Shown here in pieces: positions 1-64,000 of a DNA stretch of 64,000 nucleotides. The DNA lies in contig JANXVH010000101.1 of NCBI GenBank assembly GCA_025351765.1, forward strand, positions 1 to 64,000, in the 5' to 3' direction. How positions within the stretch are numbered: position 1 is the first letter of the stretch; each line of letters begins with the position of its first letter. The notes under the pieces are model-generated. The model ran no database searches. It was given only the letters and a program-made list of their open reading frames with translations, and was not told the DNA's origin. Source of the DNA: Pedobacter sp. GTDB taxonomy: Bacteria; Bacteroidota; Bacteroidia; Sphingobacteriales; Sphingobacteriaceae. Made by a program: the position numbers and the translations under genes.

Positions 1-183
1 CCAGTATTTAGCACCCGGGTAACCACTCGCAGCGCGAAATTCATTGCCATTCTGCGTGTAAAATAGCGGATTAAACGCGCTATGGGGATCGTAGTTAGAC
101 TCTGTAGTGGTATTTTGCTGTGCAAATAGCGTAAAATTGCAGGCCAAAATCATCACAAACAGTAAATTCAGTTTATTTATCAT
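1..183 (-). CDS. M1 family metallopeptidase, N-terminal fragment cut by window edge
   Basis: The first 61 codons of a minus-strand gene are present; the rest lies left of the window. The protein opens with a hydrophobic signal peptide (MINKLNLLFVMILACNF, ending FAQ). The mature start contains YDPHSAFNPLFYTQNGNEF followed by SGYPGAKYW. In Bacteroidota this arrangement is typical of secreted M1 (gluzincin) aminopeptidases just before their beta-saddle domain. The catalytic HExxH and GxMEN motifs would be downstream and cannot be checked. A TATCTTTG box lies about 25 nt upstream. The family call is inferred from the N-terminal signature only. Confidence 0.7.
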   Translation of the reverse strand, partial: MINKLNLLFVMILACNFTLFAQQNTTTESNYDPHSAFNPLFYTQNGNEFRAASGYPGAKYW

Positions 184-207
184 TCCTTATAAGATTAGTT
201 GTAGCCC

Positions 208-215
208 CAAAGATA
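208..215 (-). promoter_or_regulatory. Bacteroidota -7 box of the M1 peptidase gene
   Basis: The minus strand reads TATCTTTG, matching TAnnTTTG, about 25 nt before the ATG. No TTG -33 element is visible 19 to 20 nt further upstream. Confidence 0.4.
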
Positions 216-253
216 GAAAATACCTCTTCTGTAAACGGAATGTAACGGTATTA

Positions 254-991
254 TTAACTTTTTTTAATTTTTGGTAGAGCCGGAGGCTTTCTTTGGTCGG
301 CCGACAGCTTTTTCCAGGTACTAAATGCCTTGAGAAGGTAAAGCGTGTAATCAAAAGGTCGGTCTGCCTTTACCAATCCTGCCGATGGTTTATACAAATA
401 AATGAAATTCTTAAGATCCTCGCCTTCCAGCTTTGTCAGCTTGCCCACAAATTCATTTGTAAAATTTGCGTTAATCTCATCTTCATAAATTTCCGTTTCT
501 TCAATCTGCTGTTTCTTTTGCTGTTCCCGTCTGTATTTACCGTAACCTAAATTAAAGTTAAGTCCGCCTGCCCGGTCGTTGTTCTTCTTTCCGCGTAAAT
601 CATCGGTTTCAAACCGCTTAAATTCCTTCGTCTTGGGGTCTTTGTAAAGCACACCTGGATTTACCCTTACGCCCTGGATGTTCACCTCCTTCAAATCGTT
701 AACGCTAACCGGCAGAAAAATACGCTTTGCTACCAGGTCAATTAAAAACAGCGTATCTGTATCATAACCACTTTTTGAAAATACAAGCAGGTCTCCCTTT
801 TTGGCTGTTATATCAAACTGTCCACCGCTTTTTGTTTGTGTTACCTGACCACTATTTATGTTTTTTACCACAACATAAAGCAATGGCAACTTTTTATTTT
901 CGTAATCGTAAACATGTCCAGACACAGTAGTTTGAGCCATATTTTTCAAAGGAAAAATCAATACAAAAATTAGAAATAGCATTTTGTGCAT
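254..991 (-). CDS. Secreted protein with carboxypeptidase-like regulatory (beta-sandwich) domain
   Basis: From the chosen start the product is about 245 residues. An ATG three codons further in is equally possible; the longer reading frame would add a non-signal-like tail, so I start at MHKMLFLIFVLIF. A signal peptide ends at NMAQ. It is followed by a CarboxypepD_reg-like segment (TVSGHVYDYENKKLPLLYV, then a GGQFDITAKKGD turn and LVFSKSGYDTDTL). The C-terminal half is charged and low in recognisable motifs (RREQQKKQQIEETEIYEDE). Related proteins in the phylum carry this domain without a TonB barrel and have no assigned role. It is probably exported to the periplasm or outer membrane. It is transcribed in the same direction as the M1 peptidase 70 nt downstream. 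Confidence 0.65.
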   Translation of the reverse strand: MHKMLFLIFVLIFPLKNMAQTTVSGHVYDYENKKLPLLYVVVKNINSGQVTQTKSGGQFDITAKKGDLLVFSKSGYDTDTLFLIDLVAKRIFLPVSVNDLKEVNIQGVRVNPGVLYKDPKTKEFKRFETDDLRGKKNNDRAGGLNFNLGYGKYRREQQKKQQIEETEIYEDEINANFTNEFVGKLTKLEGEDLKNFIYLYKPSAGLVKADRPFDYTLYLLKAFSTWKKLSADQRKPPALPKIKKS

Positions 992-1111
992 CATCAAAGG
1001 TAATAGCGTTGAAGCAGCAAACAATTCATTTAACAAAGATTAACACGCGCAACGGCAATTTGTGTTGCTACGCCAAGCCATATTGCCTTAGCCATGCAGT
1101 AGTAATGGAGT

Positions 1112-1244
1112 AGGGTCTGATTTTTACTGCGTGCGCACTGTGTGAGGTACGGATCCGCCTTGAGTCTGCGTTTTTACTATAAAAAGGCGGACTCAAGGCG
1201 GACTCACTGCGCAGTCACTGCGGACTCAGTAAAAACCAAACCCT
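1112..1244. repeat. 133-bp palindromic (REP/MITE-like) element
   Basis: The element is a nested imperfect palindrome. The outer 18-bp arms (1112-1129 and 1227-1244) differ at two positions, both compatible with G-U pairing. The inner arms at 1155-1175 and 1181-1201 form a 21-position stem with one mismatch and one wobble around the loop ACTAT. A short direct repeat (CCCTAAGGCTTCT at 1241 and 1263, 22 bp apart) abuts its right edge. It lies between the stop of the ArsC-like gene and the start of the CarboxypepD-like gene, both on the minus strand. There is no coding capacity. Its size and nested symmetry suit a dispersed palindromic element better than a simple terminator, but copy number cannot be judged here. 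Confidence 0.55.
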
Positions 1245-1275
1245 AAGGCTTCTTCTTTGAAACCCTAAGGCTTCT
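1241..1275. repeat. Short direct repeat CCCTAAGGCTTCT x2
   Basis: Two identical 13-bp copies start 22 bp apart. The first copy overlaps the right arm of the palindromic element. It could be a boundary feature of that element or a small slippage duplication. Confidence 0.5.
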
Positions 1276-1296
1276 CCAAATAAATCCTAGGCCAAA

Positions 1297-1644
1297 CTAT
1301 TTAAAATGCGACTGATATTCGTCTTCAGAAAAACTAAGAAGCACAGGTTTGTTGTCTACTTCAACAATAGGGCGTTTAATTGCGCTGTTATTTACAAGCA
1401 TTACTGCTATGGCGGTTTGTTTGTCTATTACACTTTCCTGGATTTCTGGCGACAGCTTTTTCCAGGTTGTTCCTTTTTTATTGAGCATACGTTCCCATCC
1501 GAAAGCCTCGCACCATTGATCCAGCTTCTGGGCAGTAACGCCTTTTTTCTTAAAGTCATGAAATTCTGGTTTAAAATTATGGCCGGCTAACCATGTCATG
1601 GCTTTCTTAACAGTATTGCAGTTGGGGATTCCGTACACGATCAT
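1297..1644 (-). CDS. ArsC/Spx-family (YffB-like) reductase
   Basis: A complete 115-residue protein with the ArsC-like thioredoxin fold. It begins MIVYGIPNCNTVKKAMTWL, giving a single CxxxxKKA redox cysteine at position 9, then the FHDFKKKG strand typical of the YffB/Spx branch. The segment IKRPIVEV is the conserved cis-proline region. It lacks the CxxC motif of Spx and the arsenate-specific context of ArsC, so arsenate reduction is unlikely. YffB-type proteins are usually annotated as glutathione-dependent thiol reductases of uncertain substrate. This genome fragment carries bacillithiol genes, so another thiol partner is possible (inference). A TAGTTTTG box sits 5 nt before the start, implying a very short leader. 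Confidence 0.85.
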   Translation of the reverse strand: MIVYGIPNCNTVKKAMTWLAGHNFKPEFHDFKKKGVTAQKLDQWCEAFGWERMLNKKGTTWKKLSPEIQESVIDKQTAIAVMLVNNSAIKRPIVEVDNKPVLLSFSEDEYQSHFK

Positions 1645-1648
1645 ATTA

Positions 1649-1656
1649 CAAAACTA
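1649..1656 (-). promoter_or_regulatory. -7 box of the ArsC/Spx-like gene
   Basis: TAGTTTTG on the minus strand, matching TAnnTTTG, 5 nt upstream of the ATG. No clear -33 TTG is seen. Confidence 0.4.
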
Positions 1657-1750
1657 GGTAATTCAGCCCTTTTTTTATAGGTTTCATCACATTTTAAAAT
1701 TTCCAACAAAAAGCATTAGTACTATTGCAGCATTAAAAACCACAGCGACT

Positions 1751-3133
1751 ATGATACTAAAAGAATCTGCAAAAATTGAACTTATCGCATTTACGGCATG
1801 TGCGGTAATCGCATTTTTTTTCAACGCAGGCGTTGCCATTAATGAACATGCTTCCATACCCAATCATCTTTATTACACCAACTACTGGTCGCATCTGCTG
1901 TTTAGCTACATTATTACTTGCGTGTGCTATTTTATGTTATTCTTTTTTGTCGACAAAGAGCTGAAAAAAGAGGAAAAGCAACCTTCTATAGCCATAGTGC
2001 TCATCTGTTTGTTAATTAATGTTTGTTTCATTATCCGTCTTATAAACGAATACTTTGCCATTTTGCTTGCCATTAAAATGCTCATCCTCTATTTAAATTC
2101 TATTAAAGGCAGCAAAAAAGCTAGCATGATGCAAGATGCGATAATACTATTTGCCTTTTCCCTTTTTCTCCACGCAAGTGTTGTCATTCTTAATGTAGAT
2201 TATAAGATAAGTGTATTCTTTACTTCCATTGCTCCACTAGCCATTTTACACTATTTGTATTCGTTACACGTACTTGTTCCTGGACTAATTAGCAAAAGAC
2301 GCTCGGTATTGAAGTTTATAGGGTATACAATATTAATTACCGGAATAAGCTACCTGGCCATGATGGTGATAAATCTTGCCGTCTTTGGTAATCTATCAAC
2401 TTACGACTTTATATACCCGTTTAACTTACCGTTTCAGTTGTTGCTTGTACCCATCCTAGCCTGGAATATTTATAAATCAAGAAACAGGAAAGACATCGAA
2501 GAGATAAAATCACTGAAAACAGAACTTGGTAAGTCAGACGCCAATTTGAATTTTCTTAAATCACAGATCAACCCACACTTTCTTTTTAATGCGTTAAACA
2601 CCCTTTACGGAACGGCACTTCAAGAAAATGCCGAGAGAACAAGTGAGGGCATTCAAAGATTGGGAGATATGATGCGATTTATGCTGGAGGAAAATGTAGC
2701 AGACAAGATCTTTTTGTTAAGAGACATAGCGTATCTAAAAAACTACATAGACCTGCAAAAATTACGGACAGCAACTACGGAAAACATCAAAATTGAAACT
2801 CAGCTAGAAGAACCTTTAGCCAAATACCTAATTGCCCCCATGGTGTTACTACCCTTTGTAGAAAATGCTTTTAAGCATGGCATTAGTCTTAATTCCCCTT
2901 CGCATATCAAAATTACCCTTCAAACCAAGGGGGATAAGCTGTTTTTTGATGTGAACAATAGCATACATATTAAGAGTGAAAACGATCCTGAAAGACTTCA
3001 AAGTGGTATAGGACTTGAAAATGTTAAGCAAAGGCTTGCACTGCAATACCCAGATAAACATGAACTCATCATTAGAGAAAATGCTACAGAGTTTTTCGTT
3101 CACCTGACCATAGAATTAGAAGAAATTAACTAA
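1751..3133 (+). CDS. LytS/YehU-type sensor histidine kinase (His_kinase family)
   Basis: The 460-residue membrane kinase has about seven to eight hydrophobic segments in residues 10-250, then a cytoplasmic catalytic part. The His_kinase box reads SQINPHFLFNALNTLYG with the phospho-accepting histidine at about 276. The ATPase region follows with VLLPFVENAFKHG (N box) and SGIGLENVKQRL (G box). It would phosphorylate the LytTR regulator encoded 9 nt downstream. The N-terminal membrane region has no recognised ligand domain, so the stimulus is unknown. This kinase/regulator pairing is very common in Bacteroidota. The upstream sequence has only a partial promoter match (TACTATTG). Confidence 0.9.
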   Translation: MILKESAKIELIAFTACAVIAFFFNAGVAINEHASIPNHLYYTNYWSHLLFSYIITCVCYFMLFFFVDKELKKEEKQPSIAIVLICLLINVCFIIRLINEYFAILLAIKMLILYLNSIKGSKKASMMQDAIILFAFSLFLHASVVILNVDYKISVFFTSIAPLAILHYLYSLHVLVPGLISKRRSVLKFIGYTILITGISYLAMMVINLAVFGNLSTYDFIYPFNLPFQLLLVPILAWNIYKSRNRKDIEEIKSLKTELGKSDANLNFLKSQINPHFLFNALNTLYGTALQENAERTSEGIQRLGDMMRFMLEENVADKIFLLRDIAYLKNYIDLQKLRTATTENIKIETQLEEPLAKYLIAPMVLLPFVENAFKHGISLNSPSHIKITLQTKGDKLFFDVNNSIHIKSENDPERLQSGIGLENVKQRLALQYPDKHELIIRENATEFFVHLTIELEEIN

Positions 3134-3142
3134 TTTTATAGC

Positions 3143-3835
3143 ATGATCGCTATTGCAATTGATGATGAGCCCATAGCATTGGATATTGTAAAATCACATG
3201 CAGCCAAGGTTCCATTTGTAACCCTTGCAGAAACATTTACTAATGCTTTTGATGCCATTAGCTATTTACAACAGCACAAAGTGAACCTGATATTTCTGGA
3301 TATTAAAATGCCCGATATAAATGGAATAGACTTTTTGAACAGCCTCAGTAACCCACCAATGGTTATATTTACCACAGCTTATTCTGAGCATGCGGTTAGG
3401 AGTTTTGAGCTGAATGCAATAGATTATCTGCTAAAACCTTTTTCTCTTCCCCGTTTTTTAAAGGCTTGCAACAAAGCGCTTGAGTTATTTAATTTAAGAA
3501 ATAATTCCAATAACGAAGCTGCAGATTTGCAGACTGCTATTTTTATAAAGGATGGGTATGAGCAAATTAAAGTGCTACTGGATGATATCTTATACATAGA
3601 GGCTTCTGGAAATTATACCCGCCTATATCTGGAGAATGCCAAGCTGCTGAGCACCAGAGTGCCGCTTAATGAAATGCTACTACTGTTGCCTCCAAAAAAG
3701 TTTATAAGAACGCACCGGGCCTTTATTGTATCAAGAGATAAGATAACAAAGTATGACCGCACACAGATATGGATTAAGGAACTTATTATTCCAATAGGCA
3801 ATACTTATTCTCAATGTTTAATAGATATTCCTTAG
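3143..3835 (+). CDS. LytTR-family response regulator
   Basis: A complete 230-residue regulator. The receiver domain occupies about residues 1-120, with the acidic pair DDE at 7-9, the phospho-acceptor Asp at about 53 in FLDIKMPDING, the conserved Thr in FTTAYSEHA and Lys in YLLKPF. A LytTR DNA-binding domain follows from about 135 to 228 (DILYIEASGNYTRLYL, then FIRTHRAFIVS). LytTR regulators bind paired direct repeats upstream of targets; I cannot identify such sites here. It is the likely partner of the LytS-type kinase immediately upstream and probably shares its transcript. Confidence 0.92.
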   Translation: MIAIAIDDEPIALDIVKSHAAKVPFVTLAETFTNAFDAISYLQQHKVNLIFLDIKMPDINGIDFLNSLSNPPMVIFTTAYSEHAVRSFELNAIDYLLKPFSLPRFLKACNKALELFNLRNNSNNEAADLQTAIFIKDGYEQIKVLLDDILYIEASGNYTRLYLENAKLLSTRVPLNEMLLLLPPKKFIRTHRAFIVSRDKITKYDRTQIWIKELIIPIGNTYSQCLIDIP

Positions 3836-3928
3836 CAGCGGCCTTTAACGGTTAAAATTATTTCTCAAAAAATTCATTTGTAGTAGTATATTAGTACGCA
3901 TCTGGCCATAATATTTTATCTTAGAGAT

Positions 3929-6900
3929 ATGTTTAAATTGTCTTTCAAACAACAGGTACTTACAGGTTTTGCAATATCCTTAGCATTTGTACTCGTATCT
4001 GCCATCACTTCCTATAAAAGTATTGAAACCCTTTTTGTGGACGCAGGCTGGCAAAGTCACACCTACGAGGTTATCAATATAACTCAACGTATTGAAACCG
4101 AAGTACTCAATTGTGAGGCTTCTCTTCGAGGATTTGTTTTGACACAAAAAAATGATTTTTTAGGGTCTTATAACGCTAATATAAATAAAATATCTCCAAG
4201 TGTTGGCGAGTTAAAGGTATTGGTAGCTGACAATCCGCGACAATCTTTGAGGATAGATACACTGGATAAATATGCCAATGAAAAAAAAGCAGACATGCAA
4301 GCGGTTTTGCGCGCTAATGCTTTGGGGGGCAGAGATAAAGCAGTCCAGGTAGTAATGTTGGGAAATGGACAACGACTTAAGTTGCTGATGCTTGGCGTTA
4401 GCAATAGGATCAAAGCTGAGGAAATGAAATTGTTACAGATTAGAAAGTCTGATACCGCTGCTAGTAGTTACAGAAGTAGCTGGGTAGTTTGGGGCAGTTC
4501 AACAATTATTTTTGGCTTGATATTATTTCTCTTCTCCTTCATCAAGCGCACTTTTGATCAGCAAAAAATCACAGAAGAACGCATCCTTAAATCTAATATT
4601 CAACTGGCTGATATTTCTGCAGATAATGAACAAAAAAACTGGTTACTTTCTGGTGCCACCCTTATAAATGAAGCCATACGTGGGGAACAGGAAATTGAAG
4701 AACTTTCCAATAACATCATCACTCAAATATGCATGTATATTAAGGCTCCGGTAGGCGCCCTATACTTATTAAGTTTGAATGACAAAAAGACCTATCAATT
4801 TTCTGGGGGGTATGCCTACCAGCGGAGTAAAAATAAAATACCAGTATATCAGATTGGTGAGGGCATGGTTGGACAAACTGCTGCAGAGAAAACCTATAAA
4901 GTAGTTACAGATCTTCCGCCGGATTACATAAAAGTGAGTTCTGGCTTGGGAGATACTAATCCTAGTTCATTATTTCTATTACCTATTGTATTTGAAAACA
5001 AAACTGTGGCAGTAATAGAAATGGGCATGTTTAACCCACCTGATGCGGCAACGATACTTTTTCTTAACAATATCTCTGAGAATATAGGTGTTGGTATTAA
5101 TAGCGCAATTGCAAGGATTAAACTGAGAGACTTATTTGAACAGACGCAACAACAAGCAGAAGAATTAGAAAGTCAGCAGGAAGAACTGCGTACCACTAAC
5201 GAGGAACTTGTGTATAAATCTGAACAGTTGCAAGCATCGGAAGAAGAGTTAAGGGTACAACAGGAAGAATTGAGACAAACTAATTCTGAACTGGAAGAGA
5301 AGGCAAAGCAACTGGAAGAGCAAAATATACTGGTTAATCAATCTCGCGAAGCGATGAGCCTGAAAGCTGAGGAGCTGGAAATATCCAGTAAATACAAATC
5401 AGAGTTTCTTGCTAACATGAGTCATGAATTGCGCACCCCATTAAATAGTATTCTTATTCTTGCCAGAATTTTAAAGGAAAATAGGCCCGAAAACCTAAAT
5501 GAAGACCAAATAAAGTATGCTGGCGTAATTCATAATGCAGGGAATGACCTACTAACGCTGATTAACGATATCCTAGATCTTTCTAAAATTGAATCTGGTA
5601 AAATTGACCTGACTATTGAGCCCATAAAACCAGATGAAATAAAGCATAATATGGAATCGCTTTTTGCTGAACTGGCAAAAAGTAAAAAGATTAACTTTAA
5701 AACTGTTGTAGAACCTAATCTACCTGATGCGATATTATCTGACCAGGCAAGGTTAGAGCAAATCATTAAAAACCTTTTGTCCAATGCCTTTAAGTTTACT
5801 CATGAGCATGGAGAGATTACTTTAAGAATTTTAAATGCAGATAACAATATCAATTATTTTTCAGACCAGCTAAAGAATACGAAGGAAAAGATTGTAGCCA
5901 TAGAAGTGCAGGATTCTGGCATAGGTATCCCATTGGAAAAACAGAAACTGATTTTTGAAGCTTTCCAGCAGGCCGATGGCTCTACCAGCAGAAAGTACGG
6001 AGGCACTGGACTTGGCTTGTCAATAAGTAAGGAGCTGGCAAATATTATGGGCGGCGAAATCCAGATTAAAAGTGAGCCAAATGTTGGTAGTATCTTTACG
6101 CTATACATTCCTGAAAGAAATGAGGCAATGCGTGGCGAGGAGGTTCAACTTGCTCAGGAACCAAGGATATACACTCCTGTGCAAGCCCCTGAAGAAGTTC
6201 CATTAAATATACCTGCATTAAGGAAAGGCGGTGTACAAACTTTATTAATTGTAGAAGATGATCCGATTTTTGCTGATTTACTTAGCGATTACGCTATAGA
6301 AAAGGGATTTACCCCAATTTTGGCTGGACAGGGAGACACTGGATTGGAAACCGCAATTTCAGAATTGCCAGATGCGATTATATTGGATATTATGTTACCG
6401 GTAATGGATGGATGGCAAGTTTTAAAGAAATTAAAGGCAGATCCAAGAACTAAGCATATTCCGGTACACATGATGTCGGCCGGCAATGAACGTGAAGATC
6501 GGGCTAAAAGTGAAGGTGCTATTGGGTTTTTGAGGAAGCCTGTAGAGAAAGAAGACCTTGATGAGGCATTTGATATGCTTAGCAGTGCCTACCTAAAATA
6601 TAACCTAAAAAAAGTATTGGTTATTGAAGATCAGGAACTGCAAAGCAAAGAGCTTACTGAACAGCTTACCAGCAAGGGTGTTGAAGTGAAACAAGCCTAC
6701 ACCGGTAAAGAAGCGCTTGAAATGTTAAAAGATCAGGAATTTGATTGCATTATCCTTGATTTAAAACTACCTGACATTTCTGGATTTGAGCTGCTTGATT
6801 TGATCAAGACGCAACCCAATCTAATACATGTGCCTGTAATCATTAACACGGCAATGGAATTAGACCAGAAGAAAATGCAAAAAATACTTCAGTATACTGA

Positions 6901-7420
6901 AGCTATGGTGCTGAAGACAAACAAATCTAACGACAGGCTTATTGATGAAGTTAGCTTGTTTATGAATAAATTGAAGCAGGGCGACCGTACAGCACCCGCT
7001 GTAACGAGCAGAACGGTAGAAAAAGGCGTATCTACTATAGAAAAAGCACTTAAAAATAAAACTGTACTGATCACAGATGATGATATGAGGAACATATTTG
7101 CGTTATCAAGCGCATTGCAGTTGTACGACATGAATATCCTTATTGCAAACAATGGCCGGCAAGCAATAGAGAGGCTGGAAGAAAATGATGTTATAGACAT
7201 TGTATTAATGGATATTATGATGCCTGAAATGGATGGATATGAAGCGATGACAGCGATAAGAAGGGAAAAGAAATATGCAAAACTGCCAATTATTGCGCTT
7301 ACCGCAAAAGCTATGAAAAACGATCGTGAAAAGTGTATAGAAGCGGGCGCAAATGACTACATTTCTAAACCTGTTGATATGGATAAACTATTGTCAATGC
7401 TAAGAGTTTGGTTAAGTTAA
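3929..7420 (+). CDS. CHASE3-GAF hybrid histidine kinase with three receiver domains
   Basis: At 1163 residues this is the largest protein in the window. Domain order is: TM1 (about 10-28), periplasmic CHASE3 (about 40-175), TM2 (about 186-205), GAF (about 245-395), a long glutamate/glutamine-rich coiled coil (about 398-490), HisKA with phospho-His about 499 in ANMSHELRTP, HATPase_c with NLLSNAFKFT, DSGIGIP and GGTGLGLSI, then three receivers with phosphorylatable Asp at about 820, 944 and 1095. The C-terminal receiver is the most canonical (VLMDIMMPEMDGYEAM). The architecture resembles Bacteroidota kinases linked to CheB/CheR modules. The gene overlaps the CheR start by one base (TAATG), indicating translational coupling. 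The input signal is unknown. Confidence 0.92.
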   Translation: MFKLSFKQQVLTGFAISLAFVLVSAITSYKSIETLFVDAGWQSHTYEVINITQRIETEVLNCEASLRGFVLTQKNDFLGSYNANINKISPSVGELKVLVADNPRQSLRIDTLDKYANEKKADMQAVLRANALGGRDKAVQVVMLGNGQRLKLLMLGVSNRIKAEEMKLLQIRKSDTAASSYRSSWVVWGSSTIIFGLILFLFSFIKRTFDQQKITEERILKSNIQLADISADNEQKNWLLSGATLINEAIRGEQEIEELSNNIITQICMYIKAPVGALYLLSLNDKKTYQFSGGYAYQRSKNKIPVYQIGEGMVGQTAAEKTYKVVTDLPPDYIKVSSGLGDTNPSSLFLLPIVFENKTVAVIEMGMFNPPDAATILFLNNISENIGVGINSAIARIKLRDLFEQTQQQAEELESQQEELRTTNEELVYKSEQLQASEEELRVQQEELRQTNSELEEKAKQLEEQNILVNQSREAMSLKAEELEISSKYKSEFLANMSHELRTPLNSILILARILKENRPENLNEDQIKYAGVIHNAGNDLLTLINDILDLSKIESGKIDLTIEPIKPDEIKHNMESLFAELAKSKKINFKTVVEPNLPDAILSDQARLEQIIKNLLSNAFKFTHEHGEITLRILNADNNINYFSDQLKNTKEKIVAIEVQDSGIGIPLEKQKLIFEAFQQADGSTSRKYGGTGLGLSISKELANIMGGEIQIKSEPNVGSIFTLYIPERNEAMRGEEVQLAQEPRIYTPVQAPEEVPLNIPALRKGGVQTLLIVEDDPIFADLLSDYAIEKGFTPILAGQGDTGLETAISELPDAIILDIMLPVMDGWQVLKKLKADPRTKHIPVHMMSAGNEREDRAKSEGAIGFLRKPVEKEDLDEAFDMLSSAYLKYNLKKVLVIEDQELQSKELTEQLTSKGVEVKQAYTGKEALEMLKDQEFDCIILDLKLPDISGFELLDLIKTQPNLIHVPVIINTAMELDQKKMQKILQYTEAMVLKTNKSNDRLIDEVSLFMNKLKQGDRTAPAVTSRTVEKGVSTIEKALKNKTVLITDDDMRNIFALSSALQLYDMNILIANNGRQAIERLEENDVIDIVLMDIMMPEMDGYEAMTAIRREKKYAKLPIIALTAKAMKNDREKCIEAGANDYISKPVDMDKLLSMLRVWLS

Positions 7421-8247
7421 TGAGTGTTACAAATCAAGAAATAATTAACTATGATGAGCTAACCAGCCTGATTGATCTTATAAAGAACACGCAGGATTTT
7501 GATTTTAGCAATTATTCTCCTGCCTCTTTCAAAAGAAGAGTTACCAGAATAATGCATCTGCAAAAACTTAGCTTATTTGATTTACGAACGTTATTAACGA
7601 ATGATGAGAATTACTTTGAATCGTTTTTAATAGAAATCACAGTTAACGTCACTGAAATGTTCAGGGATCCTATGTTTTATAAATCTTTGTTGACAAATGT
7701 GATCCCCTATTTAAAATCTTATCAACGTTTGAAGATATGGAATGCGGGTTGTTCTACCGGTGAAGAATTGTATTCTTTTGCTATTTTATTTGAGAAGGAG
7801 AACCTGTATAACAGGAGCTTTTTTTACGGCACTGACATCAACAACGATGTTTTAGAATTTGCTAGAACAGGCATTTATGACCTCCAAAAGATGAAGCAAA
7901 ATGCAGAGAACTATCAAAAAATAGGTGCTATTCAAACTCTTTTTGATCATTTTACTGCAAAATATGATGCAGCAATAATTAATCATTCCTTGAAAAAAAA
8001 TGTACTTTTCTCCGTGCACAACCTCGCTTCTGATGGTGTTTTTAATGAATTTCAAGTAATTTCTTGCAGAAATGTGCTTATTTATTTCAACCCGGAGCTT
8101 CAAATGAAAGTAATTGAGTTATTCTATAATAGTTTAGCTAATTTTGGGTTTCTATGCTTGGGATCAAAAGAGACGTTAAGGAGTACAGAATTATTACGCT
8201 TCAAAGTAATCGATAAAAAAAATAATATCTATCAAAAAATTGCCTAA
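7420..8247 (+). CDS. CheR-type protein-glutamate methyltransferase
   Basis: From the ATG that overlaps the kinase stop codon the product is 275 residues; an upstream TTG would add only four. The CheR_N helical domain covers about residues 1-70 (FSNYSPASFKRRVTRIM). The SAM-dependent methyltransferase domain follows, with TEMFRDP, motif I as WNAGCSTGEELYSFAI, the acidic motif GTDINNDVLEFAR, and SCRNVLIYF. CheR normally methylates glutamates on chemoreceptors, but no receptor, CheW, CheA or CheB gene is nearby. It is translationally coupled to one hybrid kinase and followed 24 nt later by another. A non-chemotactic signalling role is therefore likely, perhaps on the kinase coiled coil (inference). 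Confidence 0.9.
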   Translation: MSVTNQEIINYDELTSLIDLIKNTQDFDFSNYSPASFKRRVTRIMHLQKLSLFDLRTLLTNDENYFESFLIEITVNVTEMFRDPMFYKSLLTNVIPYLKSYQRLKIWNAGCSTGEELYSFAILFEKENLYNRSFFYGTDINNDVLEFARTGIYDLQKMKQNAENYQKIGAIQTLFDHFTAKYDAAIINHSLKKNVLFSVHNLASDGVFNEFQVISCRNVLIYFNPELQMKVIELFYNSLANFGFLCLGSKETLRSTELLRFKVIDKKNNIYQKIA

Positions 8248-8271
8248 TTCCTCAATGACAATTTGTGTACA

Positions 8272-9867
8272 ATGGAAAAAATTAATATACTGATAGTCGA
8301 CGATCGACCGGAAAACATCATTGCACTTGAAGCGCTGTTACAGAGGGCTGACATTAACATCATTACTACTACCAACCCTAACGAAGCTTTAAGGCTATCT
8401 TGGGAAATGGACATTGCAATTGCTTTAGTTGATGTTCAAATGCCAGAAATGGATGGCTTTGAATTGGTAGAAATTTTAAAAAGTAATCCAAGGACAAAAG
8501 ATATCCTGATCATATTTGTAACTGCGATATCAAAGGAAACAAAATACGCCGTTAAAGGTTTAAATACCGGTGCAGTTGATTATCTCTATAAACCCCTTGA
8601 TCCGTTCGTTACATCAGCAAAAGTAGATTCATTTATACAGTTTGTAAGAAATCAGCGGGAGATAAAACAAAAAAATAAAGAACTGGAAGCCTACCAAAAA
8701 GAACTTATCAAGGCTAAAGAAGCAGCAGAACAAGGTAAAAGAATTAAGGAAAACTTTTTGGCAAATATGAGTCATGAGCTCCGCACACCTATAAATGGGA
8801 TTATAGGGATTGCCCACGTTTTAGAAAAAACCAATTTATCTGTAGAGCAACAAGAAATGGTCAAATTGCTTGAAATTTCTTCTAGTTCCCTGTTGGGAGT
8901 TATCAACGATATATTAGATCTTTCGAAAATTGAGGCTGGAAAATTCCGCATTAACAGAAATGACACTGATCTGATTGGCTTATGTGATGTGGTCGTTAAC
9001 CTGTTACGGATCAGGGCAAAGGAAAAGAAATTGGAGCTGATTACCATACTGGATCCAGATCTACCAAAACATATTATTGCAGATTCGCTTAGGTTAAACC
9101 AGATCTTAATGAACCTGATAGGTAACGCCATCAAGTTTACATCTGAAGGCAGTGTGACCTTAAAGGTTGATGTAGTAAACGCCAAGGGGAATAACGTTAG
9201 GATTAAATTTGCCGTTATTGATACGGGTATTGGTATTGCTAAAGAAAATATAGAGAAAATTTTTGAAACATTTGAACAGGCAGATGATCAAACCACCACT
9301 AACTTCGGAGGTACGGGTCTTGGCCTGTCTATTGTTAAAAATTTGGCAAAGCTTAAAGGCGGTAGTTTAGAGGTGCATAGTGAAATTAACAAGGGAAGTA
9401 CTTTTTGCTTTGAAAACTGGTATCAGATAAGTAAAGATGTGAAAACGGTTGTAAAAAAAACAAAGGAAACCTTACTGCCTTTTACTAACCTTAAAGTACT
9501 GGTTGCCGAAGATAACCCAATCAATAAATTTCTGATTATTAAAATTTTGAAAGATTGGAAGGTGGAAGCAGATGTAGTTGAGAACGGTAAAGAAGCGATA
9601 GACAAACTTAGGGATAATGACTACGATATTATTCTTATGGATACTTTTATGCCGGTTATGAATGGTCTTGATGCTATAAAATTGATCAGGAATGGTGTTG
9701 CACCTGGCAAGGAAAACATCCCTATCATTACTTTTTCTGCAGCTGTAATGGAAAACGATAAGAAAACTGCAATGGAAGCAGGAGCGAATGATGTGGTTAG
9801 TAAACCATTTGAACTGGAAGCACTGCATCGAAAACTAATGATGTATACCTCTGCAACTACTGATTAA
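8272..9867 (+). CDS. REC-HisKA-HATPase-REC hybrid histidine kinase
   Basis: I start at ATG (MEKINILIVDDRPENI); an in-frame TTG three codons upstream is less likely. The 531-residue soluble protein has an N-terminal receiver (Asp about 54 in ALVDVQMPEMDGFE), a short coiled linker, HisKA with phospho-His about 168 (ANMSHELRTPINGI), HATPase_c (NLIGNAIKFT, DTGIGIA, GGTGLGLSI) and a C-terminal receiver with Asp about 457 (ILMDTFMPVMNG). There is no transmembrane segment or sensory domain. It therefore probably takes its input from another phosphodonor, plausibly the CHASE3 kinase two genes upstream. It overlaps pth convergently by 11 nt. Confidence 0.92.
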   Translation: MEKINILIVDDRPENIIALEALLQRADINIITTTNPNEALRLSWEMDIAIALVDVQMPEMDGFELVEILKSNPRTKDILIIFVTAISKETKYAVKGLNTGAVDYLYKPLDPFVTSAKVDSFIQFVRNQREIKQKNKELEAYQKELIKAKEAAEQGKRIKENFLANMSHELRTPINGIIGIAHVLEKTNLSVEQQEMVKLLEISSSSLLGVINDILDLSKIEAGKFRINRNDTDLIGLCDVVVNLLRIRAKEKKLELITILDPDLPKHIIADSLRLNQILMNLIGNAIKFTSEGSVTLKVDVVNAKGNNVRIKFAVIDTGIGIAKENIEKIFETFEQADDQTTTNFGGTGLGLSIVKNLAKLKGGSLEVHSEINKGSTFCFENWYQISKDVKTVVKKTKETLLPFTNLKVLVAEDNPINKFLIIKILKDWKVEADVVENGKEAIDKLRDNDYDIILMDTFMPVMNGLDAIKLIRNGVAPGKENIPIITFSAAVMENDKKTAMEAGANDVVSKPFELEALHRKLMMYTSATTD

Positions 9868-10417
9868 AAGCAGTCATTGTTTTTGCCGGACCCGCCGTTA
9901 CAAAGCTTTTTATAATTTCCACGCTTCTGTCAATTAGCGCAGGCAGCTCTGGGATTTCATCTCTATCAAAGTTTGACAGCACATAATCTGCTTGTCCGCC
10001 TCTTCCAAAATTATCGCTGATTCCGAAACGTATCCTCGGATAAGCTTGTCCACCGCACAATCCTTCTATACTTTTCAGGCCGTTATGTCCAGCGCTACTG
10101 CCTTGTAATTTCAGCCTCAGTTTTCCTAAAGGTAACGCAAGATCATCAACCAGCACAAGCACATTTTCAATAGGGATTTGTAGTTCGTGCATCCAATAAT
10201 TGACGGATTTACCACTTAAATTCATAAAGGTAGTAGGTTTAATCACGTGAAGTTTTTTCCCATTATAGGAAACCTCTGCGTGATAAGCTAATTTGGAATT
10301 GCTATAACTTCCTTCAAGGTTTTTAACCAATTTATCTGCTATAAGAAAACCTATATTATGACGTGTATAAGTATATTCTGGACCAATGTTCCCTAAACCA
10401 ACAATTAAGTATTTCAT
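9857..10417 (-). CDS. pth: Peptidyl-tRNA hydrolase
   Basis: A complete 186-residue protein of the usual Pth length. It cleaves the ester bond of peptidyl-tRNAs released by stalled ribosomes and recycles tRNA in the cytoplasm. The N-terminus KYLIVGLGNIGPEYTYTRHN contains the catalytic His in the conserved TRHNIGF context. It is followed by KPTTFMNLSG, VLVDDLALPLGKLRL and GSSAGHNGLKSI. The prs, rplY/ctc, pth gene order is a known conserved linkage in bacteria (for example in Bacillus) and is kept here. A hairpin terminator separates pth from rplY, and pth has its own TATCTTTG box 7 nt before the ATG. Confidence 0.97.
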   Translation of the reverse strand: MKYLIVGLGNIGPEYTYTRHNIGFLIADKLVKNLEGSYSNSKLAYHAEVSYNGKKLHVIKPTTFMNLSGKSVNYWMHELQIPIENVLVLVDDLALPLGKLRLKLQGSSAGHNGLKSIEGLCGGQAYPRIRFGISDNFGRGGQADYVLSNFDRDEIPELPALIDRSVEIIKSFVTAGPAKTMTAFNQ

Positions 10418-10424
10418 CTAGGCA

Positions 10425-10432
10425 CAAAGATA
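10425..10432 (-). promoter_or_regulatory. -7 box of pth
   Basis: TATCTTTG on the minus strand, 7 nt upstream of the pth ATG. It suggests that pth is transcribed separately, downstream of the rplY terminator. Confidence 0.45.
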
Positions 10433-10446
10433 ATATTTTGCTGATA

Positions 10447-10485
10447 TGAAAAAAGGCGGTACAGATGTGATCTATACCGCCTTTT
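10447..10485 (-). terminator. Rho-independent terminator after rplY
   Basis: A perfect 11-bp stem (10451-10461 with 10475-10485) with a 13-nt loop. On the minus strand it is followed by a run of six T. It lies 21 nt past the rplY stop codon. Confidence 0.85.
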
Positions 10486-10506
10486 AGGTTATAAGAAGTA
10501 ACTAAA

Positions 10507-11085
10507 TTATTTCTTACCGCCAGTTTGTTCTGCTTGTTTTAATGCTCTTGACATACCTACTGATACGATGGTATCTTCAGGAGTGTTTGTTATCACGTAG
10601 TTTCCTTTAGCAAGGTCACGTACACGGAACAAATTGCCAACTTCTAACTTCGAAATGCTTACCTCAACAGCCTGAGGCATGTCTTTAGGTAATGCCTTTA
10701 AACGCAGTTTACGCAACTTTTGCACCAATTTACCACCCATTTTAACACCTGGAGAAGTTCCTACCAACTTAATTGGAATCTCCATCACGATTTCTTTGTC
10801 GTCAAATAACTGAAGAAAATCTACGTGTAAAAGTAGATCAGTTAAAGGGTGAAATTGTAATTCTTTGATAATAGCCTTAACCTTTTTTGTGCCGAGGGTG
10901 ATCTCAACAAAATTAGCCTCTGGAGTATAAATAGCATCCTTCAACTCGGTTGTTACAACAGCAAAATGTGCTTGTTCTTTACCACCATACAATACTGCAG
11001 GAACTTTGCCTTCATAGCGAAGCTCTTTAGCATCGCGTTTCCCTACGTTCTCTCTTGGAGAACCGCTAATTGCGATTGTTTTCAT
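10507..11085 (-). CDS. rplY: 50S ribosomal protein L25 / general stress protein Ctc
   Basis: 192 residues, the long (TL5/CTC) form with an N-terminal 5S-rRNA-binding domain (KTIAISGSPRENVGKRDAKE, then GKVPAVLYGG) and a C-terminal beta-rich domain (IPIKLVGTSPGVKMGG). It binds 5S rRNA in the central protuberance of the large subunit. A short Lys-rich tail (EQTGGKK) ends the protein. It lies between prs and pth, a conserved neighbourhood. The 53-nt gap to prs contains a perfect 16-bp palindrome 15 nt before the start, so prs read-through and a separate signal are both possible. Confidence 0.96.
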   Translation of the reverse strand: MKTIAISGSPRENVGKRDAKELRYEGKVPAVLYGGKEQAHFAVVTTELKDAIYTPEANFVEITLGTKKVKAIIKELQFHPLTDLLLHVDFLQLFDDKEIVMEIPIKLVGTSPGVKMGGKLVQKLRKLRLKALPKDMPQAVEVSISKLEVGNLFRVRDLAKGNYVITNTPEDTIVSVGMSRALKQAEQTGGKK

Positions 11086-11100
11086 GTTTTTAAATGTTTT

Positions 11101-11116
11101 GGAACTTTAAAGTTCC
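11101..11116. promoter_or_regulatory. 16-bp perfect palindrome in the prs-rplY gap
   Basis: GGAACTTTAAAGTTCC is perfectly symmetrical and sits 15 nt upstream of the rplY ATG. It could be a protein-binding site or a small hairpin that attenuates read-through from prs. No T-run follows, so it is not a canonical terminator. Confidence 0.35.
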
Positions 11117-11138
11117 GGTATATAAATAATTATTAAAA

Positions 11139-12080
11139 TTAAACTTTAAACAAGTCGCTAATAGAACCATGCTCATTTACATTGGCAATAGCCTTTGCAA
11201 ATAACGGAGCAGTGCTCAGCACCCTGATTTTTGAACCTTGTTGCTTTAGTGGAATCGTATCAGTAACGATTAATTCGGTTAACATAGAATTCTCTATGGT
11301 TTCGTAGGCATTTCCGGAAAGTACGGGGTGCGTACAAACCGCCCTTACACTTTTGGCACCTTTTTCCATGATCAAAGCAGCAGCCTTTGCTAGTGTACCA
11401 GCTGTATCGCAAATATCATCTATCAATACGATGTCCATTCCTGTTACATCACCTATGATAGACATCGATTCAATCTCATTGGCACGTTTACGACGCTTAT
11501 CGCAAATAACAACCTCTGCATTGAAGAACTTTGCAAACGTACGTGCTCTATAAGACCCACCCATATCTGGTGATGCAATAGTTAAATTCTCTAAACCAAG
11601 GCTTTTGATGTAAGGGACAAAAACTACTGATCCGTCTAAGTGATCAACTGGTATATCAAAAAACCCCTGGATCTGCGCAGCATGAAGATCCATTGTCATT
11701 ATCCTGTGAATTCCAGCAGATTTTAAAAGATTAGCTACAAGTTTTGCTCCGATTGCTACCCTCGGCCTGTCTTTTCTATCCTGTCTTGCCAAACCATAAT
11801 AAGGTACAACGGCGGTGATATAATGAGCAGATGCCCTTTTGGCGGCATCAATCATTAATAGCAACTCCATTAAATTATCGGAAGGCTGGTAAGTGGATTG
11901 TATGATAAAAACATCACATCCTCTAACTGTTTCATCATAAGAAGGCTGAAACTCCCCATCGCTAAATTTGTTAAGCGTAACGTTTCCTAACGGCTTACCG
12001 TATTGCTCGGCAATCTTAAAGGCTAAATCTTTAGTGCCTGTACCGGCAAAAAGCTTAACTGGGTTGAATTGCAATGGCAT
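11139..12080 (-). CDS. prs: Ribose-phosphate pyrophosphokinase (PRPP synthetase)
   Basis: A complete class I PRPP synthetase of 313 residues, the normal length. It converts ribose-5-phosphate and ATP to PRPP for purine, pyrimidine, histidine and NAD synthesis. Visible motifs are FSDGEFQPSYDETVRG near the N-terminus, the catalytic flexible-loop region YYGLARQDRKDRPRVAIGAK, and the PRPP-binding loop IVLIDDICDTAGTLAKAA. It lies downstream of tRNA-Gln and its terminator and upstream of rplY. A promoter would have to sit in the about 25 nt between that terminator and the ATG, or expression depends on read-through. Confidence 0.97.
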   Translation of the reverse strand: MPLQFNPVKLFAGTGTKDLAFKIAEQYGKPLGNVTLNKFSDGEFQPSYDETVRGCDVFIIQSTYQPSDNLMELLLMIDAAKRASAHYITAVVPYYGLARQDRKDRPRVAIGAKLVANLLKSAGIHRIMTMDLHAAQIQGFFDIPVDHLDGSVVFVPYIKSLGLENLTIASPDMGGSYRARTFAKFFNAEVVICDKRRKRANEIESMSIIGDVTGMDIVLIDDICDTAGTLAKAAALIMEKGAKSVRAVCTHPVLSGNAYETIENSMLTELIVTDTIPLKQQGSKIRVLSTAPLFAKAIANVNEHGSISDLFKV

Positions 12081-12104
12081 TATTGAAAAGTATCAATAGT
12101 GGTT

Positions 12105-12140
12105 AAAAAAAATCGGATTGCGGTTTCTCACAATCCGAAT
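12105..12140 (-). terminator. Rho-independent terminator after tRNA-Gln
   Basis: On the minus strand TCGGATTG (12131-12138 complement) pairs with CAATCCGA (12113-12120 complement) across a 10-nt loop. A run of T follows. It is placed to end the tRNA-Gln transcript. Confidence 0.8.
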
Positions 12141-12149
12141 ATTATTTAG

Positions 12150-12220
12150 TTGCCCGACCAGGATTCGAACCTAGACAAACGGTACCAAAAACCGTTGTAC
12201 TACCTTTATACTATCGGGCA
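12150..12220 (-). tRNA. tRNA-Gln (anticodon TTG)
   Basis: The minus strand folds as a full cloverleaf. The acceptor stem TGCCCGA pairs with TCGGGCA. The D arm contains GGTAG. The anticodon stem ACGGT/ACCGT encloses the loop TTTTGGT, giving anticodon TTG for CAA/CAG glutamine codons. The T arm carries TTCGAAT. The discriminator base is A and the 3' CCA is not encoded. At 71 nt it has a short variable loop. A strong promoter and a hairpin terminator flank it, so it appears monocistronic. Confidence 0.96.
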
Positions 12221-12254
12221 ATCTTCCACTAAAGAGTTACTTTTAAATGGAATG

Positions 12255-12284
12255 CAAATTTACGTACATTTTTCACTTCTGCAA
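12255..12284 (-). promoter_or_regulatory. Promoter of tRNA-Gln
   Basis: On the minus strand TTG is followed by exactly 19 nt and then TAAATTTG, a full match to the Bacteroidota -33/-7 arrangement. It ends about 35 nt before the mature tRNA 5' end. Confidence 0.7.
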
Positions 12285-12520
12285 TACCGCGCACCAAAAA
12301 ATGTGAAATAATTTAATCCCTGCTATATTGGAGTTTGAAAATCAGTATTTTAAAATAGATTCAATGGAACATTTTAAGATCGCCCTAGCGAAATACAAGC
12401 TACGGGATACGATAACAAAAGTGTTAAACCGTAGCAGTTGTATACATATTATCAATCTTATTCTTTATTTTCGGCAGCGATTAATAGCACATTAATCATA
12501 TTAACAACTTTGACAAAGAA
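12285..12520. other. Intergenic region upstream of the DUF2723 gene
   Basis: Together with the tRNA promoter this forms a gap of about 300 bp. It holds an unconvincing 43-codon ATG frame (12364-12495) and AT-rich sequence. An imperfect box, CAACTTTG, lies about 10 nt before the DUF2723 ATG and may serve as its -7 element. I see no RNA structure or repeat here. Confidence 0.4.
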
Positions 12521-15500
12521 ATGAATTACTCAAAAATCAATAACATTACCGGCTGGCTTTGTTTTGGAGTGGCTACTTTAACTTATATTTTAACATTAGA
12601 ACCTTCAGTAAGTTTTTGGGATTGCGGCGAATTTATTGCCTCGGCCTTAAAAATGCAGGTAGTCCACCAACCTGGTGCTCCTCTATTCCTGATGATACAA
12701 CGGTTCTTCTCACTTTTCGCCTTTGGTCAGCTCAATAAAGTAGCTTACTTTATGAATCTAGGCTCAGCAATATCCAGTGGAGCAACTATTCTATTCTTGT
12801 TCTGGACCATCACTGCGCTTGCTAAAAAAGTGTTAATAAAAGAAAATGAGGAGGTAACAAAGTCAAACCTCATCTCAATAATGGGCGCAGGTATTGTTGG
12901 CGCATTGGCTTATACATTTTCTGATAGCTTTTGGTTCTCAGCTGTGGAATCTGAAGTATATGCGTTATCGTCATTATTTACTGCAATCGTTTTTTGGGCA
13001 ATCTTAAAATGGGAAGCCAATGCTAACGAACCCCGAGCCGATAGGTGGTTGTTATTTATTGCATACATCATGGGTCTCTCCATCGGTATTCACTTACTAA
13101 ACCTTCTTACAATTCCTGCCATCGCTTTTGTATATTACTTTAAGAAAACTCAAAAAACCACGACAGCCGGTATATTTAAAACCGGCGCGATAGGTGTTTT
13201 AATACTTGCCTTTATACAATACGGCATTATCCAGTACATTGTATCTTTTGGTGCATATTTCGATCTATTCTTTGTTAATACACTGGGCATGGGATTTGGT
13301 ACAGGTGTAACATTCTTTGCTATTTTAGTAATCGTAGGATTTGTATGGGGAATCAGGTTTTCTATTAAGCATCAGAAAAAAATCCTAAATCTTGCACTAC
13401 TTTCTACAGTGCTAATCATTTTTGGATATGGATCTTTTGCCATGATCATCATCAGGGCAAAAGCGAACCCTAACTTAAATAACAGTAACCCAGATAATGC
13501 TTTTTCATTTCTAGGGTACCTAAACAGGGAACAATATGGAGACAGACCTTTACTTTTTGGACCTAACTATAATTCTGAAGCTGTTGAATATCAAGAAGGA
13601 AAAACCTTGTATCGTAAGGGAGCAGATAAATACGAAGAGGCAGGCAAAAAAACGGATGCTGTATACGATAGAACAACTCCTTTTCCGAGAATGTACAGTG
13701 ACGATCCAAGGCATGTAGGTTATTACAAAGATATGATGGGTTTTGATGATACCCATTTCCCTACACTATTTGATAATATTGGTTTCTTCTTTGCTTATCA
13801 AACCGGACAAATGTACATGCGTTACTTTATGTGGAATTTCGCCGGGAAACAAAATGACGATCAGGGACAAGGCAGTGTTTATGAAGGGCAATGGTTAAGT
13901 GGCATTAAATTTATTGATGCAATCAGATTGGGGGATCAAAGTCATCTGCCACCTACAATAACCGAGAACAAAGCATACAACCGCTTTTTCTTTCTTCCAT
14001 TGATACTTGGTTTATTAGGGGCTATATGGCACTTTAAACGCAATCAAAAAGATGCTGGAATCATCGCTTTACTATTTTTCTTTACAGGCATGGCCATTGT
14101 GCTATACCTTAATCAGAAGCCACTGGAACCGAGAGAACGTGATTATGCCTATGCCGGATCGTTTTATGCGTATGCAATATGGATAGGACTAGGTGTTTTA
14201 GCCATCAGAGAATGGCTCGCAAAAAAGGTTACACCAGTTAACGCTGGCATATTTGCAACAGTCATTGCGCTTTTTGCTGCACCAGTTATTATGGCACAAC
14301 AAGGATGGGATGATCATGACAGGTCCACCAAATTTGTAGCGCATGATATTGCCGTTGATTATTTACAATCGTGCGCACCAAATTCTATACTATTTACTTA
14401 TGGTGATAATGACACTTACCCACTCTGGTATGCGCAGGAAGTTGAAAACATTAGGCCTGATATCCGTTTGGTAAATTTAAGTTTGTTTGATACAGACTGG
14501 TACATCAACGGCATGAAGCGCAAGCAGAATGAATCTGAGCCCTTGCCCATTACCATGAAAGAATCTCAATACGTACAAGGAGAACGTGACATCATGTATT
14601 ATCAGGATTATAAAATTGCCGGCCATATAGAATTAAACAAAATTCTTGAGGTATTATTGTCGGATAATGATGATGATAAAATGCCTTTACAGGCTGGCAG
14701 GAAGGCAAATTTCATCCCTACTAAGAATTTTAAACTGACTGTTAATCGAGAGGACGTGATTAAAAACGGCGTTGTAAGTCTTGCTGATTCTTCAAAAATT
14801 GCTCCTGAATTAGTATGGACCTTTAAAGAAAACTATGTAACCAAAGGAAAACTAGCTTTGTTGGATATATTGGTTCATAACAATTGGAAGAGACCAATTT
14901 ATTTTGCAAGCACAGTTCCTTCTGATCAATATCTTGGCTTAGATAACTATTTGTATAATGAGGGGCTTGCACTTCGCCTGATCCCGCTTAAAGTAGATAC
15001 TGCAGTTACTGGTAAAACCGAGCTCTTAAACACTCCGGTTTTGTATAACAACATTATGAATAAATTTGTATGGGGAAATATTAAAAATGCAAGGTACTTG
15101 GATACCCAGTCTACAGATGATGTATCTATCTTCAGCAACATCTTTAATAACACCATGATCGGCTTGATCAATGCAGGGAAGACTGAAGATGCTAAAAAGG
15201 TTGCAGCCAAGTATTTTGAAGTGATGCCAGATAAGTTTTATGGATTAAGATCAATGATGGGAATGTATTTTATGGCAGAGAACTTATACGCCGTGAATGA
15301 AACTCAAAAAGCCAATTCCATGATAGAAAAATCTGCAGCATATATTCAAAAGGAATTAACTTACTTGGCTGATATTTCTGCAAGTAAGAACAAGTTAACC
15401 GGCACACAAAACATCCAGTTAGGCTTGTCATTCTTAAACCAAATGGCAAGAACTACTACCAAGTATAAGCAAACGAAATTGAGTCAGGAACTACTTACAC

Positions 15501-15550
15501 AGTACAATACACTAGAAGGTCGCTTTGGTAGGTTTTCAAGTCCGCAATAA
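12521..15550 (+). CDS. DUF2723 membrane protein (TMEM260/PMT-like glycosyltransferase)
   Basis: A 1009-residue polytopic protein of the DUF2723 family. The N-terminal half has roughly a dozen transmembrane segments. The hallmark motif SFWDCGEFIASALKMQ lies at about residues 30-45, with acidic residues placed as in GT-C protein O-mannosyltransferases. The C-terminal half is largely extracytoplasmic (NSILFTYGDNDTYPLWYAQ, then IRPDIRLVNLSL) and ends in helical, TPR-like sequence. The related eukaryotic protein TMEM260 is a protein O-mannosyltransferase. Bacteroidota are known to O-glycosylate exported proteins, so a role in surface protein glycosylation is reasonable but inferred. It ends at a very strong bidirectional terminator shared with accA. 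Confidence 0.88.
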   Translation: MNYSKINNITGWLCFGVATLTYILTLEPSVSFWDCGEFIASALKMQVVHQPGAPLFLMIQRFFSLFAFGQLNKVAYFMNLGSAISSGATILFLFWTITALAKKVLIKENEEVTKSNLISIMGAGIVGALAYTFSDSFWFSAVESEVYALSSLFTAIVFWAILKWEANANEPRADRWLLFIAYIMGLSIGIHLLNLLTIPAIAFVYYFKKTQKTTTAGIFKTGAIGVLILAFIQYGIIQYIVSFGAYFDLFFVNTLGMGFGTGVTFFAILVIVGFVWGIRFSIKHQKKILNLALLSTVLIIFGYGSFAMIIIRAKANPNLNNSNPDNAFSFLGYLNREQYGDRPLLFGPNYNSEAVEYQEGKTLYRKGADKYEEAGKKTDAVYDRTTPFPRMYSDDPRHVGYYKDMMGFDDTHFPTLFDNIGFFFAYQTGQMYMRYFMWNFAGKQNDDQGQGSVYEGQWLSGIKFIDAIRLGDQSHLPPTITENKAYNRFFFLPLILGLLGAIWHFKRNQKDAGIIALLFFFTGMAIVLYLNQKPLEPRERDYAYAGSFYAYAIWIGLGVLAIREWLAKKVTPVNAGIFATVIALFAAPVIMAQQGWDDHDRSTKFVAHDIAVDYLQSCAPNSILFTYGDNDTYPLWYAQEVENIRPDIRLVNLSLFDTDWYINGMKRKQNESEPLPITMKESQYVQGERDIMYYQDYKIAGHIELNKILEVLLSDNDDDKMPLQAGRKANFIPTKNFKLTVNREDVIKNGVVSLADSSKIAPELVWTFKENYVTKGKLALLDILVHNNWKRPIYFASTVPSDQYLGLDNYLYNEGLALRLIPLKVDTAVTGKTELLNTPVLYNNIMNKFVWGNIKNARYLDTQSTDDVSIFSNIFNNTMIGLINAGKTEDAKKVAAKYFEVMPDKFYGLRSMMGMYFMAENLYAVNETQKANSMIEKSAAYIQKELTYLADISASKNKLTGTQNIQLGLSFLNQMARTTTKYKQTKLSQELLTQYNTLEGRFGRFSSPQ

Positions 15551-15570
15551 AAGATAGCGGCATTCTCTAT

Positions 15571-15614
15571 AATTAAAAAGGGGTAGCAATTAAAATTGCT
15601 ACCCCTTTTTAATT
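15571..15614. terminator. Bidirectional terminator between the DUF2723 gene and accA
   Basis: A perfect 21-bp inverted repeat with a 2-nt centre. The G/C-rich part (GGGGTAGC) is flanked by A-runs on the left and T-runs on the right. It would terminate both convergent genes. Confidence 0.92.
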
Positions 15615-15628
15615 ATGTTCTTTATCTA

Positions 15629-16591
15629 TTATTCCACAACAACTCCCATTGCGCAGAATTTATCTATTCTGTTAGAAACCATTTTTTCAGTTTTCTCTTT
15701 CATTAATTCCTTCAGATCCTTCAATATCTGTGCCTTTACTGTTTCTGCCATCGCCTCAGGATTCTGATGCGCGCCACCAAGCGGTTCTTTTATGATGCCG
15801 TCTATCAAATGATTTTTAAGCATATCATCTGAAGTAAGTTTCAAACAATCTGCCGCTCTTTCCTTGTAATCCCAGCTTCTCCATAAAATGGATGAACAAG
15901 ATTCAGGAGAAATCACAGAATACCATGTGTGTTCAAGCATGTAAACTTTATCCCCGATACCAATACCCAAAGCACCACCAGAGGCACCCTCACCAACAAC
16001 AAAACAAAGAATAGGAACTTTTAAGATTGACATCTCGAGCAAATTCCTTGCAATCGCTTCTCCTTGTCCTCTTTCTTCAGCCTCAAGGCCTGGATATGCG
16101 CCCATAGTATCGATAAAAGAAATGACTGGTTTATTAAACTTTTCCGCAAGTCTCATTAGGCGCAATGCCTTGCGGTAACCTTCAGGATTAGCCATACCGA
16201 AGTTACGATACTGTCGCTCTTTTGTATTTTTTCCTTTCTGATGGCCAATAATCATAACAGACTGACCACCAATAGTAGCAAAGCCACCTATAATCGCCTT
16301 GTCATCCTTCACGGTTCTATCTCCATGCATCTCTATGAAATCCTCGCAGATCATGCTGATATAATCTAAAGTTTGTGGCCTTTCAGGATGGCGGGACATT
16401 TGAACCTTCTGCCAACCTGTTAAATTATCATAAAGATTGTTCTGGGTTTCCACTAACTTCTCTTCCAGTTCAGTTAAAGTGGCAGACATGTCTACTTTTG
16501 TTTTATCGGCAACCTGTTTCACCTTATCAATCTGCTGTGCCAATTCAGCCAAAGGCTTTTCAAAATCAAATGATGTTTTTATCTGTTCCAT
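15629..16591 (-). CDS. accA: Acetyl-CoA carboxylase carboxyltransferase subunit alpha
   Basis: 320 residues, the standard AccA length. With AccD it transfers the carboxyl group from carboxybiotin to acetyl-CoA, giving malonyl-CoA, the first committed step of fatty acid synthesis. The N-terminus is helical ([18 protein letters not shown]). The carboxyltransferase domain shows [55 protein letters not shown] and the oxyanion-hole region [13 protein letters not shown]. The gene is monocistronic here and divergent from the fatty acid desaturase gene, whose product acts in the same lipid pathway. Confidence 0.97.
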
Positions 16592-16793
16592 AAGCGGGCT
16601 GTAAAAATAGGAATTTTATTTTTAATGCAGATACTTTCAATTCAAAGCCTAACTAATTTGAAAACAAATCTTTAATCGATCAGTTTTCGTAACTTAATAA
16701 TAATGTCTTATAGTAAGCACCGTATATATAATTGTATTATATTAGCTATCATTCAAAGGGATAAAACGAAAAAAATACAGGAAAATAAAAATA

Positions 16794-17942
16794 ATGGCGA
16801 GAAAAATTAAATTTACCAATGCCAACAAATCTGCTTTTTATGCTACGTTAAGGCAGCGTGTTGATCATTATTTTACTGATAATAATTTATCTACCCATGC
16901 AAATGGAGCAATGTGGTTTAAAGCCATCTTTTTCTTATCTGCATTAACTGGACTGTACCTGTTTGTTCTCGTTGGAAACCAAGGCTTAGCCATTACTTTA
17001 CTTGCAGCCGTCTTATTAGGTGTTACCGGTGCATTTGTAGGATTTAATGTTTGCCATGATGCTATACATAAATCTTTCTCTTCAAATTCAAAAGTAAATG
17101 CCGCATTTAGCTTTGTTTTTAATCTGATAGGTGCTAGTCCTTACGTTTGGAACATTTGCCATAATATTGTTCATCATACCTATACTAATATTGCAGGGCA
17201 CGACGAAGACATTGACGTTGCTCCTGGTTTAATACGTTTTTCAGAATCAGAAACAGTTAACAAAACGCAACGTTATCAACATTTTTATGCATTCGGGCTT
17301 TACAGCCTTGCAATGCTTTCATGGGTATTTAGAAAAGATTATAAAAAATTCTTTCAGAAGAAAATTGGTGAACACGTTTGTGACCATCCAAGAATAGAAT
17401 ATTTCAAACTATTTTTATTCAAAGCAATTTACTATGTACTTTTCATTGTACTTCCATTAATTATGATGAATGTTACCTGGTGGCAATTCTTAATTGGTTT
17501 TTTGGCGATGCAGTTGGCGCAGGGTCTGGTACTTGGTTTAGTTTTCCAATTGGCACACGTAGTTGAAGGGACAAGCTTCCCATTACCAGATGAGGATGGC
17601 AATATTGAAGAGGCTTGGGCTGTACATCAATTACAAACCACGGCAAATTTTGCGATTAAAAGTAAACTTGCGGGGTTTTTGTGCGGCGGATTAAATAGAC
17701 AGATTGAACATCACTTGTTTCCAAAAGTATGCCATATACATTATCCGGCAATTGGGTTAATTGTACAAGAAACTGCAGCTGAATTTAACTTGCCTTATAT
17801 TTATAGTGATACGTTTAGCGGTGCATTATTTTCGCACTATAAAATTTTACGCAGGTTGGGCAAAGAGGCCTATAAAGAAAACAAATACATCAATAAAGCT
17901 TCTTGTACATATACAAGAAAAGTTTCCGCTGCTTACGCCTAA
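16794..17942 (+). CDS. Fatty acid desaturase (acyl-lipid/front-end type, no cytochrome b5 domain)
   Basis: A 382-residue membrane di-iron desaturase. The three histidine boxes are HDAIH (88-92), HNIVHH (123-128) and QIEHH (303-307). Replacement of the first His by Gln in box three is the hallmark of the front-end/linoleoyl-CoA desaturase branch. Four to five hydrophobic segments separate the boxes. The fused cytochrome b5 domain found in eukaryotic delta-5/6 enzymes is absent, so a separate electron donor such as ferredoxin is needed; a 2Fe-2S reductase is encoded 24 kb away, but no link can be shown. The exact regiochemistry is unknown. It converges on the M28 peptidase with a 3-nt gap and no visible terminator. 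Confidence 0.9.
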   Translation: MARKIKFTNANKSAFYATLRQRVDHYFTDNNLSTHANGAMWFKAIFFLSALTGLYLFVLVGNQGLAITLLAAVLLGVTGAFVGFNVCHDAIHKSFSSNSKVNAAFSFVFNLIGASPYVWNICHNIVHHTYTNIAGHDEDIDVAPGLIRFSESETVNKTQRYQHFYAFGLYSLAMLSWVFRKDYKKFFQKKIGEHVCDHPRIEYFKLFLFKAIYYVLFIVLPLIMMNVTWWQFLIGFLAMQLAQGLVLGLVFQLAHVVEGTSFPLPDEDGNIEEAWAVHQLQTTANFAIKSKLAGFLCGGLNRQIEHHLFPKVCHIHYPAIGLIVQETAAEFNLPYIYSDTFSGALFSHYKILRRLGKEAYKENKYINKASCTYTRKVSAAYA

Positions 17943-17945
17943 TTA

Positions 17946-19391
17946 TTACCATCTCCATTCGCCGGCAATCCTTAAAGGCTCCTCTAATTTATTCTCCTGC
18001 AAAAACAATTTGATTGCGTCCTCTCCCTGTTGGGCAACGGGTAGCGTAGCTGTATTTGCCAGTGCATAGGTAAGCATTGCACTATAGCGAACCGTGTTTT
18101 TCATACCTTGCTCGTCTACTAACTTAAATACATCACCGTTCGAGTGATAATAAGGCCCGGAATTATTTGGCAGCTGACCACCTGCTCCTCCGCCCGTAGG
18201 GATACCCTGCAACATAAAAGGCTGATGATCGCTATGCAATCCCGCACCTGCAGAGAAAATGTTTTTAAAGCCGCTATCTAGTTTTACGATCTGACTACCC
18301 CATGCTGTAAAGAAATCTTTCATCTCCACTCTGGTGGTACTAAAGCCCGTCGGGTTATTGGTCATATCGTAATTCAACATAAACTTTACTAATCCAAGTT
18401 TTCCTGTTGCTTTAGCAACATCAACATAGGCCTTAGAACCAAGTAAACCTTCTTCTTCTCCCATAAAGAGAACAAATTCTACTGTCCGTTTTGTAGTTAA
18501 ATGAAGTTTGCTGAATGTCTTGGCCATATCAATGATCGAGAAAGAGCCGATACCGTTATCAATGGCTCCGGTGGCAAGATCCCAGCTATCCAAATGCCCG
18601 CCGACAATAATTTTGTCTTCCGGTAGGCTGATTCCCTTAACAGTTGCAATCACATTTCTGGCTTTAATCATTCCAGAGAAATTAGTCATGTTTAGACTGG
18701 CAAATTGCTTCTTTATCTTCAATTTTTCTTTAACCGCCATGCCATCTTCCAAACCAATGCAAACTGCTGGAATTGGAATCAACTTACCTGTAACTGAAGC
18801 GGTGCCAGTAAGCAACACGCCTCCTTTTACAACGTTAATAATTATAATTCCGATAGCGCCATACTTAGTAGCTATTGCCGTCTTTTCAGAACGATGTAAT
18901 GAACCCATTCCCTCTGGCGAACCAGGTAAAACCCCTAAGTAAACCAACGCTATCTTTCCTTTAACCTTGTCAGGATCCTGTACATAATCTGCCTCCATCC
19001 CATTACCCATGTCAGCCAGTTCTCCAAATACATTTGCCTTAACAGGAGAATGCGCTAACGTCACTGTAGCAACCTTTAACAATTGATCGTTTGTGTCACC
19101 TATTTTAGTTTCATTGGTTAACCTGCTCCAACTCTCCACTTTGAAGGGCTGATAACGCACGTCTAATCCGTAAGACTTAAGTAATTTATAAGCATATTCT
19201 TCCGCCCTAGCGCCGTTAGGGGAGCCTGTAAGGCGGTGACCAATTGTGGTTGTTGCATCTTTTAAAGTCGCATACGCTTTTGAGTTTTCCTGTACATCTG
19301 TATTAATTTTAGCAAAAACTGCGCTAAAATCATCCTGTGCACTCACTGAAAATCCAAGAACGCAAAGAAATAGGAATAAGAAAGTTCTCAT
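17946..19391 (-). CDS. Secreted M28 family zinc peptidase (carboxypeptidase Q-like)
   Basis: A 481-residue exported metallopeptidase. The signal peptide is MRTFLFLFLCVLGFSVSAQ. A PA-type insert lies at about 130-240 (GKIALVYLGVLPGSPEGMG). The M28 catalytic core follows: GGHLDSWDLATGAIDNG supplies a Zn-binding His and the bridging Asp, FMGEEEGLLGS the catalytic/ligand glutamates, NYDMTNN a ligand Asp, and LHSDHQPF the last His. All metal ligands are present, so it is probably an active di-zinc aminopeptidase or dipeptidase acting in the periplasm or outside. Domain order matches the plasma glutamate carboxypeptidase group. Substrate is unknown. Confidence 0.9.
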   Translation of the reverse strand: MRTFLFLFLCVLGFSVSAQDDFSAVFAKINTDVQENSKAYATLKDATTTIGHRLTGSPNGARAEEYAYKLLKSYGLDVRYQPFKVESWSRLTNETKIGDTNDQLLKVATVTLAHSPVKANVFGELADMGNGMEADYVQDPDKVKGKIALVYLGVLPGSPEGMGSLHRSEKTAIATKYGAIGIIIINVVKGGVLLTGTASVTGKLIPIPAVCIGLEDGMAVKEKLKIKKQFASLNMTNFSGMIKARNVIATVKGISLPEDKIIVGGHLDSWDLATGAIDNGIGSFSIIDMAKTFSKLHLTTKRTVEFVLFMGEEEGLLGSKAYVDVAKATGKLGLVKFMLNYDMTNNPTGFSTTRVEMKDFFTAWGSQIVKLDSGFKNIFSAGAGLHSDHQPFMLQGIPTGGGAGGQLPNNSGPYYHSNGDVFKLVDEQGMKNTVRYSAMLTYALANTATLPVAQQGEDAIKLFLQENKLEEPLRIAGEWRW

Positions 19392-19466
19392 AAAATGATA
19401 TTTTGATCAAAATAGAACATTTCGATCAGCATATTATAGAAATAATGCAACAAATTAATAGAAGTG

Positions 19467-20438
19467 TTACTTCTTACGTTCAGTAGTATACCTGACAAGT
19501 TGTTCAAGCCCCGTACGTGCATCACCAGGTTCAAAAGTATAGAGAATATCAAACGCTTCCTGCTGATATTGTTTCATTTTTTCGTTTGCGTAATGAACTC
19601 CATCTTTAGAGTTAACGAAGTCAATAATTTCCCTAATCTTTAGGGGATCTTCCTGATGGTTCTTTACCAGGTTAATGATTCTTTTCTTTTCAGATTTTTC
19701 AGACCTGTTCAGTGCATAGATTAATGGTAGCGTTACCTTCTTCTCTTTAATATCAATACCGAGCGGTTTGCCCACATCATCTGTTCCGAAGTCGAACGTA
19801 TCATCCTTAATCTGAAAAGCAATACCCACTTTCTCGCCAAACAAACGCATTTTTTCAACAGTTGTTTCATCAGCACCTGCAGATGCGGCTCCACACGCAC
19901 AACATGAAGCAATAAGAGAAGCTGTTTTCTGACGGATAACATCAAAATAAAGCTCTTCACTAATGTCCATCCGGCGTACCTTTTCAATTTGTAAAAGCTC
20001 ACCTTCACTCATTTGCTTAACTGCTTCTGATACAATTTGCAACAACCGGAACTCACCATTATCTACGGATAGTAAAAGTCCTTTTGCCAATAAATAATCA
20101 CCAACAAGCACGGCAATTTTATTTTTCCATAAAGCATTTATAGAGAAAAACCCCCGCCTTTCATAAGCATTGTCAACCACATCATCATGTACCAATGTAG
20201 CCGTGTGTAAAAGCTCAACTAAAGCAGCCCCACGGTGGGTAGATTCGATAATTCCTCCACATAGTTTAGCTGCAAAAAACACGAACATCGGCCGTATCTG
20301 CTTCCCTTTACGTTTAACGATATAATGAGTAATCCTGTCCAACAAAGGTGCATCGCTATGCATTGAAGCTTTGAACTTTTCTTCAAATACGTCAATTTCT
20401 GCAGCTATTGGTAATTTTATCTGATCTATTCCCGGCAT
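19467..20438 (-). CDS. Trans-polyprenyl diphosphate synthase (octaprenyl/heptaprenyl type)
   Basis: 323 residues of the isoprenoid synthase fold. It extends farnesyl or geranylgeranyl diphosphate with IPP to make the long prenyl chain used for menaquinone. Both aspartate-rich metal-binding motifs are intact: LVHDDVVDNAYERRG (first DDxxD) and IKDDTFDFGTDD (second). The substrate-binding GKQIRPMFVF and the KTASLIASCC helix are present. Chain length cannot be told from sequence alone; Bacteroidota usually make MK-6 or MK-7. It lies about 50 nt downstream of the ypdA remnant on the same strand and may be the last gene of that transcript. Confidence 0.92.
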   Translation of the reverse strand: MPGIDQIKLPIAAEIDVFEEKFKASMHSDAPLLDRITHYIVKRKGKQIRPMFVFFAAKLCGGIIESTHRGAALVELLHTATLVHDDVVDNAYERRGFFSINALWKNKIAVLVGDYLLAKGLLLSVDNGEFRLLQIVSEAVKQMSEGELLQIEKVRRMDISEELYFDVIRQKTASLIASCCACGAASAGADETTVEKMRLFGEKVGIAFQIKDDTFDFGTDDVGKPLGIDIKEKKVTLPLIYALNRSEKSEKKRIINLVKNHQEDPLKIREIIDFVNSKDGVHYANEKMKQYQQEAFDILYTFEPGDARTGLEQLVRYTTERKK

Positions 20439-20490
20439 TCAGGTAAAAATGTGTGTGCAAACATAAATTAATTTCCTTTAATATGAGCTA

Positions 20491-20764
20491 TTATTGGCCC
20501 TTTAATGAAGTTTCCATAGTATTAGGGTTATATACCGGACAATTGCCTTCTTTTAAATCTACACCAAGATTCTTTAATATATTAAAATCAGGACGATACC
20601 CTGTCATAGCCAATACAAAATCATTCCTTATCGTTAGCAAACCTGCCGGAGTCCTGATATCAATCTCATGCTCACGTATAGCAATCAACTCACTTGGCAC
20701 CTATCGCACAGGTCATTCCTATAGGCCCTGCGCCAATAATCAGCACGTCGTATTTCTCCACCAT
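20491..20764 (-). pseudogene. ypdA: Remnant of YpdA-type bacillithiol disulfide reductase
   Basis: An ATG one base after the stop of the MBL-rhodanese gene opens MVEKYDVLIIGAGPIGMTCA, the FAD-binding Rossmann start of YpdA. After 24 codons it meets TGA. Sequence in another frame then continues with NDFVLAMTGYRPDF and YNPNTMETS, which match the C-terminal part of YpdA (Bacillus YpdA has NDFVFAMTGYHPD and NEETMET). Roughly 230 internal codons are missing, the join is out of frame, and the last about 35 codons are gone too. The piece cannot bind both FAD and NADPH. It is a deletion relic, not a small functional gene. A functional copy may exist elsewhere. Confidence 0.85.
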
Positions 20765-20765
20765 T

Positions 20766-22181
20766 TTAAACTTTCATTGCTTTGCTTGGGCAGGCATAAT
20801 CTGTCCTTCCCAGTTTCGTATTTTTGATAGCGGCATACCCGCCAGCTATGTCAACCACCTTTTCAAAACCTCTTGCTTTTAAAATTGAGGCTGCAATCAT
20901 AGACCTATAACCTCCTCCACAGTGTATGTAATAAGTTCTCTCTGGGTCAATCTCTTCCATCCAATCGTTGATGTAATCAAGAGGTCGTGCAAGCGATAAC
21001 TCCAAATGCTCAGCATCATACTCACCGGGCTTTCTAACATCCAATACCGAAAGAAGCGGATCTTCATTTATTCTACCTTCGAATTCCTCGGCAGATACCG
21101 AAACCACCTCATCTAAATCCTTACCTGACGCCTTCCAATCCTCAATACCCCCCTTTAAATAACCTATTGTATTGTCATAACCTACCCTTGCAAGTCGGGT
21201 TATCGCTTCTTCTTCATCTCCTTCTTCTACAACCAACAAAATAGGTTGTGTCAGATCTGGTATCAATGCCCCAACCCAGGGAGCAAACTGTCCATTTAGT
21301 CCGATATTTATAGACGATGGAATAAACCCTTTTGCAAAAATCTGTGAATCTCTGGCATCTAATATCACGGCGCCGGTTTGATTGGCCAACAACTCAAATT
21401 CACCAGTTGAAAGGGCTTTAAAGCCCTTATCATAAACCTCATCAAAACTTTCATAACCATTTTTATTCATGGCTGCATTCTTAGCAAAATACTGAGGAGG
21501 CTGCAACAAACCTGCCGTTACTTCCTTAATAAATTGGTCTTTTGTCGCCGCCTTAAGCGCATAATTTAACTGCTTTTGGCTACCAAGGGTATCAAAGGTC
21601 TCCTTACTCATATGCTTCCCACAGGCAGATCCTGCTCCATGTGCTGGGTACACCAGCACATCATCGGGTAAATTAAGGATCTTGTTATGTAGAGAATCAT
21701 ATAGGGTACCAGCCATATCTTCCATAGTCAGTTCCCCTTTTTGTGCCAAATCTGGTCTGCCCACATCCCCAATAAACAAAGTATCTCCTGTAAAAATACT
21801 ATGGGGCCTACCATTTTCATCTTGCAAAAGATAAGTGGTAGACTCTGGTGTATGTCCTGGTGTGTGTAGTGCGGTAATCGTTAATCTTCCAACTTTAAAC
21901 TGTTCTCCATCTTTCGCAATATGCGATTCAAAGGATGTATTAGCCGTAGGGCCATAAACTATAATTGCTCCAGATTTATCTGCAAGGTCAATATGGCCTG
22001 ATACAAAATCAGCATGAAAATGCGTTTCAAAAATATACTTGATTATAGCATTATCCTTAACTGCTTTTTTAAGATAGGGTGTAACGTCACGTAACGGATC
22101 AATGATTGCTGCTTCTCCATCACTTTCAATATAATAAGCAGCCTCTGCTAAACAACCGGTATAAATCTGCTCAATTTTCAT
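20766..22181 (-). CDS. MBL-fold/rhodanese fusion, CstB-like persulfide dioxygenase-sulfurtransferase
   Basis: 471 residues. The metallo-beta-lactamase domain (about 1-240) has THFHADFVSGH, HTPGHTPE and FTGDTLFIGDVGRPD, the ETHE1/CstB type of mononuclear iron centre. A first rhodanese domain (about 255-355) lacks a catalytic Cys (VVEEGDEEEA at the loop). The second (about 365-465) has it at residue 421 in IHCGGGYRSM. In Staphylococcus aureus CstB, such a fusion oxidises low-molecular-weight thiol persulfides and makes thiosulfate. The ypdA remnant one base downstream and bshA/ytxJ in the same window suggest bacillithiol persulfide as substrate (inference). A TAGTTTTG box lies about 34 nt upstream. 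Confidence 0.9.
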   Translation of the reverse strand: MKIEQIYTGCLAEAAYYIESDGEAAIIDPLRDVTPYLKKAVKDNAIIKYIFETHFHADFVSGHIDLADKSGAIIVYGPTANTSFESHIAKDGEQFKVGRLTITALHTPGHTPESTTYLLQDENGRPHSIFTGDTLFIGDVGRPDLAQKGELTMEDMAGTLYDSLHNKILNLPDDVLVYPAHGAGSACGKHMSKETFDTLGSQKQLNYALKAATKDQFIKEVTAGLLQPPQYFAKNAAMNKNGYESFDEVYDKGFKALSTGEFELLANQTGAVILDARDSQIFAKGFIPSSINIGLNGQFAPWVGALIPDLTQPILLVVEEGDEEEAITRLARVGYDNTIGYLKGGIEDWKASGKDLDEVVSVSAEEFEGRINEDPLLSVLDVRKPGEYDAEHLELSLARPLDYINDWMEEIDPERTYYIHCGGGYRSMIAASILKARGFEKVVDIAGGYAAIKNTKLGRTDYACPSKAMKV

Positions 22182-22214
22182 AACATGTAAATGATCTTAT
22201 CCTCTTAAACAAAC

Positions 22215-22222
22215 CAAAACTA
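22215..22222 (-). promoter_or_regulatory. -7 box of the MBL-rhodanese gene
   Basis: TAGTTTTG on the minus strand, matching TAnnTTTG, about 34 nt before the ATG. No -33 TTG at the expected spacing. Confidence 0.4.
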
Positions 22223-22266
22223 CGAGTATAATTTGTTGAGGAATAGAGGCAAGCTTTAAATTTACG

Positions 22267-23283
22267 TTAAGCAGTCAATTCACCTCTAAGAGACACCTCC
22301 ATTAACCTCGCAACTTCTTCTTTTCCTATTTTTTGCCCCATCAGATACATCAGTTTGGTAGTGGTCGCTTCAAATGTCATATCAAACCCGCAAACAACAC
22401 CCATCTGCTGCAGCTTTTTACTGGTTTGGTACATCCCCATCTCTACCGCACCACGTAGGCATTGTGTAATGTCAACAATTACCTTCCCACCGGCAATCGC
22501 CTCCTGTAAACAGGTTAGAAACCACTCCGCCGTTGTTGTATTACCTGATCCAAAGGTCTCCATAATAATAGCATCTACTGGAGAATGCGTTATTGCCCTC
22601 ACAGCCTGCGACGATATTCCCGGATATAATTTCAAAACCCCTATATTAGGATTCAGGTTGATGTGCACTGCTAATTCTTTTTCAGGCTGTGGTAGTATAT
22701 AGTTGCTAAAGAAGGATAAAGTAACACCCGCTTCAGCAAGAATGTTGTAATTCGGACTCCTAAATGCTTCAAACTTTTCTGCATTGTATTTTATAGCGCG
22801 GTTACCTCTAAACAATTGGTAATCAAAATAAATACAAACCTCAGGTATCATTGCCTTTCCATTGTTTTTCGTTGCTGCTATCTCAAGCGCTGTAATCAAG
22901 TTCTCCTTTGCATCGGTACGGATCTCTCCAATGGGAAGTTGAGATCCCGTTAGCACTACTGGTTTGCTTAAATTCTCCAGCATGAAGCTTAAAGCGGATG
23001 CGGTAAAAGCCATAGTGTCTGATCCATGCAGTATCACAAAGCCGTCAAACTCATCATATTTAAGCTGAATAAGCGAGGCGAGTTCAGCCCAAATGGCAGG
23101 CGTCATGTTTGAAGAATCGAGTATGGGATCAAAAGAATGTACATCCAGGTTATAGTTAAGCCGTTCCAATTCTGGAACATTCTGCTGAATTTGCTTAAAA
23201 TTAAATGGTATTAGCGCTCCTGTTTTAGGGTCATTTACCATTCCTATGGTACCACCGGTATAAATAATCAGGATGTTAACCAT
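22267..23283 (-). CDS. ansA: Type I L-asparaginase
   Basis: I start at the ATG one base after the tatD stop (MVNILIIYTGGTIGM), giving 338 residues, the normal length for cytoplasmic type I asparaginase. The reading frame continues further upstream but that part overlaps tatD and looks non-coding. The first catalytic Thr is in YTGGTIGM, and the second catalytic set is in VILHGSDTMAFTASAL. There is no signal peptide, fitting the cytoplasmic ansA class rather than the high-affinity periplasmic enzyme. It hydrolyses asparagine to aspartate and ammonia. The one-base gap from tatD indicates an operon with coupled translation. Confidence 0.92.
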   Translation of the reverse strand: MVNILIIYTGGTIGMVNDPKTGALIPFNFKQIQQNVPELERLNYNLDVHSFDPILDSSNMTPAIWAELASLIQLKYDEFDGFVILHGSDTMAFTASALSFMLENLSKPVVLTGSQLPIGEIRTDAKENLITALEIAATKNNGKAMIPEVCIYFDYQLFRGNRAIKYNAEKFEAFRSPNYNILAEAGVTLSFFSNYILPQPEKELAVHINLNPNIGVLKLYPGISSQAVRAITHSPVDAIIMETFGSGNTTTAEWFLTCLQEAIAGGKVIVDITQCLRGAVEMGMYQTSKKLQQMGVVCGFDMTFEATTTKLMYLMGQKIGKEEVARLMEVSLRGELTA

Positions 23284-23284
23284 A

Positions 23285-24052
23285 CTAAATCTTAAAAATG
23301 TCAATAGAGTTGGCCGTAGTAATTGCAGCAACCTCATCCAGACTAATGTTATATATCTCTGACAGCTTTTCGGCAATAAAAACCAGATAGCTGCTCTCAT
23401 TGGTCTTTCCTCTATAAGGTACAGGTGCCAAATAGGGTGAGTCTGTTTCCAGTACCAGTTTATTTAACGGCACATCCATCAACACCTCTGCCAATCCAGA
23501 GTTTTTATAAGTCACCACTCCGCCTATCCCCAAATAAAATCCTAAATCTATAGCACGATTTGCTTGCACCAGATCTCCGGTAAAACAATGAAATATCCCC
23601 CTAAGCAAATCGCTCTTTTCCTGTTCCAGCACTTCAAACACTTCATCAAAAGCTTCCCTACAATGAATTACAATCGGCAAATCCAAATCCTTTGCCCAAT
23701 TGATCTGCTCCTTAAATGCCTGCTGTTGAAACTCAAGCGTAGTTTTGTCCCAATGCAGGTCAATCCCTATCTCCCCTATAGCATATACTGGCCTGTCCAC
23801 CATACTTTCACAAATCTGATCAAGCACAAGCTCATAATCTTCCTTCACCTCACAGGGGTGAAGGCCTGCCATTGCGAAACAGTTTTCAGGGTATTTGCCA
23901 ACTAGATTTTCAATTTGCGTTATTGATGCAAAATCTACATTGGGTAAAAAAAGACGCTTTACCTCGGCATCGAAGCAGCGTTGCATTAGCAATGCTTGTT
24001 TCTCTGCATCTGTTTCATAATAGAGGTGGGTGTGGGTATCTGTTAAAAGCAT
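23285..24052 (-). CDS. tatD: TatD family metal-dependent hydrolase
   Basis: I start at the ATG of MLLTDTHTHLYYE; an in-frame TTG two codons earlier overlaps the promoter box. The product is 255 residues, the usual TatD length. Metal-binding motifs are THTHLYYE at the N-terminus, AIGEIGIDLHWDK, PIVIHCREAFDEVF, GIFHCFTGD and LVLETDSPYLAPVPYRGK. TatD enzymes are metal-dependent DNases/3'-5' exonucleases acting in DNA repair and RNA quality control; the precise substrate is not deducible. A TAACTTTG box lies 4 nt before the ATG, so the mRNA is probably almost leaderless. It is followed by ansA with one base between. Confidence 0.93.
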   Translation of the reverse strand: MLLTDTHTHLYYETDAEKQALLMQRCFDAEVKRLFLPNVDFASITQIENLVGKYPENCFAMAGLHPCEVKEDYELVLDQICESMVDRPVYAIGEIGIDLHWDKTTLEFQQQAFKEQINWAKDLDLPIVIHCREAFDEVFEVLEQEKSDLLRGIFHCFTGDLVQANRAIDLGFYLGIGGVVTYKNSGLAEVLMDVPLNKLVLETDSPYLAPVPYRGKTNESSYLVFIAEKLSEIYNISLDEVAAITTANSIDIFKI

Positions 24053-24055
24053 AGG

Positions 24056-24063
24056 CAAAGTTA
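24056..24063 (-). promoter_or_regulatory. -7 box of tatD-ansA
   Basis: TAACTTTG on the minus strand, four bases before the ATG. It implies a leaderless or near-leaderless transcript. Confidence 0.45.
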
Positions 24064-24064
24064 A

Positions 24065-24098
24065 TAAAAAAACCCCGTTGGCTTATAACCAACAGGGT
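24065..24098 (-). terminator. Rho-independent terminator after the FKBP lipoprotein gene
   Basis: On the minus strand ACCCTGTTGG pairs with CCAACGGGGT (one wobble) around a short loop and is followed by seven T. It separates the FKBP gene from tatD. Confidence 0.85.
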
Positions 24099-24127
24099 CT
24101 ATTCACGGATCAGCTCCGATAACTATA

Positions 24128-25120
24128 TTACTTAACTGGTGGGGCAGGAACTACTGCCGCTACTGGTACAGATCCCGGTGTTGGTTTTTTGATATCTACA
24201 ATTTCTATATCAAACACAACTGGTGTGTAAGGACTGATCTTAGCTTGTGGCTGACCAGATTCTCCCCATCCTAATTTAGAAGGGATAACTAAAGTGATTT
24301 TTCCACCTTTACCAATTAATTGATAACCTTCATCAAATCCTGGAATTGCAGCACCAATACTAAAAGGTCTTGGGCCATATTTAGCCATAGGATTAATAAC
24401 TTTCGCCTCTTCGGCAACTTTCTTCACACTAGTATCAAAAATATGATAAGTGCCATCAGCTTTCTTAGTAGCAAGATGACCAGTATAGTTGATCATTACT
24501 GTATCGCCCACAACTGGTTTCGATCCAGTACCAGGGTTAGAGATCACATACTGCAAGCCAGAAGCGGTAGTTTGCGTTTTAAGTTTATTGTCTGCAATAT
24601 AAGTGTTGATCTTACCTGCTTCAGCAGCCTTAAATTTAGCCTGTGCAGCAACAAAATCTTTTTGGAAAAACTCCTGAGCTCTTTTTTGAAATGACGCTTG
24701 ATCTTCTCCTGGATTCTTCTTAAATACTTTTTCAACCTTTACAGTAAACACCAAATAAGTATCTTTTGCGTTTGCTGGTGGTTTAGGCTGGCCACGTTTA
24801 GCCATAGTATCAAGGTTCAATTTGAAAGTTGCACTATCACCTTCTCCGAACAATGTTAACACATCATTCATATCACCACCATAAACTTTTTTCGCAACAG
24901 GGAATGTCTGAGGCGACTCGATATCATAAGTACTGAATATTACAGAATCTCTCTCGTTCTTTTGAACAAAGTTCAACTTAACAAGATCACCCTCTTTAAT
25001 CTTTTCCTTTCCCGCGTCTTTGTGGATTTGGTACATTAGGCCTCCATCAGCCTTTTTGTAGTTGTTACAAGCAGCTAATCCAAGTGTAGCTGCGAAAAGA
25101 ATCACTATGCTTTTCTTCAT
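24128..25120 (-). CDS. FKBP-type peptidyl-prolyl isomerase lipoprotein, duplicated FKBP fold
   Basis: 330 residues with a lipoprotein signal peptide and lipobox GLAAC (Cys 18). Two FKBP-like regions follow: a degenerate one at about 25-145 (IKEGDLVKLNFVQKN, then FGEGDSATFKL) and a canonical one at about 190-310 (VVGDTVMINYTGHLA, then FSIGAAIPGFDEGYQLIGKG and YTPVVFDIEIVDIKK). The tail is proline/alanine-rich (PVAAVVPAPPVK). It is probably anchored to the outer membrane with the domains in the periplasm, helping exported proteins fold. The N-terminal copy has lost recognisable active-site residues and may act in substrate binding. It is monocistronic, with its own terminator. Confidence 0.88.
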   Translation of the reverse strand: MKKSIVILFAATLGLAACNNYKKADGGLMYQIHKDAGKEKIKEGDLVKLNFVQKNERDSVIFSTYDIESPQTFPVAKKVYGGDMNDVLTLFGEGDSATFKLNLDTMAKRGQPKPPANAKDTYLVFTVKVEKVFKKNPGEDQASFQKRAQEFFQKDFVAAQAKFKAAEAGKINTYIADNKLKTQTTASGLQYVISNPGTGSKPVVGDTVMINYTGHLATKKADGTYHIFDTSVKKVAEEAKVINPMAKYGPRPFSIGAAIPGFDEGYQLIGKGGKITLVIPSKLGWGESGQPQAKISPYTPVVFDIEIVDIKKPTPGSVPVAAVVPAPPVK

Positions 25121-25181
25121 TTTTGGTTTTTAATTATTTTTATTTGTTTATATATTTTGTTGTCGCCCTTGCATGATTTTT

Positions 25182-26192
25182 TTACTGCAAAAGCTGTGTT
25201 TTGTATTCTTTCAATATTTCTTTAAACTCCTGAACTGTAGATGAGAGATCCTTAACAGACGCACCCCCTGCAGCATTCCTGTGTCCACCGCCATTGAAAT
25301 ATTTTTTACAGATCTCATTGGCCGGAAAATCACCGGTGGAGCGCAAAGATAATTTAACTTTATCAGTTCTTTCAATAATAAATGCAGCAAGTCTTATCCC
25401 ATTTATTGACAAGGCATAATTCACAATACCCTCAGTATCACCAGTTATAATCTTGTAATCGTTCAGTTCTTGTCTGGTAACCGTAATAATTGCCGTATTA
25501 TATTCTCTTAATATCTCCAGTTTATTACTAATACAATGCCCTAAAAAACGTAAACGGTTCTCGGTAGCATTATCGTATACCAGCTGATGAATTTTCCAGT
25601 GCTCTGCTCCGGCATCAATCAAATTGGCTGCAATTCTATAAACCGCAGAAGTAGCAGAAGGAAAGCGGAAAGATCCTGAATCTGTCATGATCCCGGTATA
25701 TAAACAGGTTGCAATATCCTTATTCATCAGTTCACCATCGTTCAGCTCGTTTACAATAAACTCATAAACCAGTTGGGCAGCCGCACAGGCGTTGATACTC
25801 CAATGTCGGTAATCATCAAAATCTTCTGGCTCCAGGTGATGATCTATCATTAATTTATAGGCACCTGATGCCCTTACCAGTTCTCCCAGCTCATTAATTC
25901 TGCTTAGGGTATTAAAGTCCAAGCAAAATATCAATGCGGCATTAGCTACAAGCTCGGCCGCTTCGGCAGTTTTTTCTGTATAAATGATCACATCAGAGTT
26001 GTTGGGCAGCCAATGTAAAAAATATGGATAATCTGTAGGTGTAATCACCGTAACATGATGCCCCAATTGTATCAGGTAAGCATATAAACCCAATGAGGAA
26101 CCCATTGCGTCACCATCAGGTTTATGATGGGTAGTTATTACAATCTTCTGCGGGGTAGCCAGCAGCTCTTTTATTTCAGTGATAGACAACAT
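25182..26192 (-). CDS. DHH phosphoesterase, NrnA-like oligoribonuclease/pAp phosphatase
   Basis: 336 residues. The DHH domain has THHKPDGDAMGSSLGLY, FCLDFNTLSR and MIDHHLEPEDF; the DHHA1 domain ends with FNGGGHRNAAGG, the substrate-binding GGGH motif. NrnA-type enzymes degrade short RNA (nanoRNA, including pGpG) and dephosphorylate 3'-phosphoadenosine 5'-phosphate; which activity dominates here is not visible. The start is supported by a TAGCTTTG box 10 nt upstream. It is divergent from ndk, whose product also belongs to nucleotide metabolism. Confidence 0.9.
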   Translation of the reverse strand: MLSITEIKELLATPQKIVITTHHKPDGDAMGSSLGLYAYLIQLGHHVTVITPTDYPYFLHWLPNNSDVIIYTEKTAEAAELVANAALIFCLDFNTLSRINELGELVRASGAYKLMIDHHLEPEDFDDYRHWSINACAAAQLVYEFIVNELNDGELMNKDIATCLYTGIMTDSGSFRFPSATSAVYRIAANLIDAGAEHWKIHQLVYDNATENRLRFLGHCISNKLEILREYNTAIITVTRQELNDYKIITGDTEGIVNYALSINGIRLAAFIIERTDKVKLSLRSTGDFPANEICKKYFNGGGHRNAAGGASVKDLSSTVQEFKEILKEYKTQLLQ

Positions 26193-26202
26193 ATTTCGGG
26201 CG

Positions 26203-26210
26203 CAAAGCTA
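26203..26210 (-). promoter_or_regulatory. -7 box of the NrnA-like gene
   Basis: TAGCTTTG on the minus strand, about 10 nt upstream of the ATG. Confidence 0.42.
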
Positions 26211-26317
26211 ATGATTTAATGATAATTTGAAGCGTAATAAATTTGACACGCTGTAAAACAATTACCATCAAAAATACCTAACTAAATTTCAAGCTTTAAT
26301 ATTAAGAGTATTAAACG

Positions 26318-26325
26318 TAAATTTG
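26318..26325 (+). promoter_or_regulatory. -7 box of ndk
   Basis: TAAATTTG, matching TAnnTTTG, 18 nt before the ndk ATG. The -33 region has only CTTTA, a weak match. An A-rich leader follows. Confidence 0.45.
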
Positions 26326-26343
26326 CAAAAAATTTAAAAAAAA

Positions 26344-26763
26344 ATGACTACAAACAGAACATTTACAATGATTAAGCCAGATGGTGTTGCAAACGGACAC
26401 ATCGGTGCAATCATTAATGACATCACTTCCGCAGGTTTTAAAATCATCGCATTAAAATACACTAAGCTAACTAGCGAAACCGCAGGTAAGTTTTACGAAA
26501 TACATAAAGGTCGCCCTTTTTATAATGATCTGGTAAGCTTCATGTCGTCAGGCCCTATCGTTGCCGCTATTCTCGAAAAAGACAATGCAATTGAAGACTT
26601 TAGAGCACTAATTGGCGCAACTAATCCTGCTGATGCTGCAGAAGGTACTATTCGTAAAAAATATGCTAAATCAATAGATGCAAATACAGTACACGGGTCA
26701 GACTCAAACGAAAATGCAGCTATAGAAGGTGATTTTTTCTTTTCAGCAGACGAAAGGTTTTAG
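26344..26763 (+). CDS. ndk: Nucleoside diphosphate kinase
   Basis: 139 residues, normal Ndk length. It transfers the gamma-phosphate from ATP to other nucleoside diphosphates through a phospho-histidine. Motifs are [16 protein letters not shown] at the start, the Kpn-loop region [19 protein letters not shown], the [16 protein letters not shown] loop, and the catalytic His in [10 protein letters not shown]. It is followed after one base by an FKBP gene (TAG, then T, then ATG), so the two are probably co-transcribed and translationally coupled. Confidence 0.97.
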
Positions 26764-26764
26764 T

Positions 26765-27505
26765 ATGAAAAAGATCCTGATCACTCTTTTATTGCCACTT
26801 TGTGCTTCCACTATGTTTGCACAAACTGCTAAAAAAACAACGCTGACAAGAAAGACCACCACTACCAAAACAGCTGGTACGGCCAGTTCAAAACCAATCA
26901 TTTTTAAAAGCTCATTGGATTCTGCAAGTTATGCTTTTGGATTAGGTATGGCCAGCAACATGAAAAGTGGCGGTATCAATGGCCTAAATTACGACATGCT
27001 TTTACAGGGATGTAAAGATGCTTTTGCAGGTAAAATGCCAGCAATAGACAAGGCGAAATCTGAAGCGGCCATCAATAACTTTGTAAGTAATATTACCAAG
27101 CAAAAGTTTGCACCAACAATTGCTGCGGGCAAGGCCTTTCTGGAAAACAACAAGAAACAGGCTGGTGTACAGGTTACAGCTAGCGGTATCCAGTATCAGG
27201 TAATTACAAAAGGTGTTGGAGCTACTCCTAAAGCTACAGATTCCGTTACTGTACATTACAGGGGTACTTTGCTTAATGGTACTGAGTTCGATAGTTCTTA
27301 TAAAAGGAACGAGCCAACTACTTTTCCACTAGATAGGGTAATACCAGGGTGGACAGAAGGTGTTCAGTTAATGCAACCGGGCGCTAAGTATAAATTCGTT
27401 ATTCCTTATAAACTTGCCTATGGCGAGAGTGGTGCCGGACAAGACATCCCTCCATTTAGCACCCTTATATTCGAAATAGAGTTGTTAAAGATAAACGGAA
27501 AGTAA
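26765..27505 (+). CDS. Periplasmic FKBP-type peptidyl-prolyl isomerase (FkpA/Mip-like)
   Basis: From the ATG one base after the ndk stop the protein is 246 residues. The signal peptide MKKILITLLLPLCASTMFAQ is followed by a Thr/Lys-rich linker and a helical FKBP_N dimerisation region (about 48-125, SYAFGLGMASNMKSGG). The C-terminal FKBP domain (about 145-245) is canonical: TDSVTVHYRGTLLNGTEFDS, VIPGWTEGVQLMQPGAKY, IPYKLAYGESGAGQDIPPFS and LIFEIELLKI. Active-site aromatic residues are kept, so it is likely active. This layout is that of FkpA and Mip, periplasmic folding catalysts and chaperones. Confidence 0.92.
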   Translation: MKKILITLLLPLCASTMFAQTAKKTTLTRKTTTTKTAGTASSKPIIFKSSLDSASYAFGLGMASNMKSGGINGLNYDMLLQGCKDAFAGKMPAIDKAKSEAAINNFVSNITKQKFAPTIAAGKAFLENNKKQAGVQVTASGIQYQVITKGVGATPKATDSVTVHYRGTLLNGTEFDSSYKRNEPTTFPLDRVIPGWTEGVQLMQPGAKYKFVIPYKLAYGESGAGQDIPPFSTLIFEIELLKINGK

Positions 27506-27557
27506 TTGATAAAACCTTTGTTATAGAACTTTGTTAATTAGTACAAAACTAAATGAT

Positions 27558-27722
27558 ATGACTAAGAGATATTTTCCACTTGCCCTAATCGCCCTGCTTA
27601 CCACAACCCTTTCAAGTTGTGAACTGGTTCAGGGGATTTTTAAAGCCGGAGTAGTAACAGGTGTAATTGTAGTAGTATTGGTAGTTGCCCTGATTATCTG
27701 GCTTGTTAGTAAAGTATTTTGA
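27558..27722 (+). CDS. Small lipoprotein with one C-terminal membrane segment
   Basis: 54 residues from the ATG of MTKRYFPLAL. The signal peptide carries the lipobox TLSSC (Cys about 21). A short spacer (ELVQGIFKAG) is followed by a 20-residue valine/isoleucine-rich hydrophobic stretch and LVSKVF. Similar tiny proteins occur widely in Bacteroidota and are often mis-annotated as enzymes; nothing here supports an enzymatic role. It follows the FKBP gene by 52 nt and converges on the DUF721 gene. Confidence 0.7.
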   Translation: MTKRYFPLALIALLTTTLSSCELVQGIFKAGVVTGVIVVVLVVALIIWLVSKVF

Positions 27723-27737
27723 TGGCAGATGCTAGTT

Positions 27738-28028
27738 TTAAAGGAAAACTATATCTGTAATTACTTCAGTACCGGCTCGTTCATTAATTTTTTGGATGAT
27801 GCCGGTTTTGACCATCAATAGCTCATTCTTAATCACAGAAGATTCCAGTCTGATAAAAAGCTTTTTCTGAAATACATAAACTTGGGTGGTTCTGTTCGCA
27901 ACCGCCATTCCCATCAGTTCAGGCCAGAATGCCACAACAGCAGTTTCATCGAACTTCCCTTTCAGCTTATATACCTTAAGCATCTTCCCAATCCCTTCCT
28001 TTAAGGTAATGTCATTCGGCTTACGCAT
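27738..28028 (-). CDS. DUF721/DciA-like protein
   Basis: 96 residues. The DUF721 fold is recognisable as IGKMLKVYKLKGKFDETAVV, FWPELMGMAVANRTTQVYV and LFIRLESSVIKNELLMVK. DciA proteins of this family load the replicative helicase DnaB in bacteria lacking DnaC/DnaI, but short Bacteroidota versions are not all tested. The start codon overlaps the recF stop by 8 nt (ATGCGTAA), so translation is coupled. Location directly behind recF supports a role in replication or repair (inference). Confidence 0.82.
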   Translation of the reverse strand: MRKPNDITLKEGIGKMLKVYKLKGKFDETAVVAFWPELMGMAVANRTTQVYVFQKKLFIRLESSVIKNELLMVKTGIIQKINERAGTEVITDIVFL

Positions 28029-29124
28029 GATGTATTGATCCGTTAGTTACCTCAAATAATGTTAGTGGTATTTTTATCTTGTTAAAGATACCCACTATCC
28101 GATCTTTTCCCGTGTCTGTTATAAAGATCTGACCAAAATCCTGATGAGACACCATCTCCATTAGTTTACTTACCCTGCTATCATCAAGCTTGTCAAAAAT
28201 ATCATCAAGCAGCAATAAGGGCTTAAAGCCTCTATACTTTTGCAGGTAAGCATATTGCGCCAATTTAAGAGCGATAACGAAGGACTTCTGCTGCCCTTGC
28301 GAACCAAATTTCTTAAGTGGCATATCTGCTATACTAAACACCAGCTCATCCTTATGGATTCCCGTTGTGGTGCGTTCCAAAACTTTATCCCTCTCCATGG
28401 ATTGCAGCAGCAAATGTTCAAAAGCAGTATCAATGAGCTGGCTCTGATATTGCAAACTAACCAATTCGTTAGATGCGGTGATGAACTCGTAGTACTTATT
28501 AAACAAGGGTATAAAATCCATCATAAATTCCTGCCTTTTGGCAAAAATTTTAATCCCAGAGGCCACCAGCTTATCGTTGTAAATTTCAAGTAATGAGGGA
28601 TCATAACTTTTGGTAATGGAAATCTGCTTCAATAATGCATTACGGTTCAGCAAGTGCTTGTTATAAAGAATCAGCTCGTCCAAATAATGTGCATCAGTTT
28701 GCGAGATCACATTATCCATAAACCTACGGCGCTCCTCACTTCCTTCCATAATTATAGCCGTATCGTAAGGTGAGATCATGACCAGCGGAAAAAGGCCGAT
28801 GTGACTGGCCAGTTTATCGTATTCCTTTTTGTTTCTCTTAAACTGCTTTTTCTGATTGCGTTTTACCCCGCAAGTAATCTTTTCATTTTTCTCCTGACGC
28901 TCAAAATCGCCTTGAATTAAAAAAAGATCCTCATTGGTTTTAATCTGCTGACTATCAATAGGATTAAAATACCCCTTACAAAGACATAAATAATGTATAG
29001 CATCCAGTAAATTAGTTTTACCAGCACCATTATTACCTACAAATGCATTTACAGTTTTAGAAAAACTAACGCTTGCATCAGAATAGTTCTTAAAATTTAG
29101 GAGTGTAATGTTCTTTAACCACAT
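28021..29124 (-). CDS. recF: DNA replication/repair protein RecF
   Basis: 367 residues, the normal length. It is an SMC/ABC-like ATPase that helps RecOR load RecA at gaps. Walker A is VGNNGAGKTNLLDAIH, the signature motif is KFGSQGQQKSFVIALKLA, and Walker B with D-loop is LLLDDIFDKLDDSRV. The N-terminus LKNITLLNFKNYSDASV is typical. Here recF is not next to dnaA-dnaN but heads a two-gene unit with the DUF721 gene. A TAACTTTG box lies 13 nt before the start. Confidence 0.96.
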   Translation of the reverse strand: MWLKNITLLNFKNYSDASVSFSKTVNAFVGNNGAGKTNLLDAIHYLCLCKGYFNPIDSQQIKTNEDLFLIQGDFERQEKNEKITCGVKRNQKKQFKRNKKEYDKLASHIGLFPLVMISPYDTAIIMEGSEERRRFMDNVISQTDAHYLDELILYNKHLLNRNALLKQISITKSYDPSLLEIYNDKLVASGIKIFAKRQEFMMDFIPLFNKYYEFITASNELVSLQYQSQLIDTAFEHLLLQSMERDKVLERTTTGIHKDELVFSIADMPLKKFGSQGQQKSFVIALKLAQYAYLQKYRGFKPLLLLDDIFDKLDDSRVSKLMEMVSHQDFGQIFITDTGKDRIVGIFNKIKIPLTLFEVTNGSIHHA

Positions 29125-29137
29125 AAATATTCTAAGT

Positions 29138-29145
29138 CAAAGTTA
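29138..29145 (-). promoter_or_regulatory. -7 box of recF
   Basis: TAACTTTG on the minus strand, 13 nt before the ATG. Confidence 0.42.
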
Positions 29146-29207
29146 CCGTTTACCATTGTCAATTAACATGGCTGTTAATATGTTTTATTAAATACTTAAA
29201 AAAGAGG

Positions 29208-29237
29208 TTGATACTTTGATGTAAAAATGTATTTTTG
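29208..29237 (+). promoter_or_regulatory. Promoter of the TPR membrane protein gene
   Basis: TTG (29208-29210), exactly 19 nt, then TATTTTTG (29230-29237). This is a full match to the Bacteroidota -33/-7 pattern, 24 nt before the chosen ATG. Confidence 0.65.
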
Positions 29238-29261
29238 CAATCCTTAATTTTTTTAAATCAA

Positions 29262-29930
29262 ATGTTAGATACAGAAAAAGAAATAGCCCCGCCGGTAAGA
29301 AAGGGCTCATTTTTACAAGAAAATACTAAAAGTCTATTGTTTATCGTAGGTGCTGTTGTATTGCTTATAGGCATATATATATGGTACCAAAATGTATATT
29401 TAAAAGGCAGGACTGAAGAGGCATCTGCTAAAATGTACAAAGCAGAGCATTTTATAGGGGCAGATTCATTGTCAAATAAAGCCTTAAAAGGCGAAGGCGG
29501 CTTCCCGGGTTTAGAAACCATTGCAGACGAATATGCAAACACCAAATCTGCAAACCTGGCTAACCTTTATCTAGGAGGCATTTATTTGCGCAAAGGCGAA
29601 TACCAAAAAGCAGTAGTATCTCTAGGCAAATATTCTGAAACCGGCAGCGCAGTTATTGACCCGCTTGCTTTAGGTTTATTAGGTGATGCTTACAGCGAAT
29701 TGAAAGACTATAAACAAGCTGCAACTTATTATAAAAAAGCAGCTGATAAAGGCAACAATAAGTTTACTTCTCCAATGTTCTTAAAAAAACTTGGTCTGGT
29801 TAATGAAACCCTGAAAAACTATAAAGACGCTCAAGATGCGTATACTAAAATCAAAACCCAATATCCTGAAAGTCAGGAAGCGGTATCGATTGACGAATAT
29901 ATTGGCCGTGCCGAAGCTCAGGTTAAGTAG
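29262..29930 (+). CDS. Membrane-anchored TPR protein (YfgM/TolA-binding-like)
   Basis: 222 residues from the ATG of MLDTEKEIAPPVRKGSF; an upstream TTG in frame falls inside the promoter and is rejected. One transmembrane helix at about 26-44 (SLLFIVGAVVLLIGIYIWY) gives an N-in topology, with the rest in the periplasm. TPR units cover about 95-215 (ANLYLGGIYLRKGEYQKAV, LLGDAYSELKDYKQAATYY, KDAQDAYTKIKTQYPES). The layout resembles E. coli YfgM, which links the translocon to periplasmic chaperones. It has its own promoter and a terminator. Confidence 0.85.
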   Translation: MLDTEKEIAPPVRKGSFLQENTKSLLFIVGAVVLLIGIYIWYQNVYLKGRTEEASAKMYKAEHFIGADSLSNKALKGEGGFPGLETIADEYANTKSANLANLYLGGIYLRKGEYQKAVVSLGKYSETGSAVIDPLALGLLGDAYSELKDYKQAATYYKKAADKGNNKFTSPMFLKKLGLVNETLKNYKDAQDAYTKIKTQYPESQEAVSIDEYIGRAEAQVK

Positions 29931-29950
29931 TTTCAAAAAGACATTTTTAC

Positions 29951-29981
29951 AAAAGGTTAGCTGTTAAGCTAGCCTTTTTTT
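29951..29981 (+). terminator. Rho-independent terminator after the TPR gene
   Basis: AAAAGGTTAGC pairs with GCTAGCCTTTT (one G-U) across a 6-nt loop and is followed by T residues. It lies 20 nt past the stop codon and just ahead of the ribH promoter box. Confidence 0.8.
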
Positions 29982-29993
29982 ATATCCAACTAG

Positions 29994-30001
29994 TATCTTT
30001 G
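29994..30001 (+). promoter_or_regulatory. -7 box of ribH
   Basis: TATCTTTG ends 4 nt before the ribH ATG. The transcript is probably near-leaderless. Confidence 0.45.
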
Positions 30002-30005
30002 CAGT

Positions 30006-30497
30006 ATGGCAACACAATTAAAAAACCTATCTGATTTTTCTCATACTACCATCCCTAATGGTGCAGATTATAAAATAGCAATAGCGGTAGCAGAATGGAA
30101 TGCCGAAATAACAGGTGCTTTGTACAAAGGTGCTTTTGATACGCTAATTAAACATGGCGTTAGCGAAGATAAAATCATCTCCATAGCTGTACCTGGTAGC
30201 TTTGAATTAACTAGCGCTGCAGATCTATTACTTAAAAAACATCTAGATCTGGATGCAGTTATATGCCTCGGTTGTGTAATACAGGGTGATACTAAGCACT
30301 TTGATTTTATTTGTGATGCCGTGGCCAACGGTGTTACCAATGTAAGTGTTAAGCACAGTAAACCGGTAATATTTGGTGTACTGACTACCAACGATCAGCA
30401 ACAGGCAATAGACAGAGCCGGCGGAAAGCTTGGGAATAAAGGAGATGAAGCCGCAATTACTGCCATAAAAATGGCGCATCTTGCCGCAACACTGTAA
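30006..30497 (+). CDS. ribH: 6,7-dimethyl-8-ribityllumazine synthase
   Basis: 163 residues, the standard lumazine synthase length. It condenses 5-amino-6-ribitylamino-uracil with 3,4-dihydroxybutanone phosphate in riboflavin synthesis and forms icosahedral or pentameric shells. Motifs are IAVAEWNAEITGALYKGA, VPGSFELTSAADLLLK, and ICLGCVIQGDTKHFDFICDA with the catalytic His and the phosphate-binding segment. PVIFGVLTTNDQQQAIDRAGG closes the active site. There are no other rib genes nearby and no FMN riboswitch upstream, since the leader is too short. Confidence 0.97.
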   Translation: MATQLKNLSDFSHTTIPNGADYKIAIAVAEWNAEITGALYKGAFDTLIKHGVSEDKIISIAVPGSFELTSAADLLLKKHLDLDAVICLGCVIQGDTKHFDFICDAVANGVTNVSVKHSKPVIFGVLTTNDQQQAIDRAGGKLGNKGDEAAITAIKMAHLAATL

Positions 30498-30563
30498 CAA
30501 TGCTTTGAATGTTTAGGCAAAAGACGTAGCTTAGTAAAAGAATCCATTATAATCTAAAATTAG

Positions 30564-30686
30564 ATGAAAAAAGTTGCTGTGTTATTGATTGGCGTATTTT
30601 TTGCAATTACTTTGTTAGAAGCGTGTTCCAGTCGTCTTTGCCCTGCTTACAGTTCGTACCCGGAAGGCAAAAGAAGACGTGGGTAA
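30564..30686 (+). CDS. Tiny lipoprotein (40 residues)
   Basis: A 41-codon frame between ribH and ytxJ. It begins MKKVAVLLIGVFFAITLLEAC, a complete lipoprotein signal peptide with lipobox LLEAC, and leaves a mature peptide of about 20 residues: CSSRLCPAYSSYPEGKRRRG. The intact lipobox and the ATG with a clear signal sequence make chance unlikely. The basic end (KRRR) would sit at the membrane surface. Such mini-lipoproteins beside redox genes recur in the phylum but have no known function. It is followed by ytxJ after 25 nt. Confidence 0.65.
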   Translation: MKKVAVLLIGVFFAITLLEACSSRLCPAYSSYPEGKRRRG

Positions 30687-30711
30687 TTATTAATAAAAGA
30701 AAGGATTACAG

Positions 30712-31053
30712 ATGCAGTGGAAATACATTACCGATCTAGCTCAGATCGATGAAATTAAAAATCAAACCGGCTATAGCTTAATCTTCAAACACAGCACGCG
30801 TTGCGCTGTTAGCATGATGGCTAAAAGACGTTTCGAAATGGATTGGGAAGCTATTCCTACAGATACCAATTTATATTTTCTTGACTTGATTGCTTACCGA
30901 CCAATATCAGCTCAAATTGCCGAAACATTTCAGGTACACCATGAGTCTCCACAAATTCTTCTTATTAAAGATGGAGCGTGTATGCTTGATGCTTCGCACA
31001 GCGATATATCAGCAGAAGAAGTTGCAGAAGTGATCGCCAGTCAAACGGTTTAA
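30712..31053 (+). CDS. ytxJ: Bacillithiol-system redox-active protein YtxJ
   Basis: 113 residues with a thioredoxin-like fold. The single redox cysteine is in SLIFKHSTRCAVSMMAKR, the signature of the YtxJ family (DUF2847). The segment VHHESPQILLIKDG has the cis-Pro of thioredoxin folds. The family co-occurs with bacillithiol biosynthesis and is proposed to act as a monothiol bacilliredoxin-like protein, although its reaction has not been firmly established. bshA in this window and the ypdA remnant fit a bacillithiol-using organism. Confidence 0.88.
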   Translation: MQWKYITDLAQIDEIKNQTGYSLIFKHSTRCAVSMMAKRRFEMDWEAIPTDTNLYFLDLIAYRPISAQIAETFQVHHESPQILLIKDGACMLDASHSDISAEEVAEVIASQTV

Positions 31054-31114
31054 CGCCCGCAAGTTAATTGCCCAAATTTCTTTTTTACTGATTAGCAAAG
31101 GTCATCAAATTCTG

Positions 31115-31122
31115 TACATTTG
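31115..31122 (+). promoter_or_regulatory. -7 box upstream of the membrane protein gene
   Basis: TACATTTG, 7 nt before ATG 31130. It supports that ATG as the true start although its frame closes after 14 codons. Confidence 0.45.
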
Positions 31123-31129
31123 CGCCGAT

Positions 31130-31899
31130 ATGTACCAATACATATCTGTACAGATATTAAAATTAGCGCATTAAACTTCGAGGAATTAAATATAGAGGCT
31201 TCTTACAAAAAGCAGCTTGGACTTGCCTTATTTTTTCCACTCTTTACCCTGGTAGCTTTAGGTATTGACTCTGTTTACTTCACAGATGCCTATTTTGACG
31301 GCAGACAAATTACAAACCTTTTAGTAGTAATCTATTTTCTGTTGATGTACGCCGCATCAGGCAGCCATCTGCGCAAGTTAATGTTTGTGATGGTGTTTCT
31401 TTCTTACATTGGGGAGCTCCTATTTTGCTCCCTGTTGGGCATGTACACTTACCGTACACCCTATATTCCATTATATGTTCCATTTGGCCACGGCATTGTA
31501 TACGCATCTGGTTATATTATAGCAAAAACTACCCTTGCATCACATCTAGATAACAAACTCCGCATATTCTTTGCTATCGCTTTCACTATTCTGTTTCTAT
31601 CCGCGGGCTTTTTTCTTGGAGATATACTTACCCTTATATTGGGCGTTCTATTTTTCCTGCTCCTCTACAGAAAACGCTGGGACAACATGTATTACTTTAT
31701 CGCTCTTTGTGTTATAATTATTGAACTTATTGGAACCTATTTTAAATGCTGGGGTTGGGCGCACAAAATATTTGGACATATACCAGCCTCAAACCCGCCA
31801 ATGGGCGCTGTATTTTTATATGCCGGTGGCGATGTGTTGCTGGCAAAAATTGTAGCCCTATGGAATAAACGAAGGCCAGCTATTTCTTTTATCCGTTAA
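31130..31899 (+). CDS. Multi-pass membrane protein of unknown function; 5' end probably frameshifted
   Basis: The long frame encodes about 250 residues with seven or so membrane helices (LGLALFFPLFTLVALGI, LLVVIYFLLMYAASG, FVMVFLSYIGELLFCSL and others) and a conserved-looking end WAHKIFGHIPASNPPMGA. It has no ATG, GTG or TTG start after the promoter; a TTG at 31120 lies inside the -7 box. ATG 31130 follows the promoter naturally but hits TAA after 14 codons. One extra A in the AAAA run near 31158-31163 would join the two as MYQYISVQILKISALNFEEL. A frameshift, phase-variable homopolymer or sequencing error is likely. I do not recognise the family. Confidence 0.6.
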
Positions 31900-32014
31900 A
31901 TATAATTAGCTTTAAAACACAAACTTATAGGGATAATGCCATCTTGATTTTTAAACCCAACCTCTTGGACAAATCATGATAGTCATCTCCTTCATAAAAA
32001 CGAATCATAAAAAG

Positions 32015-33799
32015 ATGAAAAAACTGTTATTAGTGGTAGGTATGGCTGTTTTATTTACAGCTTGTAAACAAGAAAATGTAGACAATAAAAACTCAGCTGG
32101 TGATAACCCGCAACTGGCAAAGGTATTTGAAAGTTTTTATGAAGGATACCTTAAACTTGATCCACTAACTGCAACATCTATTGGTGATGCCAGGTATAAT
32201 AACCAATTGGCAAATACAGGTTCGTCGATATACTTGAAAGAGCTCCATGATTTTTATCAAAGTTATCTTGATAGCGTAAAAACTTTTAAGCGTAACGACC
32301 TCAATGAGAACGACAAGCTATCCTATGATATTTTTGTATACGAAGCACAAATTAACCTTGACGGTTTTAAGCATCATTTGGAATATATGCCTTTTAACCA
32401 AATGTTTGCCCTACCACTAACCATTGGGCAATTTGGATCTGGCAGCAACGCACAACCATTTAAAACGGTAAAAGACTACAACGATTGGCTAAAGCGTTTA
32501 ACCGCATTTTCTGTATGGGCTGATACGGCAATCGCTAATTTTGATAAGGGTATAAAGACGGGTGTAGTATTACCAAAAGCTTTGGTTGTTAAAATGATTC
32601 CACAAATGCAAAGCTTTGTAGTAACAGACGCTACAAAAAGCCTTTTCTATGATCCAATTAAGAATTTCCCAGCTAGTTTTTCTGCTACAAATAAAAAAAC
32701 GCTTTCTGATGCCTATAAAACTGCTATCTTAAAAACAGCCGTTCCAGCTTATAGCAAACTGGCTACTTATCTTCAAAATACTTATTTGCCGCACACCCGC
32801 AGCACCTCAGGCCTATCGGCCGTTACAGAGGGCGCAGCTAAATATGCTTACCTGGTTAAGCAACAAACATCTACAGACCGCAGTCCGGAAGAAATTTACC
32901 AAACGGGTTTAAGCGAAGTTGCTCGCATCACTAAACAAATGGATAGCATTAAAACTGTTGTTGGTTTTAAGGGCGATAGAAAAGCGTTTTTTGATTACAT
33001 GAACACCAACTCCAAGTTCATGCCTTATAAAACACCTGAACAAGTACTTGCCGCATTTGAAAAAATCCACAAAACAATGGAGCCCAATTTACAAAAAATG
33101 TTTACGCATGTGCCTAATACCCCTTTTAGAATTAAGCAAACGGAAGCGTTCAGAGCAGCTTCGGCAAGTGCAGAATACAATCAGGGATCTGCTGATGGTA
33201 AGCGCCCGGGTATTTTCTACGTACCCATATTGGATGCCGCCAAGTTTAACATTACCTCAGGCATGGAATCTTTGTTTTTACACGAGGCCATTCCTGGTCA
33301 CCATTATCAAATCTCTTTAACTCAAGAAAATACCACGCTACCTAAATTCCGCAGGTTTTTAATATCCGAGAATGCTTATGTAGAGGGCTGGGCATTATAT
33401 TGCGAATCTCTGGGCAAAGAGTTAGGCCTTTATTCTGACCCCTACCAGCACATGGGGGCTCTTGGTGATGAAATGCATCGCGCCATCCGTTTAGTTGTTG
33501 ATGTTTCCATACACACAAAAGGTATGACCCGCGAACAAGCCATTAAATACATGATGGACAATGAAGCCATTAGTGAGCAAGGCGCAACTGCAGAAATTGA
33601 ACGTTACATGGGCATACCGGCACAGGCACTCGGTTATAAAACAGGCGCTTTAAAAATAAGGGAGCTGCGTACTAAATATGAAAAGCAATTGGGCGCCAAA
33701 TTTAATCTTGCCGAATTCCACAACCAGGTGCTTAAAGATGGTGCAATGCCGCTTAGCGTATTTGAAACCAAAATGGACGCTTGGGCTAAGACCTTATAA
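32015..33799 (+). CDS. DUF885 family lipoprotein (HExGHH metallopeptidase-like)
   Basis: 594 residues from the ATG of MKKLLLVVGMAVLFTACKQ, a lipoprotein signal with Cys 17. An upstream ATG in frame adds 13 residues without signal character. DUF885 proteins are all-helical, with the C-terminal motif LHEAIPGHHYQIS, a zinc-binding HExxxGHH site, and ENAYVEGWALYCESL supplying a further acidic ligand. They resemble M3/M32-type peptidases and are assumed to be secreted metallopeptidases. The substrate is unknown. It stands alone, 115 nt after the membrane protein gene. Confidence 0.9.
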   Translation: MKKLLLVVGMAVLFTACKQENVDNKNSAGDNPQLAKVFESFYEGYLKLDPLTATSIGDARYNNQLANTGSSIYLKELHDFYQSYLDSVKTFKRNDLNENDKLSYDIFVYEAQINLDGFKHHLEYMPFNQMFALPLTIGQFGSGSNAQPFKTVKDYNDWLKRLTAFSVWADTAIANFDKGIKTGVVLPKALVVKMIPQMQSFVVTDATKSLFYDPIKNFPASFSATNKKTLSDAYKTAILKTAVPAYSKLATYLQNTYLPHTRSTSGLSAVTEGAAKYAYLVKQQTSTDRSPEEIYQTGLSEVARITKQMDSIKTVVGFKGDRKAFFDYMNTNSKFMPYKTPEQVLAAFEKIHKTMEPNLQKMFTHVPNTPFRIKQTEAFRAASASAEYNQGSADGKRPGIFYVPILDAAKFNITSGMESLFLHEAIPGHHYQISLTQENTTLPKFRRFLISENAYVEGWALYCESLGKELGLYSDPYQHMGALGDEMHRAIRLVVDVSIHTKGMTREQAIKYMMDNEAISEQGATAEIERYMGIPAQALGYKTGALKIRELRTKYEKQLGAKFNLAEFHNQVLKDGAMPLSVFETKMDAWAKTL

Positions 33800-33835
33800 C
33801 TATGCAAGGACTAGGTACAGAACTAATTTTATTTG

Positions 33836-33899
33836 AAAACGTTTTAAACCCGTTCTATACTCGTTGTATACCCGTTGCAAACACGTTTTAAAACGTGTT
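33836..33899. repeat. CGTT-rich short repeats ending in a 20-bp perfect palindrome
   Basis: AAAACGTTTT (33836-33845) is followed by CCCGTTCTATAC, TCGTTGTATAC and CCCGTTGCAAAC at 10 to 15 bp spacing. The run ends in the perfect 20-bp palindrome AACACGTTTTAAAACGTGTT (33880-33899). No T-tract follows. It lies between the DUF885 and DUF6266 genes, about 100 bp before the latter. It may be an operator array or a recombination/insertion scar associated with DUF6266 cassettes. Confidence 0.5.
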
Positions 33900-33960
33900 A
33901 TTTACTTGTTAGTAACGCATAAATAACATTTAAAAATAGCATAATAATCGTATTATTCAT

Positions 33961-33968
33961 TACTTTTG
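33961..33968 (+). promoter_or_regulatory. -7 box of the DUF6266 gene
   Basis: TACTTTTG, matching TAnnTTTG, about 29 nt before the ATG. Confidence 0.4.
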
Positions 33969-33997
33969 TATGGTATTGTTAAGGATTTGGAAATTAT

Positions 33998-34633
33998 ATG
34001 GCGAGAATTAAAAATGGTATACTGGGTGGCTTTAGCGGGAAGGTGGGCACGGTAGTTGGGTACACCATAAACGGCAAAGAATTTATGCGTTCATTGCCAG
34101 AAAGAACTAAGCCAAGAACAGAAAATGAGAAAAAGAACAACTCTGCATTTGGGCTGGTACAGGAGACTTTAACTCCTTTGTTAAAGTTACTTAAGGTTAG
34201 TTTTAAAAACTATGGGTCTGAAAGAGGTGGCTCAAAAGGCGCACTTTCATGGAATGTGAAAAATGCCATGATGGAAGTAGATGGTATTAAAATGATTGAC
34301 CCTGCACTTTTCAAAATGAGCGGCGGCGAACTATCTGGCGCGATAGACCCGGCAGTGGTATTGGAAAGCCCTGGTTTGTTCCGGTTTCACTGGAATGCTG
34401 ATGCTGATCAATTGGGAACAAAAAAACAGGATCAGGTGCTATTACTGGCCATAAACTTTGAAACCAAAAAAAGCAAATATGTATGCCCGGGTGCATTTAG
34501 GAATACAGGAACAGAAACATTGCTACTGCCCAACGAAAAATCCGGTCTGGAATGGCATTTGTACATCGGCTTTGTTGCAGAAGATCGTTCAATACAGTCC
34601 GACAGTCAATACCTTGGAAAATTAACCGCCTAA
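33998..34633 (+). CDS. DUF6266 family protein
   Basis: 211 residues. It opens MARIKNGILGGFSGKVGTVV, then GYTINGKEFMRSLPERT, the characteristic start of DUF6266 proteins, which are frequent and often multicopy in Pedobacter and relatives. Residues 20-35 look like a conserved basic/aromatic motif; the C-terminal half (FRFHWNADADQLGTKKQDQV, then AINFETKKSKYVCPGAFR) is beta-rich. There is no signal peptide or membrane helix, and no function is known. The GKVG.VVGY.WNG-like start recalls structural proteins, but that is only an impression. An unusual CGTT-rich repeat lies upstream. Confidence 0.82.
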   Translation: MARIKNGILGGFSGKVGTVVGYTINGKEFMRSLPERTKPRTENEKKNNSAFGLVQETLTPLLKLLKVSFKNYGSERGGSKGALSWNVKNAMMEVDGIKMIDPALFKMSGGELSGAIDPAVVLESPGLFRFHWNADADQLGTKKQDQVLLLAINFETKKSKYVCPGAFRNTGTETLLLPNEKSGLEWHLYIGFVAEDRSIQSDSQYLGKLTA

Positions 34634-34689
34634 ACGAAACATTACAGGCTCCTAACATTGGGTGTTTCTTCCAATTGAAACCTATTGCT

Positions 34690-34697
34690 TAACTTTG
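34690..34697 (+). promoter_or_regulatory. -7 box of lipA
   Basis: TAACTTTG ends 4 nt before the lipA ATG. Confidence 0.45.
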
Positions 34698-34701
34698 CAT
34701 C

Positions 34702-35580
34702 ATGATTGCACTTCCGGTTGTTTCAGAAAACCCCATTCAACGTAAACCAGATTGGCTTCGGGTAAAGCTTCCTGTTGGCAAAGAATATGCACAAGTGCGC
34801 AGTCTTGTAGACACGCACAAGCTTCATACCATTTGTGAAAGTGGCAATTGCCCCAATATGGGCGAGTGTTGGGGTGCAGGTACGGCTACTTTCATGATTC
34901 TTGGCAACATTTGTACGCGCTCCTGCTCTTTCTGCGCAGTAGCAACGGGCAGGCCTATGGCGGTTGATACTGATGAACCAAACCGTGTTGCTAATTCAGT
35001 AAAACTGATGCAGGTAAAGCACTGTGTAATCACATCTGTAGATAGGGATGACCTGAAAGATGGTGGCTCTATCATTTGGGCAGAGACTTTACAGGCCATT
35101 CGCAGGGAGAGTCCTGAAACAACACTAGAAACTTTAATTCCTGATTTTAGAGGGGTTTGGGATAATCTTTACCGTGTTTTAGAAGAACGTCCTGAGGTAA
35201 TGTCTCATAATATGGAAACCGTTAGGCGATTAACAAAACAGGTGCGCATACAAGCAAAATACGATAGGAGTCTTGAAGCGCTTAAAAGAATTTCTGAATT
35301 TGGATTGAGAACCAAAACCGGCATTATGTTGGGTTTGGGTGAAACTGAAGAAGATATACTGGAAGCAATAGAGGATTTGGTGGCAAACGGGGTACATATT
35401 CTTACCCTTGGTCAATACTTGCAGCCTACCCGCAACCACCATCCTGTGGTGGACTGGATACATCCAGATCAGTTTGCAAAATATAAAGAAATTGGATTGG
35501 CAAGGGGATTAAAATATGTAGAAAGCGGCCCCCTTGTACGCTCTTCTTATCATGCAGAAAAACACCTTTTCGACTTTTAA
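34702..35580 (+). CDS. lipA: Lipoyl synthase
   Basis: 292 residues, normal LipA length. A radical SAM enzyme that inserts two sulfurs into octanoyl groups on lipoyl-dependent complexes. The auxiliary cluster motif is [12 protein letters not shown], the radical SAM CxxxCxxC is CTRSCSFC, and the conserved C-terminal RSSYHAEKH supplies the serine ligand (SSY). [20 protein letters not shown] is also typical. The partner gene lipB is not in the window. A TAACTTTG box directly precedes the start. Confidence 0.97.
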
Positions 35581-35623
35581 CTGCTATACATTTACGATGA
35601 TCCGCAGAAAAAACAAATTACAG

Positions 35624-35653
35624 TTTGATGTTGTTGTAGTTTCTGTATATTAG
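35624..35653 (+). promoter_or_regulatory. Possible promoter of the ECF sigma/anti-sigma operon
   Basis: TTTG (35624-35627), an 18-nt spacer, and TATATTAG (35646-35653), a close but imperfect match to TAnnTTTG. It ends 7 nt before the TTG start of the sigma factor gene. Confidence 0.4.
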
Positions 35654-35660
35654 CAATCCA

Positions 35661-36212
35661 TTGGCAGCATCAAAAAAGATATCACTCTCGGAAGAAGAGT
35701 TAGTTAGTAAACTGAAAAGTCAGGATACCATTGCTATACAGGCACTGTATGACATGTATTCAGGCGCGTTACTGGGTGTAATCTCCCGAATTATTCAGCA
35801 AACGGAAGTTGCTGAAGATCTGTTACAGGAAACTTTTATTAAAATCTGGAACTCTGCGGGTAGCTACGACAGTACAAAAGGTCGTTTATTTACCTGGATG
35901 ATGAATATTGCCAGAAACTTATCTATAGATAAGCTGCGTTCAAAAGACTTTAAAAATGCCCTGAAAAACCAAGACATCGAAAATAACGTAGATTTTATTG
36001 ACGCGCAGAAAGGGGTATCCTTTAATGCAGATCTTCTTGGAATTAAGGACTTGGTAACAGCACTTAAACCAGAATTTAAAGCCGTATTAGATATGGTATA
36101 CTTTAAAGGGTATACTCATGTTGAAGCAGCTGAGGAATTAAACTTACCATTGGGTACTGTTAAAACCAGGATCAGGATGGGGATTATGGAATTAAGAAAG
36201 CATTTTAATTAA
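35661..36212 (+). CDS. ECF-type RNA polymerase sigma factor (SigK-like, paired with RskA)
   Basis: 183 residues from a TTG start (MAASKKISLSEEEL). No ATG gives a full sigma-2 region, so TTG is favoured. Sigma region 2 is IQALYDMYSGALLGVI, AEDLLQETFIKIWNSAGSYD and RLFTWMMNIARNLSIDKLR; region 4 is KGYTHVEAAEELNLPLGTVK. The anti-sigma gene starts one base after its stop. The pair follows the usual pattern in which the anti-sigma holds the sigma factor until a signal releases it. Target promoters are unknown. Confidence 0.92.
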   Translation: MAASKKISLSEEELVSKLKSQDTIAIQALYDMYSGALLGVISRIIQQTEVAEDLLQETFIKIWNSAGSYDSTKGRLFTWMMNIARNLSIDKLRSKDFKNALKNQDIENNVDFIDAQKGVSFNADLLGIKDLVTALKPEFKAVLDMVYFKGYTHVEAAEELNLPLGTVKTRIRMGIMELRKHFN

Positions 36213-36213
36213 A

Positions 36214-37053
36214 GTGGAAGAAGCAAAAGCATATATTGAAACCGGCATACTTGAACTCTTTGTTCTAGGGCAATTAACTGCTCCTGAAGAAGTAAGGGTT
36301 CTTGGTATGGCTTCAGAACATCCTCATGTTAAGCAGGAAATTGAAGCCATCGAAATTGCCATGGAGCAATATGCAGTGGAAAATGCCATTCAGCCTAGCG
36401 CTGGTTTGGAGCAAAAGATATTAGATAAAATAAAAAATACTGCGCCTGCAGTAGCTAAACAAGAAGCCAAAATTGTTTCCCTTAATCCAAATAGTAAAGA
36501 CGAGTATCAATCCAAAGTGCGTACACTACGCTTTGCCTTGGCCGCCTGTGCTAGTTTGCTTATTGTTTGTGCTGCTGCGCTTTACTCTGCGCATAATGAC
36601 CTTGGTATTGCACGAGAACAAATTGCCAGTCTTAGTTTAGACAGGGAGAAATTCTCTAGCACGGTTAGCTTTATGAAGGACAACAATGCCGACCTAAATA
36701 AATTGGTTAGCATGTCTGATGATCCTGATTGGAAAACTGTTAAACTTGCCGGCAAGAAAGATCCTAAAGACAATATGGTGGTTTATTGGCATGCAAAAGG
36801 TCGCCATGTTATTGTTAACAACGAGAAAATGGCATTGCCTGCTAATGATAAAGATCATCAATACCAGCTTTGGGCGCTGGTTAACGGCAAGCCGGTAGAT
36901 TTGGGTGTATTTGATGTAAAACCAGATTCTGCACATATCCTTCTTGATATGAAAGGAATAGGAGCTGTGCAAGCATTTGCAGTAACTCTTGAAAAACGTG
37001 GTGGTAACCCTACGCCTACTATGGAACAAATGATGGTTATGGGTGGTGTTTAA
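36214..37053 (+). CDS. RskA-type anti-sigma factor
   Basis: 279 residues from a GTG start placed one base after the sigma factor stop, giving coupled translation. The N-terminal cytoplasmic part (IETGILELFVLGQLTAPEE) resembles the anti-sigma zinc-finger-like helical domain without Cys/His ligands. A single transmembrane helix lies at about 105-125 (FALAACASLLIVCAAALYS). The periplasmic RskA domain covers about 180-275 (HQYQLWALVNGKPVDLGVF, then GIGAVQAFAVTLEKRGG). It would sequester the ECF factor at the membrane. Its 3' end overlaps the convergent nnrD gene by 17 nt. Confidence 0.9.
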   Translation: MEEAKAYIETGILELFVLGQLTAPEEVRVLGMASEHPHVKQEIEAIEIAMEQYAVENAIQPSAGLEQKILDKIKNTAPAVAKQEAKIVSLNPNSKDEYQSKVRTLRFALAACASLLIVCAAALYSAHNDLGIAREQIASLSLDREKFSSTVSFMKDNNADLNKLVSMSDDPDWKTVKLAGKKDPKDNMVVYWHAKGRHVIVNNEKMALPANDKDHQYQLWALVNGKPVDLGVFDVKPDSAHILLDMKGIGAVQAFAVTLEKRGGNPTPTMEQMMVMGGV

Positions 37054-37966
37054 CCACTTTTGATAATTGTTTAATTAGTTCTGTTGCCGTTATCGAATAC
37101 TTCTTTTTAGCAAGTTCATCACCAGATTTTCCATGAAAATATACGCCTAAAATTGCCGCGTATTTGGCATCGTAACCCTGTGCTACGTAGGCTGCAATAA
37201 TTCCCGTGAGGGCATCACCCATACCACCTTGAGCCATCGCCGGATTACCGGTGTTGTTGATAGAAACTATACCCTTCTGATCTATAATAAAGGTATATGC
37301 GTTTTTCAGTACAATTACTATGTTAAACTCTGCTGCTTTGATTATTGCTGTCTGCAGGCGATCCCACCAGTTCTTATGTACACCAAACAACCTATCGAAC
37401 TCTTTCATGTGAGGTGTAAGGATGGAATGGGGACTAAGTTTATGGATTAGACTCTTATCACCGGCCATCATATTCAGTGCGTCTGCATCTGCAAGGATGG
37501 GCTTTCCGGCCTTTAAAACCTGGCTAAATAAGTTGACTTGATCCGTTCCTAAGCCTGAACCAATTGCTATAGAATTGTATTTTTGAAAAGGCTTGTTTTT
37601 TTCTTCCTGTAAATCTTTTCTATCTGCATACATTACTTCAGGTAAGCGCGTATTTAGTGCCGTTAAACCAGATTCTGGAATGCTTACAGTAGTAAGCCCA
37701 GCGCCTGCATGCAGACAGGCGTTTGCAGCAATCAAGGCCGCACCCATAGTTTTGGGAGCTCCCGCAATGAGTAATACATGCCCATAGGTGCCTTTATGGG
37801 AAAATGTTGCTCTCGGTTTAAGAATCTTTGAAATGTCGGCCTCTTCTACCAATTGGAAAGGATGTCTATTTTCTACTCGGCTGTCCATATCCAAGCCTTT
37901 AGCAACTACTTGCTGCAGACTATAAGGGTCTGTATCTGGCAGGTAATCGCTTAAAAAAAGAGCCAT
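37037..37966 (-). CDS. nnrD: ADP-dependent NAD(P)H-hydrate dehydratase (stand-alone, no epimerase half)
   Basis: 309 residues. NnrD repairs hydrated NAD(P)H. The ribokinase-like dehydratase domain is complete: FSHKGTYGHVLLIAGAPKTM, NACLHAGAGLTTVSIPE, SIAIGSGLGTD, LTPHMKEFDRLFG, and NTGNPAMAQGGMGDALTGII with the phosphate-binding glycines. Most bacterial homologues are about 500-residue fusions with an N-terminal NnrE epimerase. Here only a 45-residue lead (MALFLSDYLPDTDPYSL) precedes the dehydratase and resembles the fusion's interdomain linker. The epimerase may be encoded elsewhere or lost. It follows uvrA by 12 nt, probably in one transcript. Confidence 0.9.
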   Translation of the reverse strand: MALFLSDYLPDTDPYSLQQVVAKGLDMDSRVENRHPFQLVEEADISKILKPRATFSHKGTYGHVLLIAGAPKTMGAALIAANACLHAGAGLTTVSIPESGLTALNTRLPEVMYADRKDLQEEKNKPFQKYNSIAIGSGLGTDQVNLFSQVLKAGKPILADADALNMMAGDKSLIHKLSPHSILTPHMKEFDRLFGVHKNWWDRLQTAIIKAAEFNIVIVLKNAYTFIIDQKGIVSINNTGNPAMAQGGMGDALTGIIAAYVAQGYDAKYAAILGVYFHGKSGDELAKKKYSITATELIKQLSKVVKHHP

Positions 37967-37978
37967 AATCGTTGTTAT

Positions 37979-40819
37979 TTAATTCATTTCTTTTTTGAGG
38001 AATTTCCCGGTAAGGCTTATAGGGTTTTGGATTAATCCTTCAGGCGTACCTTCAAAGATAATCCTTCCACCACCTGCGCCGCCTTCTTCTCCAAGATCAA
38101 TTACCCAATCGGCCACCTTTACCACATCTAGGTTGTGCTCAATTACCAATACGGTATTCCCCTTGTCTACCAATTCGTTAAGTACACCAAGTAGTACATT
38201 GATGTCTTCAAAATGCAGACCCGTTGTTGGCTCATCCAAAATATAGAATGTTCTTCCTGTATCCTTTTTAGAAAGTTCAGTAGCTAATTTAACCCGTTGT
38301 GCCTCTCCTCCGGATAGTGTTGTGGAGGATTGACCAAGGGTAATGTAACCCAAGCCAACATCTTTTAGTGTTTTTATTTTACGGTAAATGGCAGGCATAT
38401 TCTCAAAGAAATCTACAGCTTCTTCTATGCTCATATCCAGCACATCGCTTATGGATTTACTTCTGTACCGCACCTCCAGGGTTTCCCTATTGTAACGTTT
38501 TCCGCCACATTCTTCGCAAGGCACCTGTACATCCGGAAGGAAATTCATTTCAATTACCTTCATACCGCCGCCCTGGCAAGTCTCGCATCTTCCCCCTTTT
38601 ACATTAAAAGAAAAGCGCCCCGGTTTGTAGCCTCTTATTTTAGCCTCAGGTAATTGCACGTAAAGGTTTCTAATATCTGAAAAAACCCCGGTGTAAGTAG
38701 AGGGGTTTGACCGCGGCGTACGTCCAATGGGTGCCTGGTCTATTTCAATCACTTTATCTATTTCTTTGAGTCCGTGGATCTTCTCATAAGGAAGCGGATG
38801 TTTCTTTGCCCTAAAAAAATGATGGTTTAGTATTGGATACAATGTTTCTGTGATCAAACTGGATTTACCACTACCTGAAACGCCGGTTACGGCAATAAAT
38901 TTGCCAAGTGGAATTTCTACAGATACATCCTTTAAGTTATGTCCACTGGCTTTGATAATGGACAACTTATGGCCATTGCCTTTTCTCCTTTTCTTTGGCA
39001 CTACAATACCCTTCTTACCATTTAGGTATGCAGCGGTAAGGGTATCAGAGGCCAATATTTGGGCTGGAGTTCCTTGAGCAACGATTTGACCGCCATGCAC
39101 GCCGGCAGCTGGACCAACATCAATAACATGGTCTGCTTCCAGAATCATCTCCTTGTCGTGTTCTACCACCAATACGGTATTACCCAAGTCGCGCAGGTTT
39201 TTCAATGCACCAATTAAACGTTCGTTATCCCGTTGGTGTAATCCAATACTGGGCTCATCCAAAATGTACATCACATTCATCAACTGAGAACCAATTTGCG
39301 TTGCCAGTCTGATCCTTTGCGCCTCTCCGCCAGAAAGTGTACGTGCTGTACGGTCTAATGATAAATAGGTTAAGCCCACATCGGTAAGGAAGCCAAGCCT
39401 AGTCCTTATTTCTTTTAAAATTTCTTTAGCAATAGTATTTTGCCTATCACTTAATCTTTCTTCCAGTCCTACATACCAATGCTGTAAGGAGTTGATGTCC
39501 ATCTCGGCCAGTTCAAAAATGTTTTTACCATCTATCTTAAAGTGCAGGCTTTCCTTTTTTAATCGGGCTCCATTACATGCCGGGCAGGTTTTTAATTTTC
39601 TAAAAGCATCAATATCGTCTACAGCTCCTTCGCCTTTTCGCTCCGCCTGTTCTTCTAATAGCTTAACTATACCATCAAAAGTGATCTGGTAATTTTGGAC
39701 ATTCCATTTATTGTATTCAACGGCTACACTAAGTAACTCGTGACTACCATTAAGGATAATATTTATATTTTCTTCGCCCAATTTTTCTATTGGGGTAGAG
39801 AGTGAAAAACTGTACTTTTTAGCCAGGGCCTTTAATACCTGGAACATCCAAATGTCTCTATACTCTCCAAGTGGAGCTAGGCCACCGTTAATGATGCTTA
39901 ATTTAGGATTAGGAATAACTGATTCTCTATCGATCACGAGAATATACCCTAATCCATCACAGTTCTCGCAAGCACCATATGGCGAATTGAAAGAAAAGCT
40001 ATTGGGCTGTGGTTCATCATAAGAGATGCCGGTGGTAGGACACATCAGAAATTTGCTGAAATGGGAAACGTTGTTATCCTTATCGCTAATCTTAATAATT
40101 CCTTTACCAAGCTTCATGGCGGTTTGAAGTGAATCTTGCAGCCTCTTGGCATCTTTAGCATCTACAATTAGCCTGTCTACAACAATCTCAATATCATGAA
40201 TCTTGTAACGGTCTACCTGCATTTTTGCGGTAATATCCTGAATCGTTCCATCTATGCGAACCTTTACGTAACCCTGTTTACGAATTTGTTCGAAGAGCTC
40301 ACGGTAGTGTCCTTTACGTCCCTTAACCACGGGAGCAAGGATATTTACTGGGGTATCGCTATATTTTTTGAAGATATTTGCTAGGATCTGATCTTCGCTC
40401 ATCCGCTCCATTTTCTCTCCTGTATTATAGGAAAAAGCATCACCTGTACGTGCATAGAGCAACCTCATAAAATCGTAAATCTCTGTAATGGTACCTACGG
40501 TAGACCTGGGGTTTTTACTGGTAGTTTTCTGCTCAATAGCAATAACTGGGCTCAGGCCTGAAACTTTATCTACATCGGGCCGTTCCATACCGCCCATAAA
40601 CTGCCTGGAATAAGCACTAAATGTTTCCATATAGCGCCTTTGCCCCTCTGCATAAATGGTATCAAAAGCAAGTGATGATTTACCGCTTCCGCTTAAACCG
40701 GTAATGACTACTAGCTTATTACGCGGAAAAGATATATCTATATTTTTAAGGTTGTGAACCCGGGCCCCATATACTTCAACATCTTTTTGCTCACCCAGGT
40801 CAACGGTAGTATTACTCAT
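37979..40819 (-). CDS. uvrA: Excinuclease ABC subunit A
   Basis: 946 residues, full-length UvrA, the damage-sensing ATPase of nucleotide excision repair. Two ABC modules are visible: Walker A GLSGSGKSSLAFDTIYAEG near residue 40 and GVSGSGKSSLITETLYP near 660, each with its LSGGEAQR signature and ILDEPSIGLH/ILDEPTTGLH Walker B. Zinc-binding cysteines are seen as CENCDGLG in the first half and CETCQGGG with CEECGGKR in the second. A TATCTTTG box lies 5 nt before the ATG. nnrD follows in the same direction. Confidence 0.98.
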   Translation of the reverse strand: MSNTTVDLGEQKDVEVYGARVHNLKNIDISFPRNKLVVITGLSGSGKSSLAFDTIYAEGQRRYMETFSAYSRQFMGGMERPDVDKVSGLSPVIAIEQKTTSKNPRSTVGTITEIYDFMRLLYARTGDAFSYNTGEKMERMSEDQILANIFKKYSDTPVNILAPVVKGRKGHYRELFEQIRKQGYVKVRIDGTIQDITAKMQVDRYKIHDIEIVVDRLIVDAKDAKRLQDSLQTAMKLGKGIIKISDKDNNVSHFSKFLMCPTTGISYDEPQPNSFSFNSPYGACENCDGLGYILVIDRESVIPNPKLSIINGGLAPLGEYRDIWMFQVLKALAKKYSFSLSTPIEKLGEENINIILNGSHELLSVAVEYNKWNVQNYQITFDGIVKLLEEQAERKGEGAVDDIDAFRKLKTCPACNGARLKKESLHFKIDGKNIFELAEMDINSLQHWYVGLEERLSDRQNTIAKEILKEIRTRLGFLTDVGLTYLSLDRTARTLSGGEAQRIRLATQIGSQLMNVMYILDEPSIGLHQRDNERLIGALKNLRDLGNTVLVVEHDKEMILEADHVIDVGPAAGVHGGQIVAQGTPAQILASDTLTAAYLNGKKGIVVPKKRRKGNGHKLSIIKASGHNLKDVSVEIPLGKFIAVTGVSGSGKSSLITETLYPILNHHFFRAKKHPLPYEKIHGLKEIDKVIEIDQAPIGRTPRSNPSTYTGVFSDIRNLYVQLPEAKIRGYKPGRFSFNVKGGRCETCQGGGMKVIEMNFLPDVQVPCEECGGKRYNRETLEVRYRSKSISDVLDMSIEEAVDFFENMPAIYRKIKTLKDVGLGYITLGQSSTTLSGGEAQRVKLATELSKKDTGRTFYILDEPTTGLHFEDINVLLGVLNELVDKGNTVLVIEHNLDVVKVADWVIDLGEEGGAGGGRIIFEGTPEGLIQNPISLTGKFLKKEMN

Positions 40820-40824
40820 AATTA

Positions 40825-40832
40825 CAAAGATA
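40825..40832 (-). promoter_or_regulatory. -7 box of uvrA
   Basis: TATCTTTG on the minus strand ends 5 nt before the uvrA ATG. A TTG lies 22 nt further upstream, slightly too far. Confidence 0.45.
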
Positions 40833-40846
40833 AATATTAAAGTGTT

Positions 40847-41899
40847 TTACCATACAATAGTGGTGTCATTTTCGGTGGGATGACCGGTGCAAATTAGTAC
40901 CCTTCCTGCCGCTATTTCATCATCTACCAATACCTCGTTATACTCCATCCGCACATGTCCTTTTGTACAGGTTGCAGTACAGGTACTACAAATACCAGCG
41001 CGACAACTATAAGGGACATCAATTTTGTTCAACAATGCTTCTTGCAGAATTGTTCTGTGGTAGGGCACTTTCAGATGGTGTATAACCCCATTGTTGTTTA
41101 ATGTTACTGAATAGGTGTTTCTATCTCCAGCTTCTTTCTCCGTTGTATCATCTTCATCCGCGTCATCTTCCGGAAGGACAAAAGTTTCTCGCTTTATTTG
41201 GCTAATATCATACCCCATCTGCAACAGTACTATCCGGCAGGTAACCATATAATCAATTGGCCCGCAAGTATAAAACAACGCCGCATTAGCGTCAAATTGT
41301 AAATATTCCTTGACCAGCTTTTGGATTAGAAATACATTTAAGCGTGCATAAAGCAAGTTTTTGGCATGTGAGGAAACATAAATGATTTTAAATCTTTCTG
41401 GATGTGTTGCTTCAAGCTGGTTTAATTCTTTATAAAAAAGGGTTTCATCAACTGAGCGGCTGCTATAGATTAGAAAAAGCTTTGATGCTTTCTCTGCAGT
41501 TAGTGCTGTTTTAATGATGGAATATATGGGGGTAATGCCTATCCCCGCCGCAAAAAGAAATACAGTTCTTTGTTGATCAACTATAGGCTGATAGGTAAAC
41601 AACCCGTTAGGTGGCAAAGCATATAACACGTAGCCTACAGTGATTTTATGATGAAGAAATCTGGAAATTTCACCGTTTTCTACTCTTTTTATGGCAATAG
41701 CAAGCGGCTCATTTAGAACAGGAGAACTGCAAATGGAATAAGATCTGCGAATTTCCCGGTTTTGTAGGTTAAATACTAGTGTGAGAAACTGTCCGGCTAG
41801 ATACAGCGGTTTGCCCACACCTATGGTATCAAAAATAAGGACCAGGTTTGCGCCTGGTCCGTAATTCATTTCTTTAATTCTTAGCTTTAACAAACCCAT
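40847..41899 (-). CDS. Ferredoxin-NADP reductase-like flavoprotein with C-terminal 2Fe-2S domain
   Basis: 350 residues in the PaaE/flavodoxin-reductase arrangement. The FAD-binding barrel (about 1-100) has RRSYSICSSP; the NAD(P)-binding domain (about 105-230) has FLFAAGIGITPIYSIIK and FYTCGPIDYM; the plant-type ferredoxin domain (about 262-350) has cluster ligands in SCRAGICSTC and a distant Cys in LICTG. It transfers electrons between NAD(P)H and a partner such as an oxygenase, desaturase or hydroxylase. No phenylacetate genes are nearby, so the partner is unknown; the desaturase at about 17 kb is one candidate (speculative). An acidic stretch (EDDADEDDTTEKEAGD) links the last two domains. 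Confidence 0.88.
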   Translation of the reverse strand: MGLLKLRIKEMNYGPGANLVLIFDTIGVGKPLYLAGQFLTLVFNLQNREIRRSYSICSSPVLNEPLAIAIKRVENGEISRFLHHKITVGYVLYALPPNGLFTYQPIVDQQRTVFLFAAGIGITPIYSIIKTALTAEKASKLFLIYSSRSVDETLFYKELNQLEATHPERFKIIYVSSHAKNLLYARLNVFLIQKLVKEYLQFDANAALFYTCGPIDYMVTCRIVLLQMGYDISQIKRETFVLPEDDADEDDTTEKEAGDRNTYSVTLNNNGVIHHLKVPYHRTILQEALLNKIDVPYSCRAGICSTCTATCTKGHVRMEYNEVLVDDEIAAGRVLICTGHPTENDTTIVW

Positions 41900-41929
41900 G
41901 GGGCAGTAAAATAAGAAAAAAATTGTTCC

Positions 41930-42721
41930 TTATTCTACGTTTGTTGTACTAAAAGGCTTGCGATAGGCTAAAACAACATTTTGCGCCTTAAACCCATACC
42001 GCACCGGGTATAGAACAATCTCTTTCATAGAGATGAGTTTGTAAACGTACCCTCCTGTTTCAGAATTGAGGTGCATTTTAAAATAGTTATCCTCATTTTG
42101 CCTATTGATCTGCTTTTTCATGTGACAGTCTCCTACGTTGTAAGCAGCAGCAACCAGCGTCCAGCTATCAAAAATTCCATACAGCTCTTTGATGTATTTA
42201 GCCGCAGCAATTGTAGACTTGCGTAAATTTGCACGCTCGTCTACTTTTGAATTAACCTTTAAACCATAGGTTCTTGCTGTTCCGGGCATGAATTGCCAAA
42301 ACCCTGATGCTCCTTTAGCAGATGTACCTGTTTTTAAACCAGATTCTACTAATGGCATGTACTTGAAATCTTCAGGAATGCCGTAAGCGGCAAGTATCGG
42401 CTCTATTATAGGAAACCATTCAGCCGCTTTTTTGTGTAAGCGATTGGTCTGAATTTTACTGTAATAGTACGCAGCAAGAATTTTCTTCATTTTTCTTTCC
42501 ACTTTGACATCGCCTAATGGAAGAGTTTCTTGTGCGAAATTTAACATGGCCATTGTTGATAGTGGCGCATTTATTTTTTGTGGTGGTGGTGTATTTTTTA
42601 ATGTGGTGTCTTCTTGTTTTGTAAGACTTTTAGTTGTTTGGGGCATTTTGTAAGTGAACACTTTTGCCATGACCAGTAATGCAATGTTTACCGTACATAG
42701 TACTATGTGTTTCTTTATCAT
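41930..42721 (-). CDS. Lytic transglycosylase (SLT fold)
   Basis: 263 residues from the ATG of MIKKHIVLCTVNIALLVMA, which is preceded by a strong AGGAGG ribosome-binding site, rare in this phylum; an ATG 17 codons upstream is therefore rejected. After a signal/anchor and a Thr/Pro-rich spacer comes an SLT domain (about 125-235): MPLVESGLKTGTSAKGASG carries the catalytic Glu, then GFWQFMPGTARTYGL and LVAAAYNVGDCHMKKQI. It would cleave glycan strands of peptidoglycan in the periplasm, like MltD-type enzymes but without LysM repeats. It lies 30 nt upstream of the reductase gene on the same strand. Confidence 0.9.
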   Translation of the reverse strand: MIKKHIVLCTVNIALLVMAKVFTYKMPQTTKSLTKQEDTTLKNTPPPQKINAPLSTMAMLNFAQETLPLGDVKVERKMKKILAAYYYSKIQTNRLHKKAAEWFPIIEPILAAYGIPEDFKYMPLVESGLKTGTSAKGASGFWQFMPGTARTYGLKVNSKVDERANLRKSTIAAAKYIKELYGIFDSWTLVAAAYNVGDCHMKKQINRQNEDNYFKMHLNSETGGYVYKLISMKEIVLYPVRYGFKAQNVVLAYRKPFSTTNVE

Positions 42722-42732
42722 TTTCCTCCTTT
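42722..42732 (-). promoter_or_regulatory. Strong Shine-Dalgarno site of the lytic transglycosylase gene
   Basis: The minus strand reads AAAGGAGGAAA directly before ATG 42721. Most genes in this window lack such a site, so it decides the start and is unusual. Confidence 0.65.
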
Positions 42733-42974
42733 TTTTGGTTAACAATAGTAAACTGCTGCAAACATACAACATACTTACCTAATTATCAAGCGTTTACAAG
42801 AATATATCAGAAAATCAAGGTTTAAATATGTTTAGACAGCGATTTTGAAAGCTTTAGAAAGTGATAATTTAGGGAATTTCCGGAACAGGAATACTGGCAT
42901 TTTCAGAGCTGCCTGTATATAAGGTATTTCGCTTTACTTTAACGCATTTCTGACAGCAGCACAGTGACTTAAAA

Positions 42975-43005
42975 TTGTGAATTTGAGCAATTTTAACTAA
43001 GTTTG
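42975..43005 (+). promoter_or_regulatory. Promoter of the RluB-like gene
   Basis: TTG (42975-42977), a 20-nt spacer and TAAGTTTG (42998-43005). A 7-bp hairpin (CCGCATA/TATGCGG, 43009-43025) lies at the expected RNA 5' end, 13 nt before the ATG, and may stabilise the message. Confidence 0.58.
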
Positions 43006-43038
43006 TGGCCGCATATTTTATGCGGTTAATAGCGTATC

Positions 43039-44436
43039 ATGATAAAAGACAATAATAGGAACAGTCGGGATGACAAGTCCAAACCGGGAAACCGAAGCAC
43101 AACAGGCAGAAGACCAAGTGGAACAGATAGTTCGTACAAGGGCAAAAGCAAGTTTGAGGATAAAGATGGGAGAGAGAAAAAAGAATACAAACCGAGAGGG
43201 ACCGGCGACTTTAAGCCAAGAGATGGCGAAAAGCGTGAATATAAACCAAAAGAAGGAGAACGTAGAGAATACAAACCAAGAGACGGCGAAAAGCGTGAAT
43301 ATAAACCAAGAGAAGGAGAACGTAGAGAATACAAGCCAAGAGACGGCGAAAAGCGTGAATACAAACCAAGAGAAGGAGAGCGCAAGGAATTTAAGCCAAG
43401 AGACGGCGAAAAGCGTGAATATAAACCAAGAGATGGTGAAAAAAAGGAGTTTAGACCACGCGCCTTTAAAGAAGGTAGCTCTAGGGACATCCAGCCAGGA
43501 GAAAAACGCAGTTATATAAAGAAAGATAGTTTTGGAACTGGCGATAAGCCGTTCAGGAAATTTGATGATAAAAAAGGTACTGACTCAAGAAGTACGGACA
43601 GCAGACCTTTTAGAAAAAGAGAAACTGAGGGTGACCGACCAGCTTATCAAGATCGTGGTGAGCGTATTGAAAACAAACCAACCATAAGAAACAAAAAAAG
43701 CGTACCGGTTAAAGATGATGGACTGATTCGTTTGAATCGTTATATTGCCAATTCGGGCATTTGCTCACGCCGTAAAGCTGATGAGTTGATTGCCGCTGGC
43801 GTGGTATCTGTAAATGGAGAAGTAGTATCTGAATTGGGACAAAAAGTTGATCCTTATAAGGATGAGATCCGTTATAACGGAGAACTTCTGAAAAGAGAAA
43901 AAAGAGTTTACGTTATTCTAAATAAACCTAAAGATTATATTACCACTACCGATGATCCGCAGGAACGCCGTACGGTAATGCATCTGGTAGAAAAAGCAAG
44001 CAAAGAACGCATTTATCCAGTAGGCCGACTGGATAGAAATACAACGGGTTTGTTATTGATGACTAACGACGGTGATCTTGCAGATAAACTTTCTCATCCT
44101 AAGAATGGTATTACCAAGATGTACCATGTTGAATTGAGCAGGAATTTAAGTCAGGGTGATTTTAATAAAATCCAGTTTGGATTGGAACTGGAAGATGGTT
44201 TGATTAAGCCAGATAACATACAATACGTAGCAGGTGCAAGTAAAAAAGAAGTTGGGATACAAATCCATAGCGGTAAGAACAGAATTGTGAGAAGGATATT
44301 TGAACACCTGGGGTATGATGTAGTGAAACTTGACCGGGTAGTTTATGGTAATCTGACTAAGAAAGACCTTCCCCGCGGAAAATGGCGCTTCCTTGAAGAA
44401 CATGAGCTAATTCAGATAAAACACCTTATTAAATAA
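43039..44436 (+). CDS. rluB: RluB/RsuA-family 23S rRNA pseudouridine synthase with tandem-repeat N-terminal tail
   Basis: 465 residues. The catalytic part starts at about 229: S4 RNA-binding domain (IRLNRYIANSGICSRRKADE), then the synthase domain with VYVILNKPKDYITTTDD and the catalytic Asp at about 332 in GRLDRNTTGLLLMTNDGD, and SGKNRIVRRIFEHLGYDV. This region modifies a uridine in 23S rRNA. The first about 225 residues are disordered and highly charged, including about nine copies of a ten-residue unit alternating YKPRDGEKRE and YKPREGERRE. Basic tails on RNA enzymes are common in the phylum, but this regular array is striking. The lactonase gene follows after 6 nt. Confidence 0.92.
   Translation: MIKDNNRNSRDDKSKPGNRSTTGRRPSGTDSSYKGKSKFEDKDGREKKEYKPRGTGDFKPRDGEKREYKPKEGERREYKPRDGEKREYKPREGERREYKPRDGEKREYKPREGERKEFKPRDGEKREYKPRDGEKKEFRPRAFKEGSSRDIQPGEKRSYIKKDSFGTGDKPFRKFDDKKGTDSRSTDSRPFRKRETEGDRPAYQDRGERIENKPTIRNKKSVPVKDDGLIRLNRYIANSGICSRRKADELIAAGVVSVNGEVVSELGQKVDPYKDEIRYNGELLKREKRVYVILNKPKDYITTTDDPQERRTVMHLVEKASKERIYPVGRLDRNTTGLLLMTNDGDLADKLSHPKNGITKMYHVELSRNLSQGDFNKIQFGLELEDGLIKPDNIQYVAGASKKEVGIQIHSGKNRIVRRIFEHLGYDVVKLDRVVYGNLTKKDLPRGKWRFLEEHELIQIKHLIK
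43201..43440 (+). repeat. In-frame tandem repeat (30-bp unit, 60-bp higher-order period)
   Basis: Four consecutive 60-bp blocks align almost perfectly. Each block holds two 30-bp subunits encoding ...PRDGEKREYKP and ...REGERREYKP. Because the unit is a multiple of three, gain or loss of copies keeps the reading frame. The region is open in other frames on both strands only because of this repeat composition. Confidence 0.92.
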
Positions 44437-44442
44437 AATAGA

Positions 44443-45576
44443 ATGAAAAGATTCCTTTGCTTAGCCATTATGTTATCAGCAATTCAGCTTCAGGCTCAAA
44501 ACTATAACCTGTTGATTGGCACCTATACCAATAACGGAAAAAGCGAAGGTATCTATATTTATAATTTTAATACACAAAGTGGGGATATATCTCCTAAAAA
44601 CCTGGTTAAGAATATAGCCAATCCTAGCTTTTTGGCAGTATCACCGGATAATAAATTCGTTTATGCCGTAAACGAATCAGGAAGTACCAGTACAGTTACT
44701 TCTTTCGGTTATAATGCCGTGTCTGGAGAATTGACACCTTTAAATAAGAAAGAAGCAAAAGGTAACGATCCTTGCTATGTAATGGCGGATGAAGCGAATG
44801 TAATCATTGCCAATTACAGCAGTGGAAACATTATTGTTTACGGACGTGCCGCTGATGGTTCACTTACAGATCCAAAGCAGATAATACAGCATACGGGTAA
44901 AAGTATTGAGCCATCAAGGCAGGTAAGCGCTCATGCCCATATGGTGCAGTTAACTCCTGATAAAAAATACCTGATCTGCACGGATCTTGGCGAAGACCTT
45001 ATCTATGTGTACAACTATAAGCCTACTGAAAAATCTAATGTAATTAGCTTAAGTACTATTATTAAGACAAATCCCGGAACTGGGCCAAGACACATTACTT
45101 TTAGTCCGAATGGGAAATTCGCTTATTTGATCCATGAGTTTAATGGAAGTATTACTGCTTTTGCTTATAATAATGGCCACTTTCAAAAGATTCAGGAAAT
45201 TGCAACTACGCCCCCGGACTTTAAAGGGCGGATTGATGCGGCAGATATTCATGTTTCTCCTGATGGTAAATTTTTATATGAGAGTAACCGTGGAGATGCA
45301 AATAGCATTAATGTTTATTCCATATATCCTACAGGGAGGTTGCAGTTTGTATCCAGAGTAAGTGCATTGGGTAAAAGCCCCAGGAACTTTGCGATTGATC
45401 CAAGCGGAAAGTTTCTTTTTGCTGCCAATCAGGGGAGCGACGAAGTAGTAGTATTTGACAGGGATAAAACCACGGGCGCACTAACCGATACCTCTAAAAG
45501 AATAAGGATAGGAAGCCCAGTTTGCTTGGTTTTTAATTCTATTAAGATACAGGGCGATAAGAGGATACGAAAATAG
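44443..45576 (+). CDS. Secreted lactonase-family beta-propeller (6-phosphogluconolactonase-like)
   Basis: 377 residues. The signal peptide MKRFLCLAIMLSAIQLQAQ is followed by a seven-bladed propeller of the lactonase family (Pfam 10282). Blade motifs recur as FLAVSPDNKFVYAVNESG, LTPDKKYLICTDLGED, ITFSPNGKFAYLIHE, IHVSPDGKFLYESNRGDAN and FAIDPSGKFLFAANQGSDE. HAHMVQLTP and GPRHITFSPNG match conserved positions. Cytoplasmic members (YbhE/Pgl) hydrolyse 6-phosphogluconolactone; the signal peptide here suggests a periplasmic lactone or a different substrate. It is probably co-transcribed with the pseudouridine synthase gene. Confidence 0.88.
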   Translation: MKRFLCLAIMLSAIQLQAQNYNLLIGTYTNNGKSEGIYIYNFNTQSGDISPKNLVKNIANPSFLAVSPDNKFVYAVNESGSTSTVTSFGYNAVSGELTPLNKKEAKGNDPCYVMADEANVIIANYSSGNIIVYGRAADGSLTDPKQIIQHTGKSIEPSRQVSAHAHMVQLTPDKKYLICTDLGEDLIYVYNYKPTEKSNVISLSTIIKTNPGTGPRHITFSPNGKFAYLIHEFNGSITAFAYNNGHFQKIQEIATTPPDFKGRIDAADIHVSPDGKFLYESNRGDANSINVYSIYPTGRLQFVSRVSALGKSPRNFAIDPSGKFLFAANQGSDEVVVFDRDKTTGALTDTSKRIRIGSPVCLVFNSIKIQGDKRIRK

Positions 45577-45612
45577 CGGATCTCCGTTTAATCAGACATC
45601 CGCTTTATTTAA
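45575..45612. terminator. Probable bidirectional terminator after the lactonase gene
   Basis: AGCGGAT (45575-45581) pairs with ATCCGCT (45598-45604) and is followed by TTATTT. It sits between two convergent genes. The stem is short, so confidence is moderate. Confidence 0.5.
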
Positions 45613-45630
45613 TCTTACTGAGCGGGTATA

Positions 45631-46272
45631 TTATTTTATACCTCCAGAGTTAGTAGCAACTAACTTATTGGTGGCCATTAGATTTTTAATCATTTTTGAA
45701 TTGTAAGAAAGTTCTTGCCTTAATGATCCGATCGCATTCTTGATGTAAGCTATATTCTTTAATGCTTTTAAGCCTTTCATGACACCCGCACTTTTAATCT
45801 CTCCCGGTAGGGAGATCAGATCTTTAGACGATTTTACCAATGTAGAACCCATTTCAATAAACATTTTGGTAAAAACCAGCATTTGGTCTGGCGTAATTGG
45901 TTTAATATCTGATGCTGCGGATCCGTCAATAGTTTGTCCTGTTACACTGGCGTACAATTGAGGAATCATATTCCTGTTTTCTTTAAGCTGATTAAGCATA
46001 GATGAAACGATATCGGTCAATGCATCCACACCTGCGATACCAGCTTCTTTTGGAGCTTTCAATGTTTCTGATTTAGCCAATTTCTTTTGGAATTCTTCCG
46101 ACTTTACTAGCGCAACTAAAGCTGCCCGCTCAGCCTTCAGGTCATCAAGTGTCATTATTTTACGGTCCTTAACCTCGGCAGGATTATCATTAACAGTTCC
46201 TTCTTCTTCTTGCGCACTTGCTGCAAAGCATAATGTTAATGCAAAAAATGCACTTAATAATATTTTTTTCAT
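45631..46272 (-). CDS. Secreted protein of unknown function
   Basis: 213 residues from the ATG of MKKILLSAFFALTLCFAASAQ, a clear signal peptide; an ATG eight codons earlier weakens it. The mature protein starts with an acidic tract (EEEGTVNDNPAEVKDRK) and is predicted largely helical (LDDLKAERAALVALVKSEEFQKKL and similar). It lacks cysteines in the mature part and has no motif I recognise. It is probably periplasmic. It stands alone between the lactonase gene (convergent) and bshA (same strand, 111 nt away). Confidence 0.72.
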   Translation of the reverse strand: MKKILLSAFFALTLCFAASAQEEEGTVNDNPAEVKDRKIMTLDDLKAERAALVALVKSEEFQKKLAKSETLKAPKEAGIAGVDALTDIVSSMLNQLKENRNMIPQLYASVTGQTIDGSAASDIKPITPDQMLVFTKMFIEMGSTLVKSSKDLISLPGEIKSAGVMKGLKALKNIAYIKNAIGSLRQELSYNSKMIKNLMATNKLVATNSGGIK

Positions 46273-46383
46273 ATTTGATAATTTAGTATGAACCAAATAT
46301 CAAACTATCAGAAAATTGATGCAATACCGTTAGAATGGTATATTTACATACCCAATAGCACGGAGAGGAATAGCCTGAAGAGC

Positions 46384-47523
46384 CTATTTTAGCCTGAGCT
46401 GGCGTTCTATGACTTGGTTGTAATAGCTAACATATTCAGGAAGTATCTTTTTGAGGTCGAAATCTTTGGCGCGGATCAATGCGTTGTCTTTGTATTGCTG
46501 CAATACCTCATCATCCTTTAAGATCATTATTGCCTTTTGCGCCATATCACCAACATCACCAACGTTACTCATAAAACCACAAAAGCCATCAATGTTTAAC
46601 TCTGGAAGCCCCCCTGCATTAGAGGTAATGGCGGGTACTTTACATGCCATGGCTTCTAGAGCTGCCAATCCAAAGCTCTCTGATTCTGAGGGCATCAGAA
46701 ATAGATCAGACACTGATAAAATTTCTTCCACGGCGTCTTGCTTACCAAGAAACCGCACGTTATCAACTATACCAAGATCACGACAAAGCTGCTCATCATA
46801 GGCACGTTCAGGACCATCACCCACCATTAAAAGTTTAGAGGGGATCTTTGCCTGAATCTTTTCGAACATACGGATCACATCTGCAGTACGCTTAACTTTT
46901 CTAAAGTTAGAAGTGTGGATTAAGATCCGCTCGTTATTGGGTGCTATAGCTTTTTTAAAATGATCTTTAGGTTTAAGACTAAACCTACTGAAATCTATAA
47001 AATTAGGAATCACTTTGATCTCATTAGTGATTTCAAAGTGGTTCTCGGTATCCTTTCTTAAGCTTTCTGAAACAGTGGTTACACCATCAGATTTATTAAT
47101 GGAAAAAGTAACGACTGGCTTATAGGTAGGATCTTTACCGACAAGGGTAATATCCGTTCCGTGTAGCGTAGTTACGAAAGGTATATAGATTCCGTAGGTT
47201 TCCAGAATCTGCTTTGCCATAAATGCAGCAGAAGCATGGGGAATAGCATAATGTACATGCAGTATATCCAGCTTTTCAAACCTGACAACATCTACTAGTT
47301 TGCTGGCAAGGGCAGATTCATAAGGCGCATAATCAAAAAGCGGGTAATTTCTTACCGATACTTCATGATAGAAAAGATTTTCTGAAAAGAAATCAAGACG
47401 GGCAGGCTGACTATAAGTAATAAAATGAACTTGATGACCTTCGTCAGCAAGCGCTTTACCCAGTTCAGTAGCAACAACTCCACTACCACCAAATGTGGGG
47501 TAGCAAACAATACCTATTTTCAT
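46384..47523 (-). CDS. bshA: N-acetyl-alpha-D-glucosaminyl L-malate synthase (BshA)
   Basis: 379 residues, the usual BshA length. A GT4 retaining glycosyltransferase that couples L-malate to UDP-GlcNAc, the first step of bacillithiol synthesis. Visible features are the N-terminal IVCYPTFGGSGVVATELGKA (the malate-binding, glycine-rich loop), HVHYAIPHASAAF, the nucleotide-binding ESESFGLAALEAMACKVP (Ex7E) and NAGGLPE. The start MKIGIVCYP is typical. bshB and bshC are not in the window. Together with ytxJ it shows that the organism belongs to the bacillithiol-using group. Confidence 0.94.
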   Translation of the reverse strand: MKIGIVCYPTFGGSGVVATELGKALADEGHQVHFITYSQPARLDFFSENLFYHEVSVRNYPLFDYAPYESALASKLVDVVRFEKLDILHVHYAIPHASAAFMAKQILETYGIYIPFVTTLHGTDITLVGKDPTYKPVVTFSINKSDGVTTVSESLRKDTENHFEITNEIKVIPNFIDFSRFSLKPKDHFKKAIAPNNERILIHTSNFRKVKRTADVIRMFEKIQAKIPSKLLMVGDGPERAYDEQLCRDLGIVDNVRFLGKQDAVEEILSVSDLFLMPSESESFGLAALEAMACKVPAITSNAGGLPELNIDGFCGFMSNVGDVGDMAQKAIMILKDDEVLQQYKDNALIRAKDFDLKKILPEYVSYYNQVIERQLRLK

Positions 47524-47617
47524 AACTTAATTTACTGCGCAAAGAACAGTACTTTAAATGAGCTTTATGTTAAACAATTGCAATTATTTAAGCACTCCAG
47601 GAAATGTGTGGGAATTG

Positions 47618-48100
47618 TTACGCTTTCATTTCGGCCAGTATGACAAGGTACATTTCGTTAGGCCTTTGTGTACCAATATAGTATTCAAAACCGTCATTAT
47701 CCGTAAGTACCACAGCATCCTTACCTGAAGAATAAAACCGGATACTTCCCTTACGGTGCAGGTTATAAACAGGATTATTAAACAGGTAATTGCTATACGT
47801 ATCTTTTTTTACCTTTTTTATAGAATTAAGATCAATCTCCACCCTCCTGGCCGACCATAAGCCATCGATTACAATCTTTTTATCTTCGATTACAGTTCTA
47901 TATTGAATAAGGAACAGCAGACCAATAGAAACACCAATGATGCCAAACCCAACTACAAGAAACAAATCCTGAGTATTGTCGCGATCGCGCTCGTAAACAT
48001 ATGCAGCAAAACAAAATGCGGCCATCACGAGCCTGATACAGATTCGGATGTAATCTCGACCGATGTATTGTTTCTCCAGAAAATTGTTACGGTTTCCCAT
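47618..48100 (-). CDS. Membrane protein with bacterial PH-like domain
   Basis: 160 residues. Two hydrophobic segments (about 20-35 ICIRLVMAAFCFAAYV; about 47-66 LFLVVGFGIIGVSIGLLFLI) are followed by a small beta-rich domain (IEDKKIVIDGLWSARRVEI, then IRFYSSGKDAVVLTDNDG) resembling bacterial PH domains. The ends of both helices are charged. No function can be given. It lies between bshA and tilS on the same strand, with about 90 nt on each side, so operon membership is uncertain. Confidence 0.68.
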   Translation of the reverse strand: MGNRNNFLEKQYIGRDYIRICIRLVMAAFCFAAYVYERDRDNTQDLFLVVGFGIIGVSIGLLFLIQYRTVIEDKKIVIDGLWSARRVEIDLNSIKKVKKDTYSNYLFNNPVYNLHRKGSIRFYSSGKDAVVLTDNDGFEYYIGTQRPNEMYLVILAEMKA

Positions 48101-48190
48101 CTTGTTTTCTATTAGATAAAATTAAGCCATTCCAGTTACAAAATACTTTAACCGCTTTTGGTAATGATGGAATAAAGTTACTTGTTTTAA

Positions 48191-49534
48191 TTACGAATTG
48201 TTTATTTTTTTTAATTCAAAGATAGCTACTTTGTGTGTTGCTCCTGTAATTTTATACCTGTCGTCCTGACGGTAACCAGCTATCCAAATGATTTCTCCAT
48301 TGCCATTTAACAGAATAGGCACCTGATCTTTTTCGTGAAGTGAAACTTTTTGATCTATCAGAAAATTGCTAAGTTTTTTATGTGTTTTCATTCCCATGGG
48401 AATGAATTTATCTCCCTCCTGCCTACTGCGCAGTATTAACGGGTAGATAAGCAATCGGGCGTCAATAAATGCTTTTGAAGAGTCTCTTTCAAAATGAATT
48501 ATATCAGAAAATGAAATATCAATCTGATTATATAAAAATTTAACCCTAGTATCATGGTAATGGATCATTACGATATTAGATTCATTAGCTGTGGCAATTT
48601 TAGATATAATGAGATTTTCCCGGTCTATTAAAGCGCAGTGGGTAGTGCTTTGGTAGGTTGTACCACTTTGCTTATTTAGCCCTTTTAATATCTCTTCACT
48701 AATGGTTTCAGTAAAACCATAAGGCTTTAATAGTTCAGAAAAAAGCAAGCGCTGTGGTGTTAAATGTTTGATGATTTGAAGAGATAAGTAAACGGTATCG
48801 CCCTTAATCTTCAAGAGGTCTTTAGTTAAGGACTTAACTACCTGTTGCAATACCATTTCAGTTTCACTAAAACGTTGTGCACTTCGCACAAAGGTTTGCT
48901 CTAATTTTGGATTTAGTGTTCGAAGTACCGGCACTACCTGATGCCTGATTTTGTTGCGCGCATAATTAATAGTGGCGTTAGAGCTGTCTTCTACAAAATC
49001 AATATGCAGATTATCAATTGCGGTATTGATCTCGGCGGGCGACAAAAACAACATTGGTCTAACAAGATAGCCTCTTTTTGGAAGAATGCCATGAAGACCC
49101 GCAATGCCAGTTCCTCTTGTAAGGTTAAGTAACATCGTTTCAGCGACATCACCCTGATGATGTGCAATGGCTATATAATCGTAATTATTATGTAGCCTAG
49201 TTTGCTCAAACCACTCGTAACGGAGGTTACGAGCAGCCATTTGTGTAGAAATCTTATATTGAGCGGCATGCTCTTTAGTATTGAAATGGGTAACAAAAAA
49301 CGGCACCTCAAAAGTTAACGCAAGCATCCTTACAAAATTTTCATCCCGCTGAGATTCATCTGCCCGTAGGTTAAAATTGCAGTGGGCTATGCCAAAAACA
49401 TAACCTGCCTGTTTAAAAAAATGTGCCATGAGCACAGAATCTTTCCCGCCACTGACGGTAAGCAATAATTTACTTTTAATGCTAAACAACTGATGTTGAT
49501 CAATATAATCCTGAAAAAATTGAAGCGGTAGCAT
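48191..49534 (-). CDS. tilS: tRNA(Ile)-lysidine synthase
   Basis: 447 residues. It attaches lysine to C34 of tRNA-Ile(CAU) so it reads AUA; it is essential in most bacteria. The N-terminal ATP-PPase domain has the P-loop LTVSGGKDSVLMAHF and AHCNFNLRADES with downstream AIAHHQGDVAETMLLNL. The substrate-binding middle includes SSNATINYARNKIRH. The C-terminal TilS_C domain is present (RQEGDKFIPMGMKTHKKLSN). A TATATTTG box lies 4 nt before the start. It is divergent from the OstA-like gene across 69 nt. Confidence 0.95.
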   Translation of the reverse strand: MLPLQFFQDYIDQHQLFSIKSKLLLTVSGGKDSVLMAHFFKQAGYVFGIAHCNFNLRADESQRDENFVRMLALTFEVPFFVTHFNTKEHAAQYKISTQMAARNLRYEWFEQTRLHNNYDYIAIAHHQGDVAETMLLNLTRGTGIAGLHGILPKRGYLVRPMLFLSPAEINTAIDNLHIDFVEDSSNATINYARNKIRHQVVPVLRTLNPKLEQTFVRSAQRFSETEMVLQQVVKSLTKDLLKIKGDTVYLSLQIIKHLTPQRLLFSELLKPYGFTETISEEILKGLNKQSGTTYQSTTHCALIDRENLIISKIATANESNIVMIHYHDTRVKFLYNQIDISFSDIIHFERDSSKAFIDARLLIYPLILRSRQEGDKFIPMGMKTHKKLSNFLIDQKVSLHEKDQVPILLNGNGEIIWIAGYRQDDRYKITGATHKVAIFELKKINNS

Positions 49535-49538
49535 GCAT

Positions 49539-49546
49539 CAAATATA
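49539..49546 (-). promoter_or_regulatory. -7 box of tilS
   Basis: TATATTTG on the minus strand, 4 nt before the tilS ATG. Confidence 0.42.
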
Positions 49547-49591
49547 TAAAATGTTAATATACTAAGGGGCAAGTAAATCCGTTATCATTGC

Positions 49592-49599
49592 TAACTTTG
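49592..49599 (+). promoter_or_regulatory. -7 box of the OstA-like gene
   Basis: TAACTTTG ends 4 nt before the GTG start codon at 49604. Confidence 0.42.
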
Positions 49600-49603
49600 T
49601 AGC

Positions 49604-51721
49604 GTGCAGAGAATCTTCCTTTACATACTTTTTCTTATACTTCCTTTATCTATAGTTGCCCAGCAAAAAACCAAGATCATTTTGCAAGACAATAGGAGCG
49701 GGATTATGCAGGGTGGAATTTCTTATCTCAAATATCCTGTTTTCAGGCATTTAAATGCTACGCTGTCTTGTGATAGTGCCGTATTTTACGAAAGCAGGAA
49801 TGTTTTTGAAGCCTTTAAAAATGTACACATCAACCAGGGGGATACTATTAATATTTATTCTGACTTCCTTACTTATGATGGAAATACCAAAATTGCGCAC
49901 CTAACTAGTAACGTAAGAATGGTAGATAAGGATAACATACTAACTACCAATACGCTGGATTACAACATGGCTACCAAAGTAGGTACTTATATTGAAAGTG
50001 GAAAAATTGTAAATAAAGACGTTACCTTAACAAGTACCAATGGTTATTATTTTTCAAACAGTCGAGATGCCTATTTTAGGTACAACGTGATTGTAGTAAG
50101 CCCTTCGAGCACTATAAAATCCGATACTTTAAGATACAATACCCTTAGCAATTGGGCCTACTTTTACGGCCCTACAAATATTAAAGGGAAGGATGACAAC
50201 TTATATACAGAAAATGGCGCTTACAATACAAAAACAGAGTATGCCTATTTCGGAAAGAAAAACCTATACACCAATGCCAGCAAATCCTTAAAGGGAGATA
50301 GTCTTTATTATGATGGCAAAGCAGGCTATGGAAAGGCTGTTAAAAACATTGTTTTCAGGGATACATCTGACAAGACTGTGATGTATGGCCAGTTGGGCTA
50401 TTATTATAAAAAGACAGAACGCGCTGTAGTCACCAAAAATGCCTATGTTGGTATGGGTACGAAGGATTCAATTATGGTAAAGAAAAAGCTGCAGCCGGAT
50501 AGTCTTTGGCTAGGCGCAGATACTCTTGAAACCCAGATGTCTTTAAAAAAGACACTAAAACTGATCTCCTCGCCCACCTTGCAAAAGGACAATGAACTTG
50601 GAGAGCCGGAATCTGAATCGGGCAGCAAATATTCCAGTCGATCCAAAGCTTCACCTGCTCGAATAGTTCAGTTGGCAAACAATAAAAAGTCGGTTAAACT
50701 GGAAAAAAAAGTGCCTAAACTGGCCGTTGCTGACACAACGAAAATCACCTTAGCCAAGGATAGTCTGTCTAAAAAGACAGATAGTATATTACTACTTAAG
50801 CTTAAAAAAGACACCCTTACAAAAGCGGTAATGCCACCAAAAGTTGCCGATACCCTGTCCAAGATGCTGGTTCTTAAAAAGCCAGACGGACTGGCAAAGC
50901 AAGTAAAGGCAGTAACTGCCATTAAAAGTGCATTACCGCCCAATTCTGCAGATACCGTGAAAACCAGGGTTATTAAGGCCTACCACAATGTAAGGGTTTA
51001 TAAATCAAACATGCAGGCAGTTGCAGATTCGCTATTCTATACAGCAGCAGATTCAACCCTTCGTTGGTATGGAAAACCCATTCTATGGTCTCAAGGCTCT
51101 CAGCAAACAGGAGACACCATTTATTTGAGGTTAAAAAATAACAAACTAAATACCCTTCAAATCATTAAAAACAGCTTTATTGTAAATGTTAATTCTGATT
51201 CTGCTAAGTATAATCAAGTAAAGGGTAAGCTAATCACCGCATTTTTTACCAATGGGGAGATTAGCAATGCTTTTGTAGATGGCAACGCGGAAAGCGTCTA
51301 TTATAATAGGGATAAGGACAGCGTTTACACAGAAATGAATCAGACGGTAAGTAGCAGAATCAAGATTTTATTTAAAAATAAACAGATTACCAACATTCTG
51401 GCCATTAGAGATCCGGAAGGTGTTAGAATTCCAATTGCAGAATTGAAAGGTGATGTAAAACTAACGGGCTTTAGCTGGTTACCAGAACTCAGGCCGCTCT
51501 CCAAAAAAGAGATTATAACTGGAAAACCTAAGGCTAAAGCGGCAGCAAAAACCAAGATATCTGTAAATACTAAGGTTAAATCAATAACTGAGAACGCAAA
51601 AAAAGCGGCGCCATCTCTACTTAAAATCCCAAGCGCTAAAGACTTAGTAAAAGCAGATAGCCTGATCAATAAAGCAGATAGCGTACTTAAAAACCAGCGT
51701 GGTCTTTTAAAAAAGCAATAA
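49604..51721 (+). CDS. OstA-like (LptA/LptD-N) LPS-transport protein with long lysine-rich insert
   Basis: 705 residues from a GTG start (MQRIFLYILFLILPLSIVAQ, signal peptide). The N-terminal about 300 residues form an OstA_2 beta-jellyroll (SDFLTYDGNTKIAHLTSNV, then TNTLDYNMATKVGTY and SDTLRYNTLSNWAYF). These fold repeats carry LPS across the periplasm in LptA/LptD. A second jellyroll runs from about 455 to 650 (VRVYKSNMQAVADSLFYTAA, then YKYNQVKGKLI-like units). Between them, about 330-450 is a low-complexity Ser/Lys/Leu-rich insert, and the C-terminus is again lysine-rich. It overlaps rdgB convergently by 35 nt. It is probably part of outer membrane LPS assembly. Confidence 0.85.
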   Translation: MQRIFLYILFLILPLSIVAQQKTKIILQDNRSGIMQGGISYLKYPVFRHLNATLSCDSAVFYESRNVFEAFKNVHINQGDTINIYSDFLTYDGNTKIAHLTSNVRMVDKDNILTTNTLDYNMATKVGTYIESGKIVNKDVTLTSTNGYYFSNSRDAYFRYNVIVVSPSSTIKSDTLRYNTLSNWAYFYGPTNIKGKDDNLYTENGAYNTKTEYAYFGKKNLYTNASKSLKGDSLYYDGKAGYGKAVKNIVFRDTSDKTVMYGQLGYYYKKTERAVVTKNAYVGMGTKDSIMVKKKLQPDSLWLGADTLETQMSLKKTLKLISSPTLQKDNELGEPESESGSKYSSRSKASPARIVQLANNKKSVKLEKKVPKLAVADTTKITLAKDSLSKKTDSILLLKLKKDTLTKAVMPPKVADTLSKMLVLKKPDGLAKQVKAVTAIKSALPPNSADTVKTRVIKAYHNVRVYKSNMQAVADSLFYTAADSTLRWYGKPILWSQGSQQTGDTIYLRLKNNKLNTLQIIKNSFIVNVNSDSAKYNQVKGKLITAFFTNGEISNAFVDGNAESVYYNRDKDSVYTEMNQTVSSRIKILFKNKQITNILAIRDPEGVRIPIAELKGDVKLTGFSWLPELRPLSKKEIITGKPKAKAAAKTKISVNTKVKSITENAKKAAPSLLKIPSAKDLVKADSLINKADSVLKNQRGLLKKQ

Positions 51722-52304
51722 GTTTTTTCATTGCAATTGCACGGTGACTAATCTCATTCTTTTCATTTGTACTCATTTGCGCAAAAGTTCGATCATGACC
51801 CAATGGTTCAAATACTGGGTCATAGCCGAAGCCCTGTTCGCCTATTGCTTCCTTCCTAATCGTTCCGCTAACCATACCTTCAAAGAAGAAATTTTTATTA
51901 TTTAAATTCAATGAAATCACGGTCCTAAAACGTGCGCTACGGTGTTCTATACCTTCCATATTATTTAAAAGTAGGCTCATGTTTCCCTGGTCGCTCCGGT
52001 TTCCTGAATACCGGGCTGAATAAATACCTGGTGCATTGTTTAGCGCTTCTACTTCCAGTCCGCTATCATCACCAAAACAATCTAGGTGATAATGAGTTAC
52101 CACATAAAGACTTTTTAGCGCAGCATTATCTTCAAATGTACTTCCAGTTTCAGGAATATCAACACCACAGCCAATATCTTTGAGGGTAAGAATTTTATAC
52201 TTGCCGGCAAGCAGTTTTGATACTTCTGCAGCTTTATAAGCATTATTTGTAGCAAATACGAGTTCCTTTAACCTTATATCTCCAACTTTTGCAATACTGC
52301 CCAT
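51687..52304 (-). CDS. rdgB: Non-canonical purine NTP pyrophosphatase (RdgB/HAM1)
   Basis: 205 residues. It hydrolyses dITP, ITP and XTP to monophosphates, protecting DNA and RNA from deaminated purines. Motifs are ELVFATNNAYKAAEVSKLL, STFEDNAALKSLYV, FGDDSGLEVEALNNAPGIYS with the catalytic Asp, GFGYDPVFEPLGHDRTFAQM and SHRAIAMKKL. The only start codon before the core (MGSIAKVGDIRL) makes it overlap the upstream gene by 31 nt. The added 12 residues are unusual for the family but no later start exists. Coupled translation with that gene is likely. Confidence 0.94.
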   Translation of the reverse strand: MGSIAKVGDIRLKELVFATNNAYKAAEVSKLLAGKYKILTLKDIGCGVDIPETGSTFEDNAALKSLYVVTHYHLDCFGDDSGLEVEALNNAPGIYSARYSGNRSDQGNMSLLLNNMEGIEHRSARFRTVISLNLNNKNFFFEGMVSGTIRKEAIGEQGFGYDPVFEPLGHDRTFAQMSTNEKNEISHRAIAMKKLIAFLKDHAGF

Positions 52305-52798
52305 AACGCTTTTTTAGTATTCACATTCTTATCAAGTTTCCGCAATTCGTCGGAAAAGATCATTCTGACATCCCCTTTAGTAACAATTACATTTGAAGGA
52401 TAATTATTTAAACCAAGCTGTTCCGGACTAACTCCAAAAACAAAAACTAGCGTACTAGAGAAAAAAGAGACCAAATCATCGAAGGTAGCACCATCATACC
52501 TTGCATAGTTGACCAATGCAAAATCAGCTGCAGAAAGCTCAATGGATTTCACAATCTTGCGAAGTAGCTCCCTCCCGCTTTCATCGCTCACATCGTTCTC
52601 AAAGTCATTTACCAACAGTAGAATATTACGTTCATTTTTACCTAGAAACTTAAATTCATTATCTTTTTTTACGGGCTCAGATTCTGAGATAACTTCTTGC
52701 CGCATTGGCATTAAATTGACTTCTTCAGTTATGAGGTACACATCATCTGTAAAAAATAAATGCAAAGCATCTGCATTCGTAGTAAGTTGACCAGGCAT
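52274..52798 (-). CDS. Unknown protein; weak resemblance to DNA polymerase III psi (HolD)
   Basis: 174 residues from the ATG of MPGQLTTNADALHLFF; an ATG 18 codons upstream adds non-conserved sequence. No family is firmly recognised. The middle has an alternating hydrophobic pattern, ILLLVNDFEND, then a helix ELLRKIVKSIELSAADFALV, and ends LRKLDKNVNTKKALWAVLQ. E. coli psi has LVMVANDLPALT, then LRALTVSPDQVLQL, and LTDLRANPTARAALWQQI in the same order, with a conserved Trp near the end. This is a faint pattern match only. It is followed by rdgB with a 31-nt overlap. Confidence 0.45.
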   Translation of the reverse strand: MPGQLTTNADALHLFFTDDVYLITEEVNLMPMRQEVISESEPVKKDNEFKFLGKNERNILLLVNDFENDVSDESGRELLRKIVKSIELSAADFALVNYARYDGATFDDLVSFFSSTLVFVFGVSPEQLGLNNYPSNVIVTKGDVRMIFSDELRKLDKNVNTKKALWAVLQKLEI

Positions 52799-52907
52799 TG
52801 TTACTATTATATGGTAAATTTTTTTTCTGTTAAAATTAGTTAAATATCTCATTATAGTGCCTTTATTTATTACTTTTATGCCTTAAAATTTATACCATAG
52901 GTACTTT

Positions 52908-53411
52908 GTGAGAAAAGTTTATTGCATCCTGATTGTTAGTTTTTATGGTACCTTTTGTTTCGCCCAGCATGTGGCAGTTATAAATGGAAAGGCAATTGAG
53001 GAGAAGGAGTTTATGTGGTTTTACAAAAAAAATCATACAGGAAACGGCAACGTTTCTTACCAGGATCTCTTGGCTTATCTTAATCTTTATGTAGATTTTA
53101 AACTAAAGGTGCTGGATGCAAAAGCCTTAGACATGGATAAGGATACCACTTACCTAAAGGAAATAAAAAACTACGAGAACACCCTTAAAGAACAAAAGAA
53201 GGTATCTAAGAAAAGTCCAGAGTTTGCATTTTTAATCAATGAATATAAAGAGGCGGTTTTGATGTTCAATATTTCAGAAAAGAAAGTATGGAATACCGCT
53301 CAGGATGACATTACACAACAGAAGCTCGAAATGGAATGGATAGCTGAACTAAGAAAAAAGTTTCCGGTAAAGATATTCCAAGAACTAATAAAGAAAATGG
53401 CGAGGCCATAA
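52908..53411 (+). CDS. SurA-like protein without PPIase domain
   Basis: 167 residues from a GTG start, with signal peptide MRKVYCILIVSFYGTFCFAQ. The next about 70 residues (KEFMWFYKKNHTGNGNVSYQD, then LNLYVDFKLKVLDAKAL) are the N-terminal helical part of Bacteroidota SurA/PpiC-type proteins. The end (EYKEAVLMFNISEKKVWNTA) matches their C-terminal part. The one or two parvulin domains that normally lie between are missing, leaving a short charged join (TLKEQKKVSKKSPEFA). It is likely a chaperone-only relic or specialised binder. It is 49 nt upstream of the full SurA-like gene. Confidence 0.75.
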   Translation: MRKVYCILIVSFYGTFCFAQHVAVINGKAIEEKEFMWFYKKNHTGNGNVSYQDLLAYLNLYVDFKLKVLDAKALDMDKDTTYLKEIKNYENTLKEQKKVSKKSPEFAFLINEYKEAVLMFNISEKKVWNTAQDDITQQKLEMEWIAELRKKFPVKIFQELIKKMARP

Positions 53412-53422
53412 ACAATTTTATA

Positions 53423-53430
53423 TAATTTTG
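53423..53430 (+). promoter_or_regulatory. -7 box of the surA-like gene
   Basis: TAATTTTG, 30 nt before ATG 53461. It suggests independent transcription from the upstream short gene. Confidence 0.4.
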
Positions 53431-53460
53431 CAAAATAGATAATAATTGAAAAACTATACA

Positions 53461-54837
53461 ATGAGGAAATTTTTAATAATAGCGAGCGGAATTATCTGCT
53501 TGTTCTTTAATGCGAATGCGCAGCAATCAGAAAAAAAGAACATAGATAAAATGGTTGCAATCCTTGGTGGAAACATCATTCTGCTTTCAGAGTTAAACCA
53601 GCAATATGCACAATACCTAAATTCGGGAAATCCGGCAAATGAAAAATTTAAATGCTACCTCCTGCAGCAAATGCTTGGGGCAAAACTCTTGAAACAACAA
53701 GCAGAATTAGATTCGGTATACGTTGAAGAAAACCAGGTAGATGAAGAAGTGAATAAACGTATGCGCTATCAAGTTCAGAAAGCTGGTGGAGAAGAACGTC
53801 TAGAGCAGTTCCTAAATCGTTCTATACTCCAGTATAAGGACGAGATCAGGCCAGACATTAAAGAACAGCTTATTTCTCAGAAAATGCAGGCAAAGATTAC
53901 TCAGGACGTAAGTGTGACACCTTTAGAAGTTAGGAAGTATTTTAATTCTTACAAGAAAGATAGTTTACCGGATATAGCTACAGAATTTGAAATTGGTGAG
54001 ATTGTGCTGCATCCTAAGCTTACGAAATCGGAGAAACAAAAATTTTATGATAAAATTGATGCCTTTAGACTTAGGATTAAAAGCGGTGAGGATTTTGGAT
54101 TTTTAGCCAAGTCCTACTCAGAAGATCCAGGTTCTGCATCTGAAGGCGGAGATCTTGGTTTCTTCGATCGTACGCGTATGTTTAAAGAGTTTACTGCTTG
54201 GGCCTTTAAATTAAAGGCAGGTGAGATTTCTCCTGTATTTGAAACAGAAGCGGGGTACCATATCCTGCAAGTGATTGAAAGAAGAGGCGAGCAGGTTCAA
54301 GCCCGTCATATTCTTGTTCGTCCTAAAAACACTCCTGAAAGTATGGCAAGGATCAAATTGCAGGCTGATACCATTTACAAAAACTTAATCGACAAGAAGC
54401 TTCCATTTGCTTTCGCTGCATCCCAGTATTCAGACAATAAGGATTCTCAATACAATGGAGGCATGTTACTGTATGCAGATGCTGTTACAGCCAGAACCAC
54501 ATTTATTCCTGCAGATAAATTAGATCCTGCAGTGTTCTTGGTTGTTGATACGATGAAAGTGGGCGAAATTTCTAAACCAGTAGCTTTTACTAGTCCTGAA
54601 GATGGCAGAGAAGGCTACAAGATCCTTTACCTCAAATCTAAAGTTCCTCCTCATAAAGGCAGTCTTGAACAGGATTACGCTAAGTTCAAAGAGAAAGCTC
54701 AGGAAGATAAAGTAAACCGTATGATGAGCGAGTGGTTTGAGAAAAAGAGAGAAAATACGTATATCAGAATAGATAGTGATTTCGCAGATTGCGATGATTT
54801 AAAAGTTTGGACTAAAGGTGTAACTGCTAAAAATTAA
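53461..54837 (+). CDS. SurA-like periplasmic peptidyl-prolyl isomerase with two parvulin domains
   Basis: 458 residues from the ATG of MRKFLIIASGIICLFFNANA; an in-frame TTG five codons earlier is less likely. The SurA_N helical domain (about 30-165) is followed by parvulin domain one (about 174-275, SEDPGSASEGGDLGFFDRTR, then ETEAGYHILQVIE) and domain two (about 280-395, QARHILVRPKNTP and QYSDNKDSQYNGGML). SurA carries outer membrane proteins through the periplasm. Domain one keeps the GGDLGFF and GYHIL active-site features. It is followed 4 nt later by a MoxR ATPase gene. Confidence 0.93.
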   Translation: MRKFLIIASGIICLFFNANAQQSEKKNIDKMVAILGGNIILLSELNQQYAQYLNSGNPANEKFKCYLLQQMLGAKLLKQQAELDSVYVEENQVDEEVNKRMRYQVQKAGGEERLEQFLNRSILQYKDEIRPDIKEQLISQKMQAKITQDVSVTPLEVRKYFNSYKKDSLPDIATEFEIGEIVLHPKLTKSEKQKFYDKIDAFRLRIKSGEDFGFLAKSYSEDPGSASEGGDLGFFDRTRMFKEFTAWAFKLKAGEISPVFETEAGYHILQVIERRGEQVQARHILVRPKNTPESMARIKLQADTIYKNLIDKKLPFAFAASQYSDNKDSQYNGGMLLYADAVTARTTFIPADKLDPAVFLVVDTMKVGEISKPVAFTSPEDGREGYKILYLKSKVPPHKGSLEQDYAKFKEKAQEDKVNRMMSEWFEKKRENTYIRIDSDFADCDDLKVWTKGVTAKN

Positions 54838-54841
54838 AAGT

Positions 54842-55804
54842 ATGCAGTTTGAAAATGAGATAAAGGCAGTTGATGCGCTACATAAAACTTTTAATGACAT
54901 CAGCGCCGAGATAGGTAAAATTGTTATCGGTCAAAACGAGGTAGTTAAATCGGTTCTTATATCCATTTTCAGTAATGGCCATTGCTTGTTGGTAGGCGTA
55001 CCAGGCCTTGCGAAGACATTACTTGTACAGACAGTTGCCAATGTTATGGATCTTGATTTTAACAGGATTCAGTTTACACCGGATTTGATGCCAAGTGACA
55101 TTATTGGTGCAGAAATACTTGGTGAAGACCGGAGTTTTAAGTTTGTGAACGGACCAATATTTTCAAATATCATTTTAGCGGATGAGATCAACAGAACTCC
55201 TCCAAAAACACAGGCCGCACTTTTAGAGGCAATGCAAGAAAAAGCAATTACTGCTGCTGGTGTACGGCATTTATTGCCGAATCCTTTTTTTGTATTGGCT
55301 ACGCAAAACCCAATAGAGCAGGAAGGTACGTATCCGCTACCAGAAGCACAGCTGGATAGGTTTATGTTTAACATCCATTTAGGATACCCGTCTTTCGTAG
55401 ACGAACTAGCTATTGTGAGGAATACCACTAGCAATAGAAATGTGAACCTGAGAAAGATAATTAATGCCGAACAGATTCAATATTTTCAAAAACTAGTAAG
55501 GAATATCCCTATAACGGATAACGTTGTCGAATATGCCGTAAAATTAGTTGGTAAAACAAGACCTAACTCCGCTCTCGCAACCGAGGATATTAACAAGTAC
55601 ATCAGCTGGGGTGCCGGCCCAAGAGCTTCGCAATTTCTGGTAATCGGGGCTAAATGCCACGCTGCTATTAACGGCAAATATTCTCCCGATATTGAGGATG
55701 TACAGGCAGTTGCAGAATCTATATTACGCCACCGTATTGTAAGAAATTATCGTGCAGAGGCTGAAAATTTATCAGTAGAAAAAATTATTAGTCAGCTTTT
55801 CTAA
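54842..55804 (+). CDS. MoxR family AAA+ ATPase
   Basis: 320 residues. Walker A is VGVPGLAKTLLVQTVA, Walker B with the following helix is ILADEINRTPPKTQAALLEAM, sensor 1 is LATQNPIEQEGTYPLPEAQLDR, and the lid domain ends WGAGPRASQFLVIGAKCHA. MoxR ATPases act as chaperones for metal or VWA-domain partners; here no VWA or DUF58 gene follows. Its neighbour is surA, 4 nt upstream, so the two are probably one transcript. The partner is unknown. Confidence 0.94.
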   Translation: MQFENEIKAVDALHKTFNDISAEIGKIVIGQNEVVKSVLISIFSNGHCLLVGVPGLAKTLLVQTVANVMDLDFNRIQFTPDLMPSDIIGAEILGEDRSFKFVNGPIFSNIILADEINRTPPKTQAALLEAMQEKAITAAGVRHLLPNPFFVLATQNPIEQEGTYPLPEAQLDRFMFNIHLGYPSFVDELAIVRNTTSNRNVNLRKIINAEQIQYFQKLVRNIPITDNVVEYAVKLVGKTRPNSALATEDINKYISWGAGPRASQFLVIGAKCHAAINGKYSPDIEDVQAVAESILRHRIVRNYRAEAENLSVEKIISQLF

Positions 55805-55807
55805 AAA

Positions 55808-56686
55808 CTATTCCTCAATCGCCTTTTTATAGAGATTAGGATAGTCTGTTATCACCCCATCTACACCTAATGCAATAAGGTACTTCATATCTTTAATGGT
55901 ATTAACAGTCCAAGGAATAATCTTTATCCCTTCTTTATGGCACCTATCAATCAATCCCTTTCCAACTAGTACGGAATATGGACTATATACTGACGGCTTA
56001 AAACCAAGGTCTGAAATATTAACTTCAAAATCCACTTTCTCATCAATTAGCAAAGCAGTCTTCGCCTTTGGATAATGTTCATGTAAGTATTGCAACGTTC
56101 TGATATCGAAAGATTGTATGGTTACCCTTTTACTTAACTTTTTACGGTTAACAACCGCCATTACCAGCTCTATAAATTCTGCAGGCTCAGGCTGGAATTC
56201 ATTGTCTCCTTTAGGTATAGTTTTGGGTTCAATGCTATATTCTGGCTTTGGGAGTTTATTAAGCTTAACATAAACTTCTACCGAATCAATGGCCTCCTCT
56301 AATAAAGGTTTATATGCCGGAAATTTCTCTTGAAATGGAAAACGGTTATGGATCTTCTTGCCCACGTCAAACTTTCTAACGTCCTCATAATCCATTTTAT
56401 AGATATTATAGGTTTTCTGGTCTTTCAGCGTAATGGGCTTCCCGTCCGGGCGAAGACTAAACTCATGATTAAAGTACGGCTCTTGAGATAACACTACCTT
56501 CTTATCCTTGGATATCACCGTATTCATAGTTATAGTATGCACGCCCAAAGCTAACGCCCTAAGCATGCCAGGAATGGTATTTTCAGGCATGATTCCTCTC
56601 GCACCACGATTGCCTTGAAGATCGAACTGCTGAGCGGAAACATGCAAAACGTTAAATAAAAGAATCAGTAGAACTAATCTTCTCAT
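55808..56686 (-). CDS. Glycerophosphodiester phosphodiesterase-fold protein, catalytic residues lost
   Basis: 292 residues with signal peptide MRRLVLLILLFNVLHVSAQ. The TIM-barrel GDPD fold is clear: LQGNRGARGIMPENTIPGM, VISKDKKVVLSQEP, VTIQSFDIRTLQYLHEHYP, IIPWTVNTIKDMKYLIALG and GVDGVITDYPNL. However, the family's catalytic His in HRGARG is Asn at about 26, the ExD metal pair is Thr 53 and Asn 55, and the second catalytic His is Gln at about 68. Later barrel residues and length are normal and there is no frameshift. It is likely a pseudoenzyme with a binding role, perhaps of glycerophosphodiester-like ligands. It converges on the MoxR gene with a 3-nt gap. Confidence 0.88.
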   Translation of the reverse strand: MRRLVLLILLFNVLHVSAQQFDLQGNRGARGIMPENTIPGMLRALALGVHTITMNTVISKDKKVVLSQEPYFNHEFSLRPDGKPITLKDQKTYNIYKMDYEDVRKFDVGKKIHNRFPFQEKFPAYKPLLEEAIDSVEVYVKLNKLPKPEYSIEPKTIPKGDNEFQPEPAEFIELVMAVVNRKKLSKRVTIQSFDIRTLQYLHEHYPKAKTALLIDEKVDFEVNISDLGFKPSVYSPYSVLVGKGLIDRCHKEGIKIIPWTVNTIKDMKYLIALGVDGVITDYPNLYKKAIEE

Positions 56687-56693
56687 AAAAAAG

Positions 56694-57545
56694 TTACCGT
56701 TCAGCGGGTGAGAATACCATGGCTACTAAATTCCACATTGCATCTGGCTGGCGCTCGTATACAAAAACGTAATTGAAGCTTTCTCTAAGATCAGCTTTGT
56801 AGTCAATTGCCGTTATACCATAAGTGTAAGCCAAATCACCGCCATCTGCTTTAACGACTTTAGTTCTTTTTAAAGAAACTTTTGCAAACATGCTGTTAAT
56901 GAAAGAAACAGCTTTATCCTTACCAAGAATTGGCTCATATCCCGGAAATAAAATCCTTACATCTGGATTAACAAAACCAGCAAAAGCACCCACACCATGT
57001 GTCTTTAGTAAAGTATTTAGCGTTTCTTCCGTAGTTCCAATGATCTCTGCACCAGTTGCTCTTTGTTTATCCGTCATAAACTTAGGCATAAAATGATCCT
57101 TCGGCTCTATAAACGCAACTGTTGTTGGCTTTAACGGCTTATTATGTGAAATACCAAGGTCAATAGCAAGCTCCCATTTTTCATTCACTGTTTTCCATAT
57201 AGAGAAATACTGTCCAAAAGAACTTCCTCCCATCACAAAAGGGCCTGTAGTAAAACCGATATCTCCGCTTCTTGAAACTTTAGCATAAACGGGCGTCCAA
57301 CTAACATCCTTAGATTCAGGTTGTGATCCATAAAAACTCTTAGCATTTACAGGGTTTGGTCTAAATACCAAACCGTTTGCGGCAGAGAAAGTGGCGTATG
57401 CCTTTTTAGAGCCATCTTTTGCAAAAAGTTCAGCGAAAGCTTCCTCTGCCTTTACTAATGATTTTGTTGTTCCATCGGATTTTTGAGCATAAGCACCAAG
57501 CGATAAAGACGCAGCAATGATGGTATAAAGGATTTTTTTTGTCAT
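56694..57545 (-). CDS. Secreted protein with two NTF2-like (DUF4440/SnoaL) domains
   Basis: 283 residues. The signal peptide MTKKILYTIIAASLSLGAYA is followed by two NTF2-like cone folds: about 25-150 (LVKAEEAFAELFAKDGSKKA, then ISRSGDIGFTTGPFVMGG-like strands and FSIWKTVNEKWELAIDLG) and about 160-283 (TLLKTHGVGAFAGFVNPDV, then GGDLAYTYGITAIDYKAD and YERQPDAMWNLVAMVF). Such proteins can bind or isomerise small molecules, but active-site acids cannot be assigned. It lies 7 nt upstream of the GDPD-like gene and is probably co-transcribed with it. Confidence 0.8.
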   Translation of the reverse strand: MTKKILYTIIAASLSLGAYAQKSDGTTKSLVKAEEAFAELFAKDGSKKAYATFSAANGLVFRPNPVNAKSFYGSQPESKDVSWTPVYAKVSRSGDIGFTTGPFVMGGSSFGQYFSIWKTVNEKWELAIDLGISHNKPLKPTTVAFIEPKDHFMPKFMTDKQRATGAEIIGTTEETLNTLLKTHGVGAFAGFVNPDVRILFPGYEPILGKDKAVSFINSMFAKVSLKRTKVVKADGGDLAYTYGITAIDYKADLRESFNYVFVYERQPDAMWNLVAMVFSPAER

Positions 57546-57622
57546 AATTTTTTTATATTAACGGGACGAATATAAGGTTTGATTAATGGGACAGTCTAAA
57601 AAGTATTCAACAATTGCACAAT

Positions 57623-59083
57623 CTAGATTTTGTTCCAGGTGGTACCCTCTTTACTATCTTTTAATTGTATGCCCATTGATTGCAGGCCAACCCTAATCTT
57701 ATCAGAAGTAGCGTAGTCTTTATTCTCTTTGGCAGATTTTCTGATGTCCACAACTAACTCCAGCACCAAGTTGAGCTCTGTATTGGAAGTATCTTCGTCC
57801 TTAAGTCCAAAAATATCAAATATAAAATCCTGCACCAATGCTTTAAGTTTTTCTAATTGCACCGCAGAAATGCTACCTGTGCCGTCGTGCACAACATTGA
57901 TGATCCTTACGGCTTCAAACAATTCTGCAATTACAACCGGACTGTTAAAATCGTCATTCATCGCTTTAAGACAATTATCAGCAATAGGTCCAATCTCGAA
58001 ATCATTCTTTTCCGACGTATGTAATTTATCCAACAAACTAACTGCGTTCATTAACCGCCTGAACCCTTTCTCTGAGGCATCAAGTGCTTCGTTTGAAAAA
58101 TCAAGAGTACTGCGATAATGTGCCTGTAACATGAAAAATTTAACCGTCATGGGGCTGAAACCCTTTTTTAATAAGGGGTGACTCCCAGTAAAAAGTTCAT
58201 GCGGAAGAAAGCCGTTACCCAATGATTTCGACATCCGCGAACCATTTACGGTGAGCATGTTGGTATGCATCCAGTATTTTGCTGGCTGCTTGTGGCTGCA
58301 TGCCTCAGACTGGGCAATTTCATTGGTATGGTGTGTGGCTGCGAGATCCATTCCGCCACCATGAATATCAAACTCATCACCGAGATATTTTGCGCTCATA
58401 GCTGAGCACTCAATATGCCATCCGGGAAAACCAACACTCCAAGGAGATGGCCATCGCATAATGGTTTCAGGCTTAGCTTTTATCCACAGGGCAAAGTCTA
58501 ACCGACCACGCTTATCGTCCTGTCCACCAAGCTCCCTGGTATTTGCTAGCATGTCTTCTAGATTCCGGTTTGTTAATATGGTATAGCTATATTCTTTACT
58601 GTATTTGTCTACATCAAAATAAATGGTGCCGTCAACTTCGTATGCATAGTCGTTGTTGATGATCTCCTTTATCATTTCAATTTGCTCCATGATATGGCCA
58701 GTAGCAGTTGGCTCTATACTAGGTGGCAGCGTATTAAATACCCGCATTACGTCATGAAAACCCAAAGTGTATTTTTGTACTATTTCCATTGGCTCCAACT
58801 GCTCCAGTTTTGCTCGTTTGGCGAACTTGTCATCACCCTCATCACGATCGCCTTCCAAATGCCCTGCATCTGTAATGTTCCTTACATAACGAACTTTATA
58901 ACCGCTGTATTTAAGATACCTGAAAATCAAATCAAATGAAATGAACGTACGACAATTACCTAAATGCACATCACTATAAACAGTAGGTCCGCACACATAC
59001 ATTCCCACATTAGGGGCATGAAGCGGCTCAAAAAATTCTTTTTTGCGCGTTAATGTATTGTATAGCTGTAAGCCTGTGTTCAT
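57623..59083 (-). CDS. cysS: Cysteinyl-tRNA synthetase
   Basis: 486 residues, a full class Ia enzyme. The HIGH motif appears as [13 protein letters not shown], zinc-binding residues include MYVCGPTVY and [13 protein letters not shown], the [18 protein letters not shown] segment is typical, and the KMSKS loop is [10 protein letters not shown]. The helical anticodon-binding DALR domain follows to the end. A TAAATTTG box lies 5 nt upstream of the ATG, although the EEP-family gene ends only 18 nt further upstream on the same strand, so both read-through and a separate promoter are possible. Confidence 0.97.
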
Positions 59084-59087
59084 GTTG

Positions 59088-59095
59088 CAAATTTA
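59088..59095 (-). promoter_or_regulatory. -7 box of cysS
   Basis: TAAATTTG on the minus strand, 5 nt before the ATG and inside the 18-nt gap to the upstream gene. Confidence 0.4.
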
Positions 59096-59101
59096 AAAAT
59101 T

Positions 59102-60217
59102 TTAGGGAATTAATATCAGATCGCTGCGAACAGGAAAATGGTCTGACAATTTAGCCTCGATGATCCGATAATTGAGCACATTAAAATCTTTCGTTGTTGA
59201 GATGTAATCGATCTGAAAATTAGGGAATTTACCATTATAGGTACGTCCAAAGCCTGTACCTTGTTTGATAAATGTGTTTTTCAATGAAGAAGTGAGCTGA
59301 GTGACCGCATAAGAAGCAGGAGTATCATTAAAATCGCCAGCAATAATGAACGGCAGTTGGCATCTCTGCATGTGATTCTTCATAATATCTACCTGATCAC
59401 TGCGCTTTTTAAATGCGGTTCTGAGCATACTTAATATACGCTTTGAAGAGCTAATCTCGGGATCCATTTTCTTGGTAATTTTATCCAAGTAATTGTAATC
59501 TTGTTTATCAAACGCGATAGACTGTAAATGTACATTATAAACTCTAACTAGCTTGTTACCGATTTGAACATCAGCATAAATACTTGAATTGCCATTGTAA
59601 TTGTCTTTAAAAGTGATCTGGCCTTTCCCAAGAATAGGATACTTGGAGAAAATTGCAAGCCCGTTTGCCTCGTAATCGTTTTTCGCTACGGGAACAAAAT
59701 AGTAGTAAGGAGTTTTAAGCATCCTTTTAAGGCTATCTGTTATATCATAAGACCCTTTATACCTGGTAAAATATTCCTGGAAACAAATAATATCCGGATT
59801 TTCGGTTTTAATCAAACTGAGCATTTGTTCTTTAACAGCTTCAATGATCTCCTCCCCATAAGGTTTAAAGCTGTGCACATTATAAGTCATCATTCTAATA
59901 GCTTTCTCATTTGACTTTGGCCCCTCACCTTTAGTTCCACCGAACCCATATGATGCGCGAAATGTTTGCCAGCCATTGAGGATCAGAAGTGAGGTAACGA
60001 TGGCAAAAATCCAGCGCTTTCTTACCAACCACCAGATGATCATAAAAACATTCAGACATAATACAAAAGGGTAAGCCAGTCCGAAGAAAGGAATGTATTG
60101 GTACTCACGCGGATCAAACTTACCGGCAAGGCAACCAAGCACAAGTGCAATAGAAAGTAGGACAGCAAATATGCGCACCATCTGATCGGAAAATGTTAGG
60201 TTTGACTTGCTCTTCAT
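59102..60217 (-). CDS. Membrane-anchored endonuclease/exonuclease/phosphatase (EEP) family protein
   Basis: 371 residues. Three hydrophobic segments lie within the first 100 residues (VRIFAVLLSIALVLGCLAG and two more). The EEP domain then spans about 105-370: MTYNVHSFKPYG, IICFQEYFTRYKGSYD, YNVHLQSIAFDKQDYNYLD, FIIAGDFNDTPASYAV and KLSDHFPVRSDLIL supply the catalytic Asn, Glu, Asp and His. The active site would be extracytoplasmic, so a nuclease or a phosphodiesterase on lipid or sugar substrates is possible. Its start overlaps the stop of the second rhomboid gene by one base (TAATG). Confidence 0.88.
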   Translation of the reverse strand: MKSKSNLTFSDQMVRIFAVLLSIALVLGCLAGKFDPREYQYIPFFGLAYPFVLCLNVFMIIWWLVRKRWIFAIVTSLLILNGWQTFRASYGFGGTKGEGPKSNEKAIRMMTYNVHSFKPYGEEIIEAVKEQMLSLIKTENPDIICFQEYFTRYKGSYDITDSLKRMLKTPYYYFVPVAKNDYEANGLAIFSKYPILGKGQITFKDNYNGNSSIYADVQIGNKLVRVYNVHLQSIAFDKQDYNYLDKITKKMDPEISSSKRILSMLRTAFKKRSDQVDIMKNHMQRCQLPFIIAGDFNDTPASYAVTQLTSSLKNTFIKQGTGFGRTYNGKFPNFQIDYISTTKDFNVLNYRIIEAKLSDHFPVRSDLILIP

Positions 60218-61101
60218 TAATGTTTGCTAGCGTTAAACAAGGTTTCTTTTTCTGCTTTACTTAATTTATTGTATCCGTTTTTAGAGATCTTATCTAAGAT
60301 AGCATCAATCTCACTTTGACCTACATAGTTATCATTTTTTCGTTCTACGACCTGGCCAGATAAAAAAGGGCTGGTATGGTCTACATTGTTTTTAACTACC
60401 CTCAATTTGGGCTTTTTCTTGAATATGGCACTCCAGTCGGTTCCACTCTGCAACACCTTGATATAGAGAAATCCAAAAAAGGCACCTCCAATATGGGAAA
60501 AACTACCACCGGCATTTCCTGATGTGGTACCAATAATGTCCAGTAATATATATGCTATAGCTAGGTATTTAAGTTTTAGCTCAATAACGAGAAAAAGGCG
60601 AATGCTATAATTCGGAACCAAAGTAGCAGCAGCAACAATAATAGACATCACTGCAGCCGATGATCCAATTATACTGGTATCAGAAATATTTCTGAATACA
60701 GGAAAAATGTTAAAAGCAAGCACAAAGATGATCGCACCAAGAATGCCTCCGCCAAGGTATACAAAATGAAATTGCCTTGGTTTTAAAAAATCAATAAATA
60801 TTCTTCCCATCCAATATAACCAGAGCATATTGAAAAGCAGATGCAGAAAGCCCTCATGAAAGAACTGATAGGTGATTACTGCATAAAAATGTAATGGTGT
60901 ATTGACAATTGTAGCGGGGAAAGCGAAATATTCCCTGATTAAATTATCATAAATCAGTCCCCCATTCCCAGATAAAAAAAAAGGGATATTAACAATAGCA
61001 ACAATCAAAAAAATAATGGTGTTGATTCCTATATAAAGAAAAGAAGGATCACCAGACTGAAACACTTTTATTTTTAGGTCCTGCAGGATTTGGTTATTCA
61101 T
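60217..61101 (-). CDS. Rhomboid family intramembrane serine protease (second copy)
   Basis: 294 residues with about six transmembrane helices. TM2 contains HEGFLHLLFNMLW (HxxxN), the nucleophile lies in SIIGSSAAVMSI, so the usual GxSG reads GSSA, and the catalytic His is in SFSHIGGAFFGFLY. Catalytic Ser and His are present, but the glycine after the Ser is Ala. A cytoplasmic C-terminal tail (LSGQVVERKNDNYVGQSEID) ends in a helical segment typical of Bacteroidota rhomboids. It overlaps the first rhomboid gene by 8 nt and the EEP gene by 1 nt, indicating tight coupling. Confidence 0.9.
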   Translation of the reverse strand: MNNQILQDLKIKVFQSGDPSFLYIGINTIIFLIVAIVNIPFFLSGNGGLIYDNLIREYFAFPATIVNTPLHFYAVITYQFFHEGFLHLLFNMLWLYWMGRIFIDFLKPRQFHFVYLGGGILGAIIFVLAFNIFPVFRNISDTSIIGSSAAVMSIIVAAATLVPNYSIRLFLVIELKLKYLAIAYILLDIIGTTSGNAGGSFSHIGGAFFGFLYIKVLQSGTDWSAIFKKKPKLRVVKNNVDHTSPFLSGQVVERKNDNYVGQSEIDAILDKISKNGYNKLSKAEKETLFNASKH

Positions 61102-61849
61102 TGTATTTGTAGAATCTATTGTTGTCTTTGTCTTTCCATAGTTTTACTAAAATGAAGCCCAATAAAGCTCCTCCGAGATGTGCATAATGAGCAACAGAAT
61201 CCCCAGGCACTTTGGCAACCCCGGAAAAAAGCTCCAATATAATATATCCGGCAACAAAATACTTTGCTTTGATGGGAATTGGAAAAAAAATCATCATCAA
61301 TTCTATATTCGGATAAAGCATTCCGAATGCAACTAAAACCCCAAATACAGCACCAGAAGCACCCATCATTGGTGATCCATAAATACCAAGTAAGGTATTG
61401 ACCTGACTTTGAGATAAGTTTGGCACCTTGATATCTGCCTGGATAAAACCTCCTCTATATGCGAGATCATTAATAGGGTTGTTTATCGCACTTCCCGTGA
61501 TGTGATAAACTTCATATGCCTGGACGCCCATTTGTAACGCTACGGCACCTAGTGCAGTAATCAGGTAAAAATTAATGAATCGCTTTGCACCCCATCTGTT
61601 TTCCAGCATGCCGCCAAACATAAATAACGCAAACATATTAGAAAGCAGGTGCATAAAATTCACATGCATAAACATGTAGGTTAGCAGTTGCCAAACCTTA
61701 AAAAATGAAGAGTCAAAATAAAAAGCACCGAATAAAAGATCGAAGTTCAGAGTGCCTGTATTTTCAAATAATACTTTTGCAAGAAAGAAAATAGCATTGA
61801 TAATCAAGAGATTCTTGACTACAGGCGGTATATTTATGTTGTTGAACAT
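61094..61849 (-). CDS. Rhomboid family intramembrane serine protease (first copy)
   Basis: 251 residues with about six transmembrane helices. MHVNFMHLLSNMFALFMFGG has the HxxxN motif, MMGASGAVFGVLVAFG carries the GxSG nucleophile, and VAHYAHLGGALLGFILVKLW the catalytic His. All active-site residues are standard. A longer loop (NPINDLAYRGGFIQADIKV) follows TM3. It starts within the mutL stop codon (TAATG) and is followed by an overlapping second rhomboid. The substrate is unknown; the overlaps suggest the two may act as a pair (inference). Confidence 0.93.
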   Translation of the reverse strand: MFNNINIPPVVKNLLIINAIFFLAKVLFENTGTLNFDLLFGAFYFDSSFFKVWQLLTYMFMHVNFMHLLSNMFALFMFGGMLENRWGAKRFINFYLITALGAVALQMGVQAYEVYHITGSAINNPINDLAYRGGFIQADIKVPNLSQSQVNTLLGIYGSPMMGASGAVFGVLVAFGMLYPNIELMMIFFPIPIKAKYFVAGYIILELFSGVAKVPGDSVAHYAHLGGALLGFILVKLWKDKDNNRFYKYNE

Positions 61850-63714
61850 TATAATTTATCAAATTTTTTATCGAGTTCAGCAAGCCCAATTGTCTGTATG
61901 ACCGGCTTACCACTAATGCTAAAGTTAGGAGTTTTACAGGCAAAAAGTTGCTCTATCAACGTATTCATTTCTGTTTGCCCAAGTACTGTGCCGCTTTTTA
62001 TAGCGCTATTCCTTGCCATGCTCCTAGCTAGCGCATCTCTTTTGTCTAACTTTAAATCTTGCTGTGAGTTTTTAAACCCTTCAATAAGGTGTTCAAAAAG
62101 CTGAGTTTCATTAATATTGGTACTGCCGAGATCTACCGGTATGCCCTCAATCACTAAGGTGTTCTTACCAAAGTCTCTTACCTCAAAGCCTAAACTTTTG
62201 ATATCGTCTAGAAGGCTTTTTGCCAGTTCATAATCGTTGGTACTAAGCGTTACTGTTTGCGGGAAAAGGCTTTGCTGTGAAGCGCCTTTTCTATTTTCCA
62301 GATGCAGGATAAATCGTTCGTATAGTATGCGTTCATGGGCAGCCTGCTGATCAATAAGCATCAGACCAGATTTGATCTGGGAAATAATGTAACGGTTATG
62401 GAGTTGCATCAGCTGTTTTACAGTAGGAATCGAAATCTCCTGGGTCTCTTCTTTGTCAAAACCTAATCGGTGCTGTTCATGGGATTCTTGTTTTGCAATC
62501 TCATATAAAGAGCCCCAGTTTTTGCTGCTTGGAGACAACCCTCCTCCCCCATAGTTTTTACTGAAACTAGCATACGCGTTGTTTTGAGGTATCGGAAACT
62601 CAGTAGTAAAGGGATTGAAATTAGGATTAAAACTGATAGCTGGTTGTACAATTTCTTCTGGAGCCATTTGTGTTATCATCGCACTAAAACCTGTTTCCTG
62701 ATTGAAATCGATAGTGGGACTTATGTTAAACCTGCCGAGCGACCGCTTTACTGCTGCATGTAAAATTGCATAGATGGACTTTTCGTCAAGATATTTAATC
62801 TCCGTTTTTGTAGGATGCACATTCACATCTATCTTGGAGGGATCAATATCTATAAAAAGTACATACAGGGGAAAGTTATAATCCGGAAGCAGCTCTTCGT
62901 ATGCACGGTTTACAGCATGGTTCAGATAAGGGTCTTTGATGAAACGGTTATTAACAAAAAAGAACTGCTCACCACGGGTGCGTTTAGCAAATTCTGGTTT
63001 CCCAATAAATCCCTTCAGATTAATAATAGATGTTTCTTCTTCAACCGGGATCAGTCGCTCATTGTAATTATTACCAAAAAGATGAACAATTCTTTGCTTT
63101 AAGGCAGACGAGGGGAGGCGGTATATTTCGGATCCGTCATGATGTAGACTAAAAGCAACTGCTGGATACGCCATAGCTACCCTCTGAAACTCATCTATAA
63201 TATGGCGCATTTCAGCCAGATTACTTTTCAAAAAATTCCTGCGGGCCGGTGTATTGTAAAATAGGTTCTTAATGCAAATACTGGTACCCTGGGGTGTAGC
63301 CACCGGTTCTTGTTTAATGTAAACAGATCCATCCACCTCTATCAGTGTACCAAGCTCATCTTCGTGCCTGCGGGTCTTCATCTCAACTTGTGCAATTGCT
63401 GCAATAGAAGCCATCGCTTCGCCCCTAAAACCCATGGTTCTGATAGCGAAAAGATCTTCTGCCTTACGAACCTTTGATGTGGCATGTCGCTCAAAACACA
63501 TACGTGCGTCTGTCACACTCATCCCACATCCATTATCGATTACCTGAATTAAAGCTTTTCCAGCGTCCTTTATAATAAGTTGCACTTTATTTGCGCCTGC
63601 ATCTATTGCGTTCTCCAGTAGCTCTTTAACGGCAGATGCGGGACGCTGCACCACCTCTCCTGCCGCTATTTGATTAGCAACACTATCTGGCAAAAGACGT
63701 ATGATATCTGACAT
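61849..63714 (-). CDS. mutL: DNA mismatch repair protein MutL
   Basis: 621 residues. The GHKL ATPase domain has VVQRPASAVKELLENAIDAG, VIDNGCGM, RHATSKVRKAEDLF and TMGFRGEAMASIAAIAQV. The linker (about 330-430) is glycine/serine- and asparagine-rich. The C-terminal dimerisation domain has LIDQQAAHERILYERF, a variant of the endonuclease motif DQHAx2Ex4E with Gln for His. Because the His is replaced and the usual downstream C-P-H-x-R motif reads CKTPNFSISGKP, endonuclease activity is uncertain. It heads a four-gene unit with overlapping stop and start codons (mutL, two rhomboids, EEP). Confidence 0.96.
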   Translation of the reverse strand: MSDIIRLLPDSVANQIAAGEVVQRPASAVKELLENAIDAGANKVQLIIKDAGKALIQVIDNGCGMSVTDARMCFERHATSKVRKAEDLFAIRTMGFRGEAMASIAAIAQVEMKTRRHEDELGTLIEVDGSVYIKQEPVATPQGTSICIKNLFYNTPARRNFLKSNLAEMRHIIDEFQRVAMAYPAVAFSLHHDGSEIYRLPSSALKQRIVHLFGNNYNERLIPVEEETSIINLKGFIGKPEFAKRTRGEQFFFVNNRFIKDPYLNHAVNRAYEELLPDYNFPLYVLFIDIDPSKIDVNVHPTKTEIKYLDEKSIYAILHAAVKRSLGRFNISPTIDFNQETGFSAMITQMAPEEIVQPAISFNPNFNPFTTEFPIPQNNAYASFSKNYGGGGLSPSSKNWGSLYEIAKQESHEQHRLGFDKEETQEISIPTVKQLMQLHNRYIISQIKSGLMLIDQQAAHERILYERFILHLENRKGASQQSLFPQTVTLSTNDYELAKSLLDDIKSLGFEVRDFGKNTLVIEGIPVDLGSTNINETQLFEHLIEGFKNSQQDLKLDKRDALARSMARNSAIKSGTVLGQTEMNTLIEQLFACKTPNFSISGKPVIQTIGLAELDKKFDKL

Positions 63715-63821
63715 TTGCTACCCTTGATAAAAGCTGCTAATTTAGGCAAAATAAGGCGTATAGCAAGCCTTCTTTGACATAATTTAAGTATTAATTGGCA
63801 CGCTTTTTATACCTTTAGGGC

Positions 63822-64000
63822 ATGAACAAACTCGTTGTTTTTTTTCTGATAATCTGCTCGCTTAATGCCTGTGCACAACATCATAAACAAAATACAGAAA
63901 CATTATCTGCAGTCAATATTATTACCGCAAATACAGTTTTACTAAATAATCATAAAGGTTTAATACCGCTTTTAAATTTGGAGAAACTCGATATCGCATC
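63822..64000 (+). CDS. Truncated secreted protein at right window edge
   Basis: The first 59 codons of a plus-strand gene are visible. A signal peptide, MNKLVVFFLIICSLNACAQ, could be read by signal peptidase I or, with the Cys in LNAC, as a lipoprotein. The mature sequence ...NIITANTVLLNNHKGLIPLL resembles the start of the C-terminal sandwich of GH3-type hydrolases (VLLKN..LLPL), but this is too short to be sure. TACCTTTA 4 nt upstream is a near-match to the -7 box. It is divergent from mutL. Confidence 0.5.
   Translation, partial: MNKLVVFFLIICSLNACAQHHKQNTETLSAVNIITANTVLLNNHKGLIPLLNLEKLDIA

Follow-up and report, generated by a model that had tools for sequence, protein, structure and literature searches.

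A Pedobacter-wide GDPD-fold protein with a replaced active site and a probable non-catalytic role

Among secreted GDPD-like proteins, the plant SHV3-type proteins have wall-related roles. For the enzyme TtGDPD, PMC9842563 names His17, His59 and Asp239 as catalytic and describes how Arg18, Lys121 and a metal stabilise the transition state, and PMC4926365 reports that alanine at any of the three metal-binding acidic residues renders the enzyme inactive. PI-PLC, of the same fold superfamily, is a barrel without metal, in which an arginine stands in the metal's place and the two catalytic histidines are kept (PMC9842563). Inactive GDPD paralogues have been noted earlier in a few pathogens, with no function found: MPN566 of Mycoplasma pneumoniae is a GlpQ paralogue that was inactive by assay and whose inactivation had no phenotypic effect. 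Its authors also mention inactive GlpQ-like proteins from further species, among which they name Treponema pallidum, and describe the functions of these as still to be discovered (PMC3178575).

The protein considered here, from Pedobacter sp., resembles MPN566 in being a GDPD-family paralogue that has lost active-site residues and has an active enzyme alongside it (PMC3178575). However, while MPN566 was assayed, the Pedobacter protein is known from sequence, is carried by all 132 of the 132 Pedobacter genomes that are of high quality (completeness of at least 90%, contamination of at most 5%) and occurs in 26 active-site states. A literature search, whose scope stopped short of most subscription papers and preprints, returned no paper with a Pedobacter pseudo-GDPD in its title or the start of its abstract, and the Pedobacter paper PMC4666044 concerns, in its available part, other proteins. 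Inactive GDPD paralogues are thus already known as a kind, and the Pedobacter-wide version is new and well populated.

The gene, called pseudo-GDPD in the following, lies at positions 55808-56686 on the minus strand of the window, that is, the whole stretch of 64,000 nucleotides that was analysed (assembly GCA_025351765.1, contig JANXVH010000101.1). It is one intact open reading frame of 292 aa with no stops, and residues 1 to about 19, judged by eye, look like a signal peptide, which suggests that the protein is exported. The Pfam search matches PF03009 (GDPD) over residues 27-284 with 97.7 bits, and the AlphaFold model has a pLDDT of 91.5 and a pTM of 0.87. The solved structure closest to the model was found to be 3ch0, a GDPD from Cytophaga hutchinsonii that matches it in both length and fold (Z 39.0, rmsd 1.8 for 267 residues, 45% identity), and the TtGDPD structure 2pz0 gives a Z of 31.6. 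These results confirm the full-length GDPD-type TIM barrel, free of stops, that had been proposed in an earlier annotation made from the letters of the window (hereafter the sequence-only reading). A scan for promoters and terminators was not clear of shuffles (8 found against a mean of 6.2, sd 2.4, and 0 found against a mean of 1.5).

The same reading held that four catalytic positions are replaced, and this was borne out at each of them by alignment to active-type GDPDs, which have H, E, D and H where the window protein has N, T, N and Q at positions 26, 53, 55 and 68. Asn26 (codon at 56609-56611; this and all following codons are on the minus strand) replaces the first catalytic histidine, which is present in 59 of 59 active-type GDPDs and in 30 of the 142 Pedobacter orthologues. 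Thr53 (56528-56530) replaces a metal-binding glutamate that 70 of the 142 keep, with 11 residue types at this position in the clade, and Asn55 (56522-56524) a metal-binding aspartate kept in 75. At Gln68 (56483-56485), where the second catalytic histidine would be, the orthologues have Gln in 108 cases, His in 32 and Ala in 2, and the parsimony ancestor is Gln. In the alignment with 3ch0, the His/Arg/Glu/Asp/His of that protein stands opposite N/R/T/N/Q. The window protein has, in other words, neither of the two catalytic histidines of a GDPD enzyme (EC 3.1.4.46), and with no His at 26 or 68 it also differs from the metal-free PI-PLC, which keeps both and has an arginine replacing the metal. 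Among the three acidic metal ligands, only Glu153 is kept.

It should be pointed out that the loss does not comprise exactly the catalytic set, as had been stated. Arg27 (56606-56608), Glu153 (56228-56230; Glu in 141 of 142), Lys155 (56222-56224) and Asp281 (55844-55846; Asp in 142 of 142, and in the active-type set Asp in 57 and Asn in the remaining 2 of 59) are all kept, and by our own reading of alignments and motifs they correspond, in this order, to Arg18, the third metal-binding acid, Lys121 and Asp239 of TtGDPD, the last of these assigned by motif. What has been lost is therefore the histidine pair and two of the three metal ligands, and not every catalytic residue. In the clade, moreover, positions 191, 213 and 279, which are invariant in active enzymes, have also been released, while W259, D194, R196, D276 and G277 are invariant. 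The window protein combines a lost active site with an intact GDPD fold, as an inactive GDPD paralogue does, and we infer that enzymatic activity itself has been lost.

An orthologue (match at E<=1e-60) is present in 142 of 145 Pedobacter genomes, and the three genomes with no match (G035, G137 and G158) are 79-84% complete. The 142 distinct orthologue proteins that were read are all open over 290-305 aa, and identity with the window protein ranges from 57 to 81% for the remaining 141. Matches at E<=1e-92 among 399 genomes of the family come from 105 Pedobacter genomes and four others, the latter at 48-53% identity, and a plasmid collection contains 59 matching records, all below 60% identity, the best of them (47.5%) in Hymenobacter.

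The full active set is found in none of the 142 orthologues, compared to 59 of 59 active-type GDPDs. These controls consist of 40 Pedobacter paralogues, the second copy of the present genome (L001) and 18 loci of other genera of the family, and all seven active positions, Glu153 included, are kept in 40 of 40 paralogues, in L001 and in 18 of 18 loci of other genera. The paralogues, from 37 Pedobacter genomes, were chosen among the matches listed, with weaker, broken or unlisted GDPD copies left out, and the count of 40 of 40 holds therefore for the nearer full-length paralogues; the 18 loci represent 17 of the 33 genomes outside Pedobacter that gave a match, the remaining class-level matches being left out. 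Orthologues with a set similar to N/T/N/Q, for which the sequence-only reading had suggested a search, do exist, since the nearest orthologues share N-R-[TSN]-N-Q. This sharing, together with the full set being absent in 142 of 142 orthologues compared to 0 of 59 controls, indicates that the loss is not due to chance.

As a selected pattern, on the other hand, N/T/N/Q does not survive the comparison, because the orthologues differ: at positions 26, 27, 53, 55, 68 and 155 they carry 26 combinations, none of which is H-R-E-D-H-K, and a shared selected signature of this composition is thereby ruled out. The commonest states at these six positions are KAEDQK (60 of 142), NRKEQK (11) and QRGNHK (8), followed by NRNNQK, HREDQK and HQNGHS with 7 each. 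Counted by how many of the six active residues are kept, 49 orthologues have two, 80 have three, 6 have four and 7 have five. Replacements such as E53K, H26K and neutral pairs in the alignment could conceivably offset the charge of the missing metal.

The protein as a whole is nevertheless under purifying selection across species. The median pairwise dN/dS (Nei-Gojobori, 0.1<dS<0.8) is 0.022 for the orthologues (94 pairs), compared to 0.046 for the active-type paralogues (13 pairs) and 0.126 for the outgroup GDPDs (4 pairs), and with disjoint pairs the medians for orthologues and paralogues are 0.023 (24 pairs) and 0.046 (5 pairs). By subclade, with a wider range of 0.1<dS<1.5, the medians are 0.023 for the window's own type (16 pairs), 0.040 for xRGNH (13 pairs) and 0.053 for the HQ types (2 pairs). 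These ratios describe the clade; for the nearest pairs of the window protein, silent-site differences have reached saturation (pS of at least 0.80), and its own branch therefore gives no ratio. The 59 active-type proteins have 42 sites with a conservation of at least 98%, and among the 142 orthologues the 7 catalytic sites of this set show more variation than the remaining 35 (Mann-Whitney P=3e-4). Selection for a non-catalytic role with the fold kept, as had been suggested from the sequence, is thus supported by 142 orthologues, a dN/dS of about 0.02 and near-universal retention.

The 142 orthologues form one clade with an SH-aLRT of 100 in a tree calculated with the seven active-site columns removed, and the result was repeated with 33 of the 142; the searches were quick ones, and the basal branches inside the clade are weak. 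Parsimony on the tree requires 12 changes at site 26, 4 at 27, 17 at 53, 8 at 55, 3 at 68 and 6 at 155, and it assigns Gln68, Glu53 and Asp55 to the ancestor, with sites 26 and 27 ambiguous. The simplest history is therefore that the second histidine was lost early and that the other sites then changed repeatedly, and with Gln68 in the ancestor, the 32 orthologues that have His68 would have regained it. Since the basal branches are weak, an order of loss that starts with H68Q is put forward as a suggestion.

Our main reading, to which we assign a probability of roughly 0.7, is that a GDPD copy entered a conserved gene block on the Pedobacter stem, lost catalysis early and took on a non-catalytic role that has been kept. 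In this scheme, the copy would have settled in the block cysS-DUF4440 // moxR-surA, phosphodiesterase catalysis would have been lost early, with H68Q as the first step by parsimony, and the new role would then have been retained by nearly every lineage. The exported protein would bind a partner protein, a glycan or a lipid headgroup via its rim, and not via the old metal/phosphate site. The individual parts can be graded separately: it is probable that catalytic activity disappeared near the stem of the genus and that a role of another, non-catalytic kind was retained, and the secreted GDPD-fold protein very probably has a different, non-cutting job. The role in ligand binding or scaffolding that the sequence-only reading had in mind is accordingly retained as far as it is non-catalytic and weakened as far as it would use the old site. 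Namely, Arg27 (65 of 142 orthologues) and Lys155 (125 of 142) are not conserved, so that the old site is unlikely to bind glycerophosphodiesters as a common function, and ligand binding in the old phosphate pocket is disfavoured as the shared role.

A practical consequence is that family-based annotation would label pseudo-GDPD an enzyme in nearly every Pedobacter genome, which it very likely is not. The genus also supplies 142 orthologues, natural active-site variants and an old gene block, which makes both the role of the protein and the drift of a disused site directly testable. For one member of the genus, Pedobacter sp. GW460-11-11-14-LB5, fitness data are presented in PMC9007349.

As to where the new role might reside, 25 positions were found to be near-invariant and clade-specific in the 142 orthologues, meaning that they are at least 97% conserved in the clade while the same residue occurs in less than 35% of the active-type set. 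They include E69, P70, F72, N73, S77, N94, R115, K126, D215, E216, Y237, L240, G242 and K243. Residues 69-73 (56468-56482, minus strand) form an EPYFN signature that is fixed in the clade, with 140 of 142 orthologues having it and 2 having EPFFN, compared to 0 of 59 active-type proteins. According to the alignment and the AlphaFold model, residues 214-217 (IDEK; 56036-56047, minus strand) carry the clade-specific invariants D215 and E216 after a barrel strand, and residues 237-243 (YSVLVGK; 55958-55978, minus strand) carry the near-invariants Y237, L240, G242 and K243 at the end of one. In the secondary structure of the predicted model, several clade-specific residues are located in loops after barrel strands, on the mouth side. 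A face drawn by hand from the printed secondary structure comprises 106 of 269 positions and takes in 15 of the 25 (P=0.024), a weak indication in the same direction. Most likely, as we infer from the model, the protein works by binding through the barrel-mouth loops (EPYFN, IDEK and YxxLVGK), with the barrel as a scaffold.

A more far-reaching version of this is possible, although we hold it only tentatively and would not expect it to prevail. According to it, the clade is a core Pedobacter family in which the GDPD barrel was converted to a new module for binding or catalysis, the old site having been given up on the genus stem and re-mutated to at least 26 states while a new mouth surface (the same three motifs) became fixed. 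If true, the module would serve a cell-envelope process common to the whole genus.

The newly conserved residues are also what speaks for the alternative that fares best, namely that the protein is an enzyme of a new kind, with a catalytic centre built from clade-specific polar residues such as E69, D215, E216 and K243, joined by E153 and D281, which are kept. All six are invariant or almost invariant across the 142 orthologues, the first four are uncommon in the 59 active-type proteins, and in the model D215, E216 and K243 come after barrel strands. TIM barrels, furthermore, often change their chemistry. However, the lineages differ freely at the positions that formed the old pocket, which would be odd for a conserved new pocket, and we consider this explanation unlikely.

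Another option is that the non-catalytic protein acts as a regulatory or stabilising pseudo-subunit in a heteromer with an active GDPD paralogue of the same cell. All 37 sampled Pedobacter genomes, and the present one as well, carry a paralogue of the active type, which also speaks for our main reading; the second GDPD of the present genome, L001, keeps HREDHEK, and the PF03009 search finds both genes of this genome. By our reading of the table, 142 of 144 genomes have at least two GDPD matches, pseudo-GDPD included, and the sampled paralogues are, as described above, of the active type in 40 of 40 cases. Against the idea, the two genes show no closer linkage than tens of kb, seen in a few genomes, and the number and type of paralogues differ between genomes, and we judge it improbable. 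In G002, G012, G025, G034 and G160, pseudo-GDPD shares its contig with a GDPD paralogue of the active type, at a distance of some 45-61 kb.

A possible functional pair with the neighbouring gene had also been suggested from the sequence. The neighbour, at 56694-57545 on the minus strand, encodes a secreted DUF4440/NTF2-like protein (P0002), identified by Pfam, AlphaFold and locus comparison. Its AlphaFold model has a pLDDT of 88.2, and the C-terminal half is NTF2-like (3hx8, Z 15.5, rmsd 2.6, 120 residues). The Pfam DUF4440 match and the structural matches mainly cover this half and barely the N-terminal one; the helix/strand order is alike in the N-terminal half, and the protein resembles two tandem NTF2-like domains. 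On the other flank, a convergent gene for a MoxR-type AAA ATPase, named by us from its sequence, is found at 54842-55804 on the plus strand. The names cysS, moxR, surA, EEP, rdgB and rhomboid, used for genes of the block, are likewise presumed from the sequences; family searches covered pseudo-GDPD and P0002.

The gap of 7 nt between pseudo-GDPD and the DUF4440 gene (56687-56693) that had been taken as a sign of pairing is real, but it is atypical, since over 136 linked Pedobacter loci the median is 154 nt, with less than 50 nt in 10 (a measure that counts the stop codon). In favour of a pair, 136 of the 139 testable Pedobacter loci have the DUF4440 gene upstream of pseudo-GDPD and in the same orientation, three of the 142 being cut by a contig end and lying outside this count, and both proteins look exported by eye. 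The DUF4440 gene, however, is also widespread outside Pedobacter. It has matches in 82 of 101 genomes of the family, and in 72 of the 91 outside Pedobacter. Of ten DUF4440 loci read in other genera, none shows a GDPD gene within about 3 kb, and 9 have cysS in the same orientation at no more than 2 kb. Five of the ten have moxR on the other side of the DUF4440 gene within 3 kb, so that the whole stretch to moxR can be seen there; nothing lies in the slot between the two in L235, and in L237 and L240 it is occupied by other genes, by eye those of an isoaspartyl peptidase and an iron alcohol dehydrogenase. Within Pedobacter, the two genes are about 26 kb apart in G094 and G121 and about 10 kb apart in G109, and the linkage with cysS and with moxR-surA is also often kept.

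The two genes thus do not behave as a unit with obligate co-occurrence and linkage, and the NTF2-like gene was rejected as an obligate partner. With an older DUF4440 block lacking GDPD in the other genera compared, and with separated loci in Pedobacter itself, the pair is a newcomer in an old block rather than evidence for a joint function, and this is how the adjacency is best read from the loci compared. A functional pair with this neighbour appears to us, all evidence considered, a poor prospect.

The arrangement EEP-cysS-DUF4440 // moxR-surA (window 54842-59083; loci L232-L243) is common to Pedobacter and other genera of the family, and its variable slot, from DUF4440 to moxR, holds pseudo-GDPD in Pedobacter. 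Further along, the two plus-strand reading frames at 52908-53411 and 53446-54837 have GTG and TTG as their listed starts, which may be mis-set, and the second looks SurA/PpiC-like by eye.

An early loss of catalysis, which our main reading implies, can also be questioned from the states of the clade itself, in that part of it, of the HREDQ or HQDDH types, might still be a phosphodiesterase, the window lineage then representing a later full loss. Both histidines are kept in 20 of 142 orthologues and an acidic triad in 75, and HREDQK (7 of 142), which lacks only one of the six active residues, and HQDDH (6 of 142) keep much of the set. With the triad in 75 and HREDQK in seven, some members of the clade could keep residual chemistry, and a title in the reference list of PMC9842563 concerns the pitfalls of pseudoenzyme calls. 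However, according to the residue roles given in PMC9842563 and our own alignment, HREDQ and HQDDH are without the equivalents of TtGDPD His59, or of Arg18 and Lys121, and we find a surviving phosphodiesterase very unlikely.

Finally, a decaying or mis-sequenced strain-specific gene can be dismissed, as the nearest relative (81% identical) shares N-R-T-N-Q, the 142 orthologues are open over their length, and close relatives that retain His/Glu/Asp, the finding that the sequence-only reading had named as pointing to such decay, were looked for among the 142 and not found.

Two minor observations concern the metal-ligand positions. L030, from genome G005, is the sole orthologue of the 142 in which Glu153 is changed, to Lys, and it has Arg at 155. 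In addition, L108-L117 and L119 (NRKEQ) together with L088 and L107 (NRKEA) make up a subclade with a lysine at the metal-ligand position 53, which recalls the arginine that replaces the metal in PI-PLC.
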